Origin: Flavobacteriaceae bacterium
GTDB lineage: Bacteria; Bacteroidota; Bacteroidia; Flavobacteriales; Flavobacteriaceae
Assembly: GCA_002697255.1 (NCBI GenBank)
Contig: NZUH01000014.1
Location: 12,501 to 46,018 of the forward strand
Reading direction: 5' to 3'
Length of the DNA: 33,518 nt
Of this stretch, positions 1 through 33,518 are shown one piece after another (positions within the stretch are counted from its first letter, which is position 1; each line of letters starts with the position of its first letter). Both the position numbers and the translations under genes were made by a program. The notes below the pieces were generated by a model that was not told the DNA's origin, searched no databases, and saw only the letters and a list, made by a program, of their open reading frames with translations.

Positions 1-446
1 TTATGGGTGGATTTGATGAAATTTTAGCTCAATATGAAATCTTATTTTATTTTACGCCACTAATTGCTGCAATGGCTGGAAATGTTGGTGTCCAATCTAG
101 TGCTATTATTGTGCAGGGTTTGGCTAATAATGACATTAAAGGGAGTATAAATAATAGACTTATTAAAGAAACCCTTTTATCTGTTTTAAATGGAATAATT
201 CTTGCTGTAATTCTTTTTCTATTTATTTATTTTTGGCAAAGTGATTTGAAACTCTCACTTGCCTTATCTATTTCATTGGTTTGTGTTATTATAGTAGCAG
301 GAATAATAGGAACTTTTATTCCTTTATTCTTAAACAAAAGAGGTATTGATCCTGCTATCGCAACAGGTCCATTTATTACTACCAGTAATGATATTTTTGG
401 AATTCTAATTTATTTTGTTATTGCTAAATTAATATTAGGAATTTAA
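1..446 (+). CDS. mgtE: Magnesium transporter MgtE, C-terminal membrane part (5'-truncated by window edge)
   Basis: This is the 3' end of an MgtE-family magnesium channel, which carries Mg2+ (and sometimes Co2+) across the inner membrane. The frame is open to the left edge, so the ATG at position 3 is internal and the N, CBS and first membrane parts lie outside the window. Visible family signatures are PLIAAMAGNVGVQSS, a pore-region segment, and a late segment with GIDPAIATGPFITTSNDIFG, which contains the acidic residue of the metal site. At least three hydrophobic helices are present. The stop codon is followed after one base by the arsC-like gene, so the two are probably co-transcribed. The family call is secure. 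Control of gating cannot be judged because the cytosolic domains are not in view. Confidence 0.93.
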   Translation, partial: MGGFDEILAQYEILFYFTPLIAAMAGNVGVQSSAIIVQGLANNDIKGSINNRLIKETLLSVLNGIILAVILFLFIYFWQSDLKLSLALSISLVCVIIVAGIIGTFIPLFLNKRGIDPAIATGPFITTSNDIFGILIYFVIAKLILGI

Positions 447-447
447 A

Positions 448-873
448 ATGAAAAATATTTTAGTTTTATGTACTGGTAATTCATGTAGAAGTCAAATTGC
501 TCACGGTTATCTTGAATTTTTTTTAAATAATAAAGCAAATATTTATAGTGCTGGAGTTGAAACTCATGGTATAAATAAATATGCTGTGAAAGTCATGATT
601 ATGGACAATATAGATATTGAAAATAATACATCTAATTTGGTTGACGAATATTTACAAATTGATTTTGACTTTATAATCACAGTATGTGATCATGCAAATG
701 AAACTTGCCCTTATATCCCTTCTGAAAATGCTTTAAGAATTCATAAAAATTTTGAAGACCCTTCGAAATTAGATATCGAAAATGAGAATTTGAAGATTGA
801 TAACTACATAAATTGTAGAAATCAAATCAAGGATTATTGTAGGGGATTTAGTTCAAAATATTTTCAAGAATAA
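448..873 (+). CDS. arsC: Arsenate reductase (thioredoxin-coupled type), low-molecular-weight phosphatase fold
   Basis: This cytosolic enzyme of 141 residues has the low-molecular-weight tyrosine phosphatase fold. The P-loop CTGNSCR (residues 8-14) gives the C-x5-R catalytic site. A second pair of cysteines, Cys80 and Cys87 in the VCDHANETCP segment, has the spacing used by thioredoxin-coupled arsenate reductases such as S. aureus ArsC for the disulfide relay. True tyrosine phosphatases lack this pair, so arsenate reduction to arsenite is the best call. An acidic residue in the FEDPS segment fits the general acid. The gene starts one base after mgtE and overlaps the convergent acetyltransferase by 10 bases. 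No arsenite pump or arsR regulator is nearby, so a role in general redox or phosphatase chemistry cannot be excluded. Confidence 0.85.
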   Translation: MKNILVLCTGNSCRSQIAHGYLEFFLNNKANIYSAGVETHGINKYAVKVMIMDNIDIENNTSNLVDEYLQIDFDFIITVCDHANETCPYIPSENALRIHKNFEDPSKLDIENENLKIDNYINCRNQIKDYCRGFSSKYFQE

Positions 874-1337
874 TTTTTTAAATTATTCCCTGATAAATGA
901 ACAATGCTCCATCCTTTAACAATCACAGCGCCTTTACTTTTATAAAACTTTATTGCACTTTGATTCCAGTCTATAACATTCCATGAAATTCTTTGTGCAC
1001 CAATTTTCTTTCCATATTTAATGACTTCATCAAAAAGTTTACTACCAATTCCTTTATTTCTCATTATTTTAGTTATAATAAGATCTTCTAAATGTAGTGT
1101 CTTGCCTTTCCATGTTGAAAATCTGTTATATATAATAGCTGCTCCAACTATTGTGTTGTTAACCTCAGCAATTAAACATTTAAAAAGGGGATATTCAGAT
1201 GAAAAACCCATACTAGTTAATTCTTTAACATCTATTTCAACAGCATCTGGTTCTTTTTCATAAATTGCTAGTTCAACTATTAATTTATGAACCGAATTCA
1301 TGTCTTTTTTTTGAGCTTCTCTAATTAAAATTTTCAT
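864..1337 (-). CDS. GNAT family N-acetyltransferase, SSAT-like
   Basis: This is a 157-residue single-domain acetyltransferase that would transfer acetyl from acetyl-CoA to an amine. Motif A is clear: LHLEDLIITKIMRNKGIG, with the pyrophosphate-binding loop RNKGIG at residues 93-98. It is followed by DWNQSAIKFYKSKGA (123-137). The LEDL strand and the WN..(A/S)I.FYK.(R/K)GA segment resemble the spermidine/spermine N1-acetyltransferase and thialysine acetyltransferase branch, so a polyamine or small diamine is a reasonable but unproven substrate. The gene is divergent from fbp with 50 bases between the start codons. Its 3' end overlaps arsC by 10 bases. The ATG start at 1337 leads directly into the GNAT fold, with no extension. 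Confidence 0.85.
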   Translation of the reverse strand: MKILIREAQKKDMNSVHKLIVELAIYEKEPDAVEIDVKELTSMGFSSEYPLFKCLIAEVNNTIVGAAIIYNRFSTWKGKTLHLEDLIITKIMRNKGIGSKLFDEVIKYGKKIGAQRISWNVIDWNQSAIKFYKSKGAVIVKGWSIVHLSGNNLKNYS

Positions 1338-1387
1338 AACTTTAATTTTTAAAAAAAATCTTTGCTTGAATAAAATACGTCAATTAT

Positions 1388-2383
1388 ATGTTAAATAAAA
1401 ATCTCACACTAGGAGAATTTATAATCAAAAATCAGGCATCTTTTAAATATTCATCAGGAGAACTTTCTAGCTTAATTAACTCCATTCGTTTGGCGGCTAA
1501 AATTGTAAATCATGAAGTGAATAAAGCTGGGCTAGTTGATATTATAGGAGAAACTGGAGGTGAGAATATTCAATTTGAAAAACAACAAAAATTAGATGTT
1601 TATGCAAATGAAAAATTTATCAAAACTTTAATAAATAGGAATATTGTTTGCGGCATTGCCAGTGAAGAAGAGGATAGTTTTATTTCAATTAACAGTAATG
1701 ATAAAAATAACCAAAATAAATATGTGATATTAATTGACCCATTAGATGGTTCTTCAAATATTGATGTGAATGTTTCAGTAGGTACTATTTTTTCAATCTA
1801 CAGAAGAAAAAGTAAAATAGGATCTGAGGTTGAATTAAATGATTTTTTACAATATGGAAAAGATCAAGTTGCTGCTGGCTATATAATATACGGAACTTCA
1901 ACTATGCTAGTATACAGCACAGGAAACGGAGTAAACGGATTTACATTAAACCCTGCAATTGGAACATTTTATCATTCGCATTCTGATTTGTCGATTCCAG
2001 AAAATGGAAATATATACTCGATTAACGAAGGTAATTATTTACAGTTTCCAAGATTTGTAAAAAAATATATTAAATATTGTCAAGAAGAAAAAAACGATAG
2101 ACCTTATACCTCCAGATATATTGGTTCACTAGTTTCAGATTTTCATAGGAACATGATCAAAGGAGGAGTTTTTTTATACCCCGAAACTTTTAAAAATAAA
2201 AAAGGAAAACTGAGACTTTTATATGAGTGTAATCCCATCGCATTTATATGTACCCAAGCTGGGGGATCGGCTACCAACGGATATAAAAATATATTAGATA
2301 TTAAGCCAACTTCTTTACATGAGAGAACACCTTTTTATTGTGGAAGTAAAAAAATGGTAAAAGATTTACAAAATTTTCTATAA
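1388..2383 (+). CDS. fbp: Fructose-1,6-bisphosphatase class I
   Basis: It hydrolyses fructose 1,6-bisphosphate to fructose 6-phosphate in gluconeogenesis. At 331 residues it has the usual length of class I enzymes (E. coli 332). The metal-binding loop [11 protein letters not shown] starts near residue 116. An acidic EEDS segment lies upstream of it near residues 92-95. The substrate-binding stretches [15 protein letters not shown] and [13 protein letters not shown] are also present. The ATG start is followed by NLTLGEFI, typical of the family N-terminus. The gene stands between a divergent acetyltransferase and mfd, which starts 34 bases downstream on the same strand. The sequence AATCTTTG at 1367-1374 is one base away from the Bacteroidota -7 element, but no -33 element is at the right distance. 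The function is secure. Confidence 0.96.
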
Positions 2384-2417
2384 ATCAAATCCTAATTAGT
2401 TTTATTTTCTAATATAT

Positions 2418-5400
2418 TTGACCAAAATTTATTTGGTGACAAATAATAGTTATTCCTTGTATTTAAATCAGTCTTTAAATTTAGAAAGACTAGGGGGGCT
2501 TATTTCCAAAAATGAAATTTTCAATCTAAAAGGATTTCTTGGTTCATCCATTTCTTTTTATATTTCTGGTCTACAAAAAAGATTTTCTATTCCATTCATT
2601 ATTGTTTTTAATTCTAAACAAGACGCTTTATATTTTCTAAATGATATAGAATTATTATATCCTAGTAAAAAAATATTTTATTACCCAGAGATATCTAAAG
2701 AACCGTATTTAGATGCAAATAGCAACAATTATAATTTACTTCAAAGAACTGAGTTGTTAGAGCATTTAAATTTTTCAAAAGCTGATAATTCAATTATTGT
2801 TACCTATGCAAAAGCGGTTTCAGAAAATCAAATCAATAAAGAGGATTTAAAAAAAATCTCAATAAAATTAAAAGTTAGTCAAGAAATTTCTTTTGACGAA
2901 TTAAACGAGAAATTATTCGATTTAGGTTTTAGAAGAGAGGATTTTGTTATTGAGCCTGGAGAATTTGCAGTTAGAGGAGGAATCTTAGATATTTTCCCAT
3001 ATTCTAGCCAAACTCCATTTAGAATTGAATTTTTTGGAGATGAAATTTCAAGAATCCGTTCCTTTGATATTGATACGCAAAGATCAGATGAAAATCATGA
3101 ATCTATAAAAATAATATCCAATATAAGGGTTTCTAACAAATCCAAAGGAGTTGGAAATATTTTTAATATTCTTAGTAAGGATACATTTGTTTTTGTACAA
3201 AACTTAGAAATATTTTATTCTGAAATCCAAAAAAATATAGCAAAAGCAAATTTAAATTTTGAAAAAATTTTAGACAAAGAAAATTTTATCCACCCTGAAA
3301 GATTATTTGCTAATCCTTCATCAATCAAAAATGAAATAAAAAATTATAAAATAATTGAATTCGAAAACCCTAAATCCAATAAGAGTTTTAAAATCAATAT
3401 TTTGCCTCAACCCTCTTTTAATAAAAGTTTTGATTTTTTGATAGATGATTTACGGAGTAAAAAACAATCTGGTTATCAACTAAATTTATGCTGCACTAAT
3501 ATTCAACAGAAAAATAGACTTAATCAGATTTTTATGGACTTGAACAATGAAGATTTAATACATCCGATAATTCTTCCAATTTCAAAAGGCTTCATTGATC
3601 ATTCAGAGAAAACACTGTTTTATACTGATCATGAAATTTTTGAAAGATATCACAAATTCAAGTTCAAAAAAAGATTTAAGAATAAGTTGTCTGTGGCAAT
3701 GAAACAATTAAATCATTTAAATAAAGGAGACTATATTACTCATATTGATCACGGTATCGGAAAGTATGCAGGATTACAGAAAATTGAAGTTGATGGTAAT
3801 ATCCAAGAATCGATTAAAATTATCTATGGTGAAAGAGATATTTTATATTTAAGCGTACATGCTATACACAAAATATCAAAATACAATGGAAAGGACGGAA
3901 AAGTTCCTAGATTATATAAGTTAGGCAGTAAAGCGTGGGCTTTGTTAAAACAAAAAACCAAAAAAAACGCCAAAAAAATAGCTTATGACTTGATTAAGGT
4001 TTACGCTGAAAGAAAGCAACGTAAGGGATTCAGATATGATCACGACAGTTATTTACAAAATGAACTTGAAGCTTCGTTTATTTATGAAGATACAGAAGAC
4101 CAAATTAAGGTTACCCGAGATATAAAAGATGACATGGAACGTGAGCAACCAATGGATAGGTTAATTTGTGGCGATGTAGGTTTTGGTAAAACTGAATTAG
4201 CAATTCGAGCTGCTTTTAAAGCTGTTGATAATAATAAGCAAGTTGCCGTATTAGTTCCAACAACAATATTAGCTTTTCAACATTTTAAAACATTCAGCTC
4301 CAGATTGGAAAACCTACCGGTTAACTTAAATTATTTAAATAGATTCAAATCAAATAAGGAAAAATCAGAAATAATTAAAGATCTTGCTAACGGTAAAATT
4401 GATATTATCATTGGGACTCATCAGTTGGTTAACGATAAAATTAACTATAAGAATTTGGGTTTATTAATCATCGATGAGGAACAAAAATTTGGAGTGGGTG
4501 TCAAGGATAAAATCAAATCAGTGAGAAAAAATATTGACGTTCTGACTTTGTCAGCTACCCCGATTCCAAGAACACTACAGTTTAGTTTAATGGCAGCTAG
4601 AGATTTATCTTTAATTACAACTCCACCACCAAACAGACACCCAATTGAAACTTCGGTAATTAGATTTGATTCAAATCTAATTACACAATCAATTAGGTAT
4701 GAGATTGAAAGAGGTGGTCAAATATTTTTTGTCAATAATAAGATTCAAAATATTGAAGAAGTATCCAATCTTTTAAAAACTTTAGTCCCTGAGGCTAAAA
4801 TTTCTGTTGCTCATGGAAGATTAAATGGTAAAACTTTGGAATCCCTAATGATGAAATTTATTAATAATGAATTCGATGTTCTAGTAAGCACAACAATAAT
4901 AGAAAGTGGATTAGATGTACCTAATGCAAATACAATTTTTATAAATAATGCAAATAATTTTGGTCTTAGTGATTTACATCAAATGAGAGGTAGAGTTGGT
5001 AGGAGTAATAAAAAAGCATTTTGCTATTTAATTACCCCAGAATTTTCAAAGATGACTGATGAAGCGAAAAAAAGAATTACGGCATTAGATTATTATTCTG
5101 AATTAGGAAGTGGATTTAATATTGCTATGAAAGATTTAGAGATAAGAGGAGCTGGTGATTTACTTGGTGGAGAGCAAAGCGGTTTTATCAACGAAATGGG
5201 TTTTGAGACATACCAAAAAATTCTTGACGAGGCAATTGAAGAGCTTAAAGAAAATGATTTTAAAGATCTTAATATAGACAAAAATAAATTTTATAAAAAG
5301 ACTAGTTTGATATTTGAAACTGATCTTGAACTTATGTTTCCAAGTGATTTTATTAATTCAAGTAAAGAAAGGTTAAAATTATATACAAAACTTAATAAAA

Positions 5401-5762
5401 TTAATATAATTGATGAGCTTAATGAACTAAAATTAGAACTAGCTGACAGATTTGGATCACTTCCCGAAATTGTAGTTGAATTGTTGAAGAGTATAGAGTT
5501 AAGATGGTTGGCAATAGAATTAGGTTTTGAAAAAATTATTTTAAAAAAAAATATGCTTTTAGCTTTTGTAAAAGATTTTAACAACAATAAACAAAAGAAA
5601 AACCTTGATAAATTATTTAAATATTCTTTTAAGCCTAGTTCAAAAATTACTTTTTCACAAAAGAAAAAATTGGATGGCGATAGATTTATTGTGAAACTTA
5701 CTGATATTGATTCAATTTCAAAAGCAATAAAAATATTAGAGGAAATCAAAAGATTAATTTGA
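2418..5762 (+). CDS. mfd: Transcription-repair coupling factor Mfd
   Basis: This ATP-driven translocase removes RNA polymerase stalled at DNA lesions and recruits UvrA. At 1114 residues it is close to full family length. In order it has a UvrB-like N-terminal module (about 1-350), the RNA-polymerase-interacting CarD/Tudor domain (from about 435, GDYITHIDHGIGKYAG), and helicase domains with Walker A GDVGFGKTE (about 585), the DEEQ box (about 683) and LSATPIPRT. Helicase motif VI, QMRGRVGRS, follows near 855-865, and then the C-terminal TRCF domain. The start is the TTG at 2418: no ATG or GTG upstream in frame gives a better N-terminus, and the next internal Met codons would delete most of the first domain. 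It lies 34 bases after fbp. Confidence 0.96.
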   Translation: MTKIYLVTNNSYSLYLNQSLNLERLGGLISKNEIFNLKGFLGSSISFYISGLQKRFSIPFIIVFNSKQDALYFLNDIELLYPSKKIFYYPEISKEPYLDANSNNYNLLQRTELLEHLNFSKADNSIIVTYAKAVSENQINKEDLKKISIKLKVSQEISFDELNEKLFDLGFRREDFVIEPGEFAVRGGILDIFPYSSQTPFRIEFFGDEISRIRSFDIDTQRSDENHESIKIISNIRVSNKSKGVGNIFNILSKDTFVFVQNLEIFYSEIQKNIAKANLNFEKILDKENFIHPERLFANPSSIKNEIKNYKIIEFENPKSNKSFKINILPQPSFNKSFDFLIDDLRSKKQSGYQLNLCCTNIQQKNRLNQIFMDLNNEDLIHPIILPISKGFIDHSEKTLFYTDHEIFERYHKFKFKKRFKNKLSVAMKQLNHLNKGDYITHIDHGIGKYAGLQKIEVDGNIQESIKIIYGERDILYLSVHAIHKISKYNGKDGKVPRLYKLGSKAWALLKQKTKKNAKKIAYDLIKVYAERKQRKGFRYDHDSYLQNELEASFIYEDTEDQIKVTRDIKDDMEREQPMDRLICGDVGFGKTELAIRAAFKAVDNNKQVAVLVPTTILAFQHFKTFSSRLENLPVNLNYLNRFKSNKEKSEIIKDLANGKIDIIIGTHQLVNDKINYKNLGLLIIDEEQKFGVGVKDKIKSVRKNIDVLTLSATPIPRTLQFSLMAARDLSLITTPPPNRHPIETSVIRFDSNLITQSIRYEIERGGQIFFVNNKIQNIEEVSNLLKTLVPEAKISVAHGRLNGKTLESLMMKFINNEFDVLVSTTIIESGLDVPNANTIFINNANNFGLSDLHQMRGRVGRSNKKAFCYLITPEFSKMTDEAKKRITALDYYSELGSGFNIAMKDLEIRGAGDLLGGEQSGFINEMGFETYQKILDEAIEELKENDFKDLNIDKNKFYKKTSLIFETDLELMFPSDFINSSKERLKLYTKLNKINIIDELNELKLELADRFGSLPEIVVELLKSIELRWLAIELGFEKIILKKNMLLAFVKDFNNNKQKKNLDKLFKYSFKPSSKITFSQKKKLDGDRFIVKLTDIDSISKAIKILEEIKRLI

Positions 5763-5868
5763 TTTTTTTCCTTATTACGCTAAGAGTTTTTAAAATATAC
5801 TAGAAGTTATATTTACATAATATTTATAATCATAAAATGATTACTTTTACTAATATAAAAAACATTTT

Positions 5869-7560
5869 TTGAGTAAAACTTACACCATTACCGCTGCACT
5901 TCCATACACTAATGGTCCAATTCATATCGGACACTTGGCAGGAGTATACATTCCAGCTGATATATATGCTAGATTTTTAAGAATAACCGGAAATGATGTT
6001 ATTTATATTTGCGGTAGTGATGAGCATGGAGTTCCAATTACCATAAAGGCAAAAAATGAAAATAAAAGTCCTCAAGAAATAGTTGATAGATATCATAAAA
6101 ATATTAAAGAATCTTTTAAAGAATTCGGTATTTCTTTTGATAACTATTCTAGAACTTCAGCTAAAATTCATCATAAAAATGCTTCAGATTTTTTTTTAAA
6201 ATTACATAACAATGGTTCTTTTAAAGAAATTACTTCCGAACAGTATTATGACAAAGAGGAAAATCAATTTCTTCCTGATAGATTTTTAATAGGGACATGT
6301 CCAAAATGTGGCTTTGAAGAATCCTATGGAGATCAATGTGAAAAATGTGGAACAAGTCACAATTCTAGTGATTTGATTAATCCAAAATCTTCAATTACTA
6401 AAAATATTCCTTCACTAAAATCAACAAAACATTGGTTTCTAAAATTGGACACGTTTCAGGAATTTTTAAAAAAATGGATTTTAGAAGAAAATAAAAATTT
6501 TTGGAAACCAAACGTATACGGCCAATGTAAATCTTGGTTAGATGATGGTTTAAAGCCTAGAGCAGTAACTAGAGATTTAGAATGGGGAGTTCCTGTTCCT
6601 ATTAAGGAAGCAATAGGTAAAGTTTTATATGTCTGGTTTGATGCCCCAATAGGATATATATCTTCTACGATTGAATGGGCTAAAAAAAACAACAAAAATT
6701 GGGAAAAATATTGGAAGGATGAAAAAACAGAATTAGTTCATTTTATAGGAAAAGATAATATTGTTTTTCATTGTATTATTTTTCCTTCAATGCTCAAAGC
6801 ACATGGAGATTATATTCTTCCAAAAAATATTCCAGCAAATGAATTCTTAAATCTGGAAGGTTCAAAAATTTCAACCTCAAAAAATTGGGCGGTTTGGTTA
6901 CCAGATTATTTAAAAGATTTTCCTGAAAAACAAGATGTTTTAAGATACGTTCTCACAATTAATGCACCTGAAAATAAAGATAATGATTTTACTTGGAAGG
7001 ACTTTCAAAACAGAAATAACGGAGAGCTAGTAGCCATTTTGGGTAATTTTATAAATAGAGTAGTTGTTCTGACAAAAAAATATTACGATTCTGTTATTCC
7101 TGACCCAAACAATTTAAATGATATTGATACTAAAGTCATTATTTCTGTCAATGAAGCAGTGAAAAAAATAGAAAAATTAATTAGTCTATTTAAATTCAGA
7201 GATGCCTGTGCTGAGTTTATAAATATTGCAAGATTTGGAAATAAATATTTGGCTGATGAGGAGCCTTGGAAACTTATTAAAATTGATCCAGAACGTGTTA
7301 AAACAATTTTATTTGTTAGTTTACATATATCATCAATTTTATCCATTGTTTCAGAGCCATTCTTACCATTTACATCAAAAAAAATTAAGTTTATCTTAAA
7401 CTCACAGGATCATTCTTCAAAATGGACTTGGGAAAATTCAGTAAATGATCAGTTTTTAATCACAAAGGGGGTTGTTATAAATGAGCCAGAGCTATTATTT
7501 AAAAGAATAGAAGATTCTGAGATTAAATATCAGATTGATAAGTTAAAAAACAATAACTAA
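5869..7560 (+). CDS. metG: Methionyl-tRNA synthetase, short form without C-terminal OB-fold domain
   Basis: It charges tRNA-Met with methionine. The HIGH motif reads HIGH at residues 19-22. A single zinc knuckle uses Cys144, Cys147, Cys157 and Cys160 (CPKCG...CEKCG). The KMSKS motif appears as KISTS at 333-337, followed by NWAVW. The anticodon-binding helical domain fills the C-terminal third. The protein ends at residue 563 after the KIEDSEI-like linker. Many Bacteroidota MetRS proteins continue past this point, for about 100 residues or more, into an EMAPII-like tRNA-binding OB fold. Here the stop codon is followed directly by the convergent acyl-CoA dehydrogenase gene (4-base overlap), so no domain remnant is present. 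The start is TTG at 5869, placing [15 protein letters not shown] at the N-terminus. No upstream ATG fits. Confidence 0.95.
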
Positions 7561-8720
7561 GATTTTATTTCTTTATATTCTGTCTCCTCTAAAACAATTT
7601 TTGAAATTATTTCTTTCATAATTTCAGAGGTTCCTGCCCCTATTGTGCCTACCCTAGAATCTCTATACATTCTTGCCATTGGATATTCTTCACTAAAGCC
7701 ATTTCCACCAAAGAACTGTAAACATTCAGTTGAAACTTTTTCATGCAATTCTGTGGCTAGAAGTTTAGCCATTGAACAAAGTTTAACATCATATTCATTT
7801 TTATTGTATAATTCACAGCAATAATATCCGAATACTTTTACAGACTCAATTTCTGAGGAAAGGCTAGCAATTTTATGTCTCAATACTTGGAATTTATCGA
7901 TTGTTTTACCAAATGATTTTCTTTGCTTCATATATTTGATAGATTCTGACATAGCATATTCCATGGCACCAATACAACTAGGTACAAAACATAACCTTTC
8001 AAGTTGTAATCCATTCATTAGGTAGTAAAAACCTTTTCCTTTTTCACCAACTAAATTCTCTTTTGGAACCTTAACATTATCAAAACTGATTTCTGCAGTA
8101 TCAGATGAATGCCAGCCTAGTTTATTAATTTTTGTTCTGTTAATTCCTTTAGAGTTAAGATCAATCACTATAAGGCTAATTCCTTTTGTACCATTATTGG
8201 GATCAGTTTTAACAACAGTCACTACAAAATCCCCGTACATACCGTTTGTGATAAAAGTTTTTGATCCGTTTAACAAAAAATAATCCCCTTTGTCTTCGGC
8301 ACGGGTTTTTATATTTTTAACATCTGATCCTGTATCAGGCTCAGTGATTCCGATACAACCTATTAGCTCACCTGAAATAATTCCCGGCAGATATTTATTT
8401 TTCAAAAATTCGCTTCCATATTTTAGAATGTAAGGAGATGACATGCATTGTACAACTTGTTGAGTAATCACAAAACCACCTGAATTCATTTTTGACATTT
8501 CTTCAAATAAAATAACATCAAAAAAGAAATCTAAACCAGATCCTCCATATTTTTCAGGATAACATAAACCGAGGAATCCTTGATCTCCCATTTTTTTCCA
8601 AATTTCCTTTGGAATTTTTTGATTAGATTCCCACTTTTCAATATTTCCTTTTACCTCTTTGTTTAAAAAAGTTCTTAGACTTTCTCTAAACATATCATGT
8701 TCATTGGTGAAATAATTCAT
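7557..8720 (-). CDS. Acyl-CoA dehydrogenase, isovaleryl/long-chain-type active site
   Basis: This FAD enzyme oxidises an acyl-CoA to the 2,3-enoyl-CoA. The length (387 residues) is normal. The flavin/substrate signature [13 protein letters not shown] lies at residues 121-133 and FGGNGF at 337-342. The catalytic base position is informative. The medium-chain-type Glu near the C-terminus is replaced (GAGTSEI at 361-367, Ala at that site), while LQLERL at 238-243 offers Glu241. This matches the base position of isovaleryl-CoA and long-chain acyl-CoA dehydrogenases, so a branched or long substrate is more likely than a medium straight chain. The start codon lies 12 bases after the stop of the acyl-CoA ligase, so they form one operon. 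Its stop overlaps that of metG by four bases. Confidence 0.92.
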
Positions 8721-8732
8721 ATATAACTTTTT

Positions 8733-10409
8733 TTATTCCCAGATTATTTTTTGATCTTCATTATGCCATTTATCATATTTATCCAAATAAGTTTTGTCTA
8801 CATTTCCTCTTTTTATCTTCATAGTTGGCGTTAAAATTCCATTTTGAGGTGTCCAATTGTCTTTACAGATTATTATTGTTGAAACTCTTTTGTAATTAAA
8901 CAATTCTGAATTTACAGATTCTAACTTTTCAATCAATTTATTAATCAATTCTTCTTCTTTTAATTTTTTCCCAATATCAGAAATATTTACAAGCATTAAC
9001 GGTTGGGGAACTCCAAGCCCAACAACACAGATTTGATCAAAGTATTCAACTTCTCCGAATTTTGCCTTAATTTTAGCAGGATCTATAAATTCCCCCTTGC
9101 TAGTTTTAAAAGTGTCTTTTACTCTACCGGTGATATATAAATGACCGTCTGAGTCAATCAGTCCTTTATCTCCTGTGTGTAACCAGCCATTTTTAATTGT
9201 ATTATTAGTTGTTTCTGTATCATTATAATAACCTAGCATTACATATGGACCACGCATTAAAATTTCTTCGGTATTTTGATCAATTTTTATTTCAACATTT
9301 GGTTGAACCGTTCCTACGGATCCAGGTTTATTAAAATTGGATCCAGGTAATTGAGTTGTTACGGCACAATTTTCTGTCATACCATAGCCAATTGTAATAT
9401 TAACCCCAATTTTTTTAAACCAATCCCTTTGTGCAACTTGCATGGCAGCTGCACCAGAGACAATAACTTTAGCCTTTCCCAGACCTAATTTTTTCTTTAA
9501 TATATTTTTAATAAATATTGATAAAACTGGAATAGAAAGAAGAAGATCTAATTTTTTTTGAGAAAAATTGGAAAGAATTCCTAGTTGGAATTTTGTATAT
9601 ATTCTAGGAACTCCAAAAAATACAGAAGGTTGTACTTCGCTTAAATTTTTAACAAATGTATCTATAGATTCCGTAAAAGAAATAACTCCGCCATTTTTAA
9701 AAGCTGTGAATTCAATAGCAATTCTCTCTGCTATGTGATTCATGGGAAGGTAGGAGAAAAAAGTATTATTTCCTTTAAAATCTACACACAAAGGATTGTA
9801 CTCCTTTGTGTACATTACATCTGTATTTTGATTTATTTTATAATTTAAAACGACCCCTTTTGGATTTCCTGTAGTTCCTGAAGTAAAAATTATCGTCCAT
9901 ACATCATCAAGATTGGGATGATAGTTTTCCATTTGTGGTTCATGTTTTTCAATGAATTCACTCCATTGATAGCCTTTGTCAATTTTAGAATTGTGCTCGT
10001 AATGTGGAAAAGCTATGATAGGGATATCATCAGAAATTCCTTTTTTAATCTCAGCCCAATCTTCAACTTTCCCCACAAATAAAGCTTTCACATCACCAAA
10101 TTCAAGTAGATTTTTTATTTCATTAGATTTTAAATTTGGAAAAAAGGGAACGGAAACATATCCAGCCATAATTATTGCTAAATCTGCAATAATCCACTCA
10201 CGACAATTTTTTGACATTAAGCCTATATGGCTACCTTTTGGTAGTCCTAAACTTTTTAACCCAGTTGCAAGTTTTCGAGCCATTAATCCCGTTTGACCCC
10301 AGCTATATTCTTCCCAATCATCTCCAAAAGGTTGTCTTAGAAATGGTTTGTTTTTAAATTTTTCTTCCCAATCATAAAATTTAAAATGATACTTATTATT
10401 TATTGACAT
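8733..10409 (-). CDS. AMP-forming acyl-CoA ligase (long-chain fatty acid:CoA ligase family)
   Basis: It activates a carboxylic acid to its acyl-CoA through an acyl-adenylate. At 558 residues it has the ANL superfamily motifs in order: the phosphate loop TSGTTGNPKG (176-185), the A5 motif GYGMTE (341-346), TGDKG (412-416), the hinge motif GRVKDTFKTSKGE (428-440) and the C-terminal lysine region TPTMKIKRG (near 532-540). The FKTSKGE form of the hinge is typical of the long-chain (FadD15/ACSL-like) branch. It is the first gene of a two-gene operon with the acyl-CoA dehydrogenase. It is transcribed divergently from the carboxyltransferase, with 194 bases between the start codons. The true chain length cannot be read from sequence. 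The neighbouring carboxylase argues for a branched acid as one possibility. Confidence 0.9.
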   Translation of the reverse strand: MSINNKYHFKFYDWEEKFKNKPFLRQPFGDDWEEYSWGQTGLMARKLATGLKSLGLPKGSHIGLMSKNCREWIIADLAIIMAGYVSVPFFPNLKSNEIKNLLEFGDVKALFVGKVEDWAEIKKGISDDIPIIAFPHYEHNSKIDKGYQWSEFIEKHEPQMENYHPNLDDVWTIIFTSGTTGNPKGVVLNYKINQNTDVMYTKEYNPLCVDFKGNNTFFSYLPMNHIAERIAIEFTAFKNGGVISFTESIDTFVKNLSEVQPSVFFGVPRIYTKFQLGILSNFSQKKLDLLLSIPVLSIFIKNILKKKLGLGKAKVIVSGAAAMQVAQRDWFKKIGVNITIGYGMTENCAVTTQLPGSNFNKPGSVGTVQPNVEIKIDQNTEEILMRGPYVMLGYYNDTETTNNTIKNGWLHTGDKGLIDSDGHLYITGRVKDTFKTSKGEFIDPAKIKAKFGEVEYFDQICVVGLGVPQPLMLVNISDIGKKLKEEELINKLIEKLESVNSELFNYKRVSTIIICKDNWTPQNGILTPTMKIKRGNVDKTYLDKYDKWHNEDQKIIWE

Positions 10410-10603
10410 GTCTATAGTTTGATTTTTTTTGGAATATCAAATTACAAAATTGTCTTAATTTTATTATGAATTATTCAATTAATATTTAGTAAAAAAATAT
10501 TTTCATAATTATTGATTGAAAATTTTGAATATTTGACAATATTCTTATTTACTCTTAAAATTAAAATTGCTAAATTGTTTACTCAAGATTTAATACCCAC
10601 TAA
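10410..10603. promoter_or_regulatory. Divergent intergenic control region of the acyl-CoA module
   Basis: This 194-base, very AT-rich gap separates the start codons of the acyl-CoA ligase (minus) and the carboxyltransferase (plus), so it must contain promoters for both operons. I found no full TTTG-N19-TAnnTTTG match. TTTG occurs at 10524-10527 and 10532-10535, but the positions 19 bases further on read TTAAAATT, a weak -7. No clear palindrome was seen. The evidence is positional. Confidence 0.4.
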
Positions 10604-12202
10604 ATGGACGAGGAAAAGTCAAAAATTGATGTTTTAGGTTCAAAATATATTGAAAATTATGCTTCTATGAAGAAGATTGTAAATGAACTTGAATCTTACT
10701 TTGAAGTTTCTCGTCAGGAGGGAAGTAAGGAACAAATCAAAAGAACACGAAAAAGAAATAAGTTACTAGCTAGGGAAAAAATTGATTTACTACTTGACGA
10801 TAATAAGCCGTTCATCGAATTAATGTCATTAGCTGGATTAAAACATGAAGGAGGTTTTGGGGCAGGCGGCACTACAGTAGTCGTATTGGGTTATGTTTCA
10901 GGAATTCTTTGTTTAATTAATGCAAATGTAGCAACAAGAAAGGCGGGTGCAATTGATTATGCCACTAGTCTTAAAAATTTGAGATTATCACAAATAGCTT
11001 CTGAAAATAAATTATTGACCATAAGCCTTGTGGAAAGTGGAGGAGCTAATTTGCCGGACCAAGATAGGGTTTTTAATAACTATGGTAAATTTTTTATGGA
11101 AATGTCTCAAAGATCAAAACAAGGCATACCTTCAATTTCTGTAGTTTTTGGAAATGCAACAGCTGGAGGAGCATATGTTCCTGGAATGTCAGATTATACA
11201 ATAATGCAAAAAAATAATGCCAAGGTATTTTTAGCAGGCCCTCCATTGGTTAAAATGGCAACTAATGAAGATGCTAATGATGAAGAACTTGGTGGTGCTC
11301 TTATGCATAGTAGTATTTCGGGGGCATCTGATTTTTTAGCTGATGATGAAAAACATGCTATTAAAATAGCTAGAGACCTGGTTTCTAAAATTAAAAAACC
11401 TAAAATTTCGCAGTATGAGAAAGAAGCATTATCTCCAAGGTTTGTAAATGATGAAATATTAGGTATAATCCCATCAAACTTAAAGAAGCCTTTTGATATT
11501 CGTGAACTTATCATGCGATTTATTGATAGTTCAGAGTACACAGAGTTTAAAGAAAATTATGGAAAAACTATGCTATGTTGTTGGGCAAAAATTAACGGTT
11601 ACCCAGTAGGAATTATTGCTAATAACGGTGTGATATTTATTGAGTCTGCCCGTAAAGCAACTCATTTTATTCAACTTGCTAACAAATCAAATACACCCTT
11701 GCTTTTCATACATAATACCACTGGCTTTATGGTAGGAAAAAAACACGAACAAAACGGTATGATTAATAGTGGTTCGCAACTTATACATGCTGTTGCGGGT
11801 AGTACAGTTCCACACATCAGTTTACAGGTAGGGAATTCTTATGGTGCAGGAAATTATGCGATGTGTGGTCGTTCTTTTAATCCACGATTTTTGTTTTCGT
11901 ATCCTAATGCAAAGTCTGGAGTAATGGGAGCTGATCAGTTAGCCGGAGTAATGGAAATTGTGAAAAGAAAATCAGCTATATCACTTAATAAAGTAATCGA
12001 TGAAAATCTTTTATTAGAGGAGAAAAAGAAATTGGCAAAACAAGCGGATAAAAAGGCAAGTATATGGCATACTACTTCAGAAGTTTGGGATGATGGAGTG
12101 ATTGATCCAAGAGATACCAGGAAGTATTTGTCTTTGGCTTTATCAGCTGTTTATAGTTCAGAAATTAAAGGAACAGACTCGTTTGGAGTCTTTAGAATGT
12201 AA
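10604..12202 (+). CDS. Acyl-CoA carboxylase, carboxyltransferase (beta) subunit, MccB/AccD-like
   Basis: This is the biotin-dependent carboxyltransferase subunit, which moves CO2 from carboxybiotin to an acyl-CoA. It has 532 residues, the size of methylcrotonyl-CoA carboxylase beta. Two crotonase-like halves are visible. The N-terminal one has VESGGANLP (143-151) and ATAGGAYVPGMSDY (185-198). The C-terminal one has NTTGFMVG and a GAGNYAMCGR segment with the second oxyanion site. The overall pattern (LAREKI near 55-60, FLAGPPLVK) fits methylcrotonyl- or geranyl-CoA carboxylases better than acetyl- or propionyl-CoA ones, but this is recognition by eye. The biotin carboxylase/BCCP subunit that it needs is not in the window. 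A crotonase gene follows nine bases downstream, and ligase and dehydrogenase genes are divergent. Confidence 0.88.
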   Translation: MDEEKSKIDVLGSKYIENYASMKKIVNELESYFEVSRQEGSKEQIKRTRKRNKLLAREKIDLLLDDNKPFIELMSLAGLKHEGGFGAGGTTVVVLGYVSGILCLINANVATRKAGAIDYATSLKNLRLSQIASENKLLTISLVESGGANLPDQDRVFNNYGKFFMEMSQRSKQGIPSISVVFGNATAGGAYVPGMSDYTIMQKNNAKVFLAGPPLVKMATNEDANDEELGGALMHSSISGASDFLADDEKHAIKIARDLVSKIKKPKISQYEKEALSPRFVNDEILGIIPSNLKKPFDIRELIMRFIDSSEYTEFKENYGKTMLCCWAKINGYPVGIIANNGVIFIESARKATHFIQLANKSNTPLLFIHNTTGFMVGKKHEQNGMINSGSQLIHAVAGSTVPHISLQVGNSYGAGNYAMCGRSFNPRFLFSYPNAKSGVMGADQLAGVMEIVKRKSAISLNKVIDENLLLEEKKKLAKQADKKASIWHTTSEVWDDGVIDPRDTRKYLSLALSAVYSSEIKGTDSFGVFRM

Positions 12203-12211
12203 AATATTTTT

Positions 12212-12988
12212 ATGAATTATTATACAAACAAACAATTATTAAACTTTTGGGAGAATGAATTCCATTTTTTAAATATCAGTAAAAAAGATGAAGTCTTTTA
12301 TTTAACTCTAAATAGATCTAATAAAAAGAATGCTTTACATCCACAAATGCAGAATGAGATTGCATTTTGTTTTGACTATATCTCTCAAAATAATGAAATA
12401 AAATTGGTTGTGATTCAATCAACTGGCGACACATTTTCGGCCGGAGCAGATTTAAAAGCTTTGTCAAATAATATTGAACCGCACACTTCAACCATCCCTG
12501 ATCCAAATAAGAAAATTATATTAGGTAACTTATTTAACAATCTATATAAGCCAAAACTTGCGATAGTTGAGGGCAATGTATATGCAGGAGGTTGCCTAAT
12601 AGTTGCAGGATGTAATTATGTACTTTCATTAAAGGATATTAAATTTTCTCTACCCGAAGTAAAAAGAGGGATTTTTCCTCTTCAAGTTATGCAATCAATT
12701 TCAAGTATTATTGGACTCAAGAAAACAATTGATTGGTGTATAAGGGGTTATAAAATTAATGCTGAGATTGCCAAAGAATGGGGTCTTGTCGATGAAATTT
12801 GTAGTAAAGAAAACGTTCAAAATTCTGTAAAAAAATGGATTGACGATTTTTCAGGAAATTCAAATAAAGCTATTGAGTTTGGATTAAAAGCCTTTCAAGA
12901 ACATTTTCATAAAAACTCAAACCACGAAAAATTGGAAAAATTATTCAGAGATATGATTGAAAAAAATCATCTATCAGATGAATTTTAA
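12212..12988 (+). CDS. Enoyl-CoA hydratase/isomerase family protein, possible methylglutaconyl-CoA hydratase
   Basis: This is a 258-residue crotonase-fold protein. The oxyanion-hole segments FSAGADL (75-81) and GNVYAGG (121-127) are intact. Of the two glutamates that hydrate enoyl-CoA in classical hydratases, only the second is present (Glu149 in SLPEVKRGIFP). The first position is Leu129. Loss of the first Glu is also seen in the LiuC-like branch of bacterial methylglutaconyl-CoA hydratases, which fits its place nine bases after a methylcrotonyl-type carboxyltransferase. Isomerase or thioesterase activity is the alternative. The N-terminus carries about 20 residues before the fold begins. 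The stop abuts that of the convergent DASS transporter with no spacer. Confidence 0.82.
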   Translation: MNYYTNKQLLNFWENEFHFLNISKKDEVFYLTLNRSNKKNALHPQMQNEIAFCFDYISQNNEIKLVVIQSTGDTFSAGADLKALSNNIEPHTSTIPDPNKKIILGNLFNNLYKPKLAIVEGNVYAGGCLIVAGCNYVLSLKDIKFSLPEVKRGIFPLQVMQSISSIIGLKKTIDWCIRGYKINAEIAKEWGLVDEICSKENVQNSVKKWIDDFSGNSNKAIEFGLKAFQEHFHKNSNHEKLEKLFRDMIEKNHLSDEF

Positions 12989-14455
12989 TTAATTTACAGG
13001 GTATAGCATTGCTGTCATTTCAAAAACATATGGAAGGGTGTAATAAACCACAATGGTTATTGTAATAACTGAAATAATATTCATCCAAATTCCTTTTTTA
13101 AACATATCTTCAATTTTCAAAAATCCTGAACTAAAAACTACAGCATTTGGAGGAGTAGAGATTGGGAGCATAAATGCACATGATGCTGCTAGGGTTGCAC
13201 TAACTAACAGGAAATAAGGGTGAATTTCGATTGCCAAAGCAATAGTTACCAAAACAGGCAGTAGCATTGCAGTTGTTGCCATATTTGAAGTAACTTCGGT
13301 TAATAGATTAATTGACGTAACGATAATCAATATGATTAAAAATAGCGGAATCCCATTCAAATTTTGAAGAAGGTCAGCAATCCATAAAGCAAGTCCACTT
13401 TTTCCAAATGCACTCGCGATTGCCATACCTCCACCAAAAAGGATTAGAATGCCCCATGGTAATTTAACCGTGTCGTCCCAAACAAGTAATGTTTTATAGG
13501 ATTTATTATTGCTTGTAGGTATAATAAATAATATTACAGCAAAGAAAATAGCTATTATGGTGTCATCAATTAAAGGGAAAATCTTTTCGATGCTTCCTCT
13601 TAAAATCCATCCTAGAGCTGTAAGAGTAAAAACAATTAAAACCTTTATTTCTTCATTTGAAAACTGCCCAAGTTTCTTTAATTGTCTTATTATTTCATCT
13701 CTTCCTGCAGAAAATTCTTCATTTTTAAATCTAAAAGCAATTTTAGTTAAATAAACCCAACATATCATTAATAAAAAGGATGATAAAGGAACTCCAAATT
13801 TCATCCAATCAAACATATTTAATTTAATGCCGTAACTTTCTTCAACAACTCCAGCTAAAACCATATTTGGAGGAGTGCCAATCAAGGTCGCCATACCCCC
13901 AATAGACGCACTGTAAGCAATAGCAATCATTAATGATTTTCCAAAAATTTCATTTTCATTTTCTTTAGTATTTGGATCGTCTTTTAACTGTGAAATTATT
14001 GCAAGTCCAACTGGCAAAATCATAATAGAAGTAGCAGTGTTGGATATCCACATAGATAAAAATGCTGTAGCTAACATGAAACCAAGTATTACTCTGGATT
14101 TATTAATTCCAGTCATTCTGATAATATTTAATGCTAATCTTTTATGTAAATGCCATTTTTCAATTGCAAGTGCAATCATAAAACCACCTACAAAAAGAAA
14201 TACTAGTTTGTGTCCATAAGCAGCCGTAGTTGTAGAAAGATCCATCCCTCCAGTAAGGGGGAAAAGAACTATAGGAAGTAAAGCTGTCACAGAAATAGGA
14301 ACACATTCGGTTACCCACCAAACTGCCATCCACGCTGTAGAGGCTAATATACATTTGGCTTCAAAACTTAATCCGTCTGCTTCAAAAAACACTAATATTA
14401 ATGAAAATACTAGTGGCCCAAGAATTAATCCAATTATGTTTTTAGATGGCTTCAT
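12989..14455 (-). CDS. DASS/SLC13 family sodium-coupled anion (dicarboxylate) transporter
   Basis: This inner-membrane symporter of 488 residues has about 11-12 hydrophobic segments and would import a di- or tricarboxylate, or sulfate, with Na+. Family signatures are present: SNTATS at 138-143 in the first hairpin, GTPPN at 193-197, the second-repeat counterpart SNMATT at 390-395, and ISTPPNAVVFSSG near 435-447. The second SNT motif has Met in place of Thr. Animal dicarboxylate carriers have Val there, so this is a tolerated change. It is immediately downstream of the esterase lipoprotein gene (no gap), so the two are co-transcribed. This suggests that the transporter takes up a product the esterase releases, which is inference. 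It converges with the crotonase gene. Confidence 0.93.
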   Translation of the reverse strand: MKPSKNIIGLILGPLVFSLILVFFEADGLSFEAKCILASTAWMAVWWVTECVPISVTALLPIVLFPLTGGMDLSTTTAAYGHKLVFLFVGGFMIALAIEKWHLHKRLALNIIRMTGINKSRVILGFMLATAFLSMWISNTATSIMILPVGLAIISQLKDDPNTKENENEIFGKSLMIAIAYSASIGGMATLIGTPPNMVLAGVVEESYGIKLNMFDWMKFGVPLSSFLLMICWVYLTKIAFRFKNEEFSAGRDEIIRQLKKLGQFSNEEIKVLIVFTLTALGWILRGSIEKIFPLIDDTIIAIFFAVILFIIPTSNNKSYKTLLVWDDTVKLPWGILILFGGGMAIASAFGKSGLALWIADLLQNLNGIPLFLIILIIVTSINLLTEVTSNMATTAMLLPVLVTIALAIEIHPYFLLVSATLAASCAFMLPISTPPNAVVFSSGFLKIEDMFKKGIWMNIISVITITIVVYYTLPYVFEMTAMLYPVN

Positions 14456-15373
14456 TTAATTAAACATTAGGTCACATGCATTATTTATATTCGGGTTTGA
14501 ATCATGTCCAGCACCCTGGATTATATGTATTGACCAGTTAAAGTTATAGCTGTTTGCCTCAGCAATGTTTTGGCCACTTTCAAAAAAATGAATAGCTCTA
14601 GTAACTCTATTTAATCCTTGTGCGTCAGCATATTCATTTCGTCTAAGTCCTACAGCATTAGGATTATTATCCAGTGCTCCAACTTGAATATATAAATCTT
14701 TAGAAAGTAAATTATTAAAGTTAGTATTCATTAATATACTATTGTTGAGTCCATAAGGAAAAGATATCGAAGTGTCTGGTACTGTGTACCAGCCTGCTGC
14801 GCCAGCAACAACTTTTTCAAATCTTGCATTTGGTTTGAAAAGAATAAATCTATGAACAAATTGAGCTCCTGCTGAAAACCCAAATAAATTATATTTTTCT
14901 TGAGTAAGTGATAAAGCACTAACTACAGAATCAAATAAAGGTTCAATAACTGAAAAGCTCCACTCTTCCTCATTATTTAATGTTGAAGTACTTGGATTAT
15001 CTCCATCTTCATAAACATTTCCAAGATTATAGCCGTCGCCTAATGGAAAGTTTTCGGCTGAAAATTTCGGAGCAATTACTATAAAATTATACTCGTTAGA
15101 CTTAGCTATTGCATTATCTCTAATCCCTTCAGGATCACGACTACCTCCGTGCATTGTAAATAAAATTTTAGAGTTTGAATTATAGGATTCGGGTACGTGA
15201 TAAAAAACTTCAAAGTCAATATTGTTTTTCGTAAATGTAAACACCCCAGAGCCAACATTGATTTCAACCGGAATAATTGGCTCAGGACTAGGTGTGAAAG
15301 TTGAACCTGCAGGGTCACATGAAACAATTATAAACAAAAAAAATATAGATAGTTTTTTAAAAATTATTTTCAT
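14456..15373 (-). CDS. Surface/periplasmic alpha/beta-hydrolase lipoprotein, PHB depolymerase/feruloyl esterase-like
   Basis: This is a 305-residue secreted serine esterase candidate. The N-terminus is a lipoprotein signal, with KK near the start, a hydrophobic stretch, and FIIVSC giving lipidated Cys19. It is followed by a Pro-rich tether. The alpha/beta-hydrolase features are an oxyanion HGG (75-77), the nucleophile elbow GFSAG with Ser167, a plausible acid Asp235 (GALDNNP) and His290 in GAGHD. The layout resembles LpqC-type polyhydroxybutyrate depolymerase or feruloyl esterases. The true ester substrate is unknown. It is the first gene of a two-gene operon with the DASS transporter and is divergent from the lamin-tail lipoprotein, 104 bases away. 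Acidic Asp20 follows the lipid Cys. Confidence 0.8.
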   Translation of the reverse strand: MKIIFKKLSIFFLFIIVSCDPAGSTFTPSPEPIIPVEINVGSGVFTFTKNNIDFEVFYHVPESYNSNSKILFTMHGGSRDPEGIRDNAIAKSNEYNFIVIAPKFSAENFPLGDGYNLGNVYEDGDNPSTSTLNNEEEWSFSVIEPLFDSVVSALSLTQEKYNLFGFSAGAQFVHRFILFKPNARFEKVVAGAAGWYTVPDTSISFPYGLNNSILMNTNFNNLLSKDLYIQVGALDNNPNAVGLRRNEYADAQGLNRVTRAIHFFESGQNIAEANSYNFNWSIHIIQGAGHDSNPNINNACDLMFN

Positions 15374-15452
15374 AAAAGTTCTTTATATTATTGTTATAAA
15401 TAAATGAAATTTATACGAATAAAAAAATTCCGTTTCAAATATTTTGTCTATG

Positions 15453-15478
15453 TTAGTGTTTATCAAATATAACACTAA
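15453..15478. promoter_or_regulatory. Perfect 8-bp inverted repeat at the start of the lipoprotein/porin operon
   Basis: TTAGTGTT (15453-15460) and AACACTAA (15471-15478) form a perfect 8-bp inverted repeat with a 10-base spacer. The last base of the right arm is the A of the lipoprotein's ATG. On the minus strand, TATATTTG at 15464-15471, an exact TAnnTTTG -7 match, falls across the spacer and the first base of the right arm. Both facts fit an operator for a dimeric regulator covering the divergent control region. A hairpin masking the start codon is the alternative. No -33 element is at the expected distance, so the minus-strand promoter is only suggestive. Confidence 0.5.
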
Positions 15479-16497
15479 TGTATATGAAAATTAGAACACT
15501 TTCTCTATTGTTGATTTTGTCTGTAATTATGTCTTGTGATACAGATGATATTTTACCAGCCTTAACGCTGACAACAAGTTCAAATGAGATCAGTGAAAAT
15601 CAAGAACAAATTATAATAACTGCATCGTTAAACTCTGATATAAATGAAGACATACTTCTTCCTTTATCATTTGCAGGTACGGCAACATTTGATCAGGATT
15701 ATGTAACCACTGAGTCTGCTTTAATCATTTCATCAGTAAATAGTTCGGGCTCAATTTCGATTAGTTCAATGCAAGACAATGACATTGAAGAAATAGAAAC
15801 AATTATAATCTCAGTTGAATCGCAAAATGATGTTGTTTTGACAAATTCATCAATTACAATATCCATTTTAGATGATGATTCCGACTCAGATGGAGACGGT
15901 ATTAATGATAGTGATGATGATTGTCCAAATGAAGCTGGACTTCCAGAATATAATGGATGCTCTCAACCCTTATTAATTATCAATGAGGTTCTTTATGATC
16001 CACCAGCTGGAGATGATGCGGGAGATGCAAACGGTGACGGTACAAGAGAAGCTCAGGAAGATGAATTTATTGAGTTTGTCAACATAGGTGGAACACTTGA
16101 TTTATCTGGCTACTCAGTTCACGATGATGCTCAAGAAAGGCATGTTTTTCCTGAAGGAACAGTTATCCCCTCTGGAGGAGTATTGGTTTTATTTGGAGGA
16201 GGAAATCCAACAGGAGCTTTTGGTAATGCAACTGTACAAACGGCAACTACTGGATTATTGAATATGAACAATGCAGGCGATTTTGTAACATTACAAAACA
16301 ATAACGGAGAAGTTGTACTTACATTTGATATTGAACCTTTATCAAATAACCCAGATGAATCTTATTCTAGATATCCTGACCTAAATACAGAGCCTGATTC
16401 AGACGGTAATTTATTTTTTCAACATGCTTCACTTTCTGAATCATCAGGGACTTTGTTTTCACCTGGGACTAGGATTAATGGAACTAACTTTAATTAA
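15478..16497 (+). CDS. Lipoprotein with Calx-beta-like, thrombospondin type-3-like and lamin-tail (LTD) regions
   Basis: This is a 339-residue lipoprotein, probably at the cell surface. The signal ends in SVIMSC (lipid Cys20) and is followed by acidic DTDD, resembling Bacteroidota surface-export signals. Residues about 30-132 look like one Calx-beta domain, with an FAGTATFDQDYV-type strand pattern. Residues 132-161 form a TSP3-like calcium loop rich in Asp, with two Cys (149 and 161). Residues 165-300 form an LTD domain beginning IINEVLYDPP and carrying a second Asp/Glu calcium-type loop (DANGDGTREAQEDE, 183-196). Start choice: ATG 15478 gives MYMK, and the in-frame ATG at 15484 gives a more usual MK start. 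Two bases separate it from the porin gene. The function is unknown; binding of a ligand or of the porin is a guess. Confidence 0.8.
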   Translation: MYMKIRTLSLLLILSVIMSCDTDDILPALTLTTSSNEISENQEQIIITASLNSDINEDILLPLSFAGTATFDQDYVTTESALIISSVNSSGSISISSMQDNDIEEIETIIISVESQNDVVLTNSSITISILDDDSDSDGDGINDSDDDCPNEAGLPEYNGCSQPLLIINEVLYDPPAGDDAGDANGDGTREAQEDEFIEFVNIGGTLDLSGYSVHDDAQERHVFPEGTVIPSGGVLVLFGGGNPTGAFGNATVQTATTGLLNMNNAGDFVTLQNNNGEVVLTFDIEPLSNNPDESYSRYPDLNTEPDSDGNLFFQHASLSESSGTLFSPGTRINGTNFN

Positions 16498-16499
16498 TT

Positions 16500-17822
16500 A
16501 TGAATAAGAAAATAATATTTTGCTTATTTAGTTTTTTTTCAATTATTGGTTTTTCTCAATCCGTGCAAATGGAGTCATATAATTTTGGCGAGGGGCTTAG
16601 GTTTAATGGAGAATTTGGAAATTCCATTAGATTAACTGGTTATGCTCAGCCAATGATTGACTTAAAAAACTATACCGATGTTGAAGAAAACTCTTCTTCA
16701 GAAAGGTATAGGTTAAGGAGATTAAGACTAAGATTAGATGGAACCTCCAGTAATGAGAGATTTGGATACAGATTTCAGGTTGATTTAAGCGGAACATCTG
16801 AAGTCGGAGATAATACGGGAGATTATTTACTTGACGCTTATGTTTCCTATGCTGTCACAAACAGGATAAGTGTATTATTTGGCCAAAGAGCTACATATAC
16901 TGACAATAGAGAACTTTTTATGAATTCTAATTCACTACAGCTTGTAGAAAGAAGTAGGCTAACTTCTGCTTTTTCATCTATTAGAGAATTTGGGCTGTTT
17001 GTTAACGGAAGATTTAGAATGAATAATGGCTCTTATTTGAGACCATACTTTGCTCTAACAAATGGTGATGGAAGAAATGCTTTTGATAAGGACCATGGTG
17101 GATTAAAAGTAGGTGGAAGGATTGACTATTTGCCGTTTGGACTTTTTACCAACCTAGGGCAATTTAGGCAAATTGATGTGATGCGTGAACAAACACCAAA
17201 ATTTGTTGTTGGAGCACATTTTAGTCACAATTCAGGAATGAGTAGCAGAAGAGGTAGAGGTAGTGGAGATATAATATATTTGAATGCAAATGATGAAGAA
17301 TCTCTTCCAGACTATGTTAAATATGGACTTGATTTTATGCTAAAGTACAGGGGATTTTCTGCAATTGGTGAATATATCAAATCTGAAGCTACAGTACCTG
17401 ATGACATTACTCAAAGGGTAAGAAATAATGGTACATTTTCCTCTGATTTTAACGGAATTGAAGATGGAAACGGGGATATCAATGATATGCTTAATTATGT
17501 GCGTGGAAGGATGATGTTAGGGGAAGCATATAACATTCAAATGGGATATTTGTTTAAATCAGGTTTTTCTGTTGATACCAGATACACTCATTTAATTGCT
17601 GATGAACATTCATTTTTGAATAACTCAACTTTTTACAATAGGCCTAATTATTATACTTTGGGGGTAGGTAAGTTAATGTCAAGAAATTACGGTTTTAAAA
17701 TTCAGGCTTCTGTCACCTATGTTGATGGAAGTCTAGGTGTAAATCATGATTATGATATTGGCACTGATGCTATATTCACTGATGAAATATTATTTAGATT
17801 AATAACAACAATTTCATTTTGA
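16500..17822 (+). CDS. Porin, OprO/OprP-like family, with arginine-rich strand
   Basis: This is an outer-membrane beta-barrel channel of 440 residues. The signal peptide ends near GFSQ (17-20). Alternating polar/hydrophobic strands run through the protein, and the last residue is Phe (TTISF), as expected for barrel insertion. Residues 69-78 read RYRLRRLRLR, with Arg at 69, 71, 73, 74, 76 and 78. In a beta strand many of these would face the pore, recalling the arginine ladder of OprP phosphate channels and suggesting anion preference (inference). A basic loop, SSRRGRGSG, lies near residues 250-258. It is clearly paralogous to the porin at 19360: shared segments include GDGRN, GG.K.G.R, PDY and LKY.GFS. 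Its TGA stop overlaps the TTG start of the peptidase. Confidence 0.85.
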   Translation: MNKKIIFCLFSFFSIIGFSQSVQMESYNFGEGLRFNGEFGNSIRLTGYAQPMIDLKNYTDVEENSSSERYRLRRLRLRLDGTSSNERFGYRFQVDLSGTSEVGDNTGDYLLDAYVSYAVTNRISVLFGQRATYTDNRELFMNSNSLQLVERSRLTSAFSSIREFGLFVNGRFRMNNGSYLRPYFALTNGDGRNAFDKDHGGLKVGGRIDYLPFGLFTNLGQFRQIDVMREQTPKFVVGAHFSHNSGMSSRRGRGSGDIIYLNANDEESLPDYVKYGLDFMLKYRGFSAIGEYIKSEATVPDDITQRVRNNGTFSSDFNGIEDGNGDINDMLNYVRGRMMLGEAYNIQMGYLFKSGFSVDTRYTHLIADEHSFLNNSTFYNRPNYYTLGVGKLMSRNYGFKIQASVTYVDGSLGVNHDYDIGTDAIFTDEILFRLITTISF

Positions 17823-19354
17823 TAAGAGTTTTTATTCTAATATTATTTTTGTTTAATTCTGATTATATAATATCTCAGTTAAATCCTCAATCTAAAAAGG
17901 TTACAAATACTTTCTTTCAAGATTTTGAGGAAATTCAAGCTGTAACACCTGGTTTAAAAAAGAAAAAAGGTTTTACAAACTATGAGGAGCTTGTTAGTTT
18001 CTTAGATAAATTTTCAATTAAATATCCTGAAAAAGTCAAAATAAAATATATTGGTGAATCACAAAAAGGAAAAAAAATACCAATTCTTTATTTAAGTGAT
18101 AATAATGAATCAAAAAATAAACTAAAAGTTTGGCTGCAGGGAGGTTTACATGGTGATGAGCCTGCAAGTACTGAGTCTCTTCTATACACATTACATATGT
18201 TGTTAGAAGACAAAAATTATCTTCATTTGACTCAAAAATTAGACATTGCTATTTTGCCAATGGCAAATATCGATGGCTTTATAAAAAACAAGAGATATGC
18301 TGCAAATAGTCTAGATCTTAATCGAGATCATACTAAGCTAATGGCTATTGAAACTCAAGTTATTAAAAGAGAATTTGCAGAGTTTGATCCGCATGTAGCT
18401 TTAGATTTTCATGAGTACAGACCTTACAGAAAGGATTTTGCTCAGTTAAGTTCTTTTGGAATTGCTTCCATTTATGATTTGATGTTTCTTCACTCTGGTA
18501 ATTTGAATGTTCCAAAGAATATTAGGACTATAGTTGACACGTTATTTGTTAAAAACGCTAAAGTTGAATTAGATTCTTTGGGTTTAACCAATAGACATTA
18601 TATGAAATCTGACAAGATTTTAGGAGAAATTCAATTCAGTACAGGATCAAATACTGCAAGATCTAGTTCTAACTTTTTTGCACTTAGCGGTTCTTATGCA
18701 ACTCTATTTGAAATTAGGGGTGTGGGTATCGGAAAAACTTCATTCAAAAGAAGAGTAGGTTCAGGATTTTCTGTAGCAACTTCTTTTTTACAAACAGCTT
18801 ATGATAATATAGATTTTCTTTTAGATGAATTAGATTTGGCAAATAAACACTCTGAAAATATTGTAGTAACATCTGAAAGGAGTGTTTACAGTGATACAAT
18901 TTTAGCAATTGACCTGGAAAGTAATCAAATAATTAAACTTCCAATAATAATGCGTGATGCAAAAAAATCTAAACCTATTTTAGAAAGGTCAAGGCCTGTT
19001 TTTTATGCGTTAAAATCGAATAATCTTAATGTTATCAAAAAAATAGATAATCTAGGTATTGAAAAAATTGAAATAAAATCAGACACAATAATTCAGGTTG
19101 AAAAATATTTGGTTGTAAATTTTAAAAATGATTTTAAACCTTATGAAAAGATGAAGATGCAAGAAGTTCAGACAGAGATTATAAATGATAAAATTAAATT
19201 TACAGAAGGAGATGTTTTAATCCCTTTAGAACAAAAAAAATCTAATTTAATCGTTGAGTTAATGGAGCCAGAAGCACCCAACAGTTTTATTTCGTTTGGC
19301 ATCATGAAAACCAATTTAGAAGATATATTAACAGTTTACAGAATAAATAATTAA
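17819..19354 (+). CDS. Secreted M14-family zinc carboxypeptidase
   Basis: This 511-residue metallopeptidase would trim peptides (or peptide-like amides), probably in the periplasm or at the surface. A signal peptide covers about residues 1-19. The zinc site is complete: HGDE (111-114, His111 and Glu114) and His198 in DFHEYRP. The substrate-binding Arg is in LDLNRD (Arg169). The catalytic Glu is probably Glu298 in TLFEIRGVG. After the catalytic domain, about 180 residues form an unassigned C-terminal region. The start is TTG at 17819, overlapping the porin stop by four bases. No other start would retain the signal peptide. Its place between two paralogous porins, with translational coupling, suggests it processes material that enters or leaves through them. 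Confidence 0.88.
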   Translation: MIRVFILILFLFNSDYIISQLNPQSKKVTNTFFQDFEEIQAVTPGLKKKKGFTNYEELVSFLDKFSIKYPEKVKIKYIGESQKGKKIPILYLSDNNESKNKLKVWLQGGLHGDEPASTESLLYTLHMLLEDKNYLHLTQKLDIAILPMANIDGFIKNKRYAANSLDLNRDHTKLMAIETQVIKREFAEFDPHVALDFHEYRPYRKDFAQLSSFGIASIYDLMFLHSGNLNVPKNIRTIVDTLFVKNAKVELDSLGLTNRHYMKSDKILGEIQFSTGSNTARSSSNFFALSGSYATLFEIRGVGIGKTSFKRRVGSGFSVATSFLQTAYDNIDFLLDELDLANKHSENIVVTSERSVYSDTILAIDLESNQIIKLPIIMRDAKKSKPILERSRPVFYALKSNNLNVIKKIDNLGIEKIEIKSDTIIQVEKYLVVNFKNDFKPYEKMKMQEVQTEIINDKIKFTEGDVLIPLEQKKSNLIVELMEPEAPNSFISFGIMKTNLEDILTVYRINN

Positions 19355-19359
19355 AAATT

Positions 19360-20607
19360 ATGAAAAACAATATAATTACTTTCATACTGATATTTATCAG
19401 TATAAATAGTTTTTCTCAATCGGATGAGAAAAATAATGCAGAATATAATTTAGGCAACGGGATAAACTTTTCCTTCAACGAGGGTAAATACGAATTCAAT
19501 ATTTTTGGTTTTATTAGACCTTCATATATATATTCAGACGAAAAAACTTTTACTAATGAAGGGCAATTTTCTGATGTCTATAGACAATTTAAAAGTCAAA
19601 ATTCAAATTTGTATTTTACAGGCAAAGCAGTTGATGAAAAGTTAAGCTTTACTATTCAGATGGATTACAGCTCTAATGATCCATTAGTTGAGGCATTTAT
19701 TGGTTATCATATAAGTGAAAATATGACCTTATATATCGGTCAAATGCAAGTGTATCATAATAATCTTGAAATGACTCATAACGAAGATCAATTGAGATTT
19801 GCAAACAGAGGATTAATTAGTCAAATATTCACTGAAAACGGAGAAGAATTTGGACTCTTTTTAGAGACTCGTTTTGGAAATTCATTTGTTATTGAACCGA
19901 AATTAGCGATTACTTCTGGAGACGGTAGAAATTCATTTGGAGATGACTCTAGAGATTCAGATAAAGGTGGAGTAAAATTTGGTTCAAGAGTTAATATTTT
20001 TCCGTTAGGAGATTTTGCTTCTGGTAACAGGGAAAGTACAGTTGATTTTATTGGTGAACAGAAACTTAAGGCTCAAATTGGTTTTGCTTTTTCAAAGAAT
20101 ATCGGAGCTAGTAATTTAGTTGGTGACGGTCATGGAGATTTTATTATGTATGATAACTTGGATAATGAAAAATTTCCAGATTACTCACAGTTATTCTTTG
20201 ATTTAAATTTAAAATATAAAGGTTTTTCTTTTGTTTTTGAATATGCAGACTCCTTTGCATCAGGGTTGAATAATATATATACTGATACTAACCTTACCCT
20301 TATACAGCCTTCACAAATAAGCGAATATTTAGTTTTGGGAGATAGCCAAGGAATACAATTTGGTTATATGACAAAAAGTGGATACAGCTTGGATTTTATA
20401 TATGAACAATTTAATCCAGAATTTGATTTAAATACAAATTCAATTTTAAATAAGTCTTCTAATTTAGGAGTTGGGATTTCTAAATATTTAGTTGGAAATA
20501 ATCTCAAATTACAAACTAGTATTTTTAAAACTAATCATAAAAATAGTTTTGGACTTCAAGATGATGAATTTATGTCTGCTTCTTTTGTGGTTACGATAGC
20601 ATTTTAA
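19360..20607 (+). CDS. Porin, second paralog (OprO/OprP-like family)
   Basis: This is an outer-membrane beta-barrel of 415 residues with signal peptide ending at SFSQ (17-20) and a terminal Phe (VVTIAF). It shares collinear segments with the porin at 16500: ITSGDGRNSFG vs LTNGDGRNAF, DKGGVKFGSRV vs DHGGLKVGGRI, and LNLKYKGFSFVFEY vs FMLKYRGFSAIGEY. This indicates an old duplication. Unlike its partner, the strand around residues 75-91 has no arginine row, and residues 192-202 form an acidic loop (Asp-rich GDDSRDSDKGG). Its channel charge may therefore differ from that of its partner (inference). It starts five bases after the M14 gene. The substrate is unknown. Confidence 0.83.
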   Translation: MKNNIITFILIFISINSFSQSDEKNNAEYNLGNGINFSFNEGKYEFNIFGFIRPSYIYSDEKTFTNEGQFSDVYRQFKSQNSNLYFTGKAVDEKLSFTIQMDYSSNDPLVEAFIGYHISENMTLYIGQMQVYHNNLEMTHNEDQLRFANRGLISQIFTENGEEFGLFLETRFGNSFVIEPKLAITSGDGRNSFGDDSRDSDKGGVKFGSRVNIFPLGDFASGNRESTVDFIGEQKLKAQIGFAFSKNIGASNLVGDGHGDFIMYDNLDNEKFPDYSQLFFDLNLKYKGFSFVFEYADSFASGLNNIYTDTNLTLIQPSQISEYLVLGDSQGIQFGYMTKSGYSLDFIYEQFNPEFDLNTNSILNKSSNLGVGISKYLVGNNLKLQTSIFKTNHKNSFGLQDDEFMSASFVVTIAF

Positions 20608-20638
20608 AAAAAATTAATTAGTTTCGCAAAAAAAAATT

Positions 20639-21328
20639 ATGAAAAATATTGTAAAATCTTTGATGCTTTTGGTTTCTTTTACAGCAATCTCACAGTCTAA
20701 CCAAGAATTAACCACTCATTACACTAAATACTATAAACAAATGCAGTCACAGGCTGACATACAAGGTGTAATTAATGCACTAACTCATTTGAATGTTCTA
20801 GAACCAAATCAAGCTAGAAAAGATACTTTAGCAACACTGTACATGAATGAAGGGAGGTATGTAGAAGCTTTAAATACAATAGGCATTGATAAAAATAATA
20901 CTGATTCCGATTTGGCTCTTCAAGTAAAGGCATTTTCTTTAAAAGCGATTAATGACATTGATCAGTCTCTTATTCATTATGAAGAACTGTTTAAAAGAAA
21001 TCCAAATCCCTTTTTTGCTTATGATATGGCAGAAATGAAGATCAGAATTGGAGATCTAGATGGTGCTGAAACAAATATCACTTTTGGAATGGCAAATTCA
21101 GAGGGAGATATTGTCAGAAATTATTACGAGTCACAACAACCATATTCTGTTCCTATGAAAGCAGCTTTTATATATCTAAAAGGGTTAGTCAAAATAAATA
21201 AGGATAGAGTAAACAATATTGATTCAGCTATTGAGATTATGAATGAAGCATTAGAAATAGCACCAAATTTTAATCTCGCTAAAATTAGTATTGACGCTTT
21301 AAATTCTCAAAAAATCACTGAAGAATAA
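20639..21328 (+). CDS. Secreted tetratricopeptide-repeat protein
   Basis: This is a 229-residue protein with a short signal peptide (cleavage near AISQS, 16-20). It has two or three degenerate helix-turn-helix TPR-like units, seen in LATLYMNEGRYVEALNTIG, in a middle unit around DQSLIHYEELFKRNPNPF, and in a last unit AIEIMNEALEIAPNFNLA. TPRs bind proteins, so a periplasmic scaffold role is likely. No specific partner can be named. It follows the second porin by 31 bases, which include TAGTTTCG (20619-20626, one mismatch to TAnnTTTG) but no -33 element. It may be part of the porin operon or have its own promoter. Its 3' end overlaps the convergent lipoprotein by 14 bases. Confidence 0.75.
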   Translation: MKNIVKSLMLLVSFTAISQSNQELTTHYTKYYKQMQSQADIQGVINALTHLNVLEPNQARKDTLATLYMNEGRYVEALNTIGIDKNNTDSDLALQVKAFSLKAINDIDQSLIHYEELFKRNPNPFFAYDMAEMKIRIGDLDGAETNITFGMANSEGDIVRNYYESQQPYSVPMKAAFIYLKGLVKINKDRVNNIDSAIEIMNEALEIAPNFNLAKISIDALNSQKITEE

Positions 21329-21809
21329 TAATTTTTTGTTTTTCTATTACTTTGTCTATTTGAAAATTTAAATTTGAAAAAGATTTATTGATTTTTTTTA
21401 CATTATTCTCTTTTTCTTTTTCGCTTAATGCAGACTTAGAAATTAATGATTCGAATTTCATAAAGTTTGTTTCGATTACAGTCATTCTAGAAATAATCTC
21501 TGGCTGATTTAAAATATCTGGAACTGTATTTTTAAGACCATTAAAAAATCTTTTCATGTAATTTTTATTTTCAATAATCAGATCAAATCTTTTTATATTA
21601 AATTGATCAATTAATTCTTTTAACTCCATATAATTTGACCATTTGTTTAATACAATATCATTTGTGCTGAAATAAATTTCATCAAAATTTAATAAACTAT
21701 AATTAATAGAGTTTTCTTTTGAAACATTTTCAATCTTAGTAGGAGATTCTTTTTTACAGTTAAAAAAAAGAATTAGAATAAAAAAAAGTAAATTATAAAG
21801 TCTTTTCAA
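21315..21809 (-). CDS. Small hypothetical lipoprotein
   Basis: I do not recognise this family. It has a lipoprotein signal with the lipobox-like end ILFFNC, followed by KKES, and then about 145 mostly helical, Lys/Asn/Glu-rich residues with no repeats or catalytic motifs. I choose the TTG at 21809: it gives a compact signal (MKRLYNLL..., Cys18). The alternative ATG at 21839 adds ten residues and overlaps the upstream YwaF gene by 47 bases instead of 17. TTG starts are common in this window. The gene is probably translated with the YwaF gene as a unit. Its end overlaps the convergent TPR gene by 14 bases. It could be periplasmic or attached to the outer membrane. Confidence 0.65.
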   Translation of the reverse strand: MKRLYNLLFFILILFFNCKKESPTKIENVSKENSINYSLLNFDEIYFSTNDIVLNKWSNYMELKELIDQFNIKRFDLIIENKNYMKRFFNGLKNTVPDILNQPEIISRMTVIETNFMKFESLISKSALSEKEKENNVKKINKSFSNLNFQIDKVIEKQKIIILQ

Positions 21810-22548
21810 TTTCTTTTGGTTTACCGATGAAATAAACAAATAATATTAATATTATGATAATTAACTCCCACCAAAAAATATATGGTTTCATAGGAATAGA
21901 ATTTAAAAACTCTAAATAACTAGGGTGCTCAAGAATTACAAGTGGATTTGATACCGCGGGCGGATAATTAACATACATGAAATTTGAGCCCAAGCTATTG
22001 TTTACTTGTATGTTAATAAGCATAAGTATATTAAGTACTATATATGATTTAAACCATGAAAATTTAGAAAGCTTCATTCCAAGATTATTTCTTAAATAAA
22101 TTGGGAATGCTATAATCATTGCATGTTTAAAAAAGAATTGCAAATAAAAATAGTTATAGCCACCATAATCATCTACCAAGGGAGTCAAGATTGCTTGTAT
22201 TCCACCAATTATTCCACAATAAAATAAAAATTCAAATAAAAATTGTCTATTTTCTTTTCTTATAAACATGATAAAACAGCATATCAAACCGCTTATCGAG
22301 CATAAATGAAAGGGTAATTCTTTACTTATTTCCCATTTCCCCAGTGAGAATAAAAATATATGATTAGTGATAAAAAAACCAATCATTATATATGCTAATA
22401 TTTTAGCGTATTGTTCTTTATTTTTTTTAGAAACTTTATTTCCTATGTATAATACACTAAAAATTAAGATGCTGACACATATTATTGTCACAGTCCAATC
22501 ATTTGAAAAAAAACCAATTGTATATTTATTTATATCTGTATCACCCAT
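21793..22548 (-). CDS. YwaF/TIGR02206-family integral membrane protein
   Basis: This is a 251-residue membrane protein with about seven hydrophobic segments, belonging by eye to the YwaF family of unknown function. The hallmark LPFHLCSI lies at residues 78-85, followed by a QAILTP segment and a late HPSYL near 207-211. The C-terminal helix ends with a basic tail (GKPKEIEK). Its charged and polar residues in helices (His, Asp) suggest transport or a membrane enzyme role, but no reaction is established. The start ATG at 22548 lies 51 bases after the tRNA-Phe terminator hairpin, with a candidate promoter between. It overlaps the downstream small lipoprotein gene, implying one transcript. Confidence 0.82.
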   Translation of the reverse strand: MGDTDINKYTIGFFSNDWTVTIICVSILIFSVLYIGNKVSKKNKEQYAKILAYIMIGFFITNHIFLFSLGKWEISKELPFHLCSISGLICCFIMFIRKENRQFLFEFLFYCGIIGGIQAILTPLVDDYGGYNYFYLQFFFKHAMIIAFPIYLRNNLGMKLSKFSWFKSYIVLNILMLINIQVNNSLGSNFMYVNYPPAVSNPLVILEHPSYLEFLNSIPMKPYIFWWELIIIILILFVYFIGKPKEIEKTL

Positions 22549-22572
22549 TTATTTTTTAATTATATAATATAG

Positions 22573-22602
22573 TAAATATATAAAAAGCTTTACTATAACA
22601 AA
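22573..22602 (-). promoter_or_regulatory. Candidate promoter of the YwaF/lipoprotein operon
   Basis: Read on the minus strand, TTTG (22599-22602) is followed after 18 bases by TATATTTA (22573-22580). This is one base from the Bacteroidota -7 consensus TAnnTTTG and one base short of the usual 19-base spacer. The -33 TTTG lies in the T-run of the tRNA-Phe terminator, so the two elements share sequence. The start codon of the YwaF gene follows about 25 bases after the -7 element. Confidence 0.4.
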
Positions 22603-22626
22603 AGCCCCCAAGTTATTGAGGGCTTT
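22600..22626 (-). terminator. Rho-independent terminator of tRNA-Phe
   Basis: On the minus strand AAAGCCC (22620-22626) pairs with GGGCTTT (22601-22607) across a 12-base loop. It is followed by a T-rich stretch (TTTTGTTAT). It begins three bases after the discriminator base of tRNA-Phe, so it ends the tRNA transcript. This is the only convincing intrinsic terminator I see in the window. Confidence 0.8.
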
Positions 22627-22629
22627 GTG

Positions 22630-22702
<73 letters not shown>

Positions 22703-22714
22703 ATTAGAGCGCGT

Positions 22715-22745
22715 CAAAGATATATTCAATTTTGTTATTCCCAAA
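22715..22745 (-). promoter_or_regulatory. Consensus Bacteroidota promoter for tRNA-Phe
   Basis: On the minus strand TTTG (22742-22745), a spacer of exactly 19 bases and TATCTTTG (22715-22722) match the consensus TTTG-N19-TAnnTTTG of the primary sigma factor in Bacteroidota at every defined position. The element ends 12 bases before the mature tRNA 5' end. This gives a very short leader and supports the lineage assignment. Confidence 0.85.
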
Positions 22746-22768
22746 ATTATTTTGTAAAAATGCTTTTG

Positions 22769-22776
22769 TAAATTTG
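22769..22776 (+). promoter_or_regulatory. Candidate -7 element for coaX operon
   Basis: TAAATTTG matches TAnnTTTG exactly and lies 17 bases before the coaX ATG, a usual distance. The position 19 bases upstream reads ATTA rather than TTTG. A TTTG at 22751-22754 is only 14 bases away. The call therefore rests on the -7 match and position alone. Confidence 0.35.
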
Positions 22777-22793
22777 ATAACTTATAATTTGAT

Positions 22794-23519
22794 ATGAATT
22801 TAGTTATAGATATTGGTAATAGTTATTTTAAGATTGGTGTTTTTGATAATCAGATCTTAATACATAAACATAAAGAAAAAAACAGCCAACTAAACAACAG
22901 TGTCAATAAATTATTTAATAATTATCAAGAAATAAAATATTGTATTGTATCAAATGTTTCAAATATTAATATTGATAATTTGATTTCTAATAAAAAAATT
23001 AAATTTTTTAATTTTTCTTCATCTCTAAAGCTACCATTTACAATTAAATATGAATCATTCGATTCCTTAGGTAATGACAGGTTAGCATTAGTGGCTGCCT
23101 CAATTAAATTACGCCCAAATTCTAATAATCTAATCATAGATGCTGGTACTTGCATTACAATCGATTTTATTAACAGTAAAAATATTTATTTAGGTGGTTC
23201 AATTTCTCCAGGTCTTGAAATGAGGTATAAGTCACTTAATAACTATACATCAAGATTACCTCTCATTAATAAGTCAAATAATTTTGAATTTCCGGCAAAT
23301 TCTACTGAATCATGTATTCATGCTGGGATTATCGGAGGAGTTTCTAATGAAATTTCAGTATTTATTGATCAAATAGTAAAAAAATATAAAAATGTTAACA
23401 TTATATTGACTGGCGGTGATGCTAAACTTTTGTCAAAGACATTAAAAATCACCATATTTGCGAATCAAATTTTTATATTAGAGGGACTTAATTCTATTCT
23501 AAACCTAAATAAATTATAA
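22794..23519 (+). CDS. coaX: Type III pantothenate kinase
   Basis: It phosphorylates pantothenate, the first step of coenzyme A synthesis. It has 241 residues. The ASKHA-fold phosphate motifs are DIGNSYFK (6-13), GNDRLALVAA (93-102, the type III PanK signature), IIDAGTCITID (114-124), GGSISPG (134-140) and ILTGGDAK near 205-212. Type III enzymes are typically not inhibited by CoA and need a monovalent cation. It is the first gene of the envelope block: the outer-membrane protein start codon follows its stop with no intervening base. In flavobacteria this kinase commonly sits before the same OMP/TPR/lptC genes, so the linkage is syntenic rather than functional. It is divergent from tRNA-Phe. 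Confidence 0.95.
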   Translation: MNLVIDIGNSYFKIGVFDNQILIHKHKEKNSQLNNSVNKLFNNYQEIKYCIVSNVSNINIDNLISNKKIKFFNFSSSLKLPFTIKYESFDSLGNDRLALVAASIKLRPNSNNLIIDAGTCITIDFINSKNIYLGGSISPGLEMRYKSLNNYTSRLPLINKSNNFEFPANSTESCIHAGIIGGVSNEISVFIDQIVKKYKNVNIILTGGDAKLLSKTLKITIFANQIFILEGLNSILNLNKL

Positions 23520-24830
23520 TTGAAAAAAATATATTTATCGTTAATCACTGTTTTCTTAATTTCAACATTAACTTATTGTCAAAATAGTACTTCATCTCCT
23601 TATTCTTTTTACGGAATTGGTTCTTTAGACTTTAAAGGAACATCCGAAAACAGAGCGATGGGTAGAATCAGTGTTTATAATGATAGTATTCATATGAATT
23701 TTAGAAATCCGGCTTCTTACACTGGTAAAAATATGTTTTCGTTTAACAATGAAGGTAGATTAGTGAAATTTTCAGTTGGTGTTGGTCACTCAGAGACAGA
23801 TTTAAGAACATCTAACAGTAACTCTGAAACCACTAATACAAGTTTTGATTATTTAGGATTAAATATACCTATGGGTAAATTTGGTATGGGTTTTGGATTG
23901 ATTCCTCATTCCTCTGTTGGTTATAAATTACAATCCTCAAATCAAAATAGTCAATTACAGTATAAGTATTCTGGAAATGGTGGTTTAAATAAGGTTTTTT
24001 TAGGTTTTGCATTTCAGCTAAATGACAATATATCTGTTGGATTTGATTCTAGATATAATTTTGGAAACATACAAAACACTGCACTTGAGTTTTTGTATGA
24101 TAATGAATCTCAACCATTAGCTTATCAAGCTAGAGAGGTTAATAGGTCTGATTTAAGTGGGATTAATTTTAATTTTGGTTTAATTTTTAAGACTGAAATT
24201 AAAAATGATTTTGATTTACACACTTCTTTTACTTACTCACCAAAATATAATTTAAGTTCAAGAAATAGTAGGGTTTTTTCCTCTGTAATTATAAATCCAA
24301 ATACTCAACTAGAATACCCAGTTAATGAGATAAACGTTGATTTAGAGTCTATTGGATTAGAAAAAACAGATCTTAAAATGCCTTCCAAGATAAATCTTGG
24401 CCTAGGAGTAGGTAAGTCAAAAAAATGGTTTGTAGGTGCTGATTATTCTTTTTTAAACAGTAGTGTGTTTTCAAGTGAATTAATTAATATTGAAAATAGT
24501 TTATTTGAAGATTCGCGTTTATACTCCTTAGGTGGATTTTATATTCCTGATTACGCTTCATTTGGAAACTTTTTAAGTAGAATAGTGTATAGAGGGGGAG
24601 TATATTTTGAAAAAACAGGTTTAAATATTAACGGAGAGTCAATAAAAGAGTTTGGCATTTCATTTGGTTTAGGTTTACCTGCAGGAGGAATGTTTTCAAA
24701 CATTAATACAATGCTTGAGTTTGGTAAAAGGGGAACTATTAATGCTAATTTAGTAGAAGAAAAATTTATTAATTTTCAGTTAAGTTTATCTTTAAATGAT
24801 AGGTGGTTTATTAAGAGAAAATACAATTAA
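23520..24830 (+). CDS. Outer-membrane beta-barrel protein (FadL/PorV-like look), conserved downstream of coaX
   Basis: This is a 436-residue secreted barrel protein. The signal peptide ends near LTYCQ, and mature SPYSFYGIGSL follows. This SPYSR(F/Y)G(I/L)G-type start is typical of a conserved Bacteroidota outer-membrane protein found after coaX. The body is made of Gly/aromatic alternating strands, with NFRNPASYTG near residues 59-68 as in FadL-like proteins. The exact function is not known to me; transport of hydrophobic molecules or an assembly role are options. The start is TTG directly after the coaX stop. The first internal ATG (residue 47) would remove the signal. A Cys at residue 20 has Tyr at -1, so lipidation is unlikely. 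Three bases separate it from the TPR gene. Confidence 0.78.
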   Translation: MKKIYLSLITVFLISTLTYCQNSTSSPYSFYGIGSLDFKGTSENRAMGRISVYNDSIHMNFRNPASYTGKNMFSFNNEGRLVKFSVGVGHSETDLRTSNSNSETTNTSFDYLGLNIPMGKFGMGFGLIPHSSVGYKLQSSNQNSQLQYKYSGNGGLNKVFLGFAFQLNDNISVGFDSRYNFGNIQNTALEFLYDNESQPLAYQAREVNRSDLSGINFNFGLIFKTEIKNDFDLHTSFTYSPKYNLSSRNSRVFSSVIINPNTQLEYPVNEINVDLESIGLEKTDLKMPSKINLGLGVGKSKKWFVGADYSFLNSSVFSSELINIENSLFEDSRLYSLGGFYIPDYASFGNFLSRIVYRGGVYFEKTGLNINGESIKEFGISFGLGLPAGGMFSNINTMLEFGKRGTINANLVEEKFINFQLSLSLNDRWFIKRKYN

Positions 24831-24832
24831 TT

Positions 24833-26245
24833 ATGAATAAAATATATCAGTTTTTAATAATCTGTTTAATTACATTTAATTCATCAGCTCAATCTTTACA
24901 ATCGACCGAAGATTTAGATAGTTTAAGAGCTCTAGATGTAAATGAAACTCAGTTTTTTATCGATTTTGTTAAAAGCAAAAATTATGAAGATGCATATAAG
25001 CCTTGGATGTCAGTAAGGTTGAGAAATCCAAAATACACTGAAGCTATATATGTTAACAAATATGGAGTTAAGATCTTACAGCATAAAATTAAAACCAACG
25101 AAGGTCTTGAAAAATTAGATTATATTAATGACCTTATAAATTTATATGAAGAGTACACTCAAAATTTTCCAAATAAAATCAAAAAAGGTGATATTTTAGG
25201 AAAGATTGCAAAAACAAGATATGATTATCGAAACGAATTAGGTTTAACAGTTCAAGAATTATATTCGGGTTTTGATATAGCTTTTAAAAGAGATCTTAAG
25301 ACATTTAATAACCCCTTACATTTATATACATACTTTAAATTAATGGTAAAATTATTTGATAATAATCTTAAAACTGCTGAAGAGCTTTTCACAAAGTATG
25401 ATGAAATATTAGAGAAGGTTGAAAATGAGATAAAAAATTATACAGCTCAGGTAAATAAATTTATAAGTACTTCAGACGATGAAATTGCTCTTTCATCAAA
25501 GGATCAAAAAAGATTAAATTCTTACAATAGTTATTTATCCAATTATGACAAGATAATGAGAGGTATGTCCAAAGACATTGGAGATCGGGGAAATTGTGAA
25601 AATTTAATTCCGCTTTATGAAAATAATTTTGAGGTAAATAAAAATGATACTAAATGGCTAAGTAGAGCTATGAATAGACTTTATAAAAAAGAGTGTGTAG
25701 AAACAGAATTATATATTAAAATAGTTAAGCAAAAAGTAAGTATTGAACCAGACGCAAAAACAGCTTTTTATTTAGGAAATATAAAAGATAAACAAGGCGA
25801 TTCTTCTGAAGCTTTGGTGTATTACAATCAAGCTATTGAATTGGAAAATGATTCATATGAGAAGGCTAAAATATTATTTTTAATTGCCCAAAACTACAGA
25901 AAAAAGGGTTCTTACTCCAAAGCTAGATCATACTATAATCAGGCTTTAGATAATAATCCATCTATGGGCCAAGCGCATTTAGCGATTGCTAGTATGTATG
26001 CAAAAAGTGCAAACAGATGTGGAGATAGTAATTTTAATAAACGTGCGGTTTTTTGGTTAGCTGCAAAAGAAGCTGCAAAGGCAGGTAGAGTTGATAGTAA
26101 GCTAAAAAAAGATGCAAGTCGTGCTGTAAAGAGTTATAATTCAAACGCACCCCAAAAGAGTGAGGTTTTTTCAGAAGGTCGTGCTGGAGAATCCATAAGA
26201 ATCGGATGTTGGATAGGAAGAACCATTAAGGTCCCAAATCTTTAA
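24833..26245 (+). CDS. Periplasmic tetratricopeptide-repeat protein of the lptC block
   Basis: This is a 470-residue protein with a signal peptide (cleavage near SSAQS). The N-terminal half is helical and without clear motifs. Two or three TPR units lie in the C-terminal half (about 310-395: AFYLGNIKDKQGDSSEALVY, ILFLIAQNYRKKGSYSKARS, AHLAIASMYAKSANRCG). A conserved-looking tail GESIRIGCWIGRTIKVP follows, with one Cys. Cys in the helical region (about residue 253) and two Cys near 275-400 could form disulfides. Its position between an OMP and lptC, with two- or three-base spacings, suggests a partner in outer-membrane protein or LPS assembly. This is contextual inference; the family is not characterised to my knowledge. 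Confidence 0.8.
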   Translation: MNKIYQFLIICLITFNSSAQSLQSTEDLDSLRALDVNETQFFIDFVKSKNYEDAYKPWMSVRLRNPKYTEAIYVNKYGVKILQHKIKTNEGLEKLDYINDLINLYEEYTQNFPNKIKKGDILGKIAKTRYDYRNELGLTVQELYSGFDIAFKRDLKTFNNPLHLYTYFKLMVKLFDNNLKTAEELFTKYDEILEKVENEIKNYTAQVNKFISTSDDEIALSSKDQKRLNSYNSYLSNYDKIMRGMSKDIGDRGNCENLIPLYENNFEVNKNDTKWLSRAMNRLYKKECVETELYIKIVKQKVSIEPDAKTAFYLGNIKDKQGDSSEALVYYNQAIELENDSYEKAKILFLIAQNYRKKGSYSKARSYYNQALDNNPSMGQAHLAIASMYAKSANRCGDSNFNKRAVFWLAAKEAAKAGRVDSKLKKDASRAVKSYNSNAPQKSEVFSEGRAGESIRIGCWIGRTIKVPNL

Positions 26246-26247
26246 AT

Positions 26248-26772
26248 TTGAAATTCTATACTTTAATTTTTCTTTTATTTTTATTTTCATGTTCAGATGA
26301 AAAAAGAATAATCATGGATATAAATAAACTTAAAATCCCTATTTCATCAGCTACTCAAATAAGTTCTGTTCATACGGATTCTGGATTGGTAAGTAGTATT
26401 TTAGAAAGCCCTAAGATGTATAACTTTACCAATTCTGATTTCCCTTATTTTGAATTCCCAGAAAACTTAGAAGTTATATTGTATGATAAAAACAACAATA
26501 AAACTAAAATTTTTTCAGATTATGCTATCTCTTATTCTAATACTGATTTAATTGATTTAAGAGGTAATGTTATTGTTTCTACCCATCTAGGTGATACCCT
26601 ATTTACTGACCAACTATATTACGAAAGGTTAGAAGAATGGTTATTTACAGATAATAAGTTTAGATATATTTCTGATGATAAAGAAATTTATGGCGTTGGA
26701 TTTAATTCAGATAAAACTTTTGAAAAAATAAAATTTTTAGAAGTTACGGGTTACGTTTCTTTTAAGGAGTAA
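26248..26772 (+). CDS. lptC: LPS export system protein LptC (lipoprotein form)
   Basis: It is the periplasmic link that takes lipopolysaccharide from the LptBFG transporter towards LptA. It has 174 residues. The N-terminus is a lipoprotein signal (FLLFLFSC, Cys15) instead of the membrane anchor seen in E. coli, a form usual in Bacteroidota. The rest shows beta-jellyroll features of the OstA/LptC family: PYFEFPENLEVILYD, the DYAISYS strand, LIDLRGNVIVST and a GVGF segment. The start is TTG at 26248, two bases after the TPR gene stop; the next Met (residue 24) would lose the signal. The CNNM gene follows ten bases later. Confidence 0.88.
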   Translation: MKFYTLIFLLFLFSCSDEKRIIMDINKLKIPISSATQISSVHTDSGLVSSILESPKMYNFTNSDFPYFEFPENLEVILYDKNNNKTKIFSDYAISYSNTDLIDLRGNVIVSTHLGDTLFTDQLYYERLEEWLFTDNKFRYISDDKEIYGVGFNSDKTFEKIKFLEVTGYVSFKE

Positions 26773-26782
26773 AATTTTTTAA

Positions 26783-28012
26783 ATGGGTGAAATTATAATA
26801 ATTTGTTCTTCACTTTTGTTTTCTGCTTTTTTCTCAGGGATGGAAATCGCGTATATTTCTAGCAATAAAATTTCATTAGAAATTGAAAAAAATAAATTGA
26901 CTTTTTCTTCAAAATTAATAAAAAAAATCACTCAGAATCCTTCCAAATTTATAACAACAATGTTAATTGGTAATAATATTTCCTTAGTAATTTATGGTTT
27001 TTCTATGGGTGAGGTTTTATCTAATTATTTTGATTTTAGTATTTTATTTCAGACAATTATTTCAACAGTAATTATTTTAATTACTGCTGAATTTTTCCCA
27101 AAAGTTTTTTTTCAAATCTATTCTGTTAGATTTCTTAAATTATTCATTTTGCCTGCATATATATTTTACATATTATTTTATTTTATTTCTGATTTTGTCA
27201 TATGGGTATCTGACTTTTTTTTAAAGTTCTTTTTTAATTCTAAGATCGATGAAAAAAATTTGAAATTCTCTATGATTGAATTAGAACATTATGTTAATGA
27301 AGAGATTGGTAAGGTCGATAACATTGAAAAAATTGATAATGAAGTCCAAATTTTTCAGAATGCACTTGTTTTTTCCGAACTCAAATCAAGAGATATAATG
27401 ATTCCTAGGGTGGAGCTAACTTCGGTTGAAATTCATGATCATATTTCTGATTTAAAAAAATTATTTATCGAAACTGGTTTTTCTAAAATTCTTGTTTTTA
27501 GAAACACAATTGATGATATAATTGGTTATGTACATTCTTTTGACCTTTTTAAAAATCCAAAAACTCTAAAATCTATACTAATTCCCGTAGATTTTGTTCC
27601 AGAAACAATCTTGATTAAAGATGTTTTTAAGCTTTTAACATCAAAAAAAAGAAGCATTGCAATAGTAATTGATGAATACGGAGGTACTTCAGGAATGTTA
27701 ACTATTGAAGATATTATGGAAGAACTATTTGGTGAAATTGATGATGAATTTGACAACTTAAATTTAGAGGAGAAAAAAATTTCTGATAAAGAATATCACT
27801 TTTCAGCAAGACTTTCGGTAAATGATTTAAATAAAAAATATGATCTAAGTTTACCTGAAAATTCTCATTATGAAACATTAGGTGGATTAATTATGAGCTA
27901 CTCTGAAAAAATACCCAATAAAAATGATATAATTTATATAGATAAGTATAAATTAATAATTACGAATGTGTCATTTAACAGAATAAATAAAATTTCTTTA
28001 ATACTATCTTAA
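26783..28012 (+). CDS. CNNM/CorC-type membrane protein with CBS pair (hemolysin family)
   Basis: This is a 409-residue inner-membrane protein. The N-terminal DUF21 (CNNM) transmembrane domain spans about residues 1-150 and includes FSGMEIAYISSNKIS and a TMLIGNNISL segment. Two CBS domains follow (about 210-330, starting RDIMIPRVELTSV). They include the YGGTSGMLTIEDIMEELFGEI segment. A CorC_HlyC domain (about 335-409) ends the protein. Members are linked to Mg2+/Co2+ homeostasis and efflux; the older name hemolysin is not a functional claim. In this block it sits between lptC and the PpiD-like chaperone. A promoter for the next gene is present in the 62-base gap, so the operon may end here. 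Confidence 0.92.
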   Translation: MGEIIIICSSLLFSAFFSGMEIAYISSNKISLEIEKNKLTFSSKLIKKITQNPSKFITTMLIGNNISLVIYGFSMGEVLSNYFDFSILFQTIISTVIILITAEFFPKVFFQIYSVRFLKLFILPAYIFYILFYFISDFVIWVSDFFLKFFFNSKIDEKNLKFSMIELEHYVNEEIGKVDNIEKIDNEVQIFQNALVFSELKSRDIMIPRVELTSVEIHDHISDLKKLFIETGFSKILVFRNTIDDIIGYVHSFDLFKNPKTLKSILIPVDFVPETILIKDVFKLLTSKKRSIAIVIDEYGGTSGMLTIEDIMEELFGEIDDEFDNLNLEEKKISDKEYHFSARLSVNDLNKKYDLSLPENSHYETLGGLIMSYSEKIPNKNDIIYIDKYKLIITNVSFNRINKISLILS

Positions 28013-28020
28013 ATTTATTT

Positions 28021-28051
28021 TTTTTTAATTGATAATAAAATACTACTTTTG
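28021..28051 (+). promoter_or_regulatory. Candidate promoter of the PpiD-like gene
   Basis: TACTTTTG at 28044-28051 matches TAnnTTTG exactly. The position 19 bases upstream (28021-28024) reads TTTT, one base off the -33 TTTG, within a T-run. The start codon is 23 bases after the -7 element. Together with the 62-base gap this suggests that the chaperone is transcribed on its own as well as from the operon. Confidence 0.45.
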
Positions 28052-28074
28052 GCGCCTACTTTTATCTATAAATT

Positions 28075-30228
28075 ATGGCAGTTTTAGGAAAAATAAGATC
28101 TCTTGGACCAGTGGCACTAATAAGCGTAATCGGTTTGGCATTATTTGCATTTGTTTTTTCAACCGGTTCGGGTTCTATTACCGATGTTTTTAAAGCGAAT
28201 GAATTTAATCAAAGTAGAGTAGCAGTTGTAAACGGTATTGAGATGGATAGAGAAGAGTTCTCCACCAAAGTTGAAAATGCAGAAAGAGGAAGTAATGGTT
28301 CAATGACATCTATTCAGGCTATGAATTCTACATGGAATAATGAATTGAAAAATTTAATATTTCGATCTGAATTTGAAAAAATTGGTCTGAGTGTTGAAAG
28401 AGAAATGATGAGAGCTATATTGAAGAAGTATCTTATTGGTTATGAATCTTTTCAAGATGAAAATGGTCAGTTTAGTGAATTAAAGTTGAATCAATTTATC
28501 GCAAATTTAAAAGAAATTTCACCTGAAACTCTTGATCTTCAAACACCAAATGGAACTTTTCCTGTCAGTTATGAATCTTGGAATAATTTTGAAGAAAGTT
28601 TAGCTAATCAAGATTTAGAGCAGCTTTATTATAAATTTATAGAGTCAGGATTAAATACTACCATTTTTGAAGCAAAAGAGGATTATTTCAACTCAAGTGA
28701 TCTTGTAGATTTCAAATATGTAAGAATCCCTTTTAATTCTATATCAGATTCTTTAATTAAGGTTAATAAATCTGATGTAAACACTTATGTGAAAAAAAAT
28801 AAAAATGACTATGAAATAGAATCTTCTAGAGATTTTATTTTTGTTAAATATGATGAAGCCCCCTCAGAGTTGGATAAAATAGAGGCTGAATCGTTACTTA
28901 CAAATTTGTTAGAAGATAAAACTGATATAGGTGAAGATGGTAAAACTATCACATATTTAGGTTTTAAAAATACAGATGATAATGAAAGTTTTATTAATAA
29001 TAATTCTGCAATAAAGTTTAATGATTTTTACGGTTTTAAGTCTTCTTTTTCTGATTTAAATATAGCTAACAAAATTTTTGATCTAAACAAAAATGAGTTA
29101 TTTGGACCTTACACGGATAATGGTTTTTTGAAAATCACAAAGCTAATTGACACAAAAATATTGCCTGATTCTGTTAAAGTTAGGAGTATTTCAATTCCTT
29201 TTCAGAACTTTAATAATAGAGAAGAAGCCTCAAAAAAAGCTGATAGCGTATTCAAAGTATTTAAAAAAGATAAAAGAAAATTCAACTCCTTATTGAGGTT
29301 GTTTGATCCAAACCCAGAAAGCACTGGTGAAATTGAGTTTTCATCTTCAAACCCTGTGATCAACGAATTTCCTAATCTTAGAAATTTTATATTTGAAAAT
29401 AGGACAGGTTCAGTATCATTGATAGAGGAAAATTTTGGATTTATGATAGTTGAAATTTTATCACAAGGTAAAAAGCAAAAAGCTGTTAAAATAGCTAATT
29501 TGGCTGTTAAAATTGAGCCTTCTGAAAGAACAAGGGATAGTGTTTACAATGTAGTTTCCAAATTTGAGATTGCCGTTAATAAAGATAATTTTAGAGAATA
29601 TTCTTTAAAAAATAATATAAAGGTAAATTCCGCAAATAATATTGGTGAATTGGATGAGAATATCCCAATTTTAGGTAAGGAAAGAAGTATTGTTAGATGG
29701 ATTTATGAAGAAGATACACAAAAAGGTGATATCAAAAGATTTAATCTTCGTAATGGAGGTTATGTTGTAGCCATGTTAACCTCGATTAACGAAGAAGGAA
29801 TTATGCCGTATGAAAAATCATCTGTAACCGCTCTTCAAAAGGTAAAAAATCAAAAGAAAGCAGATGTTATTATAAATAGCATAAATTCTTTAAATCTTGA
29901 TGAAATTTCTTCTCAAAATAACGTGGATGTTAAAACTGCATTATCCGTTAATTTTAATACTCCTCAGATCCCTGGTGTAGGGAATGAGCCAGCAGTTGTC
30001 GGTTATGCCATGGGTATTGATAAGGAAACAACATCTAAGGCTATTATTGGTAATTCTGGTGTATTTTATATTTTTGTCACCGATAGAAGAAAAGCTTCTG
30101 AATTGAATAACTATCAAAATTTAATCAATAAAATTAAAACTTCAAGATCTGCTTCAGCTAGATCAGGCTCGTATAATGCTCTTAAAGATATAGCTGTAAT
30201 CGAAGATTTTAGAGGTCAAATTTATTAG
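28075..30228 (+). CDS. PpiD-like periplasmic chaperone / peptidylprolyl isomerase (SurA N-terminal domain)
   Basis: This is a 717-residue membrane-anchored folding factor. One transmembrane helix lies near residues 13-30, followed by a large periplasmic part. Residues about 40-200 resemble the SurA/PpiD chaperone domain (VAVVNGIEMDREEFSTKVENAE). The parvulin-like part is degenerate: the VRSISIPFQNF strand near 373 and the FGFMIVEILSQGKK strand stand where parvulins have a VRHILI-type strand and an FGYHII-type strand. The family annotation as peptidylprolyl isomerase is therefore uncertain; a chaperone role in outer-membrane protein folding is the safer reading. It follows lptC and CNNM in the same direction and has its own promoter candidate. 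Its stop overlaps that of the convergent GHMP kinase by four bases. Confidence 0.85.
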   Translation: MAVLGKIRSLGPVALISVIGLALFAFVFSTGSGSITDVFKANEFNQSRVAVVNGIEMDREEFSTKVENAERGSNGSMTSIQAMNSTWNNELKNLIFRSEFEKIGLSVEREMMRAILKKYLIGYESFQDENGQFSELKLNQFIANLKEISPETLDLQTPNGTFPVSYESWNNFEESLANQDLEQLYYKFIESGLNTTIFEAKEDYFNSSDLVDFKYVRIPFNSISDSLIKVNKSDVNTYVKKNKNDYEIESSRDFIFVKYDEAPSELDKIEAESLLTNLLEDKTDIGEDGKTITYLGFKNTDDNESFINNNSAIKFNDFYGFKSSFSDLNIANKIFDLNKNELFGPYTDNGFLKITKLIDTKILPDSVKVRSISIPFQNFNNREEASKKADSVFKVFKKDKRKFNSLLRLFDPNPESTGEIEFSSSNPVINEFPNLRNFIFENRTGSVSLIEENFGFMIVEILSQGKKQKAVKIANLAVKIEPSERTRDSVYNVVSKFEIAVNKDNFREYSLKNNIKVNSANNIGELDENIPILGKERSIVRWIYEEDTQKGDIKRFNLRNGGYVVAMLTSINEEGIMPYEKSSVTALQKVKNQKKADVIINSINSLNLDEISSQNNVDVKTALSVNFNTPQIPGVGNEPAVVGYAMGIDKETTSKAIIGNSGVFYIFVTDRRKASELNNYQNLINKIKTSRSASARSGSYNALKDIAVIEDFRGQIY

Positions 30229-31136
30229 TTTAAATAAACCATTTCCGACATTTCGTATATTGTTTTATAATTTCTGTCCCTGAAGAAATCTAAATCTGTA
30301 CTTTTCTGTGCCGTTACCAAAAGAAAATCTCCTCCCCACGAGCCTAAACTTTTAACCACTCCATTGTTATAATCTTTAAAGTTTGTTTTTTGAATTGGAT
30401 CAATTTTTATAACATCTGAAATGATAGATTCGTGAATTTCAATTAATTTTTCAAATTCATATAAATCATTACAGTTAACAATTTTATTTGTTAACTGATT
30501 AATTTTTTTTATCACAGAATTTTCATCAAATTTTAATTTATTAAAATTTGATATAGAATTTTGTGTATTTTGTTTATTTCCACTGTATATCAAAAATATA
30601 TTTTTTTTGAATTTTGGATTAAATTTAATTTCTTCAACATTTATTGAATTTATGTTCTTACTAAAGATTATAGGAGCTTTAGCATCACAACAAGCAATGT
30701 CATATCCACTTCCATTGAATGTAGAAAATAGTAATTCATAAGGGTCAGTTGATGACCATTTAGCTAAATTATTTACAAATGTTGAGGATGAACCTAGCCC
30801 CCAATCTAGATTAAAATTTATTTTTGAAATAAATCTTTTGCCTATAGATTTATCAATGTTATTATTCAGATGTATGTGATTAAATAGACTAACAATCTTT
30901 TCAGAGATATTGTTTTTATTACCCTTATAATATATTGATTTATCTTTTATAAAAAACTTTTCTTCATACCATGAGTTCTTATTTTTATCTAGACTTAACC
31001 AGTGTATATAATCCGAATTAGTTTCTTCAACATACAATTCCTGAGTAAGTTTTGCTGGTAGCGCTAAAGCTCTAGCTCCCTTCAAAACTAAATATTCTGC
31101 AGATAATAAAATTTTTCCGTTACTCTCAAAATACAT
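30225..31136 (-). CDS. GYDIA-type GHMP kinase, likely mevalonate pathway
   Basis: This is a 303-residue small-molecule kinase of the GHMP superfamily. The N-terminal GKILLSAEYLVLKGA (7-21), the ATP loop GLGSSS (113-118), the lineage motif GYDIA (144-148) and the C-terminal LGSWGGD (264-270, the motif 3 counterpart) are all present. The gene starts one base after the HMG-CoA reductase stop, so the two are translated together, and mevalonate or phosphomevalonate is the obvious candidate substrate. Which of the two cannot be decided from sequence. The family is widespread in Flavobacteriia as I recall it. Its stop overlaps that of the PpiD-like gene by four bases. Confidence 0.87.
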   Translation of the reverse strand: MYFESNGKILLSAEYLVLKGARALALPAKLTQELYVEETNSDYIHWLSLDKNKNSWYEEKFFIKDKSIYYKGNKNNISEKIVSLFNHIHLNNNIDKSIGKRFISKINFNLDWGLGSSSTFVNNLAKWSSTDPYELLFSTFNGSGYDIACCDAKAPIIFSKNINSINVEEIKFNPKFKKNIFLIYSGNKQNTQNSISNFNKLKFDENSVIKKINQLTNKIVNCNDLYEFEKLIEIHESIISDVIKIDPIQKTNFKDYNNGVVKSLGSWGGDFLLVTAQKSTDLDFFRDRNYKTIYEMSEMVYLN

Positions 31137-31137
31137 T

Positions 31138-32448
31138 TTATCTAATTTTATTTATAAAATTTTCTACACTATTATTATTTACTGTATTTTCCTTAAAATG
31201 AATTTGAGCTAATTTTTTTTCATTTTCATTTGCCTCGTATTTGTTTAAAAGATTAATTAAATGCATTTTCATGTGACCTTTTTGAATACCAGAAGTCACC
31301 AATGACCTTAAAGCACCAAAATTTTGAGCAAGACCTACGGAAGCAATAATTTTCATTAATTCTTTCGAATTAGGATTTCCAAGAATTTTTAATGCCAGTT
31401 TAACTAGAGGATGTAAATTTGTTACACCACCGACCGTACCAATTGCCATTGGTAAAGTTAGTTCAAAATAAAAGTTATTTTTTTTAATATATGCGTTTGA
31501 AAGACTTTGGTATATTCCATTTCTTGACGCATACGCATGTGCACTAGCTTCAACTGCCCTAAAATCATTTCCTGTTGCTATAACAACTGCATCTATCCCA
31601 TTCATTATCCCCTTGTTATGAGTTACTGCTCTATGAACATCTAAATTTGCGATATTTATTGTTTGAATTATTTTATCGGCAAAATTAGGTGTGTTTGGTT
31701 CCAAAGAATTTATGTCCTGCACGTTACAGGAAACTTCTGTTTTGACAATGCAGTTTGGAACATAATTAGATAAAATACTCATAATAATTTCAATTTCTTC
31801 TTTTTTTAATTTTTTGGTACTAAATAATTGAGTTGAGTTTTTAAAAATATTTGCAAATTCTTCTAAACAGGAATTGATAAAATTTGCACCCATTGCATCT
31901 GCCGTTCTAAATGTCGCAAATAATTGAAAATAACCAGCTAATTGAGATGATTTATCAACTAAGCTGATATCTATTATCCCACCACCTCGAGATTTCATTT
32001 TTTTAGTGATTGATTCCGTTTTTTTAAAAAGAATTGGTTTTATAAAATCAAAATACTCATTGATAGTTTTTTTATTTCCATGATAAAAAAAATGCACTTG
32101 TCCAATTTTTTCATCATTGATGACCTCAGCCTTAAACCCTCCGTGTTTCATCCAAAACTTTGCTGCTTTTCCAGCCGCAGCAACAACTGAGCTTTCTTCA
32201 ATTGTCATCGGAATAGTAAATTTTTTATCATTTATTAAAAAATTTGGAGCAATAGAAAAAGGAAGGTAGTAGTTAGATATACTGTTTTCTGAAAACTCAT
32301 CATGTAAATTTTGCAAAGATTCGTCCGAATTCCAATATTGTTTTAAAATATTTACTGCATTAGAATCATTTTTAAAATATGAGCTAACAAGCCAATTAAT
32401 TTTTTCTTTTTTTGATAATTTAGAAAATCCTTTAACTTTTTTTGACAT
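31138..32448 (-). CDS. Hydroxymethylglutaryl-CoA reductase, class II-like
   Basis: It converts HMG-CoA to mevalonate (or the reverse) and is the key enzyme of the mevalonate route to isoprenoids. The 436-residue length is that of class II enzymes. Catalytic residues map by motif: Glu84/Glu85 in TIEESSVVAA, Lys279 in HNKGIMNGID, Asp295 in ATGNDFRAVEA and His392 in QKGHMKM. The cofactor segment is DAMGANF (184-190). Class II enzymes are often named degradative, but in flavobacteria, which use the mevalonate pathway, the biosynthetic direction is likely, and the adjacent GHMP kinase supports that. It is divergent from the POT transporter with 124 bases between. Confidence 0.94.
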   Translation of the reverse strand: MSKKVKGFSKLSKKEKINWLVSSYFKNDSNAVNILKQYWNSDESLQNLHDEFSENSISNYYLPFSIAPNFLINDKKFTIPMTIEESSVVAAAGKAAKFWMKHGGFKAEVINDEKIGQVHFFYHGNKKTINEYFDFIKPILFKKTESITKKMKSRGGGIIDISLVDKSSQLAGYFQLFATFRTADAMGANFINSCLEEFANIFKNSTQLFSTKKLKKEEIEIIMSILSNYVPNCIVKTEVSCNVQDINSLEPNTPNFADKIIQTINIANLDVHRAVTHNKGIMNGIDAVVIATGNDFRAVEASAHAYASRNGIYQSLSNAYIKKNNFYFELTLPMAIGTVGGVTNLHPLVKLALKILGNPNSKELMKIIASVGLAQNFGALRSLVTSGIQKGHMKMHLINLLNKYEANENEKKLAQIHFKENTVNNNSVENFINKIR

Positions 32449-32466
32449 AATTCAATTATTACATAT

Positions 32467-32474
32467 CAAATATA
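32467..32474 (-). promoter_or_regulatory. Candidate -7 element for the HMG-CoA reductase/GYDIA operon
   Basis: On the minus strand TATATTTG is an exact TAnnTTTG match, 18 bases before the reductase ATG. No TTTG lies 19 bases upstream; the nearest (32487-32490) is 12 bases away. The 124-base divergent gap must also hold the POT transporter promoter, for which I see no good match. Confidence 0.3.
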
Positions 32475-32572
32475 ATATACTTACTTCAAAATTGATTAAA
32501 GTAATTTATTAATGATTAATTAATTTAATTAGGTAAAATATAATATTTTAGTAAAATCTAAAAAAATAAACT

Positions 32573-33518
32573 ATGACTACTAATTTGGCAAATAACGAAA
32601 AACTAATTTTTGGACACCCCACTGGATTATATATTCTATTTTTTGTGGAAATGTGGGAGAGATTTTCATATTACGGCATGAGAGCTATCTTAACATTATT
32701 TTTAGCTGCTCCGATAATAATGGATGATCCTCAATCAGGTTATGGTTGGACTAATGCTGAGACTCTTTCTTTTTATGGTACATATACTATGTGTGTATAC
32801 CTAATGTCTATTCCCGGTGGATGGATAGCAGATAAATTCATTGGACAAAAGCAAGCAGTTATGCTAGGGGGCTTATTATTATGTTTAGGTCACGGAATTC
32901 TTGCAGTTAATGCTGAATGGGCCTTTTTCTCTGGCTTGATTCTTATCGTAGTTGGAGTTGGATTTTTAAAGCCTAATATTTCAACGATGGTTGGTGGATT
33001 ATATAAAAAAGGTGATAATAAAAGAGATACAGGTTTTTACATTTTTTATATGGGTATAAACATTGGTGCCTTCTTAGGAGCTCTTACTGTAGGTGCTGTT
33101 GCTGATATATATGGCTGGCATTATGGTTTTGGTTTAGCTGGTATCGGAATGGCTCTAGGTCAGTTGGTATATTTTTATGGACTTAAATACTTAGAAGGAG
33201 TAGGTGAATTTATTGGAAGTGAAAAATCTCCAGACAAAGAATTAATGAATAAACCATTAACCAATATAGAGAAAGATAGAATGTTGGTAATGTTTTTATC
33301 TTTTCTGATTATCATTGTTTTTTGGGGTGCTTTTGAACAAGCAGGAGGTTTAATGAGTCTTTATACTGAACAAAAAACTGATAGAATGCTTTCTTTTTCA
33401 TTACCTTTTATAGGTAATGAAATTCCTGCAGCTATTTTCCAATCTATTAATGCATTCTTCATAATTATATTTGCAACTGCTGTTGCATATTTTTGGAGTG
33501 ATTGGGCAAAAAAAGGTA
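32573..33518 (+). CDS. POT (PTR2) family proton-dependent oligopeptide transporter, 5' part (cut by window edge)
   Basis: This inner-membrane symporter imports di- and tripeptides with protons. The frame is open from the ATG at 32573 to the right edge, giving 315 codons of what is usually about 500 or more. The N-terminal segment GHPTGLYILFFVEMWERFSY contains the ExxER-type proton-coupling motif (E..ER in VEMWER). The PTR2 signature FYIFYMGINIGAFLG follows near residues 155-170, and a WGAFEQAGGLMSLYTEQ segment typical of the bacterial branch lies near residues 250-266. At least six hydrophobic helices are visible. It is divergent from HMG-CoA reductase. A long insertion or extra helices common in flavobacterial members would lie beyond the edge. 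Confidence 0.93.
   Translation, partial: MTTNLANNEKLIFGHPTGLYILFFVEMWERFSYYGMRAILTLFLAAPIIMDDPQSGYGWTNAETLSFYGTYTMCVYLMSIPGGWIADKFIGQKQAVMLGGLLLCLGHGILAVNAEWAFFSGLILIVVGVGFLKPNISTMVGGLYKKGDNKRDTGFYIFYMGINIGAFLGALTVGAVADIYGWHYGFGLAGIGMALGQLVYFYGLKYLEGVGEFIGSEKSPDKELMNKPLTNIEKDRMLVMFLSFLIIIVFWGAFEQAGGLMSLYTEQKTDRMLSFSLPFIGNEIPAAIFQSINAFFIIIFATAVAYFWSDWAKKG

What the first reader, a model, noticed from the sequence alone, without database searches (positions are those of the whole stretch)
15478..21328. Lipoprotein / porin / M14 carboxypeptidase / porin / TPR operon as a candidate nutrient-capture unit
Five genes in one direction have gaps of 2, -4, 5 and 31 bases. A probably surface-exposed lipoprotein with two calcium-type Asp loops comes first, then a zinc carboxypeptidase translationally coupled to one porin and directly followed by a paralogous second porin. 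No TonB receptor or SusD-like protein is present, so this is not a standard PUL. The arrangement suggests that the lipoprotein binds or positions substrate, the porins pass it, and the peptidase trims it. The grouping is seen in the sequence; the function is inference and I do not know it as a named system.
Basis: partly seen in the sequence, partly recalled or inferred. Interest (0 to 1): 0.7.

Follow-up and report, generated by a model that had tools for sequence, protein, structure and literature searches.

The report
Likely aspartate-polymer uptake gene unit
A small ocean bacterium carries a compact set of genes, with relatives from marine to human-gut bacteria, that probably captures and digests oddly linked aspartate chains (beta-aspartyl peptides or polyaspartate), a food route for which I found no published gene cluster of this make.

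Summary
The five ORFs and gaps are as described. The unit is real, but its edges differ. In two genus relatives five genes are absent as a block: the divergent hydrolase at 14456-15373 plus lipoprotein, porin 1, M14 peptidase and porin 2; the TPR gene stays and lies elsewhere in other genera. In 80 loci, porin 1 directly precedes M14 in 79, porin 2 directly follows in 75. Outside the genus, 51 of 52 loci with room also carry isoaspartyl dipeptidase (IadA) and a DcuC carrier; of 149 family genomes, IadA is over cut-off in 7, all with this locus. The hydrolase's best solved relative is poly(aspartic acid) hydrolase-1 (E 1.6e-49). One gut contig fuses such a hydrolase to M14, beside SusD, DcuC and IadA. 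Modelled porin 2 folds like OprP/OprO. Best reading: a beta-aspartyl peptide or polyaspartate utilisation unit, lacking IadA and DcuC in this streamlined genus (0 of 21 each). Activities and natural substrate are untested; two of seven related genomes lack the close hydrolase.

The parts
14456..15373 (-). [quoted passage not shown] divergent from gene 1; part of the unit
   Evidence: 6ve6 E 1.6e-49 and 9o7u E 1.1e-45, both named Poly(Aspartic acid) hydrolase-1, against LpqC 3d0k E 2.9e-32. GxSxG Ser167 63 of 63. Absent together with LIPO, both porins and M14 in L241 and L242. Close copies (46-51%) in 5 of 7 other locus-bearing family genomes and 0 of 141 without the locus.
15374..15477 (.). 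Intergenic region between the two divergent arms; presumed promoters
   Evidence: Inference from the divergent arrangement. The promoter scan gave no excess over shuffles (39 against a mean of 38.2 for 14300-21500).
15478..16497 (+). Lipoprotein (LIPO): Calx-beta-like, TSP3-type Asp loop, LTD; likely surface-exposed
   Evidence: Lipobox followed by C-x-[TS]-[DEN]-D in 54 of 65 best LIPO ORFs with a start (pattern chosen after reading the sequences; that acidic residues after the Cys export lipoproteins to the surface in this phylum is recalled).
16500..17822 (+). Porin 1 (POR1), OprO/OprP-type
   Evidence: Directly upstream of M14 in 79 of 80 loci; orthologue in L067 PF07396 above cut-off.
17819..19354 (+). 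M14 (funnelin) zinc carboxypeptidase with signal-peptide-like N-terminus and an extra C-terminal domain
   Evidence: PF00246 76.4 bits. Model pLDDT 79.2, pTM 0.84; residues 40-335 match carboxypeptidases, Z 22-26. H111, E114, R159, N168, R169, H198, E298 in 78 of 78; R281 in 76 of 78.
19360..20607 (+). Porin 2 (POR2), paralogue of porin 1
   Evidence: Directly downstream of M14 in 75 of 80 loci. Model pLDDT 80.6; OprP 2o4v Z 31.4, rmsd 3.0, 336 aligned; best other family Z 24.6.
20639..21328 (+). TPR gene: NOT part of the unit, neighbour in this genus
   Evidence: Orthologues at other places in G143, G049, G069, G094; no match in G140, G015, G098; present beside the empty site in L241 and L242.
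12989..14455 (-). DASS (SLC13-like) symporter, flanking; present where the unit is absent, so an optional partner, not core
   Evidence: PF00939; SLC13/VcINDY relatives; labelled in 28 of 52 non-genus loci with room; present in L241 and L242.

Best explanation
The unit (14456-20607) harvests aspartate from beta-linked aspartate chains: isoaspartyl-rich peptides or polyaspartate. Proposed steps: (1) the PahZ1-like lipoprotein cuts beta-amide bonds outside the cell or in the periplasm; (2) the surface lipoprotein LIPO holds the substrate or a calcium-bound polyanion; (3) acidic oligomers diffuse through the paired OprO/OprP-type porins; (4) the exported M14 carboxypeptidase trims residues from the C-terminal end in the periplasm; (5) a C4-dicarboxylate-type carrier takes up products; (6) in most carriers of the locus cytosolic IadA splits beta-Asp dipeptides. 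The window's streamlined genus has no DcuC or IadA, most simply by loss, so there M14 and perhaps the neighbouring DASS symporter would have to finish the job. Shown: gene content, order, linkage, joint presence and absence, families, and folds of M14 and porin 2. Inferred: every catalytic and transport step, the substrate and the cell locations.
For: Porin 1 / M14 / porin 2 order in 79 / 75 of 80 loci; IadA and DcuC in 51 of 52 non-genus loci with at least 6 kb upstream; exact chain LIPO-DcuC-IadA-POR1-M14-POR2 in 46 of 52. IadA over cut-off in 7 of 149 family genomes, all among the 8 with the full-length M14 orthologue (hypergeometric 2.9e-11, shared ancestry ignored). Hydrolase closest to poly(Asp) hydrolase-1 (gut homologue E 3.2e-51). 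PahZ1-like, SGNH-like and M14 parts fused in one gut ORF, next to SusD, DcuC and IadA. Gut L247: DcuC-IadA-POR1-M14-POR2-hydrolase in one row. Of 47 loci with at least 9 kb upstream and 5 kb downstream, 37 have the hydrolase, 5 an SGNH hydrolase, none both. Block absence of hydrolase-LIPO-POR1-M14-POR2. Carriers near the locus are C4-dicarboxylate types: DcuC, DASS, DctA. R281 (76 of 78) lies, by spacing from the catalytic Glu, near carboxypeptidase position 253-255, which sets specificity (numbering and rule recalled); this fits acidic substrates. PahZ1 of Pedobacter KP-2 cuts beta-Asp bonds and leaves dimers (PMC4456602, first quarter and passages), which IadA could use.
Against: No activity measured. 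PahZ1 shares a wider family with LpqC, so homology does not prove the substrate. The close hydrolase is missing in G143 and G094 although they carry the locus, and more distant hydrolase relatives (best 38%) occur in genomes without it. Five of 47 roomy loci have neither hydrolase. A natural beta-linked polyaspartate is not known to me. The window's genus lacks IadA and DcuC (0 of 21 each). The DASS symporter is present where the unit is absent, so it is not dedicated. The R281 placement is by spacing, not superposition, and active-site loops are poorly modelled. The fusion is seen in one unverified record. Only porin 2 was modelled. The window M14 also matches the AstE/AspA domain just over cut-off, which leaves a deacylase role open.
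Confidence: 0.6

Rival explanations
1. A general scavenger of acidic or isoaspartyl-damaged peptides from detrital protein; the PahZ1-like hydrolase is only a cousin acting on another linkage. The unit recycles age-damaged protein, not a polymer.
For: IadA enzymes accept many beta-Asp-X dipeptides (PMC10206079, passages). M14 has the general carboxypeptidase fold. LpqC-type hydrolases are also related. A PepE-sized S51 peptidase is in 12 of 12 genomes checked, with or without the locus.
Against: The hydrolase is closer to PahZ1 than to LpqC (172 and 159.5 against 115 bits; 178 and 163 against 106), and a PahZ1-like part is fused to M14 in L248.
Confidence: 0.2
2. Part of cyanophycin scavenging: the unit takes up and splits beta-Asp-Arg released by cyanophycinases, like the published cyanophycin utilisation locus or the M14-type cyanophycin dipeptide hydrolases.
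For: IadA belongs to the published cyanophycin utilisation locus and M14/AstE-AspA-type enzymes split beta-Asp-Arg (PMC10206079, passages). The window M14 matches PF24827 AstE_AspA_cat just over cut-off.
Against: I saw no cyanophycinase next to M14 in the loci I read gene by gene, though most of the 80 loci were read as labels only. G049 and G015 carry a cyanophycinase elsewhere, beside an IaaA-type gene. In L225 and L227, outside the class, IadA sits with cyanophycinase (and in L227 cyanophycin synthetase), with no M14 or porin label. The larger S51 protein was not found in G000 or in 4 of 7 other locus-bearing genomes.
Confidence: 0.12
3. An ester or polymalate route: the hydrolase and SGNH enzymes are esterases that release malate or other C4 acids, which dicarboxylate carriers import; M14 and IadA act on linked amides.
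For: The hydrolase is in the PHB-depolymerase-like superfamily; an SGNH-type hydrolase is found instead of it in 10 of 80 loci; the carriers are C4-dicarboxylate types.
Against: M14 and IadA (51 of 52 non-genus loci with room) are amide-cleaving families.
Confidence: 0.05

Closest known systems
Poly(aspartic acid) hydrolase-1 (PahZ1) of Sphingomonas KT-1 and Pedobacter KP-2
   Same: The divergent hydrolase is a clear homologue of two solved chains of that name (E 1.6e-49 and 1.1e-45) with the GxSxG serine conserved. PahZ1 of KP-2 cuts beta-amide bonds of poly(Asp) (PMC4456602, first quarter and passages).
   Different: In what I read these are purified enzymes acting on synthetic polymer; my searches listed no uptake locus (open-access library, listings only). 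Here it is linked to porins, M14, a lipoprotein and, outside the genus, IadA and DcuC.
Cyanophycin utilisation locus (Ben Hania et al. 2017, known here only as cited in PMC10206079)
   Same: IadA plus a transporter for beta-aspartyl material in a Bacteroidetes strain.
   Different: It includes cyanophycinase, which I did not see in the loci read gene by gene. Porins and M14 are not mentioned for it in the passages seen. The original paper was not looked up or read.
Cyanophycin dipeptide hydrolase, M14/AstE-AspA type (named CphZ from recall; 2023 paper as cited in PMC10206079)
   Same: Annotated as M14-family or AstE/AspA; [quoted passage not shown]
   Different: The window enzyme has a signal-peptide-like N-terminus, a carboxypeptidase A/B fold and an extra C-terminal domain. 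Sequences were not compared; the paper is not held.
SusCD polysaccharide utilisation locus (PUL)
   Same: A Bacteroidota locus with lipoprotein, outer-membrane import, hydrolases and often a regulator; gut relative L248 has SusD (PF07980).
   Different: No SusD or TonB receptor among the unit's proteins; OprO/OprP-type porins take that place.

Membership tests
Poly(aspartic acid) hydrolase-1 | Sequence homology over the catalytic domain | tested here: met
   6ve6 E 1.6e-49 over residues 21-292
Poly(aspartic acid) hydrolase-1 | Nucleophile serine in GxSxG | tested here: met
   Ser167 63 of 63 full-length sequences
Poly(aspartic acid) hydrolase-1 | Cleavage of beta-amide bonds in poly(Asp) | not testable with these tools
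   Needs an assay
M14 funnelin carboxypeptidase | Zinc ligands and catalytic residues | tested here: met
   H111, E114, H198, R159, N168, R169, E298 in 78 of 78 (carboxypeptidase A equivalents recalled)
M14 funnelin carboxypeptidase | Carboxypeptidase fold | tested here: met
   Z 22-26 over residues 40-335
OprO/OprP porins (PF07396) | Pfam family score over cut-off | tested here: inconclusive
   No hit for the two window porins; orthologue of porin 1 in L067 over cut-off; 5 of 17 porin-2 members match at E up to 0.01, best 0.00052
OprO/OprP porins (PF07396) | OprP/OprO barrel fold | tested here: met
   Porin 2 only: 2o4v Z 31.4, 4rjx 30.7, 4rjw 30.4, best other family 24.6
SusCD PUL | SusC/SusD pair | tested here: not met
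   No match among the ten proteins, which include all unit genes
Cyanophycin utilisation locus | Cyanophycinase in the locus | tested here: not met
   In the window's genome the only S51 match is a PepE-sized protein on another contig
Cyanophycin utilisation locus | IadA | tested here: not met
   0 of 21 in the window's genus; present in 51 of 52 other loci with room
M14-type cyanophycin dipeptide hydrolase (CphZ) | Homology to it and beta-Asp-Arg activity | not tested
   Sequence not at hand; paper not held

The most novel reading that the evidence does not exclude
A previously undescribed 'polyaspartate utilisation locus' of Bacteroidota, spanning ocean picoplankton to the human gut: surface poly(beta-Asp) hydrolase, Ca-binding surface lipoprotein, a dedicated pair of anion-type porins in place of SusCD, an acid-specific periplasmic M14 carboxypeptidase, and a DcuC-IadA branch that streamlined open-ocean lineages have shed. 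It would imply a natural beta-linked aspartate polymer, or a large isoaspartyl peptide pool, in sea and gut that is eaten through a route not yet described.
Probability: 0.35. Interest if true: 0.8.

Novelty: new variant of a known kind. Interest (0 to 1): 0.62.

Why it matters
It ties orphan parts (a porin pair without TonB, an M14 peptidase, an LTD lipoprotein) to one predicted nutrient, beta-linked aspartate, and offers a gene marker for that nitrogen source in sea and gut. Thermally made poly(Asp) is used as a biodegradable dispersant and scale inhibitor (PMC4456602, introduction), so the locus could mark natural degraders. The prediction can be tested in cultured carriers; named strains among the loci include Polaribacter porphyrae, Flaviramulus basaltis and Mangrovimonas aestuarii.

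Tried and rejected
Rejected: TPR as part of the unit. The DASS symporter as core. Cyanophycin as the main substrate. A phage origin: the two 'phage' records with M14 are unannotated, unverified human faecal contigs with Bacteroidota-type gene content.

Led nowhere: the promoter and terminator scan gave no clear excess. Sequence alignments to solved carboxypeptidases end before the specificity loop, so R281 could not be placed. Model coordinates were not in the Python box. One viral-contig scan for the fusion found no relative; the phage collection holds no second copy. The plasmid search gave one distant full-length M14, on a Priestia plasmid. Paper searches, listings only; no title or abstract start listed there describes a polyaspartate or beta-aspartyl uptake locus of this make; the library is open-access only. 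Two papers were opened: PMC10206079 (passages) and PMC4456602 (first quarter and passages). The C-terminal domain of M14 and porin 1 were not folded. Window genes from 23520 on were not family-scanned.

Rows dropped and limits of labels: for the 52 loci I left out 14 that I assigned to the window's genus (13 match genus genomes; L093 by similarity and arrangement) and 14 others with under 6 kb upstream. For conservation I kept 77 of 80 M14 over 480 aa, plus the window. For the lipobox count I left out 5 ORFs cut at a contig edge; 11 of 65 did not fit. Neighbour labels come from HMMs built on the window's relatives (DcuC from 5 sequences); the LIPO label also takes secreted LTD proteins, so 'LIPO present' is loose, the exact chain (46 of 52) is firmer. 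Output was cut in the middle.
Full report
OBSERVATION. Pfam gives LTD above and Calx-beta below cut-off for gene 1, Peptidase_M14 for gene 3, TPR for gene 5 and nothing for the two porins. In L067 the orthologue of porin 1 is Porin_O_P above cut-off and the orthologue of gene 1 shows a TSP3 repeat below cut-off. The two porins are paralogues at 34%. The genome is a 1.5-Mb assembly in 33 contigs, 84% complete.

CONSERVATION. Some M14 match is found in 143 of 149 family genomes, but a full-length orthologue in 8, the window's own included (40-53% identity for the other 7). In all 8 it is flanked by the two porins. The 7 other regions share a longer row: a MocR-type regulator (in 6 of 7 by size and start; family-tested in L067 only), in most of them a secreted protein (T9SS tail in the three scanned), LIPO, DcuC, IadA, porin 1, M14, porin 2. 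A pattern-based scan of the genome collection with the M14 alignment gave 200 relatives, of which the best 80 loci were kept. Porin 1 is directly upstream in 79 of 80. Porin 2 is directly downstream in 75 of 80; of the other five, three end at the contig edge, one has a broken M14 frame (L116, porin 2 follows it), and L159, labelled proteobacterium, lacks both porins. Of 66 loci outside the window's genus (assignment mine, see Tried and rejected), 52 have at least 6 kb upstream: IadA 51, DcuC 51, LIPO label 52, MocR 42, hydrolase label 38, DASS 28; the exact chain LIPO-DcuC-IadA-porin-M14-porin occurs in 46. The exception, L105, has no IadA or DcuC and the window's order up to porin 2.

LINK TO IADA. 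With the curated model TIGR01975, IadA is over cut-off in 7 of 149 family genomes, exactly the seven other genomes with the M14 orthologue, each in this locus (hypergeometric 2.9e-11, shared ancestry ignored). In 392 phylum genomes IadA is over cut-off in 8, plus one truncated. The three within the window's class lie in this locus. The other six show no M14 or porin label, but in L231 and L232 my ORF picking also missed IadA, so absence there is not reliable. I family-tested the neighbours in two: cyanophycinase in L225 and L227, cyanophycin synthetase in L227.

THE WINDOW'S LINEAGE. M14 orthologues are in 15 of 21 genus genomes, two with internal stops and one cut at a contig end. IadA orthologues are in 0 of 21 (only 25-37% partial hits) and DcuC in 0 of 21. 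The genus genomes are 56-86% complete, so single absences mean little; 0 of 21 does. That this is loss follows from its presence in 51 of 52 other loci; it is an inference. PF01112 (IaaA and glycosylasparaginase type) is in 15 of 21; the one in G000 starts with a twin-arginine-like signal and scores 106.9 against an equivalog cut-off of 567.

BOUNDARIES. Two genus members without M14, G151 and G155 (66 and 67% complete), show the DASS symporter directly beside the TPR gene on one contig, with hydrolase, LIPO, porin 1, M14 and porin 2 absent together. Whether by loss or by never having gained it, the five genes move as a block. TPR orthologues in G143, G049, G069 and G094 are at other places; G140, G015 and G098 gave no match. 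So the unit in the window is 14456-20607. The other four genus genomes without M14 were not examined for the empty site.

THE HYDROLASE. The divergent gene at 14456-15373 has no Pfam hit. Its best solved relatives are two chains named Poly(Aspartic acid) hydrolase-1 (E 1.6e-49 and 1.1e-45), ahead of LpqC (2.9e-32). Some relative is in 20 of 149 family genomes; close copies (46-51%) are in 5 of the 7 other locus-bearing genomes, not in G143 or G094, and in 0 of 141 without the locus, where the best hit is 38%. In the 80 loci, 53 have at least one full-length copy, most often upstream and divergent or two genes downstream of M14. An SGNH-type hydrolase is in 10 of 80 loci and never together with it; in 47 loci with at least 9 kb upstream and 5 kb downstream, 37 have the first, 5 the second, none both, and 5 neither (L104, L135, L151, L152, L156) (chance of no overlap 1.6e-4, relatedness ignored). 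PahZ1 of Pedobacter KP-2 cuts bonds between beta-Asp units, needs at least a trimer and leaves dimers (PMC4456602, first quarter and passages). That IadA would take those dimers is inference.

GUT RELATIVES. Two unverified 'Bacteriophage sp.' records from human faeces encode M14 relatives at 34.3 and 31.7%. L247 has DcuC, IadA, porin 1, M14, porin 2 and the hydrolase in one row; that hydrolase matches poly(Asp) hydrolase-1 at 3.2e-51. L248 has SusD (PF07980 above cut-off), DcuC, IadA and one 1010-aa ORF that joins a PahZ1-like part (29-287, E 2.3e-38), a DUF4886/SGNH-like part (below Pfam cut-off, 342-504) and M14. So the two hydrolase types, never together in the 80 loci, are together here. 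An ORF before SusD, cut by the contig end, could be SusC but has no Pfam hit. The fusion was seen once. Reading these records as Bacteroidota chromosome pieces rests on gene content.

FOLDS. The M14 model (pLDDT 79.2, pTM 0.84; stretches 13-32, 155-175, 204-217 and 442-444 under 50) matches carboxypeptidases over residues 40-335 (Z 22-26); the C-terminal part was not tested alone. Zinc and catalytic positions are invariant in 78 sequences; R281 is Arg in 76, Ile in L158 and L167. Counting back from the catalytic Glu places it near position 253-255 of carboxypeptidase A, the specificity site, where a basic residue favours acidic side chains; numbering and rule are recalled, and the alignments did not reach the site. 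The porin 2 model (pLDDT 80.6) matches OprP and OprO best (Z 31.4, 30.7, 30.4; best other 24.6).

CARRIERS. DcuC (NF037994 over cut-off in L067), a DASS symporter related to SLC13 and VcINDY and DctA (over cut-off in L161, just under in L131) belong to C4-dicarboxylate families. Their recurrence suggests a dicarboxylic product, but their substrates here are not known.

CONCLUSION. A conserved unit, present or absent as a block, with a poly(Asp)-hydrolase relative, an M14 with a near-invariant Arg near its specificity site, OprP-like porins and, in most carriers, IadA and a dicarboxylate-type carrier, is best explained as utilisation of beta-aspartyl peptides or polyaspartate. Cyanophycin is less likely: I saw no cyanophycinase in the loci read gene by gene, and where one is confirmed (G049, G015) it sits elsewhere beside an IaaA-type gene; a third candidate in G069 was fetched but not scanned. 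The published cyanophycin utilisation locus and the M14-type dipeptide hydrolase are known to me here only through passages of PMC10206079.

Noticed in passing
L248:6444-9476: Single 1010-aa ORF joining PahZ1-like, SGNH/DUF4886-like and M14 parts, next to SusD, DcuC and IadA, in a human faecal contig deposited as a phage.
   Followed up: partly
L211, L212 (G049, G015): Cyanophycinase (TIGR02069 over cut-off) beside an IaaA-type gene (309 aa; the L211 copy scores below its equivalog cut-off), away from the present locus: a separate module in the same genomes.
   Followed up: partly
L225, L227 (phylum genomes outside the class): IadA next to cyanophycinase, and in L227 also cyanophycin synthetase: another IadA context in the phylum.
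   Followed up: partly
L083 (G166) and L059 (G165): M14 with an in-frame stop in two genus members: decay of the unit or errors in draft assemblies.
   Followed up: no
L249 (Priestia filamentosa plasmid p5): A distant M14 relative (31% over 98%) beside a PLP-dependent aminotransferase-family gene (perhaps MocR-like), an MFS transporter and IS4 elements.
   Followed up: no
L065:1703-3052, L068:3986-5770 (family-scanned); L128, L131 (HMM label only): T9SS-sorted proteins with LTD domains upstream of the lipoprotein, which carries an LTD itself.
   Followed up: no
window 21793-22548: TMEM164-family integral membrane acyltransferase (TIGR02206 over cut-off) next to a tRNA-Phe gene; the gene is kept near the unit in the genus regions read.
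   Followed up: no
L159: GC-rich record labelled proteobacterium with an M14 relative (40%) but no porins; a DASS-labelled gene a few ORFs away.
   Followed up: no
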